In this document: in pieces, positions 1 to 51,761 of the stretch
How the letters are laid out: every line of letters starts with the position of its first letter
How positions within the stretch are numbered: the first letter of the stretch is position 1
From: Deltaproteobacteria bacterium
GTDB lineage: Bacteria; Desulfobacterota; Binatia; UBA9968; JAJDTQ01
DNA length: 51,761 bases
Assembly (NCBI GenBank): GCA_026712905.1
Contig: JAPOPM010000143.1
Span: 1 to 51,761, forward strand
Direction: 5' to 3'
Program-made: the position numbers and the translations under genes
Notes under the pieces: generated by a model
Told to the model about the DNA's origin: nothing
Databases searched by the model: none
Seen by the model: the letters and a program-made list of their open reading frames with translations, nothing else

Positions 1-795
1 AATGATGCCGACCCAGGTGCCCAGGAAGGCGCAACGGAGCATCAGCCACCAGTTGGCGAACACGTCCCGGATGCCGTGTCCCACCCCCTTCATGGCCTGC
101 TTCGGCACGCTGCTGATCTGCTTGCCCTCGATCACCATGTCGGCCAGCTCGGGCAGCGCGAAGATCCCCAGGCTCACCACGATGATGTTGAGCCCGTCGA
201 ACAGGTAGAGCGAATCGAAGGTCCACCGCAGCAGCCCTTCCTGCTTGTCGATGCCGATCATCGACAGCAGCAGTCCCATGCCGCCGGCGACGATGCCCTT
301 GAGGGGCACCCGGCCGCTCAGGATGGCCACCATGGAGATGCCCATGATGCCCAGGGAAAAGAGCTCCGGGGCGGCGAACAGCAGCACCAGCGGTTTCAGC
401 ACGGGAATGAGCATTCCGAGGATGACGGCGCCGACGACGCCCCCCAGCAGGGAAGAGAAATAAGCCGCGCCGAAGGCACGTCCGGCCTCTCCCTTTCGGG
501 CCATGGGATGGCCATCCAGGATGGTGGCCTGGGAGCCGACGGTTCCCGGCACCGCGAACAACACCGAGGGGATGGTATCGGTGGTGACAGGGACCGATGA
601 AAGGGCCACCAGCATGGCGATGGCGGCCGTGGGGTCCATGTCAAAGGTGAACGGCAACAGCAGGGCCAAGCCGACGACGCCCCCCAGTCCGGGTATGGCA
701 CCCAGCGCCATACCCACCAGGACGCCGAAAGTCATGAATAGCATCCGTTCCACGCTCAACAGCGCGGTCAGGCCATCGGCCATTGCTTCAAACAC
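1..795 (-). CDS. tctA: Tripartite tricarboxylate transporter permease (TctA family), 3' part cut by window edge
   Basis: The 265 visible codons encode the N-terminal half of a TctA-type permease, the large membrane subunit of a TTT transporter that works with a periplasmic TctC binding protein. The sequence has the family hallmarks: an early PGLGG motif (AIPGLGGVVGLALLLPFTF), then the conserved stretch SVLFAVPGTVGSQATILDGHP, and several hydrophobic membrane spans. I chose the GTG at 795 because CTCCT on the plus strand at 802-806 gives an AGGAG ribosome-binding site at good spacing; an in-frame ATG lies four codons further in at 783. The gene runs off the left edge, so its partners are not visible. 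A second TTT system lies at 38388-41644 and is a different type, with TctB fused on. The substrate cannot be read from the sequence. Confidence 0.9.
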   Translation of the reverse strand, partial: MFEAMADGLTALLSVERMLFMTFGVLVGMALGAIPGLGGVVGLALLLPFTFDMDPTAAIAMLVALSSVPVTTDTIPSVLFAVPGTVGSQATILDGHPMARKGEAGRAFGAAYFSSLLGGVVGAVILGMLIPVLKPLVLLFAAPELFSLGIMGISMVAILSGRVPLKGIVAGGMGLLLSMIGIDKQEGLLRWTFDSLYLFDGLNIIVVSLGIFALPELADMVIEGKQISSVPKQAMKGVGHGIRDVFANWWLMLRCAFLGTWVGII

Positions 796-838
796 GTTGT
801 GCTCCTAGCCTCGCTTGGAATGCCCCATGGAAGGACCT

Positions 839-866
839 GCTGATACCCGCGCTCGCGGATATCAGC
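839..866. promoter_or_regulatory. Inverted repeat at the predicted tctA transcription start
   Basis: Two 12-nt arms, GCTGATACCCGC and GCGGATATCAGC, pair except for one position and flank a 4-nt centre GCTC. The repeat lies directly downstream of the candidate -10 box, so it could be an operator or a hairpin at the 5' end of the mRNA. No known regulator motif is recognised. Confidence 0.45.
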
Positions 867-871
867 CGCGT

Positions 872-901
872 TACATAACGGTTAAACCTGGGCTCTGTCA
901 A
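872..901 (-). promoter_or_regulatory. Candidate sigma70-type promoter for the tctA gene at 795
   Basis: On the minus strand there is TTGACA (901-896), an 18-bp spacer and TATGTA (877-872). Transcription would begin near 865, giving a leader of about 70 nt before the GTG start. The -35 is a perfect consensus; the -10 is weaker. Confidence 0.45.
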
Positions 902-959
902 ACGAAGAGCATGATATCTCTAGGGAAAACACCGGCGACGGTCACGGTTTCCGCCGCGG

Positions 960-3785
960 TCACGGCTTGTATTCATAGGCTTCCGGCGCCGGCTTGTACG
1001 CCCGCGGCAGCCATAGCGGGCGGCGCAGGTTATTCGGGCCTGGGGCCGGCCGGGTCAGCTTGAGCCAGCGCTTGTACACTTCGTGGGACTTGTTGGTGTC
1101 CACGAAGATGTCGCCGTAGCGGTCGTCGCCCGTGGGTTTCTCCACCCGCACCTTCTGGTGCCAGCAGTGCTGTCCGCTGATGTTGTCGGGCTGCACCGGG
1201 AAGGTGAGGTTCTGGTGCACCCCGGCCTCCTGCCACCACACCCGGCCGGAGTCCTTGTCGGCGCTCTCGAAGGGCCGGACGCCGTGAACCTGCCGCATCA
1301 TCCACTGGCCCGGCGCCAACTGCTCCAGGTTCACCAGGGCGGTGGCGAAGCGGCCGCCGCCGGTCTCCTCCTCGAGGCGCCAGCGGCCCAGGTGGTGCGA
1401 GCACGCCACCACGCCCGGGCGGATGCCCTCGGTGACCCATACCCGGTCCACGAAGTAGCCGATCTCGGTGTGCACCTTGACGAGGTCGCCGGTGTCGACT
1501 CCGAGGCGTTCGGCGTCGCTCGTATGCAGCCACACCGGATTCTTGTGCGAGATCTCGTAGAGCCACTTGGCGTTGGCCGAGCGGCTGTGGATCAGCGTGG
1601 GCAGCCGGAAGGTGGGGAGCAGCAGCATCTCGCCCTTGGCGGCGTCGATGTTGGAGCGGTGCACGTGGCTCTTGATGTAGCCGGGGTAGCGGTGCTCCGG
1701 ATATTTCCACTCCTTCAACGTCTCCGAATAGAACTCCATCTTGCGCGACGGCGTGGGGAAGCCCGCGTAGCCCTTGCCGTCCACCTCTACCCCGATGACC
1801 GCGCCGCCCTTGGACACGACCTTGGTGACCGGGTCCACCGCGGCCTCGGCCATGTCGGCTTCCTTGATCTCGTTGGCGTGGCTGCTGTAGATGTTCTCGG
1901 CCACCAGGAAGGCGCCGTAGCGGCGCATGTATTCCAGCGGCGAGATGCCTTCCCTGGCCGCGGCCTCCGGCAGCCCGGGCACGCTGTTTTCGAACATCCA
2001 CTGGTAGTACTCGGACACCGTGAGCTTCTCGCCCGGCCGGTAGGGCGACTCGAAGTACTTGCGGATACCCAGGGAGCCGTCGGGGTCGATACGCCAGGAC
2101 AGCTCGATCCAGAACTCGTCCTCCTCCCACACCTCGCCGAGCCCGGCCTCCGCGTGCGCCTCCCAGGTCGTGTTGAAGGTCTTGCCCTGCCGCTCCAGCG
2201 CCACCCGCATCACCGGCTGGCGGAAGACGATCCAGCGCGCCGAGTGGGTCTCCTGGCTCATGAGATCGTGGCGCTCGGACGCCAGCCCCATGGGCAGCAC
2301 GTAGTCCGCGAACCACGCGGTCTCGCTCCAGGTGGGCGTCAGGCACGCGTGCCGTTCCACCTTGGACTCGTCGCTCAGCATCTCGATCCAGCTCATGCCG
2401 TCCGGGTTGGTCCACACCGGGTTGTAGACCCGGGTGAAGTACATGGCCAGCTTGCCGCGGCCTTCCTTCACGAGATGCGGCAGCAGGAAGCTCATCTCGA
2501 AGAAGGCCAGCGGGAACTCCGGCGGGTACATGAGCGGGTTCCACTCCTTGGCGGGCGGCGGCATCATGGGCGGGGCCGGCACGAACTTGTTCCAGGCATT
2601 GGGCGTGGTGCCGCCCGGAGTGCCCACGGCGCCCATCAGCACCACCATGAACTCCAGCGCCCGCGCCACCTCCCAGCCGCCCAGGTTGCCGGCCGCGGCG
2701 TTGCGCCACACGTGGGTAGCCAGGGCCGAGCCGGCGCGCGCCACCTCGTGGGCCACGTCCACGATCATGGCGGCGTCCACGCCGGACTCCTCCGCGGCGA
2801 ACGCCGGCGTGTACTGCGCGTAGAGGGTCTTGAGGATCTCCTCGAAACGCTCGAAGGTCCGGGGTTCGTCGGGGTGTTCCTCGCGCAGGAACTGTTCCCA
2901 GTTGACCCACTTGCGCACGAACTCGCGGTCGTAGGTTCCCTCCTGGAGCAGCACGTTGCAGATGGCCAGCAGGACGGCGGCCTCGGTACCCGGCCAAGTG
3001 GGCATCCAGTAGTCGGCCTTGGAGGCGGTGTTGGACAGCCGGGTGTCGATGACGCACACCTTGGCGCCGCGCTCCTTGGCCTCCATGATGCGCTGGGCGT
3101 GGGGGTTGAAGTAGTGGCCGGCCTCCAGGTGCGAGCTCAGCAGCAGCATGAAGCGCGCGTTGGCATGGTCGGGGGAGGGGCGGTCGATGCCGCACCAGAA
3201 GGCATAGCCCGTGCGCGCGCCCGCGGAGCACACGTTGGTGTGGCTGTTGTGCGCGTCGATGCCCCAGGCGTGCATGATGCGCTGGTGGTAGAGCAATTCA
3301 TGGCCGGGCCGCCCCACGTGGTACATGATCTCGTTGCGCCGGTCCTCCTCCAGGGCCTTGCGGATGCGCGCCGCCATGTCGTCCAGCACCTCGTCCCAGG
3401 TGACCCGCTCCCACTGGCCGCCGCCCCGGTGTCCCGCGCGCTTCATGGGGTAGAGGATGCGCTCGGCGTCGTACACCTGGTTGATGGTGGCCGGCCCCTT
3501 GGCGCAGTTCCGCCCGCGGCTTCCCGGATGCTCCGGATTGCCCTCGAACTTGCGGATCTTGAGGGTGTCCTTGTCCACGTAGGCCAGCAGCCCGCATGCC
3601 GCCTCGCAGTTGAAGCAGATGGTGGGGATCAGGTCGTAGCGGCGCTCCACGCGCCTGGGCCACGCGGCCGCGTCGTACTCGGTCCAGTCCAGCCAGCGCT
3701 CGCGCGGCGGGAAGTTGCGCAGGCCGCCCTCGGGCGGTTCCAGGTTGGCGGCGTCGGGGCTCAGGGGTTGCGGTTCGTTTTTCAT
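960..3785 (-). CDS. Molybdopterin oxidoreductase catalytic subunit (DMSO reductase superfamily)
   Basis: This 941-residue protein is the catalytic subunit of a complex iron-sulfur molybdoenzyme. The N-terminal [4Fe-4S] motif is C57-x2-C60-x3-C64-x29-C94, followed by molybdopterin-binding regions; the C-terminal domain with ISGQHCWHQ looks like the dinucleotide-binding domain. Cys186, in the motif HTNVCSAGA, is a candidate molybdenum ligand, as in PsrA, Nap and formate dehydrogenase types. There is no twin-arginine signal peptide at the N-terminus, so the subunit should stay in the cytoplasm. It is the second gene of an operon, 67 nt behind the Fe-S/NrfD fusion at 3853-5388. The overall pattern resembles the polysulfide, thiosulfate and arsenate reductase branch, but the substrate cannot be assigned. 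Confidence 0.9.
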   Translation of the reverse strand: MKNEPQPLSPDAANLEPPEGGLRNFPPRERWLDWTEYDAAAWPRRVERRYDLIPTICFNCEAACGLLAYVDKDTLKIRKFEGNPEHPGSRGRNCAKGPATINQVYDAERILYPMKRAGHRGGGQWERVTWDEVLDDMAARIRKALEEDRRNEIMYHVGRPGHELLYHQRIMHAWGIDAHNSHTNVCSAGARTGYAFWCGIDRPSPDHANARFMLLLSSHLEAGHYFNPHAQRIMEAKERGAKVCVIDTRLSNTASKADYWMPTWPGTEAAVLLAICNVLLQEGTYDREFVRKWVNWEQFLREEHPDEPRTFERFEEILKTLYAQYTPAFAAEESGVDAAMIVDVAHEVARAGSALATHVWRNAAAGNLGGWEVARALEFMVVLMGAVGTPGGTTPNAWNKFVPAPPMMPPPAKEWNPLMYPPEFPLAFFEMSFLLPHLVKEGRGKLAMYFTRVYNPVWTNPDGMSWIEMLSDESKVERHACLTPTWSETAWFADYVLPMGLASERHDLMSQETHSARWIVFRQPVMRVALERQGKTFNTTWEAHAEAGLGEVWEEDEFWIELSWRIDPDGSLGIRKYFESPYRPGEKLTVSEYYQWMFENSVPGLPEAAAREGISPLEYMRRYGAFLVAENIYSSHANEIKEADMAEAAVDPVTKVVSKGGAVIGVEVDGKGYAGFPTPSRKMEFYSETLKEWKYPEHRYPGYIKSHVHRSNIDAAKGEMLLLPTFRLPTLIHSRSANAKWLYEISHKNPVWLHTSDAERLGVDTGDLVKVHTEIGYFVDRVWVTEGIRPGVVACSHHLGRWRLEEETGGGRFATALVNLEQLAPGQWMMRQVHGVRPFESADKDSGRVWWQEAGVHQNLTFPVQPDNISGQHCWHQKVRVEKPTGDDRYGDIFVDTNKSHEVYKRWLKLTRPAPGPNNLRRPLWLPRAYKPAPEAYEYKP

Positions 3786-3852
3786 GACGGTGGTTTTCCT
3801 AACGGTCTTCGAAGCTCGATGGTCACGGAAGCCAGCGCTTCAAGGCGGTCTG

Positions 3853-5388
3853 CTAGCTGAGGGGTACGGCTTGCCCGGCTTCGACCCACAGGCTCTCGAA
3901 CGCCCACAGTCCGACCAGGGCCAACAGCGCGGACAAGGGATGCAGCAACCATGAGGCCTCGGCCTGCGCCCCGGCCCACAGCAGGAAGATCACCGGCAGG
4001 AGGATGCCGACGGCCATGAACAGGCCCCAGAACTTCTCCTTGAGCGCGCCGCAGGTGAGCAACTCGGTGGCGCGCCGCACGTCCTCGCTGATGGGCGTGA
4101 GTCCGATCTCTCCCAGCACCAGCCCGCCGGTGATGATCAGCGACACCATGAGCACGGTGGTCAGGGTCGTCATCGCGGCGCTGTCGAGCCCGCCGGCGAG
4201 GCCCACCAGGATCAGCGTGGCGGCGCCGGCGGTGACCGCCTGGACCATGAGATGCCAGAAGAAGAGCGGGCTCTGCCACAGGTCCCGTCCCTTGGCCTGC
4301 GCGAACAGGAACGCGGTGTAGCCCGCGGCGCCGATGCCGAAGACGACGCAGGCCGCCACCACCCATCCCGGCACGGGCGCGCCGCCGATGCCGTAGGCGA
4401 GCCACACGAGGCTCACCAGCGAGTAGGCCATCAGGATGTAGCCGCCCAGCACCAGCCATGAACGCGGGTTGGGTTTGGTGATCAGGTAGTAGAAGCGGTC
4501 GGGGCGCTTGAGGTCGAACACGAGAAAGCCGGTGGTGAGGCCGGTGAAGATCAGTGCCAGCACCGGGCCGGCGATGTTCAGCAGCGGGCCGTCCTGGAGC
4601 CGTCCCAGGACCATCAGCAGCGCCGCCACCAGCAGCACGCCGGCGCCGATGGACTTGGTCCAGAGATAGGCCGCGATCTTGGAGCCCCAGGGCCGCGGAT
4701 GCGGCACGTCGTAGACCTCCCGCGCGCCGCCGGGGACCGGGCTTCCGTGCCTGGAAGCGGAGAGGGCGTAGAGGTCTTCGCCCGGATACTTGTCGGCCCA
4801 GAAATGGGTGTCGGCGGTCTCGGTCATGGTGGGCTGCAGCGCGTCCTCCTCGACGCCGACGTAGAAGAGCTTGGGGTTAGTGCCCTTGTGGGGCTTGCGC
4901 AACGACACCTTGCGCGTGGCCACGGTGCGGGAGATGCGGCTGTCGGGGTCGTCGAGATCGCCCGACATGATCGCCTGGGTGGGGCACACGACCTCGCACG
5001 CGGGTTGCAGCCCCAACTCCACGCGGTGCGCGCAGAAGTTGCACTTGGCCGCGGTGTTGTGGTCGGGGTCGATGTACAGCGCGTCGTAGGGACACGCCTG
5101 CATGCACGACTTGCAGCCGATGCAGCGCTCGTTGTCGAAGTCGACGATGCCGTTGGGGCTGCGGTAGAGCGCCACCGTGGGACAGATCTCGACGCACGGC
5201 GCGTCGTCGCAGTGGTTGCACCGGAGCACCGCGAAGTGGCGGCTGGTGGCCGGGAACGCGCCTTTCTCGATGTACTTGACCCAGGTGCGGTTCACCCCCA
5301 AGGGCACGTCGTGCTCGTCCTTGCACGCCACGGTGCATGCGTGGCAGCCGATGCAGCGGTCCTGGTCGATGACGAATCCGTAACGCAT
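3853..5388 (-). CDS. Four-cluster Fe-S electron-transfer protein fused to an NrfD-type quinone membrane subunit
   Basis: This 511-residue protein joins two subunits that are usually separate. Residues 1 to about 140 carry 16 cysteines in four ferredoxin groups (C12/15/18/22, C57/60/65/69, C89/92/95/99, C116/119/131/135), enough for four [4Fe-4S] clusters. After a hydrophilic linker, residues from about 240 to 511 hold about eight hydrophobic spans typical of NrfD/PsrC quinone-binding proteins. It would pass electrons between the membrane quinone pool and the molybdopterin subunit encoded just downstream. No Tat signal is present, so the cluster domain probably lies on the cytoplasmic side. 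The ATG at 5388 has a good GGAGGG ribosome-binding site. Direction of electron flow and substrate are unknown. Confidence 0.9.
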   Translation of the reverse strand: MRYGFVIDQDRCIGCHACTVACKDEHDVPLGVNRTWVKYIEKGAFPATSRHFAVLRCNHCDDAPCVEICPTVALYRSPNGIVDFDNERCIGCKSCMQACPYDALYIDPDHNTAAKCNFCAHRVELGLQPACEVVCPTQAIMSGDLDDPDSRISRTVATRKVSLRKPHKGTNPKLFYVGVEEDALQPTMTETADTHFWADKYPGEDLYALSASRHGSPVPGGAREVYDVPHPRPWGSKIAAYLWTKSIGAGVLLVAALLMVLGRLQDGPLLNIAGPVLALIFTGLTTGFLVFDLKRPDRFYYLITKPNPRSWLVLGGYILMAYSLVSLVWLAYGIGGAPVPGWVVAACVVFGIGAAGYTAFLFAQAKGRDLWQSPLFFWHLMVQAVTAGAATLILVGLAGGLDSAAMTTLTTVLMVSLIITGGLVLGEIGLTPISEDVRRATELLTCGALKEKFWGLFMAVGILLPVIFLLWAGAQAEASWLLHPLSALLALVGLWAFESLWVEAGQAVPLS

Positions 5389-5402
5389 GAAGTCCCTCCA
5401 AA

Positions 5403-5437
5403 GCGGGTATATATCCGCCGGGACTCGCGGCAGTCAA
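5403..5437 (-). promoter_or_regulatory. Candidate promoter with palindrome over the -10 box, molybdoenzyme operon
   Basis: Reading the minus strand: TTGACT (5437-5432), an 18-bp spacer, then TATATA (5413-5408). The start would be near 5401, only about a dozen bases before the ATG at 5388. The -10 box is embedded in an almost perfect palindrome, GCGGATATATACCCGC on the minus strand (5418-5403), which could be an operator. Confidence 0.5.
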
Positions 5438-5464
5438 ACCGCGTGCGTGCCGCGGAACACCGCG

Positions 5465-5618
5465 ATTGCCGCGGAACAGGCTGTGTCAAACGTCGACCGG
5501 ACAAGAATTGGCACCAAACCCCCGAATCGTCATTCCCGCGGAACAGGCTGTGTCAAAACCCGCGAGGCACAGCCCCCGAAGAGTCATTCCCGCGGAAGCG
5601 GGAATCCAGGGGTGGGAG
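5465..5618. repeat. REP-like repeat cluster (three units) in the 5389-5697 intergenic region
   Basis: Two copies of a unit ending GCGGAACAGGCTGTGTCAAA lie at 5465-5490 and 5530-5557. A third unit at 5583-5618 starts GTCATTCCCGCGGAAGCGGG and continues with AATCCAGGGGTGGGAG; its ATTCCCGC/GCGGGAAT arms form a hairpin. The same compound unit recurs at 15365-15456, and the hairpin part recurs inverted at 17988-18023. Apart from these repeats and the promoter at 5403-5437, the region between the divergent genes holds nothing recognisable. Confidence 0.85.
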
Positions 5619-5697
5619 GCGGGGAAACGCCGCTGTAGTGCCCCACCACCGCCCCGACCCTTGCTCGACCGAAGCGAACCCGCTAGAACCCTCTGCC

Positions 5698-6609
5698 ATG
5701 TCGAAGCTCCACAGCCTTCGAGACGCCATCGCCCGGGAGGTCGAGGACGGCATGTCCGTCTTCATGGGAGCCGCTCTGGAGTCCCTGATCCCCTTCGCCG
5801 CCGGTTACGAGATCATGCGTCAGCGCAAGCGCGGCCTGACGCTGATGACCACCATCTCGGACATGCAGTTCGACCAGCTTATCGGCGCGGGCTGCGCGGA
5901 CAAGGTGTGCGGTGCCTGGGTCGGGAACGTGGCGGCGGGCCTCGGGCACAACTACCGGCGCGCGGTGGAGCGCGGCGAGCCGGGGCCGCTGGCGGTGGAG
6001 AACCATTCCAACTTCTCCATGGCCCTGGGCCTCAAGGCCGCGGCCATGGGGGTGCCGTACCTGCCCACCCGGACGCTCATGGGCAGCGACTTCGGCGAGG
6101 AGGCGTCGTTCGCCGGCGTGCGCTGTCCGTTTACCGGGGAGCGCCTGCTCGCGGTGCGGGCGGTGAGGCCCGACGTCGCCATCCTGCACGTGCAGCGGGC
6201 CGACGAAGAGGGCAACGCCCACGTGTGGGGCAACCTGGGGGTCACCCAGGACGCGGCCATGGCGGCGGGCAAGGTGGTGCTCACCTGCGAGGAGATCGTG
6301 CCCCACGAAGTGATCCTGAGCGACCCCAACCGCACGTTGATCCCGGGTTTCCTGGTGGCGGCCGTGGCCTGCGTCCCGCTGGGCTCCCATCCGTCGCCGA
6401 CCCAGGGGTACAGCCGGCGCGACGACGACTTCTACTTCGACTATCATGCGCGCTCCCGGGACCGGGCCGGGTTCGAGGAGTGGTTGAATCACTGGGTCCT
6501 GGGGGTGAAGGACCACGACGGCTACATCCAGCGGCTCGGGAGCGAGCGGGTCGCCGGGCTCGAGCCGCGCGACCGCCACATGGCCGCGCCGGTGAGCTAC
6601 GCGTTCTGA
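5698..6609 (+). CDS. CoA-transferase subunit A (glutaconate CoA-transferase GctA-like)
   Basis: This 303-residue protein is a family I CoA-transferase alpha subunit. It matches the GctA-like pattern through SDMQFDQLIGAG, a stretch describing binding to the partner, and the DVAILHVQRADEEGNAHVWG motif typical of the family. With the beta subunit at 6771-7526 it would move CoA between a carboxylic acid and an acyl-CoA; the acid is not predictable from sequence. The ATG at 5698 is the first in frame after the repeat region; no strong ribosome-binding site is seen. Upstream in-frame codons belong to the repeats and are rejected. Unusually for such a pair, the two subunit genes are 161 nt apart. 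Confidence 0.85.
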   Translation: MSKLHSLRDAIAREVEDGMSVFMGAALESLIPFAAGYEIMRQRKRGLTLMTTISDMQFDQLIGAGCADKVCGAWVGNVAAGLGHNYRRAVERGEPGPLAVENHSNFSMALGLKAAAMGVPYLPTRTLMGSDFGEEASFAGVRCPFTGERLLAVRAVRPDVAILHVQRADEEGNAHVWGNLGVTQDAAMAAGKVVLTCEEIVPHEVILSDPNRTLIPGFLVAAVACVPLGSHPSPTQGYSRRDDDFYFDYHARSRDRAGFEEWLNHWVLGVKDHDGYIQRLGSERVAGLEPRDRHMAAPVSYAF

Positions 6610-6770
6610 CGATTCGCACCAGGCCGGCGAACCTCGAATCGTTTGCCGAACGCGGTGGCCGCGCCCATTGAATCGCGGCGCGGGGAATGCTACCGGGTCT
6701 GGAGCGGCGGAGGCGGAGGCATCGCGACCCTCCCGTGACAATCCCGGATTCAAGTCCGGAGTGACGACCC

Positions 6771-7526
6771 ATGGACTACACGCGGCGAGAGCTCATGGTC
6801 ATTGCAGCGGCGCGCGAGATTCGCGACGGCGAACGCGTCTTCGTGGGCATGCGCCTGCCGTTGCTGGGCTTCGCGGTGGCCAAGGAACTGCACGCCCCGG
6901 GCGCCGTCGGCATCTTCGAGAGCGGCGTGCTGCGGGACTGGCCGGCGCTGAAACCCATCTTCACCATGAGCGATCCGCCCAACGTGGCGGGGGCGCTCTA
7001 CTGCTGCGGCCTGATCGAGGTCATGAGCCTCCTCCAGAGCGGCCGCGTGGAGATGGGGTTCATCGGTGGCGCCGAGGTCGATCGCCACGGCAACCTCAAC
7101 ACCCATTGGGTGGGAGACGACGGGCGGCGGCTGCGCCTCCCGGGAAGCGGCGGCGCCGCGGACATCGCCACCCTGGCCGGACGGTGCGTCATCATCATGA
7201 ACCACGAGCGGCGCCGTTTCGTGCCCCGGGTGCGGTACATCACCTCCCCGGGTTACGGCGACGGCGCCGGCTGGCGCGAGCGCCGCGGCCTGTCGGGCGG
7301 CGGCCCGAGCCGCACCATCACCAGCCTCGGCATCTTCTCCTTCGACCCAGCGACGCGGGAGATGCAGATCGAGTCGTTTCATCCCGGCGTCACCGTGCGG
7401 GAGCTCCGGGACGAAACGGACTGGCCGCTGAAGGCGGCGCCGGACGTCAGAGAGACTCCGGAGCCGTCCCGGGAAGAGATTCTGGCCGTGAGAAAGTATG
7501 ACCCCGACGGCGTCTGGACGTCCTGA
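6771..7526 (+). CDS. CoA-transferase subunit B (glutaconate CoA-transferase GctB-like)
   Basis: This 251-residue protein is the beta subunit partner of the gene at 5698. The motif VGIFESGVL places Glu50 where family I CoA-transferases have the catalytic glutamate that forms the gamma-glutamyl-CoA thioester. The downstream motif GFIGGAEVDRHGNLN is also typical. The ATG at 6771 has GGAG about 8 nt upstream. It is followed after 30 nt by the mrp operon on the same strand, so transcription may read through. Substrate is unknown. Confidence 0.85.
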   Translation: MDYTRRELMVIAAAREIRDGERVFVGMRLPLLGFAVAKELHAPGAVGIFESGVLRDWPALKPIFTMSDPPNVAGALYCCGLIEVMSLLQSGRVEMGFIGGAEVDRHGNLNTHWVGDDGRRLRLPGSGGAADIATLAGRCVIIMNHERRRFVPRVRYITSPGYGDGAGWRERRGLSGGGPSRTITSLGIFSFDPATREMQIESFHPGVTVRELRDETDWPLKAAPDVRETPEPSREEILAVRKYDPDGVWTS

Positions 7527-7556
7527 CGCGCGTTCCGGACCCCTGATCGAAACACG

Positions 7557-9851
7557 ATGATCTTCGTCGTCCTCTCCGGTTTCGTCCTGGCCCTGCTGGC
7601 GCCGACCCTGTATCGGCTGAGCGCGCGTTGGTCGGGTCTTGTCTTCTCGCTCTTTCCCGCGATCCTGGCGCTCTATTTCCTGAGCCACATGGAAGCCGTG
7701 GTGGGCGGGGCGGCGTACCGCGTCACCTATCCCTGGGTGCCGGCCATGGGGCTGGAGCTGTCGTTCAACCTGGACGGCCTCGGCCTCCTGTTCGCCCTGG
7801 CCATCACCGTGGTGGGGACGCTGATCATCACCTACGCCGGCAGCTACCTCCACGGCCACCCGTCGCTGCCGCGCTTCTACCTGTTCATCCTCATGTTCAT
7901 GGCGTCCATGCTGGGCGTCGTGCTGTCCGACAACCTCATCGCGCTGTTCATCTTCTGGGAGCTGACCAGCGTCACCTCCTACTTCCTCATCGGCTTCGAG
8001 CACGACAAGGACACCGCGCGGGCCGCGGCGCTGCAGGCGCTGCTGGTGACCGGCAGCGGCGGCCTCGCCCTCATGGCGGGCGTGCTGCTCATGGGGCAGA
8101 TCGGCGGCAGCTTCGAGATATCGGCCCTGGCCGCGGACAACGCCGCGCTGCAGGGCCACCGGCTCTACCCGCTGGTGCTGGCGCTGGTGTTGGCGGGCGC
8201 GTTCACCAAGTCGGCGCAGGTGCCGTTCCACTTCTGGCTGCCGTCGGCCATGGAGGCGCCCACGCCGGTGAGCGCCTACCTGCACTCGGCCACCATGGTG
8301 AAGGCGGGGGTCTACCTGCTGGCGCGCCTCAGCCCGGTGCTGGGCGGCAGCGACATCTGGCTCTACGTGGTGACGGGCTTCGGCGCCGCCACCATGCTGG
8401 CGAGCGCGTACCAGGCGCTCTACCAGACCGACCTCAAGAAGATCCTGGCCTACTCCACGGTGAGCGTGCTGGGCACTCTCACCATGCTCATCGGCCTGGG
8501 CGACAAGCTGGCCATCAAGGCGGCCATGGTGTTCCTCATGGCCCACGTGCTCTACAAGGCCGCGCTCTTCCTGGTGGCCGGCTCCATCGATCACGAGACC
8601 GGCACCCGCGACGTCCGGCAACTGGGCGGCCTGCGCAAGACCATGCCCATCATCTGCGCCGGCGCGGCGGTGGGCGCTCTGTCCATGGCCGGGCTGCCGC
8701 CGTTCTTCGGCTTCGTCGGCAAGGAGACGCTCTACGAGGCGGTCACCCACGGCAACACGCTGGTGACCGTGGTCGCCGTGCTCACCAGCATGCTGCTGTT
8801 CGCGGTGGCGTGGCTGGCTGGCATCCGTCCGTTCTCGGGGGCGGAGACCCACACGCCGAAGCATCCCCACGATCCGCCCTGGACCATGTGGCTGGGGCCG
8901 GTGTTCCTGGGCTGCCTGAGCGTGCTGTTCGGGCTCATGCCGGCGCTTCCCGAGAAGTTGCTGTCCGCCGCCGCGAGTTCCGTGCTGGCCGAGGAGGTGC
9001 ACATGCACCTGGCCCTGTGGCACGGTTTCAACGTGCTGCTGGCGTTGAGCCTGGTGACCTTCGCCCTGGGCGTGCTGGTCTACTGGCAGATCGAGAACAT
9101 CAAGCGGGTCACCGAGTTCGCTCTCCCCACGGTGCGTCGCGGACCGTCCCACTGGTACGCTCTGTGGCTGCGCTTTCTCAACTGGTCGGCGGTGGGCCAG
9201 ACCCGGGTGCTGCAGAACGGCTACCTGCGGCTCTACCTCGCCACCATCATGACCGTCACCGCGGTGCTGGCCTGGTACACGTTCCTCAGGTACGGAGACG
9301 TCGCCGTGGTGCGGATGGACTGGGGCGACATCGGCGTGCACGAGTGGGTGATAGGGCTGGTGGCGCTGGTGGGCGCCATCGCTACGGTGCGGGCGCAGAC
9401 GTTCCTGCGCGCGGTCATGTCGTTGGGGGTGGTGGGCTACAGCGTGGCGCTGATCTTCGTGCTTTACGGCGCTCCCGACCTGGCCATGACCCAGTTCCTG
9501 ATAGAGACCCTCTCCCTGATCCTGTTCGTGTTCGTGTTCTACTACATGCCCCCGTTCAAGCGGTTCTCATCGCGCGTGGTGATCCTCCGGCACGTCGCCA
9601 TCGGCACCGCCGTGGGGGCGTTCTTCACGCTGCTGGTGCTGGTGGCGACGTCGGTGCAGTGGAACCCCACGATCTCCACCTACTTCTCGGAGAACTCGTA
9701 CCTGATGGGGCAGGGCCGCAACATCGTCAACGTGATCCTGGTGGACTTCCGGGGCTTCGACACGCTGGGTGAGATCACCGTGCTGGCGGTGGCCGGCATC
9801 GGCGTGTACTCGCTCATCCGGTTGCGGCTCGGCAAGGGGAGGGGGTCGTGA
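7557..9851 (+). CDS. mrpA: Mrp-type Na+/H+ antiporter subunit A
   Basis: The product (764 aa) is the large subunit of the Mrp antiporter, homologous to the NuoL subunit of complex I and close to the roughly 800 residues usual for MrpA. The antiporter core carries the conserved membrane charges: Glu135 in [13 protein letters not shown], Lys218 in [14 protein letters not shown], and His243 and Lys249 in the [11 protein letters not shown] motif. The C-terminal quarter matches the MrpA-specific extension with further membrane spans. It starts the seven-gene operon mrpABCDEFG, whose products form one inner-membrane complex exchanging cytoplasmic Na+ for H+. The next gene overlaps by 4 nt, suggesting translational coupling. 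The role is probably sodium and pH homeostasis. Confidence 0.95.
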
Positions 9852-10273
9852 ACTCGCTGATTCTCAGGACGGCCAGCCGGTTCCTGCTGATCCTGCTGTT
9901 CCAGTTCTCCATCTTCCTGCTGCTGCGGGGACACAACGATCCCGGCGGCGGCTTTGTCGGCGGACTGGTGCTGGCGGCGGCGCTGACGCTTTACGCCATC
10001 GCCTACGACGTGCGCACCATGCGCCGCTTCCTGCCGTGCCGGGCCCAGACCATCATCGCCTGGGGGCTTCTCGTCGCGGCCCTGAGCGGCGTTTTTTCCT
10101 TGTTCAAGGGGCAGCCGTTCATGACCGGTCAATGGACCCATGTCTACATCTTCGGCCTGGACCTCCACCTGGGCACGCCGTTGCTGTTCGACATCGGCGT
10201 CTACCTGACCGTGGTGGGCGTGGTGCTCATCGTCATCATCAGCCTGGCGGAGGAAGTGGAGGAGGACGACTGA
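9848..10273 (+). CDS. mrpB: Mrp-type Na+/H+ antiporter subunit B
   Basis: A 141-residue membrane protein with about four hydrophobic spans and the MrpB signature [15 protein letters not shown] near the N-terminus. The GTG start at 9848 overlaps the mrpA stop by 4 nt. Its stop shares one base with the mrpC start. It is an accessory subunit needed for assembly and activity of the antiporter complex. Confidence 0.95.
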
Positions 10274-10620
10274 TGGAAGCCCTGCTCGCCATCGTCATCG
10301 GCGTACTCTACGCGTCCGGCGTGTACATGCTCATGCGCCGGAGCATCGTGAAGCTGATTATCGGGCTGGCCCTGCTCGCCCACGGCGCGAGCCTGCTGGT
10401 GTTCACCGCCGCCGGGCTCACGCGCGCGGTGCCGCCGGTGATCCCCTACGGCGAAAAGGCCATCACGGGTGTCGTGGCGGACCCGCTGCCCCAGGCGCTG
10501 ATCCTCACGGCCATCGTCATCAGCTTCGGCGTGCAGGCGTTCGCCATGGTGCTCGCCTACCGTGCGTACCAGACCGTGGGCACGGACGATCTCGACGACA
10601 TGAAGGCAACGGACACGTGA
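10273..10620 (+). CDS. mrpC: Mrp-type Na+/H+ antiporter subunit C
   Basis: A 115-residue, three-span protein homologous to NuoK of complex I. It shows the typical order of a short first span, the [22 protein letters not shown] region and the [17 protein letters not shown] motif that is very characteristic of MrpC. The ATG overlaps the mrpB stop (TGATG), and its own stop overlaps the GTG of mrpD. Confidence 0.95.
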
Positions 10621-12116
10621 ACTCGCTGATCGTCCTGCCCATATTGCTCCCGCTGCTGGTGGGCGCGGCATGCGTGGTGGCGTGGCGCTACGTGGCCGCG
10701 CAGCGCATCCTCACCCTGGCGGGCAGCATCGTCTACCTCGCGGTGTCGATCGTCCTGCTCGAACGCGTGGCCAGCGAGGGCATCCAGGCGGTGCAGAAGG
10801 GCGACTGGGTCGCGCCGTTCGGCATCACCCTCGTGGCGGACATGTTCAGCGCCGTCATGGTGGCCACCACCGGCGTGGTGACGCTGGTCATCGTGGTCTA
10901 CTCGCTGGGCAGCATGGACCGGCAGCGGGAATCCTGGGGCTATTACCCGCTGTTCAACATCCTCATCATGGGCGTGTCCGGCGCCTTCCTGACCGGCGAC
11001 ATCTTCAACCTGTTCGTGTGGTTCGAGGTACTGCTGATCTCGTCCTTCGTGCTGCTGGCCCTGGGCGGCGAGCGCGCGCAGCTCGAGGGCGCCATCAAGT
11101 ACGTCACCCTGAACCTGGTGGCGTCCGCGTTCTTCCTGGCGGCGGTGGGAATTCTCTACGCCATGGCGGGCTCCCTCAATATGGCGGACCTGTCGCTGCG
11201 GCTCGGCAGCGCCGCCGATCCGGGCCTGGTGACGACCCTCGCGGTCCTGTTCCTGGTGGCCTTCGGCATCAAGGGTGCGATCTTCCCGTTGTTCTTCTGG
11301 CTGCCGGCGTCCTACCACACGCCGCCGGTTGCGGTCTCGGCCATCTTCGGCGGCCTGCTCACCAAGGTGGGCGTGTACGCCCTGATCCGGGTGTTCACGC
11401 TGCTGTTCCTCAACAACGTCGACTACACGCATACGATCATCCTCTGGGTCGGCGCCATCACCATGGTGACGGGCGTGCTCGGCGCCGTGGCCCAGTACGA
11501 GTTCCGCCGGCTGCTGTCCTTCCACATCGTGAGCCAGATCGGCTACATGGTCATGGGCCTCGGCTTCTTTACGCCGCTGGCGCTGGCGGGCACGGTGTTC
11601 TTCATCGTCCACAACATCTTCGTCAAGACCAACCTGTTCCTGGTGAGCGGCATTTCGCAGCGCATTCACGGCACCTACGACCTCAAGAAGCTGGGCGGCC
11701 TCTACCGCGCCCACCCGTGGGTGGGCATGCTGTTCCTGCTGTCGGCGTTGTCGCTGGCCGGGGTGCCGCCCCTGTCCGGGTTCTTCGGCAAGCTTGTGCT
11801 GATCAAGGCCGGGCTCGACATCGAGCAGTTCGTGGTGGTGGCCGCGGCCCTGGGGGTGAGCCTGCTGACGCTGTTCTCCATGACCAAGATCTGGGCCGAG
11901 GCGTTCTGGAAGCCGCTGCCGGAAGGGACCGGGACGCATGCGCCGGGGGCGGGCATGGGGCTCATGCTGGGCGGCATCGTCACCCTGGCCGTGCTGGCGG
12001 TGGTGATGGGCGTGGCCGCGGGGCCGTTCTTCGCGCTGGCGCAACAGGCGGGCGAGCAGTTGACCAACCCGGCGCCGTACATCGAGGCGGTGCTCCGGGT
12101 GAGGGGAGGGTCATGA
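10617..12116 (+). CDS. mrpD: Mrp-type Na+/H+ antiporter subunit D
   Basis: This 499-residue protein is the second complex-I-like antiporter subunit, homologous to NuoM and NuoN. Key charged residues are present: Glu137 in [13 protein letters not shown], Lys219 in [13 protein letters not shown] and Lys250 in [14 protein letters not shown]. It has about 14 hydrophobic spans and a normal length for MrpD. The GTG start overlaps the mrpC stop, and the stop overlaps the mrpE ATG (ATGA). Its first 14 coding bases are identical to those of mrpB. Confidence 0.95.
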
Positions 12117-12586
12117 CCGTCCTCCTGTGGAACATCATGCTGGCGCTGAGCTGGGCGGCGTTGACCGAAGAGGTATCGGCGCTGAACCTCGCCATTGGTT
12201 TCGTCCTCGGTTTTCTCATCCTGTACGCGGTGCGCCGGCTGCTGCGGCCGTCGCGGTACTTCGAGAAGCTGTGGCAGGGACTGCGGCTCGGCTCGCTGTT
12301 CGCCTGGGAGTTGCTGCTGGCCAACCTGCGCATCGCCTACGAGGTGGTGACCCCGTCCCACAACATGAAGCCCGGCGTGGTGGCGATCCCGCTGGACGTG
12401 GAGACCGACGCGGAGATCACCCTGTTGGCGAACCTCATCACCCTGACCCCCGGCACCCTGAGCCTGGACGTGTCGGACGACCGGCGCGTCCTGTACATTC
12501 ACGCCATGTACGTGGACGACGCCGAGGAGCTGCGCCGGTCCATCAAGGACGGTTTCGAGAAGCGCGTCATGGAGTTGCTGCGATGA
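12113..12586 (+). CDS. mrpE: Mrp-type Na+/H+ antiporter subunit E
   Basis: A 157-residue protein with two or three N-terminal membrane spans and a soluble C-terminal domain. The motifs [19 protein letters not shown] and [10 protein letters not shown] are diagnostic for MrpE. It overlaps its neighbours on both sides by 4 nt. Confidence 0.95.
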
Positions 12587-12852
12587 CGACCCTGGCCTTC
12601 GTTCTGCTGGGCGTGCTGAGCCTCGGCATCGTGCTGGCGTTCATCCGCCTCCTGCGCGGTCCCAACATCCCGGACCGGCTGGTGGCGTTGGACCTGCTCA
12701 GCACCGTGGGCGTCGGCATCGCCGCCCTCTATGCCATCGCCTACGACGAGCCGGTGTACCTGGACGTGGCCATCGTGCTGGCGCTGGTGGCGTTCCTGGG
12801 GACCGTGACCTTCTCCCGCTACATCGAGAAATGGGCACACCATGGTGACTGA
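12583..12852 (+). CDS. mrpF: Mrp-type Na+/H+ antiporter subunit F
   Basis: An 89-residue, three-span protein with the MrpF signature RGPNIPDRLVALDLLSTVGV. The ATG at 12583 overlaps the mrpE stop. Its last 11 bases overlap the start of mrpG. Confidence 0.95.
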   Translation: MTTLAFVLLGVLSLGIVLAFIRLLRGPNIPDRLVALDLLSTVGVGIAALYAIAYDEPVYLDVAIVLALVAFLGTVTFSRYIEKWAHHGD

Positions 12853-13189
12853 CATCATCTGCGCCGCGTTCATGATCATCGGCACCGCCTTCATGTTCCT
12901 GGGGTGCCTGGGCATCCTGCGCATGCCGGACCTGCTCACCCGCATGCAGACCGCCACCAAGCCCCCGACCCTGGGCGTGTTCTGCCTGATGGTGTCGGCG
13001 ACGTTCTATTTCCCGGAAATCGGCGTCACCATCCGGGTCCTGGCCATCACGCTGTTCGTCTTCCTCACCGCGCCCGTGTCCGCGCACATGATCGGACGGG
13101 CCGGCTACCAAGTGGGGGTCAAGTTCTGGAAGGGGACGGTCATGGACGAGCTCAAGGACAAGTACCGCGGCACGTCCATCGACTCGTGA
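12842..13189 (+). CDS. mrpG: Mrp-type Na+/H+ antiporter subunit G
   Basis: A 115-residue, three-span protein with the MrpG signature GCLGILRMPDLLTRMQTATK. It is the last gene of the operon. Twenty bases later the convergent cation exchanger gene ends; no clear terminator hairpin is visible between them. Confidence 0.95.
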   Translation: MVTDIICAAFMIIGTAFMFLGCLGILRMPDLLTRMQTATKPPTLGVFCLMVSATFYFPEIGVTIRVLAITLFVFLTAPVSAHMIGRAGYQVGVKFWKGTVMDELKDKYRGTSIDS

Positions 13190-13209
13190 TGGGGGATGCG
13201 CTTGCCGGA

Positions 13210-14151
13210 TCAGACGTTGGCGAGCGGACCGTATTCCATGGCGACATACACGGTGTAGACGGCGAGGCAGAGCACGCCCGCCAAACGTCCAAGCCGCCCG
13301 CGAAACGCCAGCCATGAGATCAGCGCGACGGTCGCGCCCAACATCGTCCAGATGGCGAGGTGGAGCAGATGCGGCGGAACGTCCAGCGGATGGACGGTCG
13401 CCACCAAGCCGCCGATGGCAAGGAGGTTGAAGATGTTGGCGCCCAACACGTTGCCGACGGCTACCTCCGAATGGCCGCGGTAGGCGGAAACCACCGCCGT
13501 GGCGAGCTCCGGCAGCGAGGTGCCGACGGCCACCACCGTCACGCCGATGACCGCCTCCGACACACCCAGCAGGCGCGCGAGCCCGATGGCGCCTTCCACC
13601 AGCAGGTGCGATCCGACGACGACAAAGCCGAGACCGATGGCAAGCGTGCCGACAGTCATCCAGACCGGCCGGTCCGTGGCATCCATTTCTGTCTCCGCCT
13701 CGGGGGGATTGCGCCGGGCCCGGCGGACCGAAATCACGGTGAAGGCGACGAGGCAGGCCAGCAGCAGCACGCCGTCCACCCGGCTCAGACTGCCGGTCAT
13801 CCCGAGCGTGATGAAGAGCGCCGCCACTCCCACGACGACGGCCCCCTCGAAGCGCACCTCGCGCGGGTTGACCGCCATCGGACAGACGCAGGCCGCCGCA
13901 CCGAGGATCAGCAGCAGGTTGCAGATATTGCTGCCGACGATGTTCCCGATGGCGATGCCGGGCGCCCCGCGAACGGCCGCTTCCAGGCTCACCAGCAGCT
14001 CCGGCATGGTGGTGCAATAGGCCACCACGGTGAGCCCGATGACCAGGGGCGAGACGCCCAGGCGCCGCGCAAGCTGCACCGCGCCCCGCAACACGAACTC
14101 CGCCCCGCCCATGAGCAGGACGAAGCCACCGGCCAGTTCGAGATAAATCAT
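13210..14151 (-). CDS. CaCA-family Na+(K+)/Ca2+ exchanger (YrbG-like)
   Basis: A 313-residue inner-membrane cation exchanger with about ten hydrophobic spans. The two inverted alpha repeats are clear: the first has TTMPELLVSL followed by GNIVGSNICNLLLILG, the second has GTSLPELATAV followed by GNVLGANIFNLLAIGG. These acidic motifs bind the exchanged cation. A longer open frame continues upstream through the luciferase-like gene, but the ATG at 14151 begins directly before the first membrane span and is the right start for the family. It converges on the Mrp operon, so a sodium gradient made by one could be used by the other; this is inference. Confidence 0.9.
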   Translation of the reverse strand: MIYLELAGGFVLLMGGAEFVLRGAVQLARRLGVSPLVIGLTVVAYCTTMPELLVSLEAAVRGAPGIAIGNIVGSNICNLLLILGAAACVCPMAVNPREVRFEGAVVVGVAALFITLGMTGSLSRVDGVLLLACLVAFTVISVRRARRNPPEAETEMDATDRPVWMTVGTLAIGLGFVVVGSHLLVEGAIGLARLLGVSEAVIGVTVVAVGTSLPELATAVVSAYRGHSEVAVGNVLGANIFNLLAIGGLVATVHPLDVPPHLLHLAIWTMLGATVALISWLAFRGRLGRLAGVLCLAVYTVYVAMEYGPLANV

Positions 14152-14311
14152 GAGGGTCTTTGGGTCTGTTTCGTAGGATCGGGTGGTTCGAGGTTGAGTT
14201 CGTGAGACCGGGACCGTCCGAGGTTGATCTTCAATAGTCCGATAACCAGCGTGAGTCAAATCCGGGAATCCACCAGGAGAGGGAAGGGGCGCTGGAAGAT
14301 GCACCGTGCCA

Positions 14312-14332
14312 TCTGGTAGTGTCAGTACCAGA
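14312..14332. promoter_or_regulatory. Inverted repeat upstream of the luciferase-like gene
   Basis: The arms TCTGGTA and TACCAGA are perfect 7-bp inverted repeats around a 7-nt centre, 17 nt before the ATG at 14350. This could be an operator or a leader hairpin. Nothing else recognisable lies in 14152-14349. Confidence 0.4.
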
Positions 14333-14349
14333 CGAGGAGACGGAAGGAC

Positions 14350-15270
14350 ATGGGAATCGGTATCGGCATTGGTTTCACCGGATGGCCCTTCGGAGAGCCC
14401 AACCCCGAGGCGTTCTGGAGCACCGTGGACCTGGCGGAAACCCTGGCGATCGACTCGCTGTGGCTGAGCGATCGCGTGGTGTCGGAAACCCTGAGCCTCG
14501 AGCCCGTTGTGGCGCTCTCGTGGGTGGCCGCGCGCACCCGCAAGATGAAGTTCGGCACCAGCGTCATGGCCCTCCCGCTGAGGAACCCCACCGTGCTGGC
14601 CAAGGAACTCGCCACCCTGGACTTCCTGTCGGGCGGACGCCTGTTGCTGGCCGTGGGCCTCGGCCGCGACGACGACACCGAGCTTCAGGCCTGCGGCATT
14701 CACCGCTCCGAGCGCGCCGGCCGCACCGAGGAAATGGTGCACCTCCTGCGCGCGCTGTGGGCCGGGAACAACGTCAGCTTCGAGGGGGAGTACTATCGCC
14801 TCGAGGACGTCTCCATACAACCCAAGCCCGCCCAGGCGGAGCCGCCCATCTGGGTCGGCGGACGGAGCGGCCCCGCCTTCCGCCGCACCGCCCGCCTGGC
14901 CGACGGCTGGCTGGCCTCCCAGATGGTGCCCGCGGAGGTGGAGAGCGCCGTCGCGCGCATCCGCAAACACGCCGCCGACTACGGCCGCCGCATCGACGAC
15001 GACCATTTCGGCGTGCTCTTCAACTACTGCTTCGCCAAGGACTCGGAGGAAGCCGCCCGAATCGCCCGCCCCTACGCCCTGCGCAATCGCACCGACGTGG
15101 AGTTCACCGAAACTTCCGCCCTGGGAACCGCCGACGACATCACCGCCGCCATCCAGCGCTTCATCGACGCCGGCGCCTCCAAGTTCGTCGCCCGCCCCGC
15201 CTGCCCTCCCGCCGCCATCCACGACCAGCTCCGCCGCCTCGGCACGGAGATCATCCCGCGGTTCGCGTAG
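14350..15270 (+). CDS. LLM-class flavin-dependent oxidoreductase (luciferase-like monooxygenase)
   Basis: A 306-residue TIM-barrel protein of the bacterial-luciferase/F420-oxidoreductase family. It shows the family run LAKELATLDFLSGGRLLLAVG, followed by a flavin or F420 binding loop, and PKPAQAEPPIWVGGRSGPAFRRTARLADGW, split around the phosphate-binding segment. The ATG at 14350 is preceded by GGAAGG. It stands alone between a divergent exchanger and a repeat plus toxin-antitoxin locus. Whether it uses FMN or F420, and on which substrate, cannot be told. Confidence 0.85.
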   Translation: MGIGIGIGFTGWPFGEPNPEAFWSTVDLAETLAIDSLWLSDRVVSETLSLEPVVALSWVAARTRKMKFGTSVMALPLRNPTVLAKELATLDFLSGGRLLLAVGLGRDDDTELQACGIHRSERAGRTEEMVHLLRALWAGNNVSFEGEYYRLEDVSIQPKPAQAEPPIWVGGRSGPAFRRTARLADGWLASQMVPAEVESAVARIRKHAADYGRRIDDDHFGVLFNYCFAKDSEEAARIARPYALRNRTDVEFTETSALGTADDITAAIQRFIDAGASKFVARPACPPAAIHDQLRRLGTEIIPRFA

Positions 15271-15364
15271 AGGACCCACAACGCCACGGTTGCACCATCG
15301 GCGCAGAGCGGAGGGTTCCACAAGAACACGGTAGGATCCGGTGTGGGCGGAGAGCTTTCAAATC

Positions 15365-15456
15365 CGTCATTCCCGCGAGACAGGCTGTGTCAACACTCGT
15401 CTGGCAACGACGTACGGGTTACGTCATTCCCGCGGAAGCGGGAATCCAGGGGTGGG
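15365..15456. repeat. REP-like compound repeat
   Basis: A copy of the same two-part unit seen at 5530-5618. The first part (15365-15394) contains GACAGGCTGTGTCAAC and the second (15423-15456) the hairpin CATTCCCGCGGAAGCGGGAA followed by TCCAGGGGTGGGG. It fills most of the gap between the luciferase-like gene and brnA. Confidence 0.85.
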
Positions 15457-15489
15457 GAAGGGGGGTGCCAGAGGAGACGGAAAGGTGGC

Positions 15490-15756
15490 CTACCCGGCGT
15501 CCACCTTTTCGGACAACCATATCTTGATCAGGGACTGATAGGGAACGTCCCGTTTGTTCGCCGCAGTCTTGATCCGCTCGAGCAGGTCTACCGGCAACCT
15601 CAGCGAAATAGCCTTACTCGAGGGTTTCAGATTGGGAAGACGGACGCGCTCCGCTTGGCTCCAGTCCACGTAGTCGGTGGAGTCGTGGCTCTCCCAGAAA
15701 GCACGCTCCGTCGCCTCGCTTTCGAAAGTAGGCACCGTTTTACGCTTCTTGCTCAT
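15490..15756 (-). CDS. brnA: BrnA-type antitoxin (ribbon-helix-helix)
   Basis: An 88-residue protein with an acidic N-terminus (about residues 10-35) and a C-terminal ribbon-helix-helix domain (KAISLRLPVDLLERIKTAA, then YQSLIKIWLSEK). This fits BrnA, which neutralises the BrnT ribonuclease and represses the operon. It is the second gene and overlaps the end of brnT by 17 nt. Toxin first, antitoxin second is the usual brnTA order. Confidence 0.88.
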   Translation of the reverse strand: MSKKRKTVPTFESEATERAFWESHDSTDYVDWSQAERVRLPNLKPSSKAISLRLPVDLLERIKTAANKRDVPYQSLIKIWLSEKVDAG

Positions 15757-16042
15757 AGCGGGCTCGCTCCCTGCGGCTCATATCTCGGGCCGAAATGACC
15801 CGTATCCTTGTGTCATTGTCCCGTAGGGTGAAGGTCACATGGAGCCGTCGCCCCGCGTTTGCCTTTCCCAGCGCGTGAAATCGGATTTCGGTCGCGCTGT
15901 GGCCAACATCCGTAACGACCAGCCACGGTTCGTTGAAAAAGACCTGTTCCGCTTCCGCTTGCTCAACCCCGTGTTTGTCGGTGTTCTTTCGAGCGTTCCC
16001 GTCGTCCCATTGGAAGCCGACGATTCGATTCAAGTCAAGCAT
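15740..16042 (-). CDS. brnT: BrnT-type ribonuclease toxin
   Basis: A 100-residue BrnT toxin (RelE-like ribonuclease fold). It has the N-terminal family motif FQWDDGNARKNTDKHGV with the conserved lysine, asparagine and KHG, a central VFFNEPWLVV, and the C-terminal IRVISARDMSRRERARYE. An in-frame GTG at 16045 is an alternative start; I prefer the ATG at 16042. Neither has a ribosome-binding site, because the predicted transcription start is only about 7 nt upstream, so the mRNA may be nearly leaderless. Local base composition is less GC-rich than the neighbours, consistent with acquisition by transfer. Confidence 0.9.
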   Translation of the reverse strand: MLDLNRIVGFQWDDGNARKNTDKHGVEQAEAEQVFFNEPWLVVTDVGHSATEIRFHALGKANAGRRLHVTFTLRDNDTRIRVISARDMSRRERARYEQEA

Positions 16043-16044
16043 CA

Positions 16045-16083
16045 CGTATATGTTCAGAATATACGATCCGTACCGCGTGTCAA
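16045..16083 (-). promoter_or_regulatory. brnTA promoter with palindromic operator
   Basis: Minus strand: perfect -35 TTGACA (16083-16078), 16-bp spacer, -10 TATTCT (16061-16056). The perfect inverted repeat CGTATAT-n7-ATATACG (16065-16045) covers the -10 box and reaches the start codon. This is an obvious place for BrnA or the BrnTA complex to bind and shut off transcription. Confidence 0.7.
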
Positions 16084-16182
16084 TTGAATACGCGGATCAA
16101 GTCGGGTAGCGTTTGCGGCGGTGACGGTTATGCTCGGCGGCACAGGAACACAGCTGTGTGATGGGTGATCTTGGTGGAACGC

Positions 16183-17577
16183 CTACCGCACCTCTGCGAT
16201 CTTGTTGAACCCGTCGTACGCGGCCACCTTGTAGGCTTCGGCGAAGGTGGGGTAGTTGAAGACGTTGTCGCGGAAGTATTCGATGGTGCCGCCGAGGGCG
16301 ATGACGGCGTGGCCGATGTGGATGATCTCGGTGGATTCCTCGCCGATGGCGTGGACGCTGAGGAGCTTGAGGGTGTCGGGGTCGAAGATCAGCTTCAGCA
16401 TGCCGGCGCGGTCGCCCACCATCTGGGCCTTGGAGACGTCCTCGTAGAGGGCCTTGCCCACTTCGTAGGGGACGCGCTCGGCGGTGAGCTCCTGCTCGGT
16501 GCGGCCGACCATGGAAATCTCCGGGATGGTGTAGATGCCGTAAGGGAAGAAGGGCGCGGACTTGAATGACGGGCCGTCGAACATGTGGGTGCTGGCGAGA
16601 CGACCCTGCTCCATGGAGGTGGAGGCCAGCGCGGGGAAGCCGATGCAGTCGCCCACGGCGTAGATGTGAGGGCGCTCGGTCTGGAATTTGTCGTTGACGG
16701 CGACGCGCCCGCGCGTGTCGGTGCCGATGCCGATGCGGTCGAGTCCGAGCTGGTCGGCGTTGGACTGCCGGCCCACGGTGTACAGGAGGGCGTCGCCGGT
16801 GACCCGCTTGCCGCTCTCCAGTTCGGCGCGCACCAGGCCGTTGTCCAGAATGCGCACGCCGGTCACGTGTTCCCCCAGGCGGAAGATGGCGTCGCGCCGG
16901 CGCATGTGGTAGCGCAGCGCCTCGATGATCTCCCGGTCCACGAAGTCCAGCATGGTGTCGCGGCTTTCGATGAGCGTCACGCGCACGCCCAACGCGGAGA
17001 ACATGGAGGCGTATTCCAGGCCGATCACGCCGGCGCCCACCACGATCACGCGCCGGGGGATCTCGCCGTGGCCGGCGCTGCCGAGATCTTCCGCCAACAT
17101 GACCTTGTGGCCGTCGTAGGGGATCTCCGGGTCCCGGGCCGAGCGCGTGCCGCAGGCGATGAGGATGTGGTCGCCGCGGACGAGTTGCCCGTCCTCCACC
17201 TGCAGCGTATGGGCGTCGACGAAACGCGCCCACCCGTTCACCAGGGTCACGTCATTGCGCTGGAGCTGGTCCGTCACCTGGGCCTGTTCCCGTTCGACGA
17301 CGGTGCGCACGCGGAACATGAGGTCGTCCACCGTGAGGTGCGCCTTGGGCGAGTAGGCTTGCCCGTAGAACGATTTCTGCTGGAAGCCCGTGAGGTAGAG
17401 CACCGCCAGCCGCAGGGTCTTGCTGGGGATGGTGCCGGCGTGCAGGCACACGCCGCCGAGCATGTCGTAGCGGTCGACGAGCGCCACGCGCTTGCCCATC
17501 TTGGCGGCCGCGATGGCGCCTTTCTGGCCGGCCGGGCCGCTGCCGATGACCACCAAGTCGTAGGATTTTGGCTCCAT
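16183..17577 (-). CDS. sthA: Soluble pyridine nucleotide transhydrogenase
   Basis: A 464-residue FAD protein of the pyridine nucleotide-disulfide reductase family, the usual length for SthA. The FAD motif GSGPAGQKGA is at the N-terminus. The redox-active site reads GGVCLHAGTIPSK: the first cysteine (Cys44) is kept but the second is Thr49, the pattern that separates transhydrogenase from disulfide reductases. A second nucleotide-binding motif VVGAGVIGLEYA follows, and the dimerisation domain ends the protein. It would balance NADPH and NADH in the cytoplasm. The ATG at 17577 starts the family N-terminus; the longer open frame upstream overlaps the next gene and is rejected. It lies 41 nt behind the 2Fe-2S gene. 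Confidence 0.9.
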   Translation of the reverse strand: MEPKSYDLVVIGSGPAGQKGAIAAAKMGKRVALVDRYDMLGGVCLHAGTIPSKTLRLAVLYLTGFQQKSFYGQAYSPKAHLTVDDLMFRVRTVVEREQAQVTDQLQRNDVTLVNGWARFVDAHTLQVEDGQLVRGDHILIACGTRSARDPEIPYDGHKVMLAEDLGSAGHGEIPRRVIVVGAGVIGLEYASMFSALGVRVTLIESRDTMLDFVDREIIEALRYHMRRRDAIFRLGEHVTGVRILDNGLVRAELESGKRVTGDALLYTVGRQSNADQLGLDRIGIGTDTRGRVAVNDKFQTERPHIYAVGDCIGFPALASTSMEQGRLASTHMFDGPSFKSAPFFPYGIYTIPEISMVGRTEQELTAERVPYEVGKALYEDVSKAQMVGDRAGMLKLIFDPDTLKLLSVHAIGEESTEIIHIGHAVIALGGTIEYFRDNVFNYPTFAEAYKVAAYDGFNKIAEVR

Positions 17578-17618
17578 GGTTCCGTCGTCCTGTCGCGGTG
17601 TGGAAACGGGTCGGGTGC

Positions 17619-17972
17619 TTACAGCTTCTCGTCGTCGGGCACGGTGTCGGTCACGAGGTCGCGGATCAACGGCCGCTTGGGCAACGGTTCCACCCGGGCT
17701 CCCTCGGGTGCGAGGCGCGCGGTGCACAGGTAGGCCACCTGTCCGTCCACCAGGGCCATGCAGGTCTTGCACGCGTTGGCGTTGACGCAGCCGTAGTGGA
17801 ACGCCAGGCTCGAGTCCACGTGGGCGCGCACCCACACCAGCGCGTCGAGGACGGACATGCCCTCTTCGTAGGGCACCCGGTACACGTCGTGCCGTTCAGG
17901 GTCGCCGCTGCCGCCGCGCCGCACGCGCAACTCGGTGGTCGTATGGTTGGTCCGCGGTGTCGTGCCGTTCAT
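17619..17972 (-). CDS. Small 2Fe-2S protein resembling the SdhB/FrdB N-terminal domain
   Basis: A 117-residue plant-type ferredoxin domain like the first half of succinate dehydrogenase or fumarate reductase Fe-S subunits, without the second domain that carries the 4Fe and 3Fe clusters. Cysteines are C62-x5-C68-x2-C71-x11-C83; SdhB normally has x4 in the first gap, so there is a one-residue insertion. It sits between a fumarate-reductase-like flavoprotein and sthA on the same strand and is probably the flavoprotein's electron partner. The start is uncertain: ATG 17972 begins after the repeat, while ATG 18053 would put translated repeat sequence at the N-terminus. Confidence 0.8.
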   Translation of the reverse strand: MNGTTPRTNHTTTELRVRRGGSGDPERHDVYRVPYEEGMSVLDALVWVRAHVDSSLAFHYGCVNANACKTCMALVDGQVAYLCTARLAPEGARVEPLPKRPLIRDLVTDTVPDDEKL

Positions 17973-17987
17973 CTTGAACTCGACTCT

Positions 17988-18023
17988 CCCCACCCCTGGA
18001 TTCCCGCTTCCGCGGGAATGACG
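17988..18023. repeat. REP-like hairpin repeat, inverted copy
   Basis: The reverse complement of the hairpin unit at 5583-5618: CTCCCCACCCCTGGATTCCC then GCTTCCGCGGGAATGAC. It lies inside the 82-nt gap between the flavoprotein and 2Fe-2S genes, in frame with the latter. Confidence 0.85.
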
Positions 18024-18054
18024 ATTCACAGCGTCGGGCGTCTTGCTCCCCATC

Positions 18055-19713
18055 CTACCAGCGCGCCGCCACTTCTTCGCCCTTCATTTCGACCGCCTGG
18101 TTGCGGACGAGCGCCGGGTCGCTCTCGGGGAAGTCCAGGCGCTGGTGGGCGCCGCGGCTCTCGGCGCGCCCCAGCGCGGCCCGTGCCACCGCCTCGGCCG
18201 TGGTGAGCATGGCGTCCAGCTCCAGCCGGTCCTGCAGGTCGAGGTTGTAGCCGTCGGCGGCGTGCACCGCGGCGGGCGTCTCCCGGATTTCGCGGATGCC
18301 GTCGAGCGCGCGGCGCAGTTGGCCGCCCGTTCGGAACGATCCGACGTCCTCCCACATGAGGTCCTGAAGCCGGAGTTGCAGGACGTTCGCGGGAACGCCG
18401 TCGTCCGGCTTCGTGTCCGCGGCGCGGCGGAGGCGCACCGCCGCGTCCTCGCCCACCGCGTCGCTCCAACCCGAGGGGGTGCCGGCCGCGGCGTTGCCGG
18501 CCGCGCGCCCCGCGCATTCGCCGAACACCAGCGCCTCGGTGATGGCGTTGCCGGACAGGCGGTTGGCGCCGTTGGCCCCGCCCACGGCCTCGCCGGCGGC
18601 GTAGAGGCCCGGCACGCGGGTCTCCATGCGCTCGTCCACGCGGATGCCGCCCATGTGGTAGTGTGCCGTCGGCGCCACCTCCACCGGCGTCTTCGTGAGG
18701 TCGATGCCGTTCGTCGCCAGCCGGTCGATGACCGGCCCGAAGGCGTCCCGCAGGGTCGCGTCGGGAACGTGCCGGAAGTCCAGGTAGACGCCGCCGTGGG
18801 GGGAGCCCCGGCCGGCCTCCACCTCCTTCAGGATGGCGTAGGAGGCCTGGTCGCGCACGGTGGTGTACTTGCCGCTGTCCTGGCCGCCGTAGCGGTGCAT
18901 GAACTCCTCGAAGTCTCCGTTCAGCAGCCGGCCGCCGAGCTTGTAGCGAAAGGGGTCCCACATGATGGGGTCCATGCCCACGAGCCGGGGCGCCAGGTGG
19001 GCGATGGGAAAGAACTGCACGAACTCCATGTCGATGAGGTCGGCGCCGGCCCGCAAGGCCAGCGCGTAGGCCTCGCCGCCCATGTTGGTGGAGGCGCTGT
19101 TGCGCCGGAAGATTTTGGTGAGCCCGCCCGCCGCCAGGATGACGGCCTTGGCCGCGAAGGTGACGATGTCGCCGGAGACCACGTCCATGCCCACGGCTCC
19201 CACCGCGCGGCCGTCGTGGACCACTACATCGGTGACGGTCACGTTGCTGACCCGGCGCACTCCGCTCATCGTGCTCACCTGGCGCCGCAGTGTCCCGGCC
19301 ACCCCCGGCCCGGTGTTGAGGAAGTCCACGTAGCAGCAGCGCGCGCGGCCGTGTCCGGGTGCCTGGACCTGGCGGATGCGTCCGCCGCCGCCGCGCGCCC
19401 AGTGGGCGCCCCATCGGTCCATCTCGAAAATCCGGGCGGGACCGTTCTCGCACAAGAGGCGCGCGAGCTTCTCGTCGCACAACTCGCGGCCGGCGGCGAG
19501 CGTGTCGTCGAGGTGGTCGGCCCAGTGGTCGCGCTCTTCGTGGCCGATGGCGGCGGCCACGGTCATCTGCGCCATGATGGTGGCGCCGCCGCGCCCCACG
19601 AGCGACTTGTCCAGCAACAGCACGGACGCATCCTGTTTGGCCGCGGCGATGGCCGCGTACATGCCCGCGCCGCCCGCTCCCACCACCAGCACGTCTGCCG
19701 ACAAATGAGTCAC
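18055..19713 (-). CDS. FAD-dependent fumarate reductase/succinate dehydrogenase-like flavoprotein
   Basis: A 552-residue flavoprotein of the succinate dehydrogenase/fumarate reductase/L-aspartate oxidase superfamily. The FAD-binding motif VVGAGGAGMYAA is at residues 10-21. The second FAD segment AAGEAVGGANGANRLSGNA lies near 372-390. The capping-domain end TAHYHMGGIRVD (around 349-360) carries His351 and His353, of which the first is in the usual substrate-binding position. It precedes the 2Fe-2S gene and sthA on the same strand, suggesting a soluble dehydrogenase or reductase. No membrane anchor subunit is nearby. The natural substrate is unknown. Confidence 0.85.
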   Translation of the reverse strand: MTHLSADVLVVGAGGAGMYAAIAAAKQDASVLLLDKSLVGRGGATIMAQMTVAAAIGHEERDHWADHLDDTLAAGRELCDEKLARLLCENGPARIFEMDRWGAHWARGGGGRIRQVQAPGHGRARCCYVDFLNTGPGVAGTLRRQVSTMSGVRRVSNVTVTDVVVHDGRAVGAVGMDVVSGDIVTFAAKAVILAAGGLTKIFRRNSASTNMGGEAYALALRAGADLIDMEFVQFFPIAHLAPRLVGMDPIMWDPFRYKLGGRLLNGDFEEFMHRYGGQDSGKYTTVRDQASYAILKEVEAGRGSPHGGVYLDFRHVPDATLRDAFGPVIDRLATNGIDLTKTPVEVAPTAHYHMGGIRVDERMETRVPGLYAAGEAVGGANGANRLSGNAITEALVFGECAGRAAGNAAAGTPSGWSDAVGEDAAVRLRRAADTKPDDGVPANVLQLRLQDLMWEDVGSFRTGGQLRRALDGIREIRETPAAVHAADGYNLDLQDRLELDAMLTTAEAVARAALGRAESRGAHQRLDFPESDPALVRNQAVEMKGEEVAARW

Positions 19714-19812
19714 GCGGGAAGTCTAGTCAAAAGCGGGAACACCGTCCAGCCGGTGGACGCACGCAGGCGCGTCTTTGCGCGTTGCCGTGCCGGTTTGCGA
19801 AAGGGCCGTTCC

Positions 19813-19840
19813 TTGACGCGATGGAGACTTTCGGTCTAAT
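19813..19840 (+). promoter_or_regulatory. Candidate sigma70-type promoter for the 19892 gene cluster
   Basis: TTGACG (19813-19818), 16-bp spacer, TCTAAT (19835-19840): each box matches consensus at five of six positions. It lies in the 178-nt gap between divergent genes, about 45 nt before a purine-rich ribosome-binding site (AAGGGGGAAG) and the ATG at 19892. Confidence 0.5.
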
Positions 19841-19891
19841 TTGGGGGAGTCGGAGAAGTAAATTCCACACCCAGCAGAAGGGGGAAGAACC

Positions 19892-21565
19892 ATGGCGCAT
19901 GATCTGGTCGTAAAGAACGGGCTGGTGGTCGACGGTACCGGAAGCCCCGGCTTCGAGGCGGACGTTGCGATCGATGGAGGAACCATCGCGGACATCGGCA
20001 AGAACGTCGGCCCAGGCACGACCGAGATCGACGCGCGCGGCCAGGTGGTGGCGCCGGGATTCATCGACTCCCACACCCACATGGACCTTTTCATCGTGCA
20101 GTATCCCCACGGCAATCCCGTGGTCAACTACGGCGTCACGTCCATCGTCATCGGCGACTGCGGCGCCTCCATCGCGCCGGTGCCGGCCAAGGGCGAGCCG
20201 CGCGACGTGCTGATCAAGTACCTGCGCCGGGTGCTCGACGACTACGTCAACGACGATGACTGGAACTGGACGACGTTTCCCGAGTATCTGGATTACCTCG
20301 AGGGCCGGGTGGGCGTGAACGTGGCCGCCCTGGTGCCTCACTCCCCGGTGCGGCTGGTGGTCATGGGCGAGGCGGCCTACCAGCGCGAAGCCACGCCGGA
20401 CGAGCTGGAGAAAATGAAGCAGATGGTGCGCGAAGGGATGGAGGCCGGCGGCATCGGCTTCTCGTCCAGCCCGCGCGGCGGCCCCGCCATCCACGCCGGC
20501 ACTCCCAGCACGCTGGCCACCCAGGAAGAGATGGCGGCCCTCGCCAACGTGGCCGGCGAGTACGGCGGCTGCTTCCAGTTCAACGGTTTCGGCAACCTCC
20601 TGAAGCCCGAGAGCGGCTTTCCCGAACTGGTGGAGAAGATCAACGTGCCGATGATCGGCAATGAGTTCCGCGTGCGGCCCGGCGAAAGGGCGGACGGAGA
20701 ACGCGCCATCGACTACATGAAGGAAGCGCGGGGACAGGGCAAGGACATCTACGGGGTGGTGATCCCGTATTCGCACATCCGGCGCTTCGACGTGGACGAC
20801 TGCTTCATCTTCGACGGCCTGCCCTTGTGGGAGGAGATCAAGCAGAACCGCGGCGAGCTGGCGCGCAAGCTCCAGGATCCCGACGTGCGCAGGAAGCTGG
20901 ACGAGCAGCGGCGCGAGAACGCGGGCGAGCCCGCCTACATCGAGTGGCTCGGATGGCAAGGGGTGTACTTCGACATGATGGAGCGCGCCGACCTCAAGGC
21001 CCGCGAGGGACAGAACGTCGCCGAGATCGCCGCGGCCGGCGGCAAGTCCGAACCGGATGCCTTCTTCGACACTTGGCTCGAAGACGGCTTGGCATCCAAG
21101 CTGTACTACCAGGGTTTCGCCAACGGGCACATGGACCTGCTCGCCGACATGATCAAGACCACCGAGGGGCTCATCGGCACCGACGCCGGCGCGCACCTGG
21201 ACCGTTTCTTCTGGCACGGCGCCCCCACCCGGGTGCTGGGCTACTGGCGCCGCGACAAGAAACTCTTCAACCTCGAGGAGGCGGTGCACAAGGTAACTGG
21301 TCATCCCGCGGCCAAGCTGCGAATGAACCGGGGCATCCTCAAGACCGGCCTGCCGGCCGACGTCACCGTGTTCGATCCGGACAAGGTCGACGATCTCGCC
21401 AGCAAGCGTATGCCCAAGAAGCTCGACGAGAACGAGATCTTCCGCCATCCGCCGGGCATTGGCGCGGTGGTGGTCAACGGTGAGGTCGTGCTCGAGGACG
21501 GCGAGTGCAAGGACGTCTTCCCTGGCCAGGTGCGGCGCCAGCAGCTCTTCGTTCCCGGCCAGTAG
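19892..21565 (+). CDS. Amidohydrolase, N-acyl-D-amino-acid deacylase-like (divergent)
   Basis: A 557-residue member of the amidohydrolase superfamily close to D-aminoacylases. The N-terminal beta-sandwich (VKNGLVVDGTGSPGFEADV) leads into the metal motif DSHTHMD (His61, His63, Asp65), and Cys90 in GDCGASIAP matches the bridging cysteine of D-aminoacylases. The late GTDAGAH motif supplies the catalytic aspartate. The two middle histidine ligands of classical D-aminoacylases are not evident: the THMR-like segment reads FQFNGFG. So it may bind one metal or act on another substrate. It begins a same-strand cluster ending at 28482. Confidence 0.75.
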   Translation: MAHDLVVKNGLVVDGTGSPGFEADVAIDGGTIADIGKNVGPGTTEIDARGQVVAPGFIDSHTHMDLFIVQYPHGNPVVNYGVTSIVIGDCGASIAPVPAKGEPRDVLIKYLRRVLDDYVNDDDWNWTTFPEYLDYLEGRVGVNVAALVPHSPVRLVVMGEAAYQREATPDELEKMKQMVREGMEAGGIGFSSSPRGGPAIHAGTPSTLATQEEMAALANVAGEYGGCFQFNGFGNLLKPESGFPELVEKINVPMIGNEFRVRPGERADGERAIDYMKEARGQGKDIYGVVIPYSHIRRFDVDDCFIFDGLPLWEEIKQNRGELARKLQDPDVRRKLDEQRRENAGEPAYIEWLGWQGVYFDMMERADLKAREGQNVAEIAAAGGKSEPDAFFDTWLEDGLASKLYYQGFANGHMDLLADMIKTTEGLIGTDAGAHLDRFFWHGAPTRVLGYWRRDKKLFNLEEAVHKVTGHPAAKLRMNRGILKTGLPADVTVFDPDKVDDLASKRMPKKLDENEIFRHPPGIGAVVVNGEVVLEDGECKDVFPGQVRRQQLFVPGQ

Positions 21566-21588
21566 CCGGGCGGAGTCTGGAGAGAGAG

Positions 21589-22335
21589 ATGGAAGTGCTC
21601 GCGCCGGAAGCGCTGGTCGACGACCTCCGTGTGGTTTTGCGGGGCCGGTATCCGGTGCATCCGGTGCGGCGACTGCTCCTGGGCGGAGACCTCACCCGCG
21701 AGCAGTTGCAGGGCTGGGCCAAGAACCAGTTCCACGAGTTCCGCCACATTCACCGGTTCTTCGGCATCCGCTACCAGAAGTGCCCCATCCAGGCGTTGCG
21801 GCGCATGCTGCTGGAGAACATGGTGGAGGAGGAAGGCGAGGATCTGTTCGGCGGCGAATACCCCAGCCACGCGGAGCTTTGGACCCGTTTCGGCGAGGGC
21901 ATGGGCATCCCGCGCGAGGAAATGCAAGGCTACGAACCCCTGCCGGGAATCAAGGCAGCCCTGGAGATGTACGTGCAACTGGTGCAGCAGAGCCACTGGG
22001 CCGTGGCCATCGGCACCGGACTGGTCTTCGAGGGGGAGGGCCCCAAGCGCATGGGCGAAGAACGGCAGGCGCTTGAGACGAATTACCCCTGGATCCCTTC
22101 GGAGGCTCTGGCGTTCTTCCGGGCACACGAGTACCATGACGAAGGACACGGAAACTTCATCGTGGATGTGATCAAGGACCATATCATGGACGCGGGGCTT
22201 CAGGAGGAGATGCGCGCGGCCGTGAGAACCCGGGTGGACATCATGTGGCTGCAGAACGAGTCCATCTATCAGGCCTTCGTGCGCCCTCAACTCAGCCCCG
22301 AAGCCGCCGGCCGGCTGGAGGCCGCGGCCAACTGA
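21589..22335 (+). CDS. PqqC/TenA-like iron-containing redox protein
   Basis: A 248-residue all-helical protein of the heme-oxygenase-like fold, closest in pattern to PqqC-like iron-containing redox enzymes. Candidate ligands include histidines and glutamates in QFHEFRHIHRFFGIRYQKC, the run ENMVEEEGED, and EYHDEGHGNF near the C-terminus. The ATG at 21589 is preceded by a GAGAGA ribosome-binding site 23 nt after the amidohydrolase stop, so the two are likely co-transcribed. No pqqA or other pqq genes are nearby, so PQQ synthesis is not implied. Function is unassigned. Confidence 0.75.
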   Translation: MEVLAPEALVDDLRVVLRGRYPVHPVRRLLLGGDLTREQLQGWAKNQFHEFRHIHRFFGIRYQKCPIQALRRMLLENMVEEEGEDLFGGEYPSHAELWTRFGEGMGIPREEMQGYEPLPGIKAALEMYVQLVQQSHWAVAIGTGLVFEGEGPKRMGEERQALETNYPWIPSEALAFFRAHEYHDEGHGNFIVDVIKDHIMDAGLQEEMRAAVRTRVDIMWLQNESIYQAFVRPQLSPEAAGRLEAAAN

Positions 22336-22371
22336 CCCGGCGGCCGCTACCGGCCGCCAACGACCACGCCG

Positions 22372-23226
22372 ATGAGCTCGTTGTTCGGCAAGACGATCAC
22401 GTTCCTGGTACTCGTGGTGGCCACGGTGACGCTGGGGTACACCGCGTGGGAGATCCGCGAGCTGAAGGCCTCTCTCGCCCGGACGGCCCAGGGCAATGAA
22501 ACCAACATGACCGAGATGATGATCTCGCTTGCCCATGCCGAAGGGCAGCTCGCGCGGGTGCGCGAGGCGGTGGAGCTGCTCGGAGCCGCCGGCTTGTCCG
22601 AGGGCCCGGAGAAGACGGCGTTGGAGGGCAAGCTTGCGGCCGCGCTATCGGCCGCGCAAAGGGAGGTGCTGCAGCAGGAGTTGAAGAAGTGGGCGCGACA
22701 GCTCCGTGATCAACGGGACAAGAGTCTCGCCGCCGTGCGCGAGAGTCTCGAGCGGGAGGTGGGTCGCGTGGCGCAAGGGAACCAGCAGTTGTCGGCGCTC
22801 GTTGAAAAGAACCGGGGGAGCCTGACCCAGCAACTGAAGGACTTGGGAACGAGTCTCGCCAAGCCCCCGGGCGCCACCGCGCGCCAGGACCAGACCCTGG
22901 CGAATCTGGAAGAACGGCTGGTGGGTGTGGCGGAAACGGTGGCGACTCAGGGGCAGGCCCTCGCCCGGCGCAACGAACGTGACGACAAGCGTTGGGAGGA
23001 GCTTGCCCTGGCCCTGGAGGAGAGCATGAAGGCTACCCAACGGCGTTACGCCGAGGTTGCGGCGCTCCTGAAGGCGCAAAGCGACGGCGTACCGAAGCCC
23101 GTCAATGCGGCCGAGCCCGTGCAGGAAGAGCCGGAGGAGGCGGCGCCGGCCGACCGTGTGGACCAGGAGCGGCTGGCCGAATTCTGTGCGGAAGTACCCC
23201 AATCGGCCATGTGCAAGGACCTGTAG
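22372..23226 (+). CDS. Hypothetical membrane-anchored coiled-coil protein
   Basis: A 284-residue protein I do not recognise. Residues about 7-24 form one hydrophobic segment (ITFLVLVVATVTLGYTA), likely a signal anchor. The rest is highly charged with long heptad-like stretches from about 25 to 240, consistent with an extended coiled coil. The C-terminus has a proline/glutamate-rich stretch and two cysteines in the last 13 residues (EFCAEVPQSAMC) that could form a disulfide in the periplasm. It lies 36 nt after the PqqC-like gene and 19 nt before the cyclase. Confidence 0.7.
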   Translation: MSSLFGKTITFLVLVVATVTLGYTAWEIRELKASLARTAQGNETNMTEMMISLAHAEGQLARVREAVELLGAAGLSEGPEKTALEGKLAAALSAAQREVLQQELKKWARQLRDQRDKSLAAVRESLEREVGRVAQGNQQLSALVEKNRGSLTQQLKDLGTSLAKPPGATARQDQTLANLEERLVGVAETVATQGQALARRNERDDKRWEELALALEESMKATQRRYAEVAALLKAQSDGVPKPVNAAEPVQEEPEEAAPADRVDQERLAEFCAEVPQSAMCKDL

Positions 23227-23245
23227 CGACAGTCCGGAAACGAGG

Positions 23246-23869
23246 ATGCAGTACTACGACATTTCGCTCAAGCTCAGCCCCGCCAGCGCGCGCTGGGTGA
23301 CCGCGGCGCCTTTCGAGTTGCTGGACCGCAGGCGCATGCAGCGCGGCGACCACAACAACTCGTCCAGCGTGAACATGAGCGTCCACAGCGGCACGCACAT
23401 GGATGCGCCGTTCCATTTCGTTCCCGAGGGCGCCTCCATCGACGAGTTGCCGCTGGAGCTTTTCATCGGGCCGGCGCTGGTGCACGAGGTGGATGCGCAC
23501 CGCTACATCACCGCCGAGCATGTCGCACAGCTCCCGCCGGGCGAGCGTGTCCTGTTCAAGACGAGCAACTCGGAGCTGCTCCGGCGCGCCGCGTATGACC
23601 CCGACTTCGTGGCCTTCTCGGTGGAAGCGGCCGATGCCCTGGTGGCCAAGGGCTACCGGCTCGTGGGACTCGACTACCTCTCGGTCGCCCACGCGGACGA
23701 GCAGGTGCCGGTGCACCGGGCCTTCCTGGACCACGGACTCGCGCTGCTGGAGGGCGTCGACCTGACGGATATCCGCCCGGGAGCGTACGAACTGATCTGC
23801 TTTCCCGTCTGTATCGCCGGCGCGGACGGAGCTCCCTGCCGCGCCGTTCTCCGCGATCTCGAGTCCTGA
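23246..23869 (+). CDS. Cyclase-family hydrolase (kynurenine formamidase-like)
   Basis: A 207-residue protein of the cyclase family. The metal-binding signature HSGTHMDAPFHF is complete (His47, His51, Asp53, His57). Members include kynurenine formamidase, isatin hydrolase and other amide or lactone hydrolases. The ATG at 23246 has GAGG just upstream. Length is normal for the family. No tryptophan-catabolism genes are adjacent, so a specific kynurenine role is not supported. Confidence 0.85.
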   Translation: MQYYDISLKLSPASARWVTAAPFELLDRRRMQRGDHNNSSSVNMSVHSGTHMDAPFHFVPEGASIDELPLELFIGPALVHEVDAHRYITAEHVAQLPPGERVLFKTSNSELLRRAAYDPDFVAFSVEAADALVAKGYRLVGLDYLSVAHADEQVPVHRAFLDHGLALLEGVDLTDIRPGAYELICFPVCIAGADGAPCRAVLRDLES

Positions 23870-23993
23870 AGAACTTGTGGGACTTCCTGGCCTGTCGCGT
23901 ATCATTGGCCTGCCCGGTCGCGCCCTCCGCACTTGGAGCGACGAACGCGGGAGCAGGCCGTGCGCCTGTGCGCGAAACACGTGAAAGGTACAC

Positions 23994-24953
23994 ATGAGCA
24001 AGTTGCACGCCGCCTTCCTGGATGATTATCAAAGCGTCGCCCAGTCGCTCCTGGACGCGCGGGAGCTCCCGGAAGGCTTGGAGGTGACGGTCTTCCACGA
24101 TCATTTGAGCGACGAGGACGACCTGGCTGAACGGCTGCGGCCGTTCGACGCGGTCTGCGTCATGCGCGAGCGCACGCCCTTCCGGCGCACGCTCCTGGAG
24201 CGCCTGCCCAACCTGCGGCTGCTGGTCACGAGCGGCATGCGCAACGCGTCCATTGACCTGGACGGCGCGCGCGAAAGAGGCGTGACCGTGTGCGGCACGC
24301 CCAGCGTGGGCGCGCCCACCGCCGAACTCACCTGGGGCCTGATCCTCGGACTGTTGCGCCACATCCCGCGGGAAGACCGGGCCACGCGCGCGGGTGGCTG
24401 GCAGGAGACCGTGGGCACCGGCCTTCCCGGCAAGACCCTGGGCGTGGCCGGCCTGGGCAAGCTCGGCGCCCGCGTGGCCCGCGTGGGCCTCGCCTTCGAC
24501 ATGGACGTCGTCGCATGGAGCCAGAACCTGACCGAGGAGCGTTGCAGTGAGGTGGGCGTGACCCTGGTGAGCAAGGAGGAGCTGCTGGCGCGCTCCGACG
24601 TCCTCACCATCCACCTGGTTCTGAGCGACCGCACCCGCGCCCTGTTCCGGGGCACCGACCTGGCGCGAATGAAGCCCACGGCCCTAGTGGTCAATACCTC
24701 CCGCGGCCCCATCATCGACGAGGCTGCCCTGGTGGACGCCTTGCAACGCGGAGTCATCGGTGGAGCCGGCCTGGACGTCTTCGACACGGAGCCCCTGCCG
24801 CTGGATCATCCGCTTCGGAATTGCGACAACACGATCATCACGCCGCACCTGGGCTACGTGGAGGAGGCGAACTACGGCGCCTACTTCGACGGCTACCTCG
24901 CCGCCATCAAGGGCTACATGGAGGACTCTCCGGTGAACGTGGTGAAGAGGTGA
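23994..24953 (+). CDS. D-2-hydroxyacid dehydrogenase
   Basis: A 319-residue NAD(P)-dependent D-2-hydroxyacid dehydrogenase. The Rossmann motif LGVAGLGKLGARVA is at about 149-162. The catalytic triad is visible: Arg237 in VNTSRGPIID, Glu266 in DVFDTEPLP and His285 in ITPHLGYVE. It could act on glyoxylate, hydroxypyruvate or a branched 2-keto acid. It starts 124 nt after the cyclase gene and is followed within 3 nt by the NYN-domain gene. Confidence 0.9.
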   Translation: MSKLHAAFLDDYQSVAQSLLDARELPEGLEVTVFHDHLSDEDDLAERLRPFDAVCVMRERTPFRRTLLERLPNLRLLVTSGMRNASIDLDGARERGVTVCGTPSVGAPTAELTWGLILGLLRHIPREDRATRAGGWQETVGTGLPGKTLGVAGLGKLGARVARVGLAFDMDVVAWSQNLTEERCSEVGVTLVSKEELLARSDVLTIHLVLSDRTRALFRGTDLARMKPTALVVNTSRGPIIDEAALVDALQRGVIGGAGLDVFDTEPLPLDHPLRNCDNTIITPHLGYVEEANYGAYFDGYLAAIKGYMEDSPVNVVKR

Positions 24954-24956
24954 GCG

Positions 24957-25889
24957 GTGGCTGAAAAGAACCAACACGACAACATGACACAGACCGAAAA
25001 CCTGGCGCTCTACTGCGACTTCGAGAACATCGCCATCGGGGTGCGCGATGCGCGCTACGCCAACTTCGACATGCGCAAGGTCCTCGACCGGCTACTGGTC
25101 AAGGGCAAGATCGTGGTGAAGAAGGCGTACTGCGACTGGGAGCGCTATCGCGAGTACAAGGCGGCCATGCACGAGGCCTCCTTCGAGATGATCGAGATCC
25201 CCCACGTGCGCCAGTCGGGCAAGAACTCCGCGGACATCCGCATGGTCGTGGACGCCCTGGACCTGTGCTACACGAAGTCGCACGTGGACACCTTCGTGAT
25301 CATCAGCGGCGACTCCGACTTCTCCGCGCTGGTGAGCAAGCTGCGCGAGAACAACAAGGTGGTCATCGGCGTCGGCGTGAAGAACTCCACCTCGGATCTG
25401 CTCATCGCCAACTGCGACGAGTTCATCTACTACGACGACCTCGTGCGCGAGTCGAAGCGCCGGGGCGGCGCCAAGCGCGAGCGCACGGGGCGCGCGCCGC
25501 GCAAGACCGCCGCCGCGCCGGCGGAGGGAAAGGTGCCGCCGGAGGGGAAGGCCCCGGCCGAGGAGAAGGTTCCACCGGAAGAAAAGGCGCCGCCGGAGGA
25601 GAAGGCCCCGGCCGAGGAAAGGGAGCTGAAGGAGGCCCAGGAGGCCCTCGACCTGGTGGTGGAAACCGTCGCCCACCTGTTCGACGAGCGCGGCGCCAAG
25701 GACACCATCTGGGGCTCCATGGTCAAGCAGACGCTCAAGCGCCGCAAGCCCGGTTTCAACGAGCGCTACCACGGCTTCCGATCCTTCGGGAAGCTGCTGG
25801 AAGAGGCCCAGTCCCTGAACCTGCTGAACCTCGAGGCGGACGAGAAGTCCGGCGACTACGTGGTCAAGGGAGTCGTCCAGGACGACTGA
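24957..25889 (+). CDS. NYN (PIN-like) domain protein with C-terminal LOTUS/OST-HTH domain
   Basis: A 310-residue two-domain protein. Residues about 15-162 form an NYN/LabA-type PIN-like nuclease domain with acidic residues in LYCDFENI, KNSADIRMVVDALD and the motif ISGDSDFSAL. A linker of six hexapeptide repeats (187-222) follows. Residues about 228-305 match the winged-helix LOTUS/OST-HTH domain (LDLVVETVAHLFDERG to LEADEKSGDYVV). NYN-LOTUS proteins are thought to cleave or bind RNA. The start is GTG at 24957 or ATG at 24984; the nuclease domain begins after both. Confidence 0.88.
   Translation: MAEKNQHDNMTQTENLALYCDFENIAIGVRDARYANFDMRKVLDRLLVKGKIVVKKAYCDWERYREYKAAMHEASFEMIEIPHVRQSGKNSADIRMVVDALDLCYTKSHVDTFVIISGDSDFSALVSKLRENNKVVIGVGVKNSTSDLLIANCDEFIYYDDLVRESKRRGGAKRERTGRAPRKTAAAPAEGKVPPEGKAPAEEKVPPEEKAPPEEKAPAEERELKEAQEALDLVVETVAHLFDERGAKDTIWGSMVKQTLKRRKPGFNERYHGFRSFGKLLEEAQSLNLLNLEADEKSGDYVVKGVVQDD
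25515..25622 (+). repeat. Six tandem 18-bp repeats encoding a Pro/Glu/Lys hexapeptide linker
   Basis: The six units read APAEGK, VPPEGK, APAEEK, VPPEEK, APPEEK and APAEER. Codons vary between units, so the protein pattern is conserved better than the DNA. It separates the NYN and LOTUS domains as a charged, probably extended spacer. Confidence 0.9.
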
Positions 25890-25908
25890 CGCATGCACGG
25901 CTGGAAAC

Positions 25909-27285
25909 ATGCGGGCCGAGGCTCGTGAAATCCGGGTGTTGAGCGTCCTTTCCGCCGGCACCTTCCTGTTCTTCAACAGCTACGGCAGTATTAACGTCGC
26001 CGTCCCCATGATCCAGGCCGAGTTCGGCAGCAGCCTGTCGGCGGTGCAGTGGATCGCCACCATGGGCTTGGTGCTGTCCTCAAGCGTGGCCCTGTGTCTG
26101 GGCAGGGCAGGGGACATCCTCGGCCGCAACCGGCTCTACAGGGTGGGGGTGTCCCTCTACGGCGCGGGCGCGGCGCTGGTCGCCGCCTCGCAGACATTCG
26201 CGCAATTGATCGCTTGCCGATTGGTCATGACCGTGGGTCTGGCCATGGCCAACCCCATGTCGACGGCCATCACGGCCACGGTCGCACGGCCGGAACGGAC
26301 CGGCTGGAGCCTGGGTGTCCTGTTGTCGGCGGCGGGGATCGGACGCGCCACCGGACCGGCCCTGGGCGGTTTCTTCATCCATGTGGCGGGCTGGCGCTCG
26401 GTGTTCCTGGCCAACGCCGCCATCGGGATGGCGGTCAGCGTAGCCGTCTGGCTCATGCTGCGAGACCGGGAGCAGCGCAGCCGCGAGCCCTTCGACTACC
26501 CGGGGGCAGCGGCCCTGATCCTGGGTTTTCCGTCGGTCCTGGTGGGGCTGAGCGTCGGCGCCAACAGCGGTTGGCGTTCGCCCTTCATCGCCGGGTGGTT
26601 CCTTCTGGGCGGCGCCGGCATGGCGGCCTTCCTGCTGCGCCAGTTCCGGGCGCGGCGGCCGCTGATCCCGTTGCAGGTGATGACGAACGTCCCTCTGGTG
26701 TTGGCGTTCCTCGCCATGGTGCTGTTCTCGGCGGCCTATTTCCCCATCTTCCTGCTGTCGCCTCTGTACATGCGCAACGTGCTGGACGTGACGCCGCTCC
26801 ACCTCGGGCTCATTCTGACGACGTTGCCGGTGGTGGCCGCGGTCTGCTCGCCCGTGAGCGGACGTTTGTCGGATCGCGTGGAGCCCTGGATGCTGGTGGC
26901 GGGGGGACTGGTGGCGGGCGCGGCCGGGATCGTCGCCTACGCCGGCTTGCAAGACGGATCGAGTCCGGCCATGGTGTTGCTGGCCCTTGCACTGGTGGGG
27001 ACCGGCGTGGGCGTCTTCCTGCCGGCGCATCAGAAGACGGTGTTCGGGCTGGCGCCCCGCGAACACTACGGTCTCGTCGGCGGGCTGCTCTCGGCGTGCG
27101 GCCCGGGGGCGGGTGCCCTGGGCATCGGGCTGGCCGTGGCGCTGATGGAAGGCGCGGGTGTGCCGGGGTTCGTGGCCGCGCAGCGGGCCGCCATGCTGTG
27201 GTTGCTGCCGCTGCCTTTCTTCGCGCTCGGCCTTGTCCTCGTCGGGCGCCTGCGCGGATGGGGAAGGGGCGACGGCGCCGACTGA
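25909..27285 (+). CDS. MFS transporter, DHA2 (EmrB/QacA) type
   Basis: A 458-residue major facilitator with about 14 hydrophobic spans. The opening VAVPMIQAEFGSSLSAVQWI and the loop motif GRAGDILGRNRLYRVG are typical of the drug:H+ antiporter-2 branch. It has no membrane-fusion partner adjacent, and starts 19 nt after the NYN-LOTUS gene. The exported compound is unknown. Confidence 0.88.
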   Translation: MRAEAREIRVLSVLSAGTFLFFNSYGSINVAVPMIQAEFGSSLSAVQWIATMGLVLSSSVALCLGRAGDILGRNRLYRVGVSLYGAGAALVAASQTFAQLIACRLVMTVGLAMANPMSTAITATVARPERTGWSLGVLLSAAGIGRATGPALGGFFIHVAGWRSVFLANAAIGMAVSVAVWLMLRDREQRSREPFDYPGAAALILGFPSVLVGLSVGANSGWRSPFIAGWFLLGGAGMAAFLLRQFRARRPLIPLQVMTNVPLVLAFLAMVLFSAAYFPIFLLSPLYMRNVLDVTPLHLGLILTTLPVVAAVCSPVSGRLSDRVEPWMLVAGGLVAGAAGIVAYAGLQDGSSPAMVLLALALVGTGVGVFLPAHQKTVFGLAPREHYGLVGGLLSACGPGAGALGIGLAVALMEGAGVPGFVAAQRAAMLWLLPLPFFALGLVLVGRLRGWGRGDGAD

Positions 27286-27303
27286 CGCCACGGGCGATGA
27301 GGA

Positions 27304-28482
27304 ATGAGGCGCGTTCCGATGGGAATCTCTTCCAACCTGCTGTACTCCCTGGCGTCCATCTGCATGGCCTCCGGCGCCATCGGCAGCGCCATGCTGGCGC
27401 CGTTCTACATGCACGCCAAGGGATTCCCCGTGTCCGTGGTGGGCATGCCGCTGGTGGTCAACGGAGTCGGCGCGCTGTGCTCGGACGTGTTGTCGGGCAC
27501 GCTGGCGTCCTATTTCCGCTCAAGCTTTCTCTTGCTGGGCTCGGTGCTCGTGGCCGTGGTCACGGGCCTGTTGGGCTACGCCTTCCGGGACAATCTGGCG
27601 GTGTTCCTGGTGGCCTTCGGCATCATCGGGCTCACCGAGGCCATGTTCAGCCTCGCCATACGGCGCATCGTGTTCATGCAGTCCACGCCCGAGCAGCAGG
27701 GCAAGGCGCAGGGGCAGGTGGCCGCCGCCCTGGGCCTGGGTTTCGCCCTGGGACCCACCATGGGCGGGTTCGTGGGCGAGTGGTGGGGCCTCGACAAGCT
27801 CTTTCTGGTGGTGGCGGTGCCTCAGAGCATCGGATTCGTCCTCCTTCTGCTGGCGCGTGGACACCGCACCGAGAAGCCGGTGGAGCGCGGATCGATGCCC
27901 CTGTGGCGCGTGGGCAAGGGGCTCCTGGCCCAGCCGGCGTTTCTCGGCGCCTGCCTCGCCATCTTCCAGTCGTTCCTTTGCCTCATCGGCGTCACCCGCA
28001 TCGCCTTCCCGTTCCTGGCGGTGCGCCGCGGCCTCACCCTCGACATCATCGGCACCATGGTCAGCATCTCGCGTCTGGCCGACACCGCCGGAAGGCTTAC
28101 CGGAGGATGGCTGTGCGACCGCGTTGGCACCCGCACGGTGATCCTCCTGGGCGTCTTCGTCACCGTCCCCGCCTTCGTCCTGCAGGTCTTCGGGCAGAGC
28201 TACATCGCGCTGGTCGTGCCCCTGTGTCTGATGACCGCCGGCTTCGGCCTCTCCAACGTGGGCTCCACCACCCTGGCCCTCCAGGTCGCCGACGACTCCG
28301 GCAAGGGCGTCGCCCTGGGGCTCATCCGCGGCGGCACCTCCGTCGGCCGCATGATCGGCCCCCTCCTCGCCGGCATCCTCGTGGCCGACCTGGGCTTTCA
28401 CTGGGGGTTCGTGGCGCTGGGGGTGATCTCGTTCGCGATTGGCGGAGGAGTGGCGGGGCTGTTCCGGCGGCAGCGGAACTGA
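27304..28482 (+). CDS. MFS transporter, 12-span
   Basis: A 392-residue major facilitator that follows the previous transporter by 18 nt. It has two six-span halves; the region QGKAQGQVAAALGLGFALGP in span 5 is of the motif-C type seen in exporters. The ATG at 27304 has GAGG upstream; a second in-frame ATG lies at 27319. It shares the fold but little obvious sequence with its neighbour, so this is not a tandem duplication. Confidence 0.85.
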   Translation: MRRVPMGISSNLLYSLASICMASGAIGSAMLAPFYMHAKGFPVSVVGMPLVVNGVGALCSDVLSGTLASYFRSSFLLLGSVLVAVVTGLLGYAFRDNLAVFLVAFGIIGLTEAMFSLAIRRIVFMQSTPEQQGKAQGQVAAALGLGFALGPTMGGFVGEWWGLDKLFLVVAVPQSIGFVLLLLARGHRTEKPVERGSMPLWRVGKGLLAQPAFLGACLAIFQSFLCLIGVTRIAFPFLAVRRGLTLDIIGTMVSISRLADTAGRLTGGWLCDRVGTRTVILLGVFVTVPAFVLQVFGQSYIALVVPLCLMTAGFGLSNVGSTTLALQVADDSGKGVALGLIRGGTSVGRMIGPLLAGILVADLGFHWGFVALGVISFAIGGGVAGLFRRQRN

Positions 28483-28532
28483 TCGCCGTATCAAATGGCC
28501 TAAAACCCTACGCCGCAATGATGGACTCCACC

Positions 28533-28844
28533 TTAGGGGGTCAGGCGCCTTTGGAGGCGCGCCGTCAGGTCCATGCGTTCGTGCAGGAAGGCGATGATGA
28601 CGGGTTTTCCACCGGTCGGGGTCAGGAAGAAGACGTAGTGGTGTTGGCACCGCATGACGTACACTGATGGATGGTGTTCCGAAAATGTCCGGGATACGGT
28701 GCTCCCGTCGCCGATGGCCTGGCAACAGGTTGCCAGTTGGCGCGCGTAGCGTTGTTGCTGGCGCCGACCCCACCGGGAAAGGGTGTGACGGGCAATGTCG
28801 CGCAGGTCGGAAGCCGCGGCGGAGGTCAATTCATAGGGCAACAT
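28533..28844 (-). CDS. parE: ParE/RelE-superfamily toxin
   Basis: A 103-residue toxin with the ParE pattern: N-terminal YELTSAAASDLRDIARHTLSRWG, central LATCCQAIGD, and the C-terminal strand region VYVMRCQHHYVFFL followed by VIIAFLHERMDL. ParE proteins poison DNA gyrase; other RelE-fold members cleave mRNA, so the target is family inference. The start lies 2 nt after the antitoxin stop. Confidence 0.88.
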   Translation of the reverse strand: MLPYELTSAAASDLRDIARHTLSRWGRRQQQRYARQLATCCQAIGDGSTVSRTFSEHHPSVYVMRCQHHYVFFLTPTGGKPVIIAFLHERMDLTARLQRRLTP

Positions 28845-28846
28845 GC

Positions 28847-29110
28847 CTACCGGTAGTCACGCCGGACGGAGGCAAATATCTGCTCCACAGAGTCCTCGAC
28901 CACTTCGCCGCGCTCCGCCTGGGCTATCCGAGGCTCTAGAAACGCTTCCAGCCGGCGCAGGGTATCCTCTTCGGACAAGGACTCGGTCTGCGGCAAATGA
29001 GGCAGCGTCCGTTCAAGGATGTAGTCCTTGAGGGTCTGGCCGTGCAGGGCGGCGATGGCTTTCAGTTGCTGATGCTGTTCGGAGGTCAACTCAATGGACA
29101 AGCGGCTCAT
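28847..29110 (-). CDS. parD: ParD-type antitoxin
   Basis: An 87-residue antitoxin. Residues 1-33 form a short DNA-binding region (MSRLSIELTSEQHQQLKAIA) consistent with ribbon-helix-helix, and the acidic C-terminus (EDTLRRLEAFLEPRIAQAER) would bind the toxin. The ATG at 29110 has a GGAAGGA ribosome-binding site. A long open frame continues upstream on this strand but lies antisense to the molybdenum hydroxylase gene and is not real. The 165-nt gap to 29276 holds promoters for both directions, none strong enough to place. Confidence 0.8.
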   Translation of the reverse strand: MSRLSIELTSEQHQQLKAIAALHGQTLKDYILERTLPHLPQTESLSEEDTLRRLEAFLEPRIAQAERGEVVEDSVEQIFASVRRDYR

Positions 29111-29275
29111 GGTTACATCCTTCCACGTGGTTACCTCACATTTCACACAAAACCCGATAAATGTACAGATGTGTTCTTGTTGACAGGCGATCATCTTGAC
29201 GGGAGCCCTTACGGCGGGTTGCCAGATCGAGTCAACACTGGTACGCGTGCGTGTGTGAGCAGGTGAACAAGGACC

Positions 29276-30118
29276 ATGCGCAACTTCGACCTCATTGAAC
29301 CCAAGACCGTCACCGAAGCCTGCAAAATGCTGGATGTCGGCGAAGACGTCCGGCCGGTGAGCGGCGGTACGGCGCTCCTCATCCTCGTCAAGCAGGGCCT
29401 CCTCCGCCCCGAAACCCTCGTCAATCTCAAGAAACTGGAAGGCGTTAACGCCATCACGCGTGACGGCGCCGGGGCGGTGCGCATCGAGGCCATGGCCACG
29501 ATCCACGAGGTGGAGACCTCGGCGGTGGTGCGGGAGCACTTGCCGGTTGTGGCCGCGGCCTGCCACCAGGTGGCGAACATCCGTATCCGCCATCTGGCCA
29601 CCATCGGCGGCAACTTGGCGCATGGCGACCACCAGTCGGATCCGCCGGGGGTGTTGGTTGCCCTCGACGCCGAGGTGGAGCTGACCGGCACCCGTGGCAC
29701 GCGCGCCATGAAACTCGCGGACTTCCTCCTGGGCACCTACGAGACGGCGCTGGAGCCGGGGGAGATGGTGACCGCGGTGACGGTGCCGCCGGTGCGCGGG
29801 CGGTTGGTGGGCGACTACCTCAAGTTCACTACGGGCTCGTCGGAGGAGCGGCCGTGCGCGGGCATCACCGCATTGGTGCGGCTGGAGGGGGACCGTCCGG
29901 TGGAGGCGCGGCTCGCGGTGGGGGCGGTGGCGGCCCGGCCGCTGCTTCTGCGCGAGACGGATCCCACCGAAGGGGTGCTGCAACGGATGGCCGAACGTGC
30001 CGCGGAGGAGATCGACCCGATCCCCGATCTGCGCGGGTCGGCGGCGTACAAGCGCCACTTGGTGCGGGTGCTGGGGCGCCGCGCCCTGGCCGCGGCGTGG
30101 CAGGAGGCGTGCCCGTGA
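29276..30118 (+). CDS. Molybdenum hydroxylase FAD-binding (medium) subunit
   Basis: A 280-residue FAD subunit of the xanthine dehydrogenase/CO dehydrogenase family. It has both FAD motifs, SGGTALLILVKQGL at about 35-48 and ATIGGNLAHGDHQSD around 113-127. It transfers electrons from the Fe-S subunit to the final acceptor. It leads the three-gene operon in medium-large-small order, and its stop overlaps the GTG of the large subunit by 4 nt. Confidence 0.93.
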   Translation: MRNFDLIEPKTVTEACKMLDVGEDVRPVSGGTALLILVKQGLLRPETLVNLKKLEGVNAITRDGAGAVRIEAMATIHEVETSAVVREHLPVVAAACHQVANIRIRHLATIGGNLAHGDHQSDPPGVLVALDAEVELTGTRGTRAMKLADFLLGTYETALEPGEMVTAVTVPPVRGRLVGDYLKFTTGSSEERPCAGITALVRLEGDRPVEARLAVGAVAARPLLLRETDPTEGVLQRMAERAAEEIDPIPDLRGSAAYKRHLVRVLGRRALAAAWQEACP

Positions 30119-32448
30119 GCGCCGTCGGGACCGACGTCCCGCGGGTGGACGGTAACGCCAAGGTCGCCGGGTCCGCCCAGTACACCGCCGACATCGAGCT
30201 TCCGGGCATGCTCCATGCCAAGGCCCTGCGGAGCCCCCACCCGCACGCGAAACTCGTCAGCGTCGACGTGAGCCGTGCCGCGGCCTTGCCCGGCGTCATC
30301 GCCGTCGTGACCCGCGACGACCTCGATGGTCTCAACCCCTACTACGGCGCGGTGGTGGAGGACCAGCCCGTGCTGGCCATCGACCGGGTGCGCTGCGTCG
30401 GCGACATCGTGGCGGCGGTGGCGGCGGAGGAGCGCGAGATCGCGGAGGAGGCGGTGGAGCTCATCGAGGTGGAATACGAGCCTCTGCCGGCGGTCTTCGA
30501 CGTGGTGGCGGCGGCCGGGCCGGCCGCGCCCATCATCCACGAGGAGCGCTTCGAGACCCAGGCGGCGGTCTTTCGGGAGCAGCTCAACCTTAACGCCGGC
30601 GGCAACGTGTGCAGCGTGTTCCGGGCCGGGGACGGCGACGTCGACGCGGGCTTCGCCGAGGCCGACGAGATCTTCGAGAACACCTACAGCATGCCGCCGG
30701 TGCAGCATGGGCACATCGAGCCGCACGTGGCCACGGCGCTGTGGGAATCCCCCAACCGGCTCGTGGTGCACACGCCGTGCCAGAACGCGGTGGGGCTCCA
30801 GGAACAGTTGGCGCGCATCTTCGACCTGCCCGAGAGCGGCGTCCGCGTCGTCGTGCCGTTCGTGGGCGGCGGCTACGGCGGCAAGACCCACGCCCGTCTG
30901 GAGCCGGTGACGGCGCTGCTGGCGCGCAAGGCGGGCCGGCCGGTGCAGTGGGTGCTCACCCGCGAGGAGGTGTTCCTCACGGGACGGCGCTACGGCGGTT
31001 TCGTGCGCATGAAGACCGGCTTCAAGCACGACGGCAGCCTGGTGGCGCGGGAGGTGGAGGTCTTCTACGATCTGGGCGCCTACGCCCTGTCAGGGCCGGC
31101 CAACGCCAAGACCGGTTCCTACGTGGCCAGCGGACCGTACCGGGTGCCCAACCGCCGGCTCACCACCTACGCGGTGTACACGAACCTGCCGCCGGCGGGG
31201 CCCTACCGCGGCGTCGGCGTGCCGCACACGGCGTGGGCCTACGAGTCGGAGATGGACCGCATCGCCAGGCATCTGGGCATGGACCCGCTGGAGCTGCGGC
31301 TCAAGAATCTGCTGCAGGAAGGCGACATCTTCGTCACCGGCGAGTCACTGGTGTCGGTGGGCGTTTCCGACTGTCTCCGGCAGGCCGCGGCGGGTATCGG
31401 CTGGCGCGGCCGAGAGGAACAGGCCGACGAGGCCGGCCAGGGCACGCTGCGGCGCGGCAAGGGCCTCGCGGTGATCATGAAGAGCACCACGACGCCGACG
31501 GCGTCGGCGGCCAGCGTGCGCTTGAACGGCGACGGCTCGGTGATGCTGCTCACCAGCAGCACCGAGATCGGCCAGGGGGTGCGCACCTGCCTGGCGCAGA
31601 TCGTCGCCGACCGCCTGGGCTTTCCGGTGGAGCGGGTCACCGTGTCCGCGCCCGATACCGACGTGACGCCCTACGACAAGTCCACCAGCTCCAGCCGCAC
31701 CACCTTCCACATGGGCAACGCCGCGCTGCGGGCGGCCGAGGATGTGCGCGAGCAGCTTCTGGAGGCCGGCGCGGAGGCGCTGGAGGTGGACAAGGCCGAT
31801 CTCGAGCTCGGCGCCGGCGGCGTGAGCGTCCGGGGCGTGCCCGACCGGAGTCTCACGATTCCGCAACTGCTGCGGGTCAAGTACGGCGATTCCGTGGGCA
31901 GCATCTTCGGGAACTGCAACTTCCAGGTCAAGGGCGGTCTCGATCCCAAGACCGGCAAAGGCAAGGCCGCGGCCTTCTGGTTTTTCTCGGCGTGCGCCGC
32001 GGAGGTGGAGGTGGACGTGGAGACCGGCAAGGTGCGGGTACTCGACATCGCCACCTCGGTGGACGTGGGCAAGGCCATCAACCCGCTCCAGTGCTGGCTC
32101 CAGAACGAGGGCTCCATGCTGGAGGCCCTGGGCGCGGCGTTCTTCGAGGAGATGGTGTTCGAGCAGGGCCAGCCGGTGAACGGCACCCTGCTGGAGTACA
32201 TGCTGCCCTCCATGGAGGACCATCCGGAGCGCTTCCAGTCGCTCCTGGTGGAGAACCCGCACCCGGACGGCCCTTTCGGCGCCAAGGGAGCGGGCGAGGC
32301 GGTGATTCCGGCGGTGGTCCCGGCTATCGGCAACGCCGTGGCCAACGCGCTGGGCGGCGTCAACATCACCGAGTTGCCGCTCCGCCCGGAGCGCATCGTG
32401 GCGGCGCTGGCCGAGCGCGAGGCCAGCGCATCCGGGGAAGAAGGGTAG
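30115..32448 (+). CDS. Molybdenum hydroxylase catalytic (large) subunit
   Basis: A 777-residue molybdopterin-cytosine-dinucleotide subunit of the xanthine dehydrogenase/aldehyde oxidase family. Visible motifs are GGGYGGKTHARLE (251-263), PYRGVGVPHTAWAYE (363-377) and the C-terminal GAKGAGE with catalytic Glu728. The loop at 363-369 lacks the AYRCSFR signature of true CO dehydrogenase, so this is not form I CO dehydrogenase; an aldehyde, purine or N-heterocycle substrate is more likely. The GTG at 30115 overlaps the previous stop, which decides the start against a longer open frame upstream. No Tat signal; cytoplasmic. Confidence 0.93.
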   Translation: MSAVGTDVPRVDGNAKVAGSAQYTADIELPGMLHAKALRSPHPHAKLVSVDVSRAAALPGVIAVVTRDDLDGLNPYYGAVVEDQPVLAIDRVRCVGDIVAAVAAEEREIAEEAVELIEVEYEPLPAVFDVVAAAGPAAPIIHEERFETQAAVFREQLNLNAGGNVCSVFRAGDGDVDAGFAEADEIFENTYSMPPVQHGHIEPHVATALWESPNRLVVHTPCQNAVGLQEQLARIFDLPESGVRVVVPFVGGGYGGKTHARLEPVTALLARKAGRPVQWVLTREEVFLTGRRYGGFVRMKTGFKHDGSLVAREVEVFYDLGAYALSGPANAKTGSYVASGPYRVPNRRLTTYAVYTNLPPAGPYRGVGVPHTAWAYESEMDRIARHLGMDPLELRLKNLLQEGDIFVTGESLVSVGVSDCLRQAAAGIGWRGREEQADEAGQGTLRRGKGLAVIMKSTTTPTASAASVRLNGDGSVMLLTSSTEIGQGVRTCLAQIVADRLGFPVERVTVSAPDTDVTPYDKSTSSSRTTFHMGNAALRAAEDVREQLLEAGAEALEVDKADLELGAGGVSVRGVPDRSLTIPQLLRVKYGDSVGSIFGNCNFQVKGGLDPKTGKGKAAAFWFFSACAAEVEVDVETGKVRVLDIATSVDVGKAINPLQCWLQNEGSMLEALGAAFFEEMVFEQGQPVNGTLLEYMLPSMEDHPERFQSLLVENPHPDGPFGAKGAGEAVIPAVVPAIGNAVANALGGVNITELPLRPERIVAALAEREASASGEEG

Positions 32449-32468
32449 GGAGAGAGCGAGAGGGAGCC

Positions 32469-32936
32469 ATGCGACATCTCATCACCGCCACCGTCAACGG
32501 ACGCGAACGCGAGCTTTCGGTCAAGTCCAACCAGACCCTGCTGGACGTGTTGCGCGACGACCTGCGGCTCAAGGGAACCCACGAGGGTTGCAGCGTGGGC
32601 GTGTGCGGCTCCTGTACCGTGCTGGTGGACGGAAAGCCCGTCAGTTCGTGCCTGATGCTCGCCAGCAACGCCGAGGGACGCGACGTGCTCACCATCGAGG
32701 GGCTCAGCCGGGACGGCAACCTCGATCCCGTGCAGCAAGCGTTCCTGGACCGCCAGGCCTTCCAGTGCGGCTTCTGCACACCGGGCATGATCATGGCCGT
32801 CAAGGGCCTCCTCAGCGAGAACCCCAAGCCCGACGAAGCCGAAGTGCGCGACTACCTGTCCGGCAACATCTGCCGTTGCGGCACCTACGTCGAAGTGATG
32901 GCCGCCGTCGAAGACCTGACCGCGAAACCGCAATGA
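32469..32936 (+). CDS. Molybdenum hydroxylase 2Fe-2S (small) subunit
   Basis: A 155-residue subunit with two [2Fe-2S] clusters: a plant-type set (C41, C46, C49, C61) and the helical-domain set (C100, C103, C135, C137, in QCGFCTPGM and NICRCGTY). The ATG at 32469 follows a GGGAG ribosome-binding site. It completes the operon and passes electrons from the molybdenum site to FAD. Confidence 0.95.
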   Translation: MRHLITATVNGRERELSVKSNQTLLDVLRDDLRLKGTHEGCSVGVCGSCTVLVDGKPVSSCLMLASNAEGRDVLTIEGLSRDGNLDPVQQAFLDRQAFQCGFCTPGMIMAVKGLLSENPKPDEAEVRDYLSGNICRCGTYVEVMAAVEDLTAKPQ

Positions 32937-33000
32937 CGATTCGGGCGGCGGTGGCGGGGTCGCGGGTTGGCCCAGCAGGATACGAGTCGGAGGTAGGGCC

Positions 33001-34047
33001 ATGACCGAACGCATACTGGCGGGAACGCAGGAAGGCCTTCAAGTGTGGCGCAACCGGGGTCGCGGTTGGGAGGAGTTGGAGGTGGCGCTCCCTCCCGGCA
33101 CGGTGGATGCCATTGACGGCCCGGCGCAACGGCCCGGGACCGTTTACGCCAGTGTGGCGGGAGAGGGGCTGTGCCGCAGCGACGACGGCGGGCAACGCTG
33201 GCGCACCGTCTTCTCCGGCAACGTGCGCGCCGTGACCGTCGACCCCACCGATCCGAACGTGGTCTACGTCGGCACCGAACCCATCCACCTGTTCCGCAGC
33301 GAAGACGGCGGCGACACCTGGGAGGAGCTGTCCGCGTTGCAGGACATGCCGTCCGAGGTGCGCGCCAAGTGGACCTATCCGCGCCCGCCGCACCGCGAGC
33401 ATGTCCGGCACATCTTCGTCGCGCCGGACGATCCCCGCACCCTCTACGTGTGCCTGGAACACGGCGGTATCGTGCGCACCTTCGACCGCGGCGCCTCCTT
33501 CGAGGACGTCAGCGGCGGCATCGATTATCTCGACATCCACCACATCAGCACCACGCAGGCGGCAACGGGGCCCATGTTCGTGGCCACCGCCCAGGGCTTC
33601 TTCCGCAGCGCCGATCCGGGCGCGGGTTGGCAGCGCGCGGAATACGGCATGACCCGGGACTACTTCCATGACTTCGTCTTCCTGCCGGGAGACCCTCCGG
33701 TGGTGCTGGTGGCCACCGCGGACAAGTCGCCGGGCTACTGGGACCGTCCCGAGAAGGCGCAGGGCGCGCTGTTTCGCAGCCGCGATCTCGCCGAACGCTG
33801 GGAACGGGTGGGCGTCGACCGCGGGCTGCCCGACCACATGCTGCAGATGGTATGGGCGCTGACCCAGCATCCCGAGAATCCGGTCCGCGTCTACGCCGGC
33901 CTCGGAGCCGTCTCCCGCGGTCGTTCCGCCGACGCCGGCCAGAAGGGCAAGGGCGACATCCTCGTCTCCGAGGACGAGGGCGAGTCCTGGGAGCGCCTGC
34001 CGCTGGAGTTGCCGGCCGACCGCGTGCTGCTGGTGCGGCCGGAGTAG
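33001..34047 (+). CDS. BNR/Asp-box repeat beta-propeller protein (sialidase/VPS10-like)
   Basis: A 348-residue protein with recurring Asp-box motifs: CRSDDGGQRW, FRSEDGGDTWEEL, FRSADPGAGW and VSEDEGESWERL. These are hallmarks of six- or seven-bladed propellers such as sialidases and VPS10 domains. It lacks a signal peptide and clear sialidase catalytic residues, so enzymatic activity is not supported. It lies 64 nt after the molybdenum hydroxylase operon on the same strand. Function is unknown. Confidence 0.8.
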   Translation: MTERILAGTQEGLQVWRNRGRGWEELEVALPPGTVDAIDGPAQRPGTVYASVAGEGLCRSDDGGQRWRTVFSGNVRAVTVDPTDPNVVYVGTEPIHLFRSEDGGDTWEELSALQDMPSEVRAKWTYPRPPHREHVRHIFVAPDDPRTLYVCLEHGGIVRTFDRGASFEDVSGGIDYLDIHHISTTQAATGPMFVATAQGFFRSADPGAGWQRAEYGMTRDYFHDFVFLPGDPPVVLVATADKSPGYWDRPEKAQGALFRSRDLAERWERVGVDRGLPDHMLQMVWALTQHPENPVRVYAGLGAVSRGRSADAGQKGKGDILVSEDEGESWERLPLELPADRVLLVRPE

Positions 34048-34093
34048 GGCCGAGGCGCCGCTGTCCCGGCGACGGATCCCGTCAGGCAATGCG

Positions 34094-34855
34094 ATGACCT
34101 ACGCCGTCTTCGACATAGAGACCCGCATCGACAAGGCTCTGGTCAAGTCGGTGTACGCTCCCAACGATGACGTCTCCGACCGGGTCGCCTACGAGCGCCT
34201 GCGCGCCGAGCGCGTGGCGGAGACCGGCAGCGATTTCCTTCCGCTCTCCTTCCACGTACCCATCTCCATCGCGGTCGGCATCGTGAACAACGACGGCGTG
34301 CTCGCCAGCGTCGAGACCCTGTGCGCCGACGACTACGGCGAGGAGGCCATCGTCCGGGACTTCTGGGAGCGGGTCGAACGCTTCAACGGCACGCTGGTGT
34401 CGTTCAACGGCCGCAACTTCGACCTCCCCGTCCTGGAGCTCCACGCCCTCAAGTACGGCTGCCGGGCGCCGCGCTACTTCAACCAGCGTTTCGGGCACCG
34501 CTACCGCTACTCGGAGGACGGCCACTACGACCTCTACGAGTTCATCGGCAACCACGGCGTCAACCGCATCCGCGGCGGCTTCGACCTCCTGTGCAAGCTC
34601 ATCGGCCTGCGCGGCAAGGGCAACATCGACGGCTCCATGGTCCAGGACATGTGGGAGGCCGGCCGCCTGGCGGAGATCCACGAGTACTGCCGCCAGGACG
34701 TCATCCAGACGTACTTCCTGCTGCTCCGGGTGGAGCGGATGCGCGGCCGCATCGACGAAAGCCAGTACGAGGCAGCCTGGGCGGCCACCGAACGCTTCCG
34801 CGAGCAGCTCGAAGCGGCGGACTCCTCCGAGGACGACGGTCCGACCGGACCGTGA
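34094..34855 (+). CDS. Predicted 3'-5' exonuclease, DnaQ/PolB-like
   Basis: A 253-residue stand-alone exonuclease of the ribonuclease-H-like DnaQ superfamily. Exo I is VFDIET (Asp7, Glu9), Exo II is NGRNFDLPVL (Asp110) and Exo III is YCRQD (Tyr198, Asp202), so the DEDDy set is complete. No polymerase domain is attached. Its stop lies 4 nt from the convergent MFS gene stop, a tight tail-to-tail arrangement. Confidence 0.88.
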   Translation: MTYAVFDIETRIDKALVKSVYAPNDDVSDRVAYERLRAERVAETGSDFLPLSFHVPISIAVGIVNNDGVLASVETLCADDYGEEAIVRDFWERVERFNGTLVSFNGRNFDLPVLELHALKYGCRAPRYFNQRFGHRYRYSEDGHYDLYEFIGNHGVNRIRGGFDLLCKLIGLRGKGNIDGSMVQDMWEAGRLAEIHEYCRQDVIQTYFLLLRVERMRGRIDESQYEAAWAATERFREQLEAADSSEDDGPTGP

Positions 34856-34859
34856 GTTG

Positions 34860-36128
34860 TCACCGCTCCAACGTCTCTTTCGCTACGAACGCCAGCAGCA
34901 CGGTCGCCACCCACAGGATCGGGGTCAGGGCGAGGAAGGGCACGCCCGGATAGAACGCGTTGGCGAGCATGCCTCCGGCCAGGGGGGCGCCGAGGCCCGC
35001 CAGGTCGGCGATGGTGCGGCGCATGGCCTGGAGGCGGCCGCGCACGTGCTGCGGCGCCACATCGTAGGTGGAGGTGGCGAGGCAGCCCAGGGAGAGGCCG
35101 TTGGCTATGCCGAGGATCGATAGCAGCACAGCCAATTGCAGGAAGGTGCTGCACAGCGGAATGGCGACGAAGACCACGGCGGGAATCACGGTGCTCGGCA
35201 CCGTGGCCCATTTTCTCCCCACCTTGTCGAGCACGAAGCCCGCGGGCACGATCATGAAGAAGACCACCAGCCCGGAGATGGAGAAGAGCGCCCCCACTTC
35301 CACCGGAGTGAAGCCCAGGTACGCGCCGGCGTAGAGCGGCAGCATGCTCTGGAGGGTCAGCCGGAACATCAGGCTGGCGGCCGTGGCCACCACCAGGACG
35401 GAATACGTGGGACGGAGTGACGGCTCCACCTCGCGGTAGAGGCGGACCAGGCGTCCGGGCCAGTGGCGCAGGCTCAGGCTGCTGGAGACGGCCCGCGCGG
35501 GGGCCCGCGGCGCCGCGCTCCGGACCGCCGGCTTGTCCACCGCCAGGCCGCAAAGGGTCGCGAGCGCGGAAACGACGGCGGAGGCGATGAACACGGTACG
35601 GAAACCCGCGGACACGGTGAGGAAACCGCCCACCAGCGGTCCCAGGGTCACGCCGCTGTGGTGCACGCCGTGGAAACCGCTCATGACCCGGCCGCGCTGG
35701 TTCTGGGCGGTGAGGTCGATGCCGGTCACCTCCCGCCCCATGGCCCACACCGCGTCCGCGGCGCCGATGACGAACAGCGCCAGGAGCAGTCCGGCGAAGG
35801 AGGGGCTCAGAAACGCTGCGATGGCGGCCACGCCGGTGACGGCGGCGCCGCCCACCATCATCATGCGCGGGCCGACGCGGTCGAGCATGATGCCGCTCAC
35901 GGGCGTGCCGCAGAAGCGGCCCGTGGCCCAGGCGGTGACCGTCTGGGCGGCGGCACCCATGGAGATGTCGAAGGAGCCGGAAAGCACCGGGATGGTGGGC
36001 AGCACCATGCCCCAGGCGAGCCCGGAGAAGAGGGAGCTGCCGTAGAGCAGCACGAAGTTGCGCAGCAGGCGCGGTGCGAGCCAGGCCACCTTCAGGGCAC
36101 CTTCCAGTGGCCGGGGTGGTCGCCCCAT
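34860..36128 (-). CDS. MFS transporter
   Basis: A 422-residue, 12-span major facilitator. The loop after span 2 reads TPVSGIMLDRVGPRMMMVGG, the conserved G-x3-D-R motif A. The ATG at 36128 has a GAGGGA ribosome-binding site. It is the second gene behind the EamA transporter, 10 nt away, so the two are probably co-expressed. Substrate unknown. Confidence 0.88.
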   Translation of the reverse strand: MGRPPRPLEGALKVAWLAPRLLRNFVLLYGSSLFSGLAWGMVLPTIPVLSGSFDISMGAAAQTVTAWATGRFCGTPVSGIMLDRVGPRMMMVGGAAVTGVAAIAAFLSPSFAGLLLALFVIGAADAVWAMGREVTGIDLTAQNQRGRVMSGFHGVHHSGVTLGPLVGGFLTVSAGFRTVFIASAVVSALATLCGLAVDKPAVRSAAPRAPARAVSSSLSLRHWPGRLVRLYREVEPSLRPTYSVLVVATAASLMFRLTLQSMLPLYAGAYLGFTPVEVGALFSISGLVVFFMIVPAGFVLDKVGRKWATVPSTVIPAVVFVAIPLCSTFLQLAVLLSILGIANGLSLGCLATSTYDVAPQHVRGRLQAMRRTIADLAGLGAPLAGGMLANAFYPGVPFLALTPILWVATVLLAFVAKETLER

Positions 36129-36138
36129 GCGGCGTCCC

Positions 36139-37020
36139 TCATCGCGGCGCGCCTCCCAGGGTGATGGCCAGGGTCCCGGCCACCACCGCGAGGCTGCCGC
36201 CCACGGTGCGCCGGGTCACCATCTCGACGCTACGCAGGAAGACCACGGCATAGAGCAGCACCCACATGGGCTGGGTGGCCACCATGGGCGTGACGAGCAC
36301 CACCGGGCCGACGCTGAGGGCGGTGACGAACAGCAGGAACCCCAGGTTCTCCAGCAGTGCCGCGATCACGAACGGTCCCAGGGACTCCCGGTTCCACACC
36401 GGCCGGGTGGGTGTTCCCGGCAACGCCAGGTAGCCGCCGAACGTCGTCAGCGACACGGCCCCGACGATGGCCGCGAACAGGATCGGGTAGCCGGCCCCCT
36501 GCAACGAGTAGCGCGCGATGTTGTGCACGGCCGCGGCGCTGAAGGCGCCGCCCAGGGAATAGACGCCGTGCCACCAGCGGGCGCCGGCCCGCCGTTCTTC
36601 GTCGCGCCACGAGATGAGGGTGATGCCCGCCACGACCAGCACGATGCCGGCGAGGACCGGCAGGGTAGCGTTCTCGCCCAGGAAGGTCAGCGCCAGCAGG
36701 GTGCTGAAGAGCGGGTGGGTCGAGCGCAGCGCCGTGCCCCGGGCGGCGCCGATGTGCGCGATGCCGGTGTAGGTGAGCCAGCGCACCACGGGCATGAGAA
36801 ACCCCACGATCACCGCCGGCCACAGGAACGCGGCGCCTACGGCCGGCACCCCGGTGAACAGTGCCACAAGCGTCCACAGCACCACGGTCTGCGAGATCAG
36901 TGAGAGCAGCGTGACGGTCGTGGCGTTGGAGTACTGCAGGCCCCGGCGCGCGGAGACGATGCTGATGCCGTAGGTCCACGCGGTGAGGAGGCCGATGGTT
37001 TGGGGCAGGAATTGCGTCAT
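36139..37020 (-). CDS. EamA-family (drug/metabolite) transporter
   Basis: A 293-residue protein with about ten hydrophobic spans in two EamA repeats; the first repeat ends TLLALTFLGENATLPVLAG and the second starts after the RRAGARWW linker. I start it at ATG 37020, directly before the first span; an upstream ATG at 37074 adds 18 residues without membrane character. These carriers move amino acids, nucleosides or drugs; the substrate is not predictable. Confidence 0.82.
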   Translation of the reverse strand: MTQFLPQTIGLLTAWTYGISIVSARRGLQYSNATTVTLLSLISQTVVLWTLVALFTGVPAVGAAFLWPAVIVGFLMPVVRWLTYTGIAHIGAARGTALRSTHPLFSTLLALTFLGENATLPVLAGIVLVVAGITLISWRDEERRAGARWWHGVYSLGGAFSAAAVHNIARYSLQGAGYPILFAAIVGAVSLTTFGGYLALPGTPTRPVWNRESLGPFVIAALLENLGFLLFVTALSVGPVVLVTPMVATQPMWVLLYAVVFLRSVEMVTRRTVGGSLAVVAGTLAITLGGAPR

Positions 37021-37137
37021 GGACGAGGGAGCCCACGCCACGCCCCCGGCGGGACAGGGCCGCCGGAACGGCACCGCGAGGTCCCGCGGATCCTCATCCC
37101 TCGGACCGCACGAAACACGATTGCACGTGACAGGTCA

Positions 37138-38199
37138 CTAGTTCCGGATGTCCTGCTGGAACCACTCCAGCGGCAGCTCGTGTCCGAGGCCGTTATCCTT
37201 CGCGTAGCGGTAGACCAGGTAGCCCACCGCGGCGAACTGGATGCCGGCGGAGAAGTTGTGGTGCAGCGTGGTCTGTCCGTCGTTCTCCCGCCCCGGCTTC
37301 TCGCCCATCAGCACCTCGGACAGCGTGGTGTGGTTGCGGTCGGTGTAGCGGCGCATGTAGTTCTTGTCGATGGGGCGCCGGTCGCGTTCCTCCTGGGTGC
37401 CCAGGGCATAGTTGAAGACCGCTTGGTTGGAGGTCCCGATCACCACGTCCGCCTTCTCGTAGGTCTCGTCCTCGAGTTCCTCCGGACGCACGTCCACGAC
37501 GTGCATGCCGGTCTGCAGCCAGTCCGCCTGGAACAGCGGCACGCGCGAGTCCGTGCAGGTGGCGCCGACGTCCGCGCCGCTCATGGCCTCCCGCGCGGAG
37601 TTGACCGCGGTGACCCTGATTCCCAGCGCCTCGGACATCTTCTTCGCGTAGGCCTCGCGGTTGGCCTGGGTGGGGCTGAAGACCTTGATGTGCTCGATGG
37701 GGCGCACGGCGCACGCGGCCATGGCGTAGGTGCGCGCCATGGCGCCGGAGCCCAGCACTCCCATGACCCTGGAGTCGGCGCGGGACAGGTGCTTGACCCC
37801 GACCCCGGCGGTGGCGCCCACCCGGTAGCTCTGGAGATAGCCGTCGTTCATGATGCACAGCAGTTCGCCCGTGCGCGTGTCCACCAGCAGGATGATGCCG
37901 CAGTACTTGCCCGGCTCGACGTTGAACCAGTGCTCGGTGACGGCGCCGTTGTATTCCTGCCAGGTCATGATGTCGAGCTTGAAGCGGAACGCCAGGATGG
38001 GCGGGTCCTTGATGGCGCCCAGCAGCGAGCCCCAGCGGAAGTAGTCGCCCACGGTGGCGGTGGGGGACCACAGGTCGGTGCGCGGCTGGAAGGCGGCGTT
38101 GCCCTCGGCAAGCTGCCTGAGCGCGTCTTCCATGGCCTCGACGGCGTCGTTCATGTTGAGCGCCTGCTCGGCGATGCGGTTGTCGATCATCAGGGGCAT
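37138..38199 (-). CDS. Ornithine cyclodeaminase/mu-crystallin family protein
   Basis: A 353-residue NAD(P)-binding enzyme. The Rossmann motif GVLGSGAMARTYAMAAC lies just after the middle conserved GYLQSYRVGATAGVGVKHL, both diagnostic for ornithine cyclodeaminase and related alanine or imine dehydrogenases. The ATG at 38199 has GGAG 8 nt upstream, preferred over a longer open frame reaching 38460 that overlaps the tctC leader. It is divergent from tctC. The 188-nt gap between them holds no clear promoter. Confidence 0.87.
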   Translation of the reverse strand: MPLMIDNRIAEQALNMNDAVEAMEDALRQLAEGNAAFQPRTDLWSPTATVGDYFRWGSLLGAIKDPPILAFRFKLDIMTWQEYNGAVTEHWFNVEPGKYCGIILLVDTRTGELLCIMNDGYLQSYRVGATAGVGVKHLSRADSRVMGVLGSGAMARTYAMAACAVRPIEHIKVFSPTQANREAYAKKMSEALGIRVTAVNSAREAMSGADVGATCTDSRVPLFQADWLQTGMHVVDVRPEELEDETYEKADVVIGTSNQAVFNYALGTQEERDRRPIDKNYMRRYTDRNHTTLSEVLMGEKPGRENDGQTTLHHNFSAGIQFAAVGYLVYRYAKDNGLGHELPLEWFQQDIRN

Positions 38200-38387
38200 G
38201 GGTGTTCTCCAGTGGTTGGGCGATGCTGCTGCCTTTCTGCTAGCAGCTTTGCGCCGCGGGTGTCCACCCGGGCCGATCCGGCGCATGCCGTCATCCGCCG
38301 CGGGTTGCGGCGACCGACGGGCTCCGTTAACCTGCAACGCATCATTCTCGAGCGGTGCCACCGCTATCCGAATCGGAGGACACGTAT

Positions 38388-39470
38388 ATGTACAAAGGCA
38401 GTCGTTATTTCTTCTACGGGTTGGTGATGGCCATCTCGCTGACGTTCGCGTGGCCGGCATCCGACGTCGCCGCGGCGGACATCAAGGGCAAGATCGTCAC
38501 CTGGACGATTCCCTTCAGCGAGGGCGGCGGGTCCGGACGCTGGGCCCGTTTCGTGGAGCCGTTCCTGCGCAAGCATAGCGGCGCCGACGTCCGCCTGAAG
38601 TTCGTTCCCGGCGGCGGTTCCACCAAGGGCGCCAACCTGTACGCCAAGCGCGCCAAGCCCAACGGGCTGGATCTGTTGGGCACTTCGGGCTCCACCCAGT
38701 TTCCGTTCCTGCTCGGCGACAAGCGCGTGAAGTACGACTACGGCAAGTGGCGTCCGTTGCTGGCCTATGCCACGGGCGGTGTTGCCTACACCACGCCGAA
38801 GCTCGGGGCCAAGACGGCCGCCGAACTGGTGGCGAAGAAGCCATCGCTCAAGTATGGCTCCCAAGGCGCCACGTCGCTGGACCTCGTCCCGCTGCTGGCG
38901 TTCGAGATGCTCGGCCTCGACGTGAAGGCGGTGTTCGGCATGAAGGGCCGTTCCGCCGGCCGCAAGGCGTTCATGACCGGCGAGACCACCATCGATTACC
39001 AGACCTCCGCGGCCTACCTCTCCAAGGTGACCCCGCTGGTGAAGGAGGGCAGCGCGCTGCCGGTCATGTCCTGGGGCACCCTCGACGACAAGGGCAACCT
39101 GATCCGCGACCCCAACTTCCCGGACCTGCCGCACTTCGCCGAGGTCTACGAGGAGGTCCACGGCAAGAAACCGTCCGGCATCTGGTTCGACGCGTGGAAG
39201 GCTTTCTTCACCGCCGGTTTCCCGGCCCAGAAGTTCGTGGTGGTCCCCGAGGGGACGCCGGGCGACGTCGTGAAAGCGTATGAGGACGCCTTCAACAAGA
39301 TGCTGGCGGACCCCGAGTACATCGCCAACAAGGACAAGAAGATCGGCACCTACGACCAGGTCACGGGCGCGGCCGCCGCGCTGAAGTTCAAGGCGGCGAC
39401 ACAGGTACCGGCGGAGGCCAGGAAATGGGTGCGGAACTGGCTGACGACCAAGTACAACGTGGTGTTCTGA
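38388..39470 (+). CDS. tctC: Tripartite tricarboxylate transporter substrate-binding protein (TctC/Bug family)
   Basis: A 360-residue periplasmic binding protein of the Bug family. The first about 30 residues are a signal peptide (positive start, hydrophobic core, ending WPASDVAAA). The mature N-terminus has the family pattern IKGKIVTWTIPFSEGGGSGRW, and VPGGGSTKGANLYAKRA marks the binding-site loop. The ATG at 38388 is preceded by GGAGG. It precedes the fused permease at 39656 with a terminator between, which would favour more binding protein than permease. Ligand, probably a carboxylate, is unknown. Confidence 0.9.
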   Translation: MYKGSRYFFYGLVMAISLTFAWPASDVAAADIKGKIVTWTIPFSEGGGSGRWARFVEPFLRKHSGADVRLKFVPGGGSTKGANLYAKRAKPNGLDLLGTSGSTQFPFLLGDKRVKYDYGKWRPLLAYATGGVAYTTPKLGAKTAAELVAKKPSLKYGSQGATSLDLVPLLAFEMLGLDVKAVFGMKGRSAGRKAFMTGETTIDYQTSAAYLSKVTPLVKEGSALPVMSWGTLDDKGNLIRDPNFPDLPHFAEVYEEVHGKKPSGIWFDAWKAFFTAGFPAQKFVVVPEGTPGDVVKAYEDAFNKMLADPEYIANKDKKIGTYDQVTGAAAALKFKAATQVPAEARKWVRNWLTTKYNVVF

Positions 39471-39487
39471 CGGCTCGACTTGAGTGG

Positions 39488-39507
39488 TCGCGCCCCGCGG
39501 GGCGCGA
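39488..39507. repeat. Perfect 20-bp palindrome after tctC
   Basis: TCGCGCCCCGCGGGGCGCGA reads identically on both strands. It lies 17 nt after the tctC stop codon. It could be a stem that protects the mRNA end or a protein-binding site; it has no T-run and is not itself a classical terminator. Confidence 0.7.
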
Positions 39508-39539
39508 TCGCACTCGGACGGGTCTCCGACCCTGACGGC

Positions 39540-39577
39540 GAGGGCGGCCGGCCTTGTACGGCCGCCCTCTTTCGTTT
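39540..39577 (+). terminator. Rho-independent terminator between tctC and tctAB
   Basis: An 11-bp perfect stem, GAGGGCGGCCG pairing with CGGCCGCCCTC, with an 8-nt loop, is followed by TTTCGTTT. It sits 70 nt after tctC and 79 nt before the permease gene. Confidence 0.85.
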
Positions 39578-39655
39578 AGAGCTCGGAAGGAGGCGGGGTG
39601 TTCCCGTTGCCGACCGACCCCGTGCAGCGAGCCGAAGCGTAGGAGGCCCGGCGGA

Positions 39656-41644
39656 ATGCTCGACGCGCTGATCGAAGCCTTTTCGACCCTGCTGCAGGCC
39701 CAGCACATGGCCTTCCTGGTGGTGGGCGTGCTGCTGGGTTTGGTGGTGGGCATCTTCCCCGGGCTCGGCGGCATCGTCGGCCTGTCGCTGCTGATCCCCT
39801 TCCTTCACGGCATGGATCCGGTGTCGGCGCTCGCCATGCTCGTGGGCCTGGTGGCGGTCATCCCCACCTCGGATACGTTCACATCCGTGCTCATGGGCAT
39901 CCCGGGCTCCAGTGCGTCGCAGGCCACGGTGCTGGACGGGTTCCCGCTGGCACGCAAGGGCGAGGCGGCCCGCGCCCTTGGGGCGGCGTTCTCGGCGTCG
40001 CTCTTCGGCGGGCTGTTCGGCGCGGTCATCCTCACCTTCTTCGTCCTCATCGCCAGGCCCGTGATCCTGTTCTTCACCACCGCTGAGCTGTTCATGCTGG
40101 CGGTGCTGGGCATTTCCATGGTGGGGGTGCTGTCCGGCAACTCCATCTGGAAGGGCGTGGCCTCCTGCGGCCTCGGACTGGTGGTCGGCGCCATCGGCGG
40201 CGCTCCGGCCACCGGCGAGGAGCGCCTCGTGTTCGGGGTGGACTACCTGGCGGACGGTATCCCGCTGGTGGTGGTGGGGCTCGGCATCTTCGCGCTGCCG
40301 GAGGTGGTGGACCTGCTGCGCGGCGCCGGCGCCATCTCCCGTGCGCACGCGCTGGGGAAGGGTTGGCTGGACGGCCTGCGGGACATGATCCGCAACCGCT
40401 GGTTGTGCCTGCGCTGCGCCGGCATCGGCACGCTCATCGGCGCCATTCCCGGGCTCGGCGGCTCGGTGGTGGACTGGATCGCCTACGGTCACGTGGTGCA
40501 GACCGCCCAGGACAAGTCGCAGTTCGGCAGCGGCGACATCCGCGGCGTGCTCGCGCCGGAATCCGCCAACAACGCCAAGGAAGGGGGCGGGCTCATCCCG
40601 ACGCTGCTGTTCGGCATCCCCGGGAGCGGCAGCATGGCGGTGTTCATCGGCGGGCTTGTGCTGATAGGGCTGGAGCCGAGCCCGCGGATGCTCACGGCCG
40701 AGCTGTCCACCACCTACACCATCGTCTGGAGCCTCGCGCTGGCCAACGTGGTGGGCGCGGGACTGTGCCTGTTCCTGTCTCCGGCCATCGCGCGCCTCAC
40801 CACCATCCGCTATCACTTGCTGGCGCCCTTCATGCTCATGGTGATCTCCTTCGCCGCGTTCCAGGCGAGCCGCGACATCATGGACTTCGTGGCGCTGGTG
40901 GCCATCGGCCTGCTGGGAGTGGGCATGAAGCGCTTCGGCTGGTCGCGGCCAGCCATGCTCATCGGCTTCGTGCTCGCCGACCAGATCGAGACCTACCTCT
41001 ACCAGGCGATCCAGTTCCACGAATGGGGCATGGCCACGCGTCCCGGCGTGCTGATTATCGGCGCCATCATCGTCGTGTCCATCTGGCTCGGCGCGCGCAA
41101 CCGGCCCGACGGCGAGCCGGCCGCCGATACGGCGCAGCGGCACGCAAGGGACATGACGCCGCAACTGCTGTTCGCCGGCTTCGTCGTGGTCGTTTTCGCG
41201 GTCGCGCTGGCCGACTCCCTGCGGCACACCCTGCTTGGGGCGGTGTTCCCGGCCAGCGCGGCGGCGGTCATGCTGGTGGCTGGGCTGTTGGTGCTCTACG
41301 GCATCTGGCGCAGCGCCGGCGCGCCCACCCCGTACAACGAAGACGCGGAACGGCCGGGCATCGAAGGACACGACACTCCCGAGAAGGGAATCTGGTATTA
41401 CCTGAACTGGCTGCTGGCGCTCTTGGGGGTGACGGCCGTGACCGGGTTCTTCATTTCGCTGAACCTGTTCTTCGTGGCGTTCCTGCGCCGGGAAGCGAAG
41501 GTAAGTTGGGGCGGCATCGTGGTGCTGACGGTCATGGCGGACCTGATGCTGATGTTCCTGTCGTGGCTCATGACGCTGGATCTCCCGGAGGGGTGGTTGC
41601 AGCACGCCGTCGCCGATCTGCCCTGGCCCCTGGGGCCTATCTAG
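39656..41644 (+). CDS. Tripartite tricarboxylate transporter permease, TctA-TctB fusion
   Basis: A 662-residue membrane protein. Residues 1-482 are a complete TctA permease with two PGLGG motifs (35-39 and 265-269) and the conserved GIPGSSASQATVLDGFP and LAPESANNAKEGG. After a hydrophilic linker (about 483-499), residues 500-662 form a TctB-like domain of about four spans. TctA and TctB are usually separate proteins. The ATG at 39656 follows an AGGAGG ribosome-binding site; the longer open frame upstream overlaps the terminator and is rejected. The RND gene pair starts only 8 nt after its stop. Confidence 0.9.
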   Translation: MLDALIEAFSTLLQAQHMAFLVVGVLLGLVVGIFPGLGGIVGLSLLIPFLHGMDPVSALAMLVGLVAVIPTSDTFTSVLMGIPGSSASQATVLDGFPLARKGEAARALGAAFSASLFGGLFGAVILTFFVLIARPVILFFTTAELFMLAVLGISMVGVLSGNSIWKGVASCGLGLVVGAIGGAPATGEERLVFGVDYLADGIPLVVVGLGIFALPEVVDLLRGAGAISRAHALGKGWLDGLRDMIRNRWLCLRCAGIGTLIGAIPGLGGSVVDWIAYGHVVQTAQDKSQFGSGDIRGVLAPESANNAKEGGGLIPTLLFGIPGSGSMAVFIGGLVLIGLEPSPRMLTAELSTTYTIVWSLALANVVGAGLCLFLSPAIARLTTIRYHLLAPFMLMVISFAAFQASRDIMDFVALVAIGLLGVGMKRFGWSRPAMLIGFVLADQIETYLYQAIQFHEWGMATRPGVLIIGAIIVVSIWLGARNRPDGEPAADTAQRHARDMTPQLLFAGFVVVVFAVALADSLRHTLLGAVFPASAAAVMLVAGLLVLYGIWRSAGAPTPYNEDAERPGIEGHDTPEKGIWYYLNWLLALLGVTAVTGFFISLNLFFVAFLRREAKVSWGGIVVLTVMADLMLMFLSWLMTLDLPEGWLQHAVADLPWPLGPI

Positions 41645-41652
41645 GGTGATCC

Positions 41653-43008
41653 ATGGTCAGATTCCTCAAGAAGCTGCTCTTCTGGATACCCGTCGGCCTC
41701 GGCGTTCTGGCGGTGGTGTACGCGGTCCGTTCGCGGGAGGCGCCGACGCGGACCGAGCCCGAGGAACGGACCACGGCCGTGCGCGTGGTGGAGGCCGTTT
41801 CCGTGGGCGTGGTGCCGCGGGCCGTGGGGCACGGCAGCGTCAAGCCCGGAAGGGTGTGGGATGCCGTGAGCGAGGTCAGCGGCACGGTGGTGTACCGGCA
41901 TCCGGAGCTGCAACGGGGGGCTACCCTGGCCGCCGGCACCGAGCTTCTGCGCATCGACCCCACGGACTACCGTCACGCGGTAGCCGAGATCGAAGCCAAC
42001 ATACGCGCCGCCGACTCCCAGCTCGCCTTGTTGGATGTGCGCGCGGTGAACACGAAACGTTCCCTTGCCATCGAGGAACGGAACCTGGCGTTGGGCCGCA
42101 AGCAGTTCGAGCGTACGCGGGAGCTGCTGCGCCGCGGCGCGGTGTCCCAGTCCGACGCCGACCGCGAGGAGCGTTCGGTGCTGGCGGGCGAACAGGCGGT
42201 GCAGAATCTCCGCAACGCCGTCAGGCTGCTGCCCGCCGAACGCGCGGCGCAGCAGGCGCAACGGGACCGGCTCAAGTCCCAGTTGGAGACGGCCCGGCGC
42301 AACCTGGACCGCACCACCGTGGTGGCGCCGTTCACCTGCCGCATCGCCGCGGTGAACGTGGAGTTGGCCCAGTTTGCCGCCAAGGGTCAGGTGCTTGTGG
42401 AAGCCGACAGCGTCGACGTGGCCGAGGTCATCGCCCAGGTGCCCATGAGCGAGGTGCTGGCGCTGTTGCAATCGCGCGTCGGGCCGGCACTGGAATTGGG
42501 CACGGCGATGCCGCGGCTGCGCGAGGAGTTGCAGGCCATCGTGCGCCTGCACTCGGGCGATGTCGCCATCGAGTGGCCGGCGCGTTTCTCGCGGATGAGC
42601 GACACCGTGGATCCTCGTACCCGTACGGTGGGCGTCATCGTCGCGGTGGACCAACCCTACCGGCGAGCCCAGCAGGGCCGAAGCCCGCCACTGGTCAAGA
42701 ACATGTACGTCGAGGTGGAGCTCCGAGGGCCGCCTCGGCCCGGCGCGGTGGTGATTCCGCGCACGGCCCTGCGGGCCGGTCAGGTCCACGTGGTGGGGCC
42801 GGAGAACCGGCTGGAGTTCCGCGCGGTGGAGGCAGGCTTCACCCAGGCCAATTTCGTGGTGCTGCGCTCGGGACTCGAACCCGGCGAGCTCGTGGTGGTC
42901 TCCGACTTGCCCTTCGCCGCCGAGGGCATGCTGCTGAGGCCGGAGCCGGACCCGGAGGTGGCGGCCGCCCTGGTGGCCGAGGCCACCGGCGTCGCGCCGA
43001 TGCGGTGA
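41653..43008 (+). CDS. RND efflux periplasmic adaptor (membrane fusion protein, HlyD/AcrA type)
   Basis: A 451-residue adaptor with an N-terminal signal-anchor (LKKLLFWIPVGLGVLAVVYAV), a split lipoyl domain, a central coiled coil around residues 115-220 rich in Arg, Gln and Glu, and a beta-barrel region ending PGAVVIPRTALRAG. It links the inner-membrane pump encoded 7 nt downstream to an outer-membrane channel. No TolC-like gene is in the window. Confidence 0.9.
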   Translation: MVRFLKKLLFWIPVGLGVLAVVYAVRSREAPTRTEPEERTTAVRVVEAVSVGVVPRAVGHGSVKPGRVWDAVSEVSGTVVYRHPELQRGATLAAGTELLRIDPTDYRHAVAEIEANIRAADSQLALLDVRAVNTKRSLAIEERNLALGRKQFERTRELLRRGAVSQSDADREERSVLAGEQAVQNLRNAVRLLPAERAAQQAQRDRLKSQLETARRNLDRTTVVAPFTCRIAAVNVELAQFAAKGQVLVEADSVDVAEVIAQVPMSEVLALLQSRVGPALELGTAMPRLREELQAIVRLHSGDVAIEWPARFSRMSDTVDPRTRTVGVIVAVDQPYRRAQQGRSPPLVKNMYVEVELRGPPRPGAVVIPRTALRAGQVHVVGPENRLEFRAVEAGFTQANFVVLRSGLEPGELVVVSDLPFAAEGMLLRPEPDPEVAAALVAEATGVAPMR

Positions 43009-43015
43009 CACGCGC

Positions 43016-46000
43016 ATGGTCCGTTTCTTCGCCGGCCACCCCACGGCGGCCAACCTCCTCATGCTCGGGTTCATCCTTTTGGGTCTCGTCTTCGCGGGAA
43101 CCGTGAAGCGCGAGACGTTTCCGGACGTCCCGGCCGATACCGTCGAGGTGCGGGTGCCGTGGCCCGGGGCCGCGGCCGCGGACGTGGAGCAGGGCATTTG
43201 TCTCAAGCTGGAGACCGCCGCGGACAGCGTGGACGAGCGCGAGGAGACCCGTTGCGAGGCGCGGGAAGGGGTGGCGGTGGCCAAGCTGGTCATGCGCGAA
43301 GGCGCCGATCTCGCACGCTTCCTGGAGGACGTCAAGAGCGAGGTGGACGGTATTCGGGACTTTCCCGCGGACGCCGAGGCGCCGGTGGTGCGTCAACTCG
43401 GCCGCGTGGACCTGGTGGCGTCCATCGCCGTGACCGGGCCGTTGCAACAGGAGGGACTCAAGGCCTACGCGGAACGCATGAAGGACGACCTGCTGGCCAT
43501 TCCGGGCGTGGCGCGGGTGCAACTCCAGGGCTTCTCCCAGCGGCAGATCCGCATCGAGGTGCCGGCGTCCACCATGCGCCAGTTCGGTCTCAGCGTGCGC
43601 GATCTGGCCGATGCGGTGGAACGCCAGAGCGTGATGCTGCCGGCGGGGTCGGTGCAGGCGCGGGACTCGACGGTGCTCATCCGTTTCGATGACGAACGGC
43701 GCATGCCGCGCACGTTCGAAGAACTGGTGGTGGTGGCCTCGGCAAGCGGCGCGGTGATCCGGCTGGGAGATGTCGCCAACATCACCGACCGGTTCGAGCG
43801 CGCCGAGGAAAAGAACATCTTCAACGGCCGGCGGGCGGCCTTTCTCATGGTGGAAAAGGGGCGCGCCGACGACACCCTGGAAGTCATCGGTGCGGTCAGG
43901 GCCTATCTCGATGAGCAAAGGGCGCTGGCGCCGCCGGGCATGGTCTTCGAGATCACCCGCGACGTGTCGTCCATCGTGCGCGACCGTCTCACCATGCTGT
44001 TGCGGAACGGCGCCCAGGGCCTCGTGCTGGTGTTCCTGGTCATGTGGCTGTTCTTCGGGCTGCGCTACTCCTTCTGGGTGGCCGCGGGCCTCCCGGTGGC
44101 GTTCATGGGCACCATCGCGGGGATGGCGGCCATCGGCTACTCGTTCGACATGGTCACGATGGTGGCCCTGCTCATCGCCGTCGGCCTGATGATGGACGAC
44201 GCCATCGTCATCGCCGAGAACATCGCGCGCCACCGCGCCGCGGGACGCTCCGTCATGGAGGCGGCGGTGGAAGGTACCCGGGAGGTGGCCCCGGGGGTTT
44301 TGGCGTCGTTCCTCACGACCATCGGCGTGTTCGGCGCCCTGGCGTTCCTGCGCGGCAACATCGGCGCCGTGATGGGGGTGTTGCCGGTGGTGCTGATCCT
44401 CACGTTGTCCTTCAGCCTGGTGGAGGCATTCCTGATCCTGCCGCATCACCTTCTGGGGACGTTGCGCGCCACGGGGGATGCACCGCCTCCCAGGATACGG
44501 GTCCTGTTCGACGCCGGCCTGGCGCGCTTCACGGAAGGGTTCGTCGGGCGTCTGGTGGACGCGGCGGTGTCCTGGCGCTACCTCACCGTGGGCGTCATCG
44601 CCGGCCTGTTTCTCGTGTCCGTGTCCGTCATGGTCGGCGGTGTGCTGAAGTTCAGGCTCTTTCCCGACATCGAGGGCAATGTCATCGAGGTGCGCTTGCT
44701 GCTTTCCCAGGGGACGCCGCTGGCTCGCACCGAGGCCGTGGTGGAACAGGTGGTGGCCGCCGTCCGGTCCGTGGACGAGGCCTACGCGAGCGGGCGGCCG
44801 GGCGGCAACAGGATGGTGCGGAACGTGGGGGTGCAGTTCAGTCGCAACCGCGAGGCCGGCGAGTCGGGTGAACATCTGGCCACCGTCACCGTGGACCTGG
44901 TGGGGCCCGACGCCCGCTACGCGTCGCTGGACGAGATCATGGACCGGTGGCGCGCGCGGGTGGGCATGCCGCCGGACGTCATCGCGTTGACCTTTGGCGA
45001 ACCGCAAGTGGGGCCGGGGGGAAGAGCCATCGACATTCGCCTGGTGGGGGAGGACGTGGCCTCGTTGAAGGCGGCGGCCACGGAGCTGCGGGAGTGGCTG
45101 CGCGGGTACGGCGGCGTTTTCGACCTGACCGACGATCTGCGTCTGGGCAAGCCGGAGCTGCGCGTGCGCCTGCGCGAAGGCGCGCTGGCTTTGGGGGTGA
45201 CGGCGGCCGAGGTGGCGCGCCAGCTTCGCGCGGCGTTCCAGGGGCGCCGCGCGGGCGAGTTCCAGGTCGGGACCGAGGACTACGAAATCGACGTCCGGCT
45301 GTACCAACGGGACCGGGACAGTCTTGCGGACCTCGCCCGCTTCACCGTCACCCTGCCCGCCGGCGAGCAGGTGCCGTTGCATGCCGTGGCGTCGCTGCGC
45401 TCGGAGCGCGGTTACAGCCGCATCCACCGCGTGGACGGCCGCCGGGCGGTAACCATCCAGGGCGACATCGATCCGGAGCGGGCCAACGCCGCGGAGATCA
45501 TCGCCGACACCCAGGCGCGTTTCGCACCCGGTCTGCTGGCGCGCTATCCGGGCGTGCGCATTGAGCTGGAGGGGCAGGCGGGCGAGTCGGCCGAGACCGG
45601 TTCGTCGCTCGGGCGGAACTTCATGGTGGGGCTCGCGGCCATCTTCCTCCTTCTGAGCTTCCAGTTCCGCGGCTACGTCGAGCCCTTGGTGATCATGGCG
45701 TCCATTCCCGTGGGTCTCGTGGGGGTGGTCGTCGGCCACCTCGCCTTGGGTCTCGATCTATCCATGCCCAGCCTCGTGGGCTTCGTCTCCCTTGCCGGCG
45801 TGGTGGTCAACAACGCCATCGTGCTGGTGACCTTCATCAAGATCCGCCGCGCCGGTGGCGAGTCCGCGGAGGCCGCCGCGCGCGGCGCCGCCCGGCAACG
45901 TTTCCGCGCCGTGCTGCTGACTTCGCTGACCACGGTGGCGGGGGTGCTGCCCTTGCTGATGGAGACGAGCCTCCAGGCCCAGGTGCTGATCCCGCTGGTG

Positions 46001-46144
46001 ACCAGCCTCGCCTTCGGCCTTGGCGCGTCCACGTTCCAGGTGTTGTTTCTCGTGCCCGCGCTTTATTGCATCGTGGACGACTACGGCGGCACGGTGGCGG
46101 TCGAGGCCGCCGTGGAGCCGGAGGCCGTGACACCGGCGCCGTAG
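43016..46144 (+). CDS. RND efflux pump permease (AcrB/HAE1 superfamily)
   Basis: A 1042-residue pump of normal length for the family. It has a first span at residues about 10-28, a large periplasmic domain, spans 2-6, a second periplasmic domain and the last six spans. Span 4 carries the acidic pair in IAVGLMMDDAIVIAENIARH that is typical of proton-driven RND pumps. The start has no strong ribosome-binding site but is 7 nt after the adaptor gene, suggesting translational coupling. Substrate is unknown; the linkage to a carboxylate transporter operon is notable. Confidence 0.93.
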   Translation: MVRFFAGHPTAANLLMLGFILLGLVFAGTVKRETFPDVPADTVEVRVPWPGAAAADVEQGICLKLETAADSVDEREETRCEAREGVAVAKLVMREGADLARFLEDVKSEVDGIRDFPADAEAPVVRQLGRVDLVASIAVTGPLQQEGLKAYAERMKDDLLAIPGVARVQLQGFSQRQIRIEVPASTMRQFGLSVRDLADAVERQSVMLPAGSVQARDSTVLIRFDDERRMPRTFEELVVVASASGAVIRLGDVANITDRFERAEEKNIFNGRRAAFLMVEKGRADDTLEVIGAVRAYLDEQRALAPPGMVFEITRDVSSIVRDRLTMLLRNGAQGLVLVFLVMWLFFGLRYSFWVAAGLPVAFMGTIAGMAAIGYSFDMVTMVALLIAVGLMMDDAIVIAENIARHRAAGRSVMEAAVEGTREVAPGVLASFLTTIGVFGALAFLRGNIGAVMGVLPVVLILTLSFSLVEAFLILPHHLLGTLRATGDAPPPRIRVLFDAGLARFTEGFVGRLVDAAVSWRYLTVGVIAGLFLVSVSVMVGGVLKFRLFPDIEGNVIEVRLLLSQGTPLARTEAVVEQVVAAVRSVDEAYASGRPGGNRMVRNVGVQFSRNREAGESGEHLATVTVDLVGPDARYASLDEIMDRWRARVGMPPDVIALTFGEPQVGPGGRAIDIRLVGEDVASLKAAATELREWLRGYGGVFDLTDDLRLGKPELRVRLREGALALGVTAAEVARQLRAAFQGRRAGEFQVGTEDYEIDVRLYQRDRDSLADLARFTVTLPAGEQVPLHAVASLRSERGYSRIHRVDGRRAVTIQGDIDPERANAAEIIADTQARFAPGLLARYPGVRIELEGQAGESAETGSSLGRNFMVGLAAIFLLLSFQFRGYVEPLVIMASIPVGLVGVVVGHLALGLDLSMPSLVGFVSLAGVVVNNAIVLVTFIKIRRAGGESAEAAARGAARQRFRAVLLTSLTTVAGVLPLLMETSLQAQVLIPLVTSLAFGLGASTFQVLFLVPALYCIVDDYGGTVAVEAAVEPEAVTPAP

Positions 46145-46239
46145 CCCGCGGTTCCGGCCGCGGAGCGGTTGCCGCCGGTATGATGGATCGGGACTTCCTG
46201 GAGTTGAAGTCCCGGCACTGCGCACTATATCCTGAGGTC

Positions 46240-46608
46240 ATGACATATCGAGAGCGCATGACAGGAACGTGGCGTCTGCACGAGTTCCGCTTCACCGACG
46301 CCGACGGCAACACCGGATCGGGTGAAGACGCGCCCGTGGTGGGCCGCATGGAGTACACCGCCGACGGCCACATGGCCACCGCCACCCGGCGGCCCGACGG
46401 CACCTATTTCAGCTACTTCGGGGAGTTCGAGCTCCAGGGCGACGTGGTGCTGCACCACATCGAGTTCGGCCACGATCCCCGGCTCGACGGCACCACTACC
46501 CGGCGGGAGGTGTCTTTCGAGGGGGAGCGGCTGGTATTGACCGCGGCGCCCCCGGTCATGGGCGGACCGGGCAGCCGGGCCTCGCTCATCTGGGAAAGGA
46601 TATCCTGA
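46240..46608 (+). CDS. Lipocalin-like domain protein
   Basis: A small beta-barrel protein of about 122 residues. Family features are MTGTWRLHEFRFTDADG near the N-terminus and VVGRMEYTADGHMATATRR, which fit the lipocalin-like family. The start is uncertain: in-frame ATGs lie at 46180, 46183, 46240 and 46258. I prefer 46240, which has GAGG just upstream and begins close to the conserved domain. The prpF-like gene follows after 2 nt. Confidence 0.7.
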   Translation: MTYRERMTGTWRLHEFRFTDADGNTGSGEDAPVVGRMEYTADGHMATATRRPDGTYFSYFGEFELQGDVVLHHIEFGHDPRLDGTTTRREVSFEGERLVLTAAPPVMGGPGSRASLIWERIS

Positions 46609-46610
46609 CC

Positions 46611-47708
46611 ATGGCAAGACAGACCGCGATTCCCTGTACGATGATGCGCGGCGGCACCTCGCGCGGGCCGTACTTCCTGGCCGGCGACCTGCCGGCCGAC
46701 GAGGCCACGCGCGACGAGGTGCTGTTGGCGGCCATGGGCTCCCCCGACCAGCGCCAGATCGACGGCGTGGGCGGCGCCACGACCCTCACCAGCAAGGTCG
46801 CCATCGTGTCGCCGTCGGACCACTCCTGGGCGGACGTGGACTACCTCTTCGCACAGGTGTCGGTGGACAAGGCGCTGGTCGACTACAGCCCCACCTGCGG
46901 CAACATGCTGGCGGGCATCGGCCCCTTCGCCATCGAGCACGGAATCGTGCCCTCGGACGATCCCCGGACCGTCGTGAACATCCGCAACGTGAACACGGAC
47001 TCGCTCATCGAGGCGGTGGTGGAGACTCCCGAAGGGTACGTCGAGTACGACGGCGCCACCGCCATCGACGGGGTCCCGGGCACGGCGGCGCCCATCCTGC
47101 TGAACTTCATGGACGTCATCGGCTCCAAGACCGGGGCGCTCTTCCCAACCGGGCAGCGCAGGGAAGTCATCGAAGGCGTGGAGGTGAGTTGCGTGGACGT
47201 GGCCATGCCCATGGTGCTGACCACGGCCGCGAGCATGGGCATCCGCGGCGACGAGGGCAAGGCCGAGCTGGACGCCAACCGGGAGTTGCTGGAGAAGCTG
47301 GAAGCCGTCCGGGTCGTGGCCGGCGAGAAGATGGGGCTGGGCGACGTGCGCGGCAAGGTCATTCCCAAGTTCGGCATCCTCTCCCGGCCGCGTCATGGCG
47401 GCACGCTCACGTCGCGCTACTTCGTGCCCACGGACTGCCACGCGGCCCACGCGGTGTCCGGCGCCATCTGCGTCGGGAGCTGCGCCCTGGTGCCCGGCAC
47501 CGTCGCCGACGGCATCGCGGAGACCAAGGGCGGCTTCTCCGAGATGGTGGAGATCGAGCATCCCAGCGGGTCCATCACCGTGGCGTTCGAGCTGAGCGGC
47601 GTCGGCGACGACTTCGCGCTGACCAAGGCGGGCGTGGTGCGCACCACCCGCAAGCTCTTCCAGGGACAGATCTACGTGCCCGGGCGGGTGTGGAGCCCGC
47701 GCCTGTAG
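46611..47708 (+). CDS. PrpF-family isomerase (4-oxalomesaconate tautomerase/methylaconitate isomerase-like)
   Basis: A 365-residue protein of the PrpF family, diaminopimelate-epimerase fold. The conserved start IPCTMMRGGTSRGPYFL, the motif IDGVGGATTLTSKVAIV and the active-site cysteine motif SPTCGNMLAG are all present. Members isomerise unsaturated tricarboxylates such as 4-oxalomesaconate (GalD) or 2-methylaconitate (PrpF). A tricarboxylate substrate would fit the TTT transporter upstream, but no prpC, prpD or gal genes are nearby. Confidence 0.88.
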   Translation: MARQTAIPCTMMRGGTSRGPYFLAGDLPADEATRDEVLLAAMGSPDQRQIDGVGGATTLTSKVAIVSPSDHSWADVDYLFAQVSVDKALVDYSPTCGNMLAGIGPFAIEHGIVPSDDPRTVVNIRNVNTDSLIEAVVETPEGYVEYDGATAIDGVPGTAAPILLNFMDVIGSKTGALFPTGQRREVIEGVEVSCVDVAMPMVLTTAASMGIRGDEGKAELDANRELLEKLEAVRVVAGEKMGLGDVRGKVIPKFGILSRPRHGGTLTSRYFVPTDCHAAHAVSGAICVGSCALVPGTVADGIAETKGGFSEMVEIEHPSGSITVAFELSGVGDDFALTKAGVVRTTRKLFQGQIYVPGRVWSPRL

Positions 47709-47724
47709 GCAGGCGGGGTGCTTC

Positions 47725-48897
47725 ATGTACGTGACCTTTCTCGAATGCTCGCGTTGCGGAACGCGGCATGAACGCCGGCAGCTTCACAACCTCTGCCGCG
47801 AATGCGCCAAGCCGCTGCTGGTGCGTTACGACCTGGCGCGGGCGGGCGGGACCCTGACGCGCGAGAGCCTGCGGAAGCGGGTGGCGAGTCTGTGGCGCTA
47901 CCGCGAGGTGCTGCCGGTCATGGACGACGCGGCGGTCACCACGCTGGGGGAGGGGTGGACGCCGCTGGCCCATGCCCGCCGGCTCGGTGAGCGGCTGGGC
48001 ATGAGCCGGCTCCATCTCAAGGACGAGTCCTCGAACCCCACCGGATCCTTCAAGGCGCGCGGCATGACCGCGGCGGTGTCCATGGCCCTGGAACTGGGGG
48101 CGGAGCGCCTGGCGGTGCCGTCGGCGGGGAATGCCGCCGGGGCGCTGGCGGCGTACGCAGCCAAGGCGGGCTTGGCGGCGCACATCTATATGCCGCGGGA
48201 CGCGCCGCCCGTGAACATCGTGGAGTGCCGGCAGTACGGCGCCGACGTGGTCCTGGTGGACGGCTTCATCAACGACTGCGGGCGCATCATCGGGGAGAAG
48301 AAGGAGCGCGAGGGCTGGTTCGACGTGTCGACCCTGAAGGAGCCCTACCGGATCGAGGGCAAGACGACAATGGGCTACGAGCTGGCAGAGCAGATGGACT
48401 GGACGCTGCCGGACGTGCTGCTGTACCCTACGGGCGGCGGCACCGGCCTCATCGGCATGTGGAAGGCCTTCGACGAAATGGAAGAGCTGGGCTGGATCGA
48501 CTCGCGGCGCCCGCGCATGGTCTCGATCCAGGCCGAGGGGTGCGCGCCCATCGTCGAGGCGTTCGAGGCCGGCGCGGACGCGGCGGAGGCGGTGACCCAG
48601 CCGGCCACCGTGGCCGCGGGCCTGCGCGTGCCCGTGGCCATCGGCGACTTCATGATCCTGCGCATCGTGCGGGAGAGCGGCGGTTGCGCCGTGAGCGTGT
48701 CCGACGCCGAAATCCTGGAGGACGTGCGCGAGATCGGCGCCACCGAGGGCATCTTCGTGGCGCCGGAAAGCGCCGCCTGTCTGGCGGCCCTGCGCCGATT
48801 GCTGGAACAGGGCACGGTGGGCCGGGACGAGCGGGTGGTGCTGATGATCACCGGCTCCGGGCTCAAGTACCCGCACCTTTGGAGCGAGCCTTCTTGA
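47725..48897 (+). CDS. thrC: Threonine synthase-like PLP enzyme
   Basis: A 390-residue PLP enzyme of the threonine synthase group. A zinc-ribbon-like N-terminus has C8-x2-C11 and C24-x2-C27. The PLP lysine is Lys110 in ESSNPTGSFKARGM. The glycine-rich phosphate loop YPTGGGTGLIGMWK is present. It may make threonine from O-phosphohomoserine; other homologues act on related substrates, and no thrA or thrB is adjacent. Its stop overlaps the TTG start of the next gene. Confidence 0.85.
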   Translation: MYVTFLECSRCGTRHERRQLHNLCRECAKPLLVRYDLARAGGTLTRESLRKRVASLWRYREVLPVMDDAAVTTLGEGWTPLAHARRLGERLGMSRLHLKDESSNPTGSFKARGMTAAVSMALELGAERLAVPSAGNAAGALAAYAAKAGLAAHIYMPRDAPPVNIVECRQYGADVVLVDGFINDCGRIIGEKKEREGWFDVSTLKEPYRIEGKTTMGYELAEQMDWTLPDVLLYPTGGGTGLIGMWKAFDEMEELGWIDSRRPRMVSIQAEGCAPIVEAFEAGADAAEAVTQPATVAAGLRVPVAIGDFMILRIVRESGGCAVSVSDAEILEDVREIGATEGIFVAPESAACLAALRRLLEQGTVGRDERVVLMITGSGLKYPHLWSEPS

Positions 48898-49613
48898 AGA
48901 CCCTCGTGGGCACCAGCGGCTACGCCTACAAGCCGTGGAAGGGCAAGTTCTATCCGGCGCGACTGCCGGACAAGGAGATGCTGCCGTTCTACGCCGAGCG
49001 TTTCGGCACGGTGGAGATCAACCATACCTTCTATCGCATGCCCGCGGACCCGGTGCTGGCGCGCTGGTGCGAGCAGGTGCCGGAGGACTTCTCCTTTTCC
49101 GTGAAGGCGTCCCGCGCCATCACCCACCACGCGCGCCTCAAGGAGGCCGCGGACGCGGTGGCGTTCCTGTTCCAGCGGCTGGAGACCCTGGGCTCCAGGC
49201 TTGGGCCGGTGCTGTTCCAGTTGCCGCCCAACATGCGGCTGGACCTGCCGCGCCTTCAGGCCTTCCTCGCCGTGCTGCCCCAGGGGCGCCCGGTGGCCAT
49301 GGAGTTCCGCCACATCTCGTGGTTCGACGAGACGGTCTTCGAGACCCTGCGGGAGCGCGACGTGGCCCTGTGCGTGGCCGACGGCGAACTGAAGGAAGAG
49401 GCTCCGTTCGTGTCCACGGCGAGTTGGGGCTATCTTCGTCTGCGGGCCGTGGAATACACCGACGCGGCCATCGGCGCGTGGGCGGAGCGGGTGCGCGGGC
49501 AGGAATGGGCGCGGGCGTACGTGTTCTTCAAGCATGAGGACGAGGCCACGGGTCCGCGGCTGGCGCGGCGGTTCATCGAGATGATGGGAGAGCGACAGGG
49601 AAGGGGAACATGA
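48894..49613 (+). CDS. DUF72 (YecE-like) family protein
   Basis: A 239-residue TIM-barrel-like protein of the DUF72 family, whose function is unknown. The N-terminus VGTSGYAYKPWKGKFYP, the motif EINHTFYRMP and the later SVKASRAITH are the family signature. No ATG fits; I choose the TTG at 48894, overlapping the threonine synthase stop (TTGA), with GGAG about 12 nt upstream. The GTG at 48906 is a less likely alternative. Confidence 0.85.
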   Translation: MKTLVGTSGYAYKPWKGKFYPARLPDKEMLPFYAERFGTVEINHTFYRMPADPVLARWCEQVPEDFSFSVKASRAITHHARLKEAADAVAFLFQRLETLGSRLGPVLFQLPPNMRLDLPRLQAFLAVLPQGRPVAMEFRHISWFDETVFETLRERDVALCVADGELKEEAPFVSTASWGYLRLRAVEYTDAAIGAWAERVRGQEWARAYVFFKHEDEATGPRLARRFIEMMGERQGRGT

Positions 49614-50431
49614 CATTGACAACCATCGAGAAATGGCCTGACGACGCGAAAGTGGCGGTCCTGGTGACGCCGATGTTCGAGACCTGGTCCGTGGGCAAGG
49701 CGCCGTCCTATTCGCCCATGTCCTCGCCGCTCAAGCCCGGCGTGGTGGACCGGCTCGGAGTCTCCTGGTCCGAATACGGCGGGCGCACCGGAGTCTGGCG
49801 CTTCATGAAGATCTTCCGGGAGTTCGATGTGCCGGCCACGGTGTGCGTGAGCGGGCGCTCGGCGGAGATGTTCCCGGAGGCGGTCAAGGCGTTGCACGAC
49901 AACGGGCACGAACTGGCGGGCCATTCGTACACCCAGGACACCTTCCTCACCGATCTTTCGGCGGAGGAGGAGCAGGCGGTGATCGGGCGCTGCTTCGATC
50001 TCATCCAAGGTGTGGCGGGCGTGCGGCCGGTGGGTTGGCTGAGTCCGCGGGCGACGCCCACGGAGCACACCGCTGGGTTTCTGGCGGAGGCCGGGTGCGT
50101 CTGGCACGGCGATTACAACGACACCGACGTGCCCTACCGCATGGCCACCGGCTCGGGGGACATCGTGGCCATCCCTCACAGCGACTTCGCGGACAACCGG
50201 GTGCTGCGGGGCAGTCCGCGCGACTTCCTCAACGTCTACAAGGACACCTTCGACTTCCTGTACCGGTCCGACGCCCCGGAGATGATCAACCTCACGGTTC
50301 ACGCGCACTTCGGCGGCCGGCCCATGATCGCCGCCGTGCTGACCGAGATCCTCCGCTACATGAAGGGTTTCTCCCGGGTCTGGTTCGCGCGCCACGACGA
50401 GGTGGCGCGCTGGGTGTTGGAGCAGGGGTAG
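49610..50431 (+). CDS. Polysaccharide deacetylase-family protein (PuuE/allantoinase-like)
   Basis: A 273-residue NodB-fold protein. The region FDVPATVCVSGRSAEMFPEA and the motif HDNGHELAGHSYTQ, with the two metal-binding histidines, match the PuuE-like branch of this family, and LSPRATPTEHT follows. Members of the branch act on allantoin or small amides as well as polysaccharides; there is no signal peptide, so a cytoplasmic small-molecule substrate is more likely. The start overlaps the DUF72 stop. Confidence 0.85.
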   Translation: MTLTTIEKWPDDAKVAVLVTPMFETWSVGKAPSYSPMSSPLKPGVVDRLGVSWSEYGGRTGVWRFMKIFREFDVPATVCVSGRSAEMFPEAVKALHDNGHELAGHSYTQDTFLTDLSAEEEQAVIGRCFDLIQGVAGVRPVGWLSPRATPTEHTAGFLAEAGCVWHGDYNDTDVPYRMATGSGDIVAIPHSDFADNRVLRGSPRDFLNVYKDTFDFLYRSDAPEMINLTVHAHFGGRPMIAAVLTEILRYMKGFSRVWFARHDEVARWVLEQG

Positions 50432-50458
50432 GGAGTCTATCGCCGACGCCCGCGAAGG

Positions 50459-50520
50459 GTCATTCCCGCGAAAGCTTGTCCTCGACCTCGATCGGGGACG
50501 GGAAGCCAGGAGGCGTGGGG
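50459..50520. repeat. REP-like repeat, variant copy
   Basis: Begins GTCATTCCCGCGAAAGCTTG and ends GGGAAGCCAGGAGGCGTGGG, with a longer middle segment containing TCGACCTCGATCGGGGACGG. It shares the outer parts of the hairpin unit at 5583-5618 but has a different centre. It fills the gap between convergent genes. Confidence 0.65.
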
Positions 50521-51096
50521 CTACCCCAGCGGTATGTCCACGCCGTTGAGGGTCAGCTCCGGCACCACCTCCACCGGGCGCCGCAGGGTGTTGGTGGCGT
50601 AGCAGGAACGTTCCAGCGCCTCGGTGAACTCGACGATACGCTCCTGGCTGTCCGGGCTTTGCAGATCGAGACGGTACACGAGCCGGGTGCACGCCGACGG
50701 CACGTCCGACAGCCCGAACTTGCCCTTCTGGTCGAACTCGCCGCGCACCGACATCTCGGCGCGCTCGATGCGGATGTCCATGAATGACGCCAACTGCGTC
50801 ACCTGGCTGAGCATTCAGAACCCGATGGACGCGATAAAGTACTGGAGCGGGGCCGCACCCTTGCCGGTGCCGCCGCGCGATTCCGGCTCGTCGCACAGGA
50901 TGGTGTAACCTTCCGATGTCCTGGCTTCCTTCAGGTGGTCGTTGACCAGGCGGATGCGCGCCTCGTGCACCGTGACCGCCTTGGCCGGATCCTCCCGGTA
51001 GAGTTTCTGGCGGCGCTCGAAGAGGGCCTTGTGGTGGCTGTAGTCGATAGAGCAGCAGCCGGGATCGTCGAGTTCGCGTTCTTCGTCGATGGCCAT
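50521..51096 (-). CDS. OsmC-like protein with in-frame TGA: candidate selenoprotein
   Basis: Two abutting frames, 51096-50818 and 50814-50521, are in the same phase and separated only by TGA at 50817-50815. Read through, they give 191 residues of an OsmC/Ohr-like thiol peroxidase fold. The TGA is codon 94, in the context LQYFIASIGF-U-MLSQVTQL. This is where the family has its peroxidatic cysteine, on the long helix after the (L)LAAxGxC motif. The second conserved cysteine is Cys165 in ERSCYATNTL. The ATG at 51096 has a perfect GGAGG; the ATG directly after the TGA has no ribosome-binding site. A SECIS-like hairpin follows. The alternative is a nonsense mutation or a sequencing error. The N-terminus has about 40 extra residues with a Cys14-Cys15 pair. 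Confidence 0.8.
50785..50817 (-). promoter_or_regulatory. Candidate bacterial SECIS element
   Basis: After the TGA (50817-50815), the minus strand reads 19 nt to an apical loop AGTTG (50795-50791). The loop is closed by the perfect 6-bp stem TGACGC (50801-50796) and GCGTCA (50790-50785); two G-T pairs can extend it. A guanine among the first two loop bases, a following U and a spacing of 16-37 nt are the features expected in bacterial selenocysteine insertion elements. Confidence 0.65.
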
Positions 51097-51275
51097 GTAT
51101 CCTCCGTTTCCGTTGTGTCGGCCTCCGTTTCTTCGCCCGAAAGCATGCGCGTGTCAAGCAGGGGAAGGGGCCGGGCCCGAGTCTCCTAAACAACAGACGG
51201 GATTTTGATTAGACTTGAATGTGGCGCGAGGGACGGAACGCGCGCCGTCCGAAATTCCCGAGTAACAGGTGACCT

Positions 51276-51761
51276 ATGCCGCAGGACCTTGGAAGCTATC
51301 TGGAGTTGGTGGAATCGAAGGACGAGTTGGTCAGAATCGCCGATCCCGTGGACCCGCGCTACGAGGTGAGCGCGCTTGTGGCGAAGCTGGCACGCGAACG
51401 GCGGCGCCGTCCGGTGCTCCTGCTGGAGAACGTCAAGGGCAGCGCGCTTCCGGTGGTGACCAACCTCCATGCGAGCCGGCGGCGTATGGCATTGGCCATG
51501 AACACCGAGCCGCGGGAGGTCCAGCGGGCGTTCCTCAATGCCATGGAGCGCCCGCTGGCGCCGGTGGTGGTGGACGGCGGGCCGGTCAAGGAGGTGGTGC
51601 ATACGGGTGCCGACGTCGACCTGCTGGCGCTGCCGCAGATCGTCCACCATGGCGCGGACGCCGGGCCCTACATCACCGCGGCTATCTCGTTCGCGAAGGA
51701 TCCGGAGGACGGCACCTGGAACTGCGCCTACAACCGCCTGATGATCATGGGGAAGGACCGG
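51276..51761 (+). CDS. UbiD-family decarboxylase, 5' part cut by window edge
   Basis: The 162 visible codons encode the N-terminus of a UbiD-like (prenylated-FMN-dependent) decarboxylase. The order is a short lead, RRRRPVLLLENVKGSALPVV, the motif VTNLHASRRRMALAM, and VDLLALPQIVHHGADAGPYI; the last is typical of the family around the substrate and cofactor region. The ATG at 51276 has AGGTGA upstream. It is divergent from the OsmC-like gene. The 179-nt gap between them has no convincing promoter. The UbiX partner that makes the cofactor is not in the window. Confidence 0.85.
   Translation, partial: MPQDLGSYLELVESKDELVRIADPVDPRYEVSALVAKLARERRRRPVLLLENVKGSALPVVTNLHASRRRMALAMNTEPREVQRAFLNAMERPLAPVVVDGGPVKEVVHTGADVDLLALPQIVHHGADAGPYITAAISFAKDPEDGTWNCAYNRLMIMGKDR

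What the first reader, a model, noticed from the sequence alone, without database searches (positions are those of the whole stretch)
50521..51096. Candidate selenocysteine-containing OsmC-like protein
Two adjacent minus-strand frames are in phase and separated only by TGA at 50817-50815. The read-through product is a full-length OsmC-like protein, and the TGA falls at the position of the peroxidatic cysteine; the resolving-type Cys165 remains. Only the upstream frame has a ribosome-binding site (GGAGG). Codons on both sides of the TGA look equally conserved, unlike a decayed gene. OsmC-like selenoproteins have, to my knowledge, been reported from environmental sequence surveys, so the family precedent exists, but a conventional annotation would split this into two hypothetical genes.
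Basis: partly seen in the sequence, partly recalled or inferred. Interest (0 to 1): 0.88.

Follow-up and report, generated by a model that had tools for sequence, protein, structure and literature searches.

The report
Selenocysteine OsmC-like protein, known family
A bacterial gene that looks cut in two by a stop signal is one intact gene for a small redox protein that very probably uses selenium at its active site; it belongs to an already catalogued family of selenium-containing OsmC-like proteins.

Summary
On the minus strand, 51096-50521, two in-phase frames are separated only by TGA (50817-50815); read through, they give a 191-residue OsmC-domain protein. The TGA sits where relatives have the reactive cysteine. 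Among 66 aligned homologues the position holds 53 TGA and 13 Cys, and the second cysteine (C165) is present in all 66. The same-genus orthologues (8 of 8, counting the window) keep the TGA, with purifying selection on both sides. A bacterial SECIS-type hairpin (loop AGUUG, 19 nt after the UGA) is conserved with compensatory changes in Sec rows and absent from Cys rows. The genome carries selA, selB, a Sec-containing selD and tRNA-Sec(UCA). It is not new in kind. NCBI already has a curated model for it (NF041052, 'OsmC-related (seleno)protein'), matched at E = 1e-39, and Sec-containing OsmC-like proteins were described from the Sargasso Sea in 2005. Small differences are UxxS in place of the reported UxxT and a clade-specific N-terminal extension with a Cys-Cys pair. 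Biochemical function (peroxide or other thiol redox) is untested.

The parts
50521..51096 (-). Sec-containing OsmC-like gene, 191 residues read through, TAG stop
   Evidence: NF041052 E=1e-39, residues 45-185; Pfam OsmC E=5e-14; purifying selection on both sides of the TGA
50815..50817 (-). in-frame TGA read as selenocysteine, residue 94
   Evidence: 53 TGA / 13 Cys at the aligned column of 66 homologues; 8/8 same-genus orthologues
50778..50806 (-). SECIS-type hairpin, loop AGUUG at 50795-50791, loop begins 19 nt after the UGA
   Evidence: fold -13.0 kcal/mol; 93% of cells paired in 42 distinct Sec sequences against 37% in 13 Cys sequences; coordinates checked
50602..50604 (-). second conserved cysteine, Cys165
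   Evidence: Cys in 66 of 66 aligned homologues
51101..51105 (-). GGAGG ribosome-binding site of the gene
   Evidence: read from sequence; kept in the same-genus orthologues
51052..51057 (-). Cys14-Cys15 codons in the N-terminal extension, kept in the window's own clade
   Evidence: alignment A1

Best explanation
The locus is one intact gene of the OsmC-related selenoprotein family (NF041052). Ribosomes starting at 51096 reach UGA at 50817, where SelB, recruited by the hairpin just downstream, delivers Sec-tRNA(UCA) instead of letting release factor 2 act, giving a 191-residue protein. By homology with OsmC/Ohr proteins, Sec94 in the central helix is the nucleophile and Cys165 the resolving residue of a dimeric thiol-type redox enzyme, probably a reductase of hydroperoxides or a related electrophile. 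Shown here by sequence: gene unity, TGA conservation, Cys equivalence, SECIS-type hairpin, machinery in the genome. Inferred: Sec incorporation itself and the catalytic role.
For: Family match across the TGA. Sec machinery: selA 578 bits, selB 381 bits, selD 370 bits with its own in-frame TGA, adjacent on contig C102; tRNA-Sec 73 bits, over Rfam's cut-off, anticodon TCA by ARAGORN. Residue 94 is TGA in 53 and Cys in 13 of 66 homologues, Cys165 in 66 of 66. Tree: three Sec/Cys changes against a mean of 12.1 for shuffled labels, and the window's 10-row clade is all Sec. dN/dS below 0.3 on both sides in all seven comparisons, and the downstream half is the more conserved. The hairpin meets the published bSECIS limits given in PMC13188914: loop 5 nt, G in the second loop position, 19 nt from UGA, -13 kcal/mol. 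In Sec rows stem pairs change on both sides between clades (C-G/G-C, T-A/G-C, T-G/A-T); sliding the hairpin drops pairing from 93% to at most 56%. Synonymous variation is reduced in codons +1 to +13 (2 of 11 against 74 of 132, Fisher p = 0.016). In the AlphaFold model (pLDDT 79) Sec94 lies in helix 83-105 and Cys165 between two helices; the best PDB matches are OsmC/Ohr structures.
Against: The window hairpin is not unusually stable against its own shuffles (z -0.3 to -1.5). No peptide or 75Se data exist. The structural superpositions are loose (TM by query 0.37-0.56), so the active-site geometry is not established. Leu84, directly after the invariant Pro83, stands where, from my own knowledge of Ohr, a catalytic Glu would be expected, so organic-hydroperoxide activity may not carry over.
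Confidence: 0.96

Rival explanations
1. Pseudogene, or a sequencing or assembly error that put a stop codon in place of a Cys codon.
For: A single stop codon interrupts an otherwise complete domain.
Against: The TGA is present in all eight same-genus genomes and in related families; codons after the TGA remain under purifying selection (dN/dS about 0.05-0.19).
Confidence: 0.01
2. Two separate genes: the first ends at TGA and the second starts at the adjoining ATG by translational coupling (TGAATG).
For: An ATG directly follows the TGA and is kept in the same-genus orthologues.
Against: In the sister sequences L073 and L071 and in most of the family that codon is CTN (Leu) while the TGA stays. 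One domain spans the junction, and Cys homologues are single uninterrupted proteins.
Confidence: 0.01
3. TGA is reassigned in this genome to Trp or another amino acid rather than Sec.
For: In-frame TGA in a conserved gene.
Against: The aligned residue is only Cys or Sec, and complete Sec machinery is present. selA and selB read without any internal stop; selD has one TGA near its start, in the context AAGUAAKL.
Confidence: 0.01

Closest known systems
NCBIfam NF041052, OsmC-related (seleno)protein (OsmC_like_Se)
   Same: Match over the curated cut-off (135.7 against 95 bits) spanning the Sec position; the other 23 aligned relatives match too.
   Different: The window's clade has an N-terminal extension of about 44 residues beyond the model, with a conserved Cys-Cys pair, and lies apart from the higher-scoring main Sec group of the order.
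OsmC-like selenoprotein of the Sargasso Sea survey (Zhang et al. 2005, PMC1088965)
   Same: OsmC-like protein with Sec where homologues have Cys, and a bSECIS with a loop G.
   Different: Reported motif UxxT; here U-M-L-S, i.e. UxxS. Three sequences were reported there.
Ohr / OsmC hydroperoxide reductases (for example PDB 1n2f, 1qwi, 6ebg)
   Same: OsmC domain, two conserved redox positions, fold match.
   Different: Sec in place of the nucleophilic Cys; low identity (11-23% in Foldseek); the Ohr equivalog model is not reached (17.8 against 240 bits).

Membership tests
OsmC-related (seleno)protein, NF041052 | score over NCBI's curated cut-off | tested here: met
   135.7 bits against 95
OsmC-related (seleno)protein, NF041052 | Sec (TGA) or Cys at the active-site position | tested here: met
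   TGA at 50817-50815; 53 TGA / 13 Cys in homologues
Bacterial selenoprotein gene | bSECIS element 16-37 nt after the UGA with a G in the first two loop positions | tested here: met
   loop AGUUG at 19 nt, -13 kcal/mol; limits from PMC13188914
Bacterial selenoprotein gene | selA, selB, selC and selD in the same genome | tested here: met
Bacterial selenoprotein gene | Sec actually incorporated in the protein | not testable with these tools
   needs 75Se labelling or mass spectrometry
Ohr organic hydroperoxide reductase | score over the Ohr equivalog cut-off | tested here: not met
   17.8 bits against 240 for NF052637
Ohr organic hydroperoxide reductase | hydroperoxide reductase activity | not testable with these tools
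   no assay

The most novel reading that the evidence does not exclude
The window's clade (UxxS, N-terminal Cys14-Cys15, conserved Cys68) is a functionally distinct OsmC-like selenoenzyme in which the extra cysteines take part in Sec recycling or in a substrate chemistry different from Ohr/OsmC.
Probability: 0.15. Interest if true: 0.4.

Novelty: new member of a known kind. Interest (0 to 1): 0.27.

Why it matters
It shows that an apparently split gene is very probably a working selenoprotein gene. It also shows that this little-studied uncultured lineage (same-genus MAGs are labelled Candidatus Binatia or Deltaproteobacteria) has Sec-type genes for both of its detectable OsmC-domain proteins. 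Because I know of no characterised member of the family, these genes and their close Cys counterparts are a usable pair for testing what Sec adds to OsmC chemistry. The family and its Sec content are already documented, so the gain is incremental.

Tried and rejected
Rfam tRNA-Sec also gave weak sub-cut-off hits elsewhere in the genome; they were not counted. A search of viral contigs found no relatives; a plasmid search gave only distant OsmC proteins under 60% identity. A literature search for selenoproteins in Binatota found nothing in the library. Shuffle z-scores for the single window hairpin were not informative, so the comparative pairing test was used instead. Pseudogene, two-gene and code-reassignment readings were considered and rejected.

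Full report
Observation. The minus strand carries frame 51096-50815 (93 codons, GGAGG upstream of ATG) followed in phase by frame 50814-50521 (97 codons), joined by one TGA at 50817-50815. This juxtaposition alone is not rare here: the GC-rich window holds 43 pairs of open segments of at least 90 codons joined by one TGA. The read-through protein matches Pfam OsmC (E = 5e-14, residues 76-177) and NCBIfam NF041052 'OsmC-related (seleno)protein' (E = 1e-39, residues 45-185, 135.7 against a cut-off of 95 bits), both spanning the TGA.

Homologues. NF041052 was searched in 97 related genomes; nearly all strong hits carry exactly one internal TGA. Of 66 aligned homologues, 53 have TGA and 13 have Cys at the column of residue 94, nothing else, and all 66 have Cys at position 165. 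The window gene has orthologues in seven other same-genus genomes, all with TGA, and two further Sec relatives group with them (99/98 support); the tree needs three Sec/Cys changes, fewer than any of 500 shuffles. Outside the order, G130 has a close Sec homologue and G120 a distant Cys homologue.

Selection. In comparisons with seven orthologues, dN is 0.03-0.17 before the TGA and 0.01-0.04 after it, with dS 0.15-0.74; the values before the TGA are somewhat inflated for four orthologues by a two-codon indel near the start that was not realigned. The half after the TGA is under at least as strong purifying selection as the half before it, which is not compatible with a decayed gene. The ATG after the TGA is Leu (CTN) in the sister sequences and in most of the family, so a separate second gene is not supported.

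SECIS. Nucleotides 9-37 after the TGA (50806-50778) fold into a hairpin of -13.0 kcal/mol with loop AGUUG starting 19 nt after the UGA. This fits the bacterial SECIS limits listed in PMC13188914: loop 3-9 nt, stem 4-16 bp, G in the first two loop positions, 16-37 nt spacing, at most -7.5 kcal/mol. In register across 42 distinct Sec sequences, 93% of pair cells are standard pairs, with both-side changes between clades (C-G/G-C, T-A/G-C, T-G/A-T). The same positions pair in 37% of cells in 13 Cys sequences, which is their background level, and sliding the hairpin by any offset in Sec sequences gives at most 56%. Synonymous variation is reduced in the 13 codons after the TGA (2 of 11 against 74 of 132, p = 0.016). 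The single window hairpin does not stand out against its own shuffles, so the comparative result carries the argument.

Machinery. The genome (98.9% complete, 280 contigs) has selA, selB and selD side by side on contig C102, and the selD frame itself has an in-frame TGA near its start. tRNA-Sec on C263 scores 73 bits, over Rfam's cut-off, and ARAGORN calls it tRNA-Sec with anticodon TCA.

Context and function. Gene order around the locus (UbiD-like decarboxylase, the OsmC gene, a polysaccharide-deacetylase-like gene, DUF72-like, threonine-synthase-like, PrpF-like) is kept in L081 and L082, with these neighbours on the strand opposite to the OsmC gene (neighbour names are from my own reading of the sequences, not from a family search). 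The only two OsmC-domain genes found in the genome are both Sec-type. An AlphaFold model from 24 relatives (pLDDT 79, pTM 0.72) puts Sec94 in the long helix 83-105 and Cys165 between helices 151-164 and 166-171; Foldseek's best PDB matches are OsmC and Ohr structures, and a profile of the family aligns the Sec column with the conserved Cys of solved OsmC proteins such as 3cje. Thiol-type redox catalysis with Sec94 attacking and Cys165 resolving is the likeliest mechanism, by homology. The substrate is open: the protein does not reach the Ohr equivalog model.

Comparison with the known. OsmC-like selenoproteins with UxxT were reported in the Sargasso Sea survey (PMC1088965) and are listed in a 2026 review (PMC13188914). 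NCBI has a curated family for them. The window gene is a further member, with Ser in place of Thr (UxxS) and a clade-specific N-terminal extension with a Cys-Cys pair.

Noticed in passing
L029 / L084 (G000:C73:45441-45863): A second OsmC-related Sec gene in the same genome (motif ULLT); together with the window gene it makes up all OsmC-domain genes found in this genome.
   Followed up: partly
L086 (G000:C102), minus strand: selA-selB-selD cluster; the selD reading frame has an in-frame TGA near its start (MAMEPIRLTQEVKAAGUAAKLG), so SelD is itself probably a selenoprotein.
   Followed up: partly
L081:3490-4188 (-): In the same-genus genome G004 an additional conventional Cys-type OsmC-like frame lies just upstream of and divergent from the Sec gene; the window's genome has no such third OsmC gene.
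   Followed up: no
G023:C189:2585-3007, G011:C90:17163-17585, G033:C302:3405-3698: Some homologues show one TGA and one TAG inside the domain; these may be decaying copies, assembly errors or something else.
   Followed up: no
window 50890-50895 (-), codons 68-69: Cys68-Asp69 is nearly invariant in the family (Asp69 invariant, Cys68 at least 90%); the role of this extra cysteine is unknown.
   Followed up: no

Follow-up and report, generated by a model that had tools for sequence, protein, structure and literature searches.

The minus strand of the 51,761-nucleotide stretch of DNA analysed here (the window) carries an OsmC-related reading frame that runs from an ATG at 51096 to a TAG at 50521 and remains open for 191 amino acids once an in-frame TGA is counted as a residue. 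Next to it lies a frame at 51276, which we take to be UbiD-like. The features of the locus are as follows:

50521..51096, minus strand: predicted OsmC-related selenoprotein gene, a UxxS-type paralogue of OsmC_like_Se (NF041052, PF02566, translation, pN/pS)
50815..50817, minus strand: in-frame TGA, predicted to encode Sec (U94), at the catalytic-Cys position of OsmC proteins (Cys-or-TGA column)
50785..50801, minus strand: probable bacterial SECIS hairpin, stem TGACGC/GCGTCA, loop AGTTG (geometry and homologue comparison)
50791..50795, minus strand: apical loop AGUUG, with G-U as loop positions 2-3 (GT in 54/56 aligned TGA copies)

Read along the minus strand, 13 nt lie between the TGA (50817-50815) and the 5' arm TGACGC (50801-50796), which is followed by the loop AGTTG (50795-50791) and the 3' arm GCGTCA (50790-50785). 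The six base pairs are perfect, and the stem reaches 8 bp with its outer G.U pairs (50803-50783). The first-pass annotation had described a perfect 6-bp stem, a 5-nt AGTTG loop and a TGA-to-loop spacing of 19 nt, and this geometry is exact.

As given in the accessible part of PMC13188914, the apical loop of a bacterial SECIS (bSECIS) measures 3-9 nt and carries one G or more at positions 1-2, mostly as GG or GU; the upper stem has 4-16 bp, the UGA-to-loop distance is 16-37 nt and the MFE is -7.5 kcal/mol or lower (Fig 2 legend). The AGUUG loop, with 5 nt and a G at position 2 followed by U, the stem of 6-8 bp, the 19-nt spacing and the MFE (-9.8 kcal/mol when the 21 nt are folded alone, -10.3 to -13.0 kcal/mol for the stretch after the UGA) all lie within these four numeric rules. 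The fit to the bacterial SECIS consensus that had been claimed for the hairpin therefore holds, and nothing in it falls outside the model as set out in that part of the source. A loose form of the consensus, in which any hairpin with a G at loop position 1 or 2 counts and GU is not demanded, was rejected as proof, since 18-22 of 46 Cys/Ser copies fit it too. An Rfam scan of the window returned no match at the gathering threshold.

A hairpin of this kind could also arise by chance in G+C-rich coding DNA, with the TGA recoded otherwise or not at all. In four other genes of the window, 29 of 1970 codon sites are followed at an allowed spacing by a GU-loop hairpin at least as strong, and the same is true of 13 of the 1146 TGA trinucleotides on the two strands; this background of 1-1.5% speaks for chance, as do the weak fold z-scores (-0.5 to -1.5). 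When the segment itself was redrawn with synonymous codons and a fixed protein, 0.125% of 20,000 draws were as strong. Given these background and redraw rates, the hairpin in the window sequence alone exceeds chance only in part, and is suggestive rather than proof. The first-pass argument that coding constraint makes a chance match less likely is borne out by the redraw, but a single sequence does not carry it to proof.

Fold predictions differed with the stretch that was folded. The hairpin lies within the MFE structure of the 50-nt and 70-nt folds and is absent from that of a 41-nt fold starting at the UGA, in which the UGA itself pairs; a minimum-energy fold without the hairpin, which had been named as evidence against a SECIS, was therefore found at 41 nt but not at the two greater lengths. 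Once the UGA is left out and folding begins directly behind it, every length tried gives the hairpin as the MFE structure. In three longer contexts, its pairing probability was 0.71-0.73, about 0.3 (the context of 111 nt) and 0.97-0.98. The energies are unexceptional for G+C-rich DNA, and with such z-scores we rejected fold energy as proof of a SECIS. The comparison of homologues is decisive where fold energy is not.

Within the genus, an NF041052 gene with one TGA is present in 9/9 genomes. The orthologue of the window gene is found in eight of the nine, each with one TGA and the hairpin, and the stem loss in close homologues keeping the TGA that would speak against a SECIS was seen in none of these 8/8 members. 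At the order level, 31 of 35 genomes have an NF041052 match over the cut-off, and 30 of these have at least one TGA copy; the named relatives of the window gene come from metagenome-assembled genomes that carry the label Candidatus Binatia or Deltaproteobacteria. The site codon over all aligned copies is TGA in 75 rows, TGC/TGT in 50 and AGC in one. The TGA copies were compiled without G363 (two matches) and G244, below the cut-off, and the Cys copies are a partial sample, 16 of them added by later retrieval. The L114 row, with TGT, was excluded because it reflects an artefact of frame, and L041 and L116, being outside the family, were dropped from the DNA alignment. The number of distinct TGA rows depends on the stretch compared, with 63 for 80 nt, 57 for 48 nt and 65 for the protein alignment.

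A GU-loop hairpin with a score of at least 12 follows 61 of 63 distinct TGA copies, against 5.8 expected from a synonymous redraw in which window codon usage was applied to all genomes. Among distinct Cys/Ser copies the same hairpin occurs in 5 of 46, with 4.7 expected. The two TGA exceptions are L074, in a gene that also has a TAG, and L116, which by eye has a GG-type loop.

The stem also varies in pairs. Over 56 ungapped TGA rows, 94.0% of the cells of the 6-bp helix are paired (72.1% in shuffles), both sides have changed in 60 cells, against 24.2 in shuffles, and the covariation score is 0.493 (0.162 in shuffles); a 7-pair version of the helix gave 92.3% paired, 62 both-side cells and a score of 0.439. 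None of 500 shuffles, whose covariation was 0.15-0.16, reached the observed helix values, and controls with the partner slid by 1-3 columns gave 0.06-0.23. Pair 18-32 changes from UA (32 rows) to GC (21 rows), pair 21-29 from CG (33 rows) to GC (20 rows), and pair 19-31 takes five pair types. Loop columns 24-25 are GT in all rows but L111 and L112, which have GU one nucleotide earlier in a shifted hairpin. The compensatory stem changes with a retained loop G-U that the first-pass annotation had proposed to look for are therefore present on the 56 aligned TGA copies, and RNAalifold recovers five of the stem pairs unaided. Neither the number of both-side-changed pairs nor that of pair types was in excess of shuffles on the 56 TGA rows. 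The stem is invariant inside the window's genus, so the covariation stems from the wider family; two sequence types supply most of the both-side changes.

Codon choice within the hairpin is likewise constrained. In 35 UxxT-type copies, the hairpin codons are TCC (Ser) in 35/35, CGG (Arg) in 34/34, TAC (Tyr) in 33/33 and GGG (Gly) in 33/33, and 20 UxxS copies have fixed ACG (19/19) and GCG (20/20). Outside the hairpin, neighbouring Thr, Gln and Lys codons of the UxxT-type copies vary, and so does a later Arg; the Arg at codon 20 is written with five codons in 23 copies. Of the 166 Arg codons in the four other genes of the window, 56 are CGG. This synonymous freeze limited to the hairpin is, on the aligned codons, selection on the RNA atop selection on the protein. 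We put no probability on the freeze because related rows are not independent. Set against the contrast between TGA and Cys/Ser copies, the paired stem changes and a freeze confined to the hairpin, a chance match is very improbable, and the homologue comparison refutes it as far as sequence can.

Three copies, L074 (G420:C189), L098 (G412:C90) and L109 (G419:C302), were listed with both an in-frame TGA and a TAG, and no other unshifted row breaks pair 21-29 or 22-28. L109 can pair perfectly in another register. Gene decay or errors of assembly may account for these copies.

The 191-amino-acid Sec reading matches the OsmC-related (seleno)protein family NF041052 at 135.7 bits (cut-off 95) over residues 45-185, and Pfam OsmC (PF02566) at 52.9 bits. 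In PDB sequence matches, U94 and Cys165 align with two Cys of OsmC-like 1lql. A predicted model from seven close sequences is weak (mean pLDDT 56) and served only to see which structures a fold search returns; its best PDB fold matches were OsmC/Ohr structures. The Sec column holds Cys or TGA in all but one distinct homologue, and the alignment of the in-frame TGA with the Cys of homologues places the gene among the selenoproteins of NF041052. The Cys165 column is Cys in 62 of 65 TGA copies. Of the 65 Sec copies, 60 have an extra Cys68, which 7 of the 47 Cys/Ser copies share. The motif in the window protein is U-M-L-S, a UxxS; over the 65 Sec copies, the last position of the motif is Ser in 20, Thr in 44 and Gly in one. 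YhfA proteins, according to the accessible text of the review PMC8945050, keep the two Cys but not the Arg and Glu found in Ohr/OsmC, and have an open role. The window protein shares the U94 and Cys165 positions with the YhfA/OsmC/Ohr peroxidases, but differs from them in the replacement of the catalytic Cys by Sec and in the extra Cys68.

Over all pairs of the eight genus orthologues, pooled pN/pS is 0.152 across the 60 codons before the TGA and 0.080 across the 85 after it, and purifying selection continues past the TGA. This bears on whether the TGA is a true stop in a split or decayed gene whose downstream part restarts at the adjacent ATG. The window does read TGA-ATG, and the frame from that ATG is open for 97 amino acids. 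However, the TGA lies at the catalytic Cys column amid one OsmC domain, is retained in all eight genus orthologues and has strong selection on both sides, and the residue after it is Leu rather than Met in 44 of 65 TGA copies. We regard a true stop as scarcely credible.

The genome carries a tRNA-Sec (73.1 bits, cut-off 47), SelA (578.3 bits, cut-off 268), SelB (380.8 bits, cut-off 242) and SelD (370.1 bits, cut-off 125), and these four are the host genes looked for with a selenoprotein of NF041052. The selA, selB and selD genes lie side by side on contig C102 (G000:C102:16403-20843). The selD gene has one in-frame TGA of its own, downstream of which we found by eye GACCTG-GTG-CAGGTC, the second GU loop in the genome. 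A third, CCCG-GTA-CGGG, belongs to a UxxT OsmC paralogue in the same genome (G000:C73, L030; 170.2 bits). That UGA encodes another residue such as Trp genome-wide would equally leave the frame open, but this has a negligible probability, as the non-TGA homologues have Cys (46/47) or Ser (1/47) in this column and never Trp, the genome bears the four Sec genes, and 125 candidate window TGAs gave no second convincing read-through gene. Eight of these candidates were listed with a GU-loop hairpin, and by eye only the OsmC gene is convincing. The candidate at 5488(-) was rejected as a recoded TGA, as it looks like non-coding sequence.

Based on the homologues, the paired stem changes and the Sec machinery in the genome, the hairpin is very probably (about 0.96) a bacterial SECIS at which UGA is decoded as Sec in an OsmC-family gene, as the first-pass annotation had proposed. 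The hairpin, its conservation, the covariation, the codon freeze, the Sec machinery genes and the selection through the TGA are shown here; that SelB binds the hairpin, that Sec is inserted in the cell and that the protein is an active enzyme we infer. In established Sec decoding, a complex of SelB, GTP and Sec-tRNA binds the SECIS hairpin and brings Sec to the UGA. For the window gene, SelB with GTP and Sec-tRNA(Sec) would bind the upper stem and G-U loop immediately in front of the ribosome, and the UGA at 50817-50815 would thereby be read as Sec, not stop. The product would be an OsmC/YhfA-type protein of full length, in which Sec94 and Cys165 stand where OsmC proteins have the catalytic Cys and the second, resolving Cys, respectively. 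Sec94 would attack the peroxide and Cys165 would resolve, giving a selenenyl-sulfide cycle, and the predicted substrates are most likely organic peroxides or other thiol substrates, which would be reduced. SelB-mediated delivery of Sec to UGA is outlined in the accessible part of PMC13188914.

An OsmC-like selenoprotein was reported in 2005 from the Sargasso Sea, with its SECIS listed in the Fig 3 legend (PMC1088965, accessible part), and OsmC-like selenoproteins were reported again in 2008 from GOS (PMC2398784, accessible part). They are listed as UxxT in the review PMC9312934 and in the accessible part of the review PMC13188914. As far as these partial sources describe it, the published UxxT protein has in common with the window gene an OsmC domain, a TGA at the catalytic-Cys column and a downstream hairpin with a loop G. 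The published proteins are UxxT, whereas the window gene is UxxS; it passed NF041052 all the same, and UxxS therefore marks a subtype. In the AGUUG loop of the window's genus, A and G are opposed, whereas most relatives close the loop with a G-C or A-U pair. The window gene belongs to the known OsmC-like selenoprotein kind, an assignment that is well supported. It is no surprise, as published accounts of OsmC-like selenoproteins with hairpins of this sort go back to 2005. We found no paper on the selenoproteins of this lineage in the limited literature collection searched. For annotation, the apparent stop is false, and the locus should be entered as one 191-amino-acid selenoprotein rather than two fragments. 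The aligned SECIS set, with its Cys sisters as controls, forms a natural series for the stem and loop needs of SelB, and knowledge of Sec insertion itself is unchanged.

A tree of 74 rows, which excludes L116, the distant Cys rows and any row shorter than 110 amino acids, groups six Cys copies (L117-L121, L128) into a clade (100/99) that sits within a branch (99/96) also holding nine Sec copies. The nesting of this clade among Sec copies of the UxxS branch makes it a candidate for a Sec-to-Cys reversal, a process that, in the accessible part of PMC13188914, is documented mainly for FdhA and SelD. The Sec/Cys label changes three times on the tree, forced by the starred branches, so that several gains are equally possible. 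Presence of the hairpin depends on which codon stands at the site and not on the protein branch, with the exception of L128, a Cys copy that bears a strong GU-loop hairpin, which may be a relic or chance. We suggest only tentatively that OsmC selenoproteins of this Binatia-like order may have switched between Sec and Cys, with the SECIS coming and going with the TGA; we consider this possible but doubtful.

In a second kind of OsmC frame, L041/L042/L116 (G004:C134:51718-52014 and C141), an in-frame TGA occupies the catalytic Cys column. This frame scores 30.3 bits against NF041052, far below the cut-off, and passes the Pfam OsmC cut-off; after its TGA, GCGCAC-TGGAG-GTGCGC was seen by eye. This is possibly an undescribed branch of OsmC selenoproteins. 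In the relatives L020 and L022, an ordinary OsmC-like frame of the Cys type is found close to the Sec gene, on the opposite strand; the neighbour at that place in the window is the frame at 51276.
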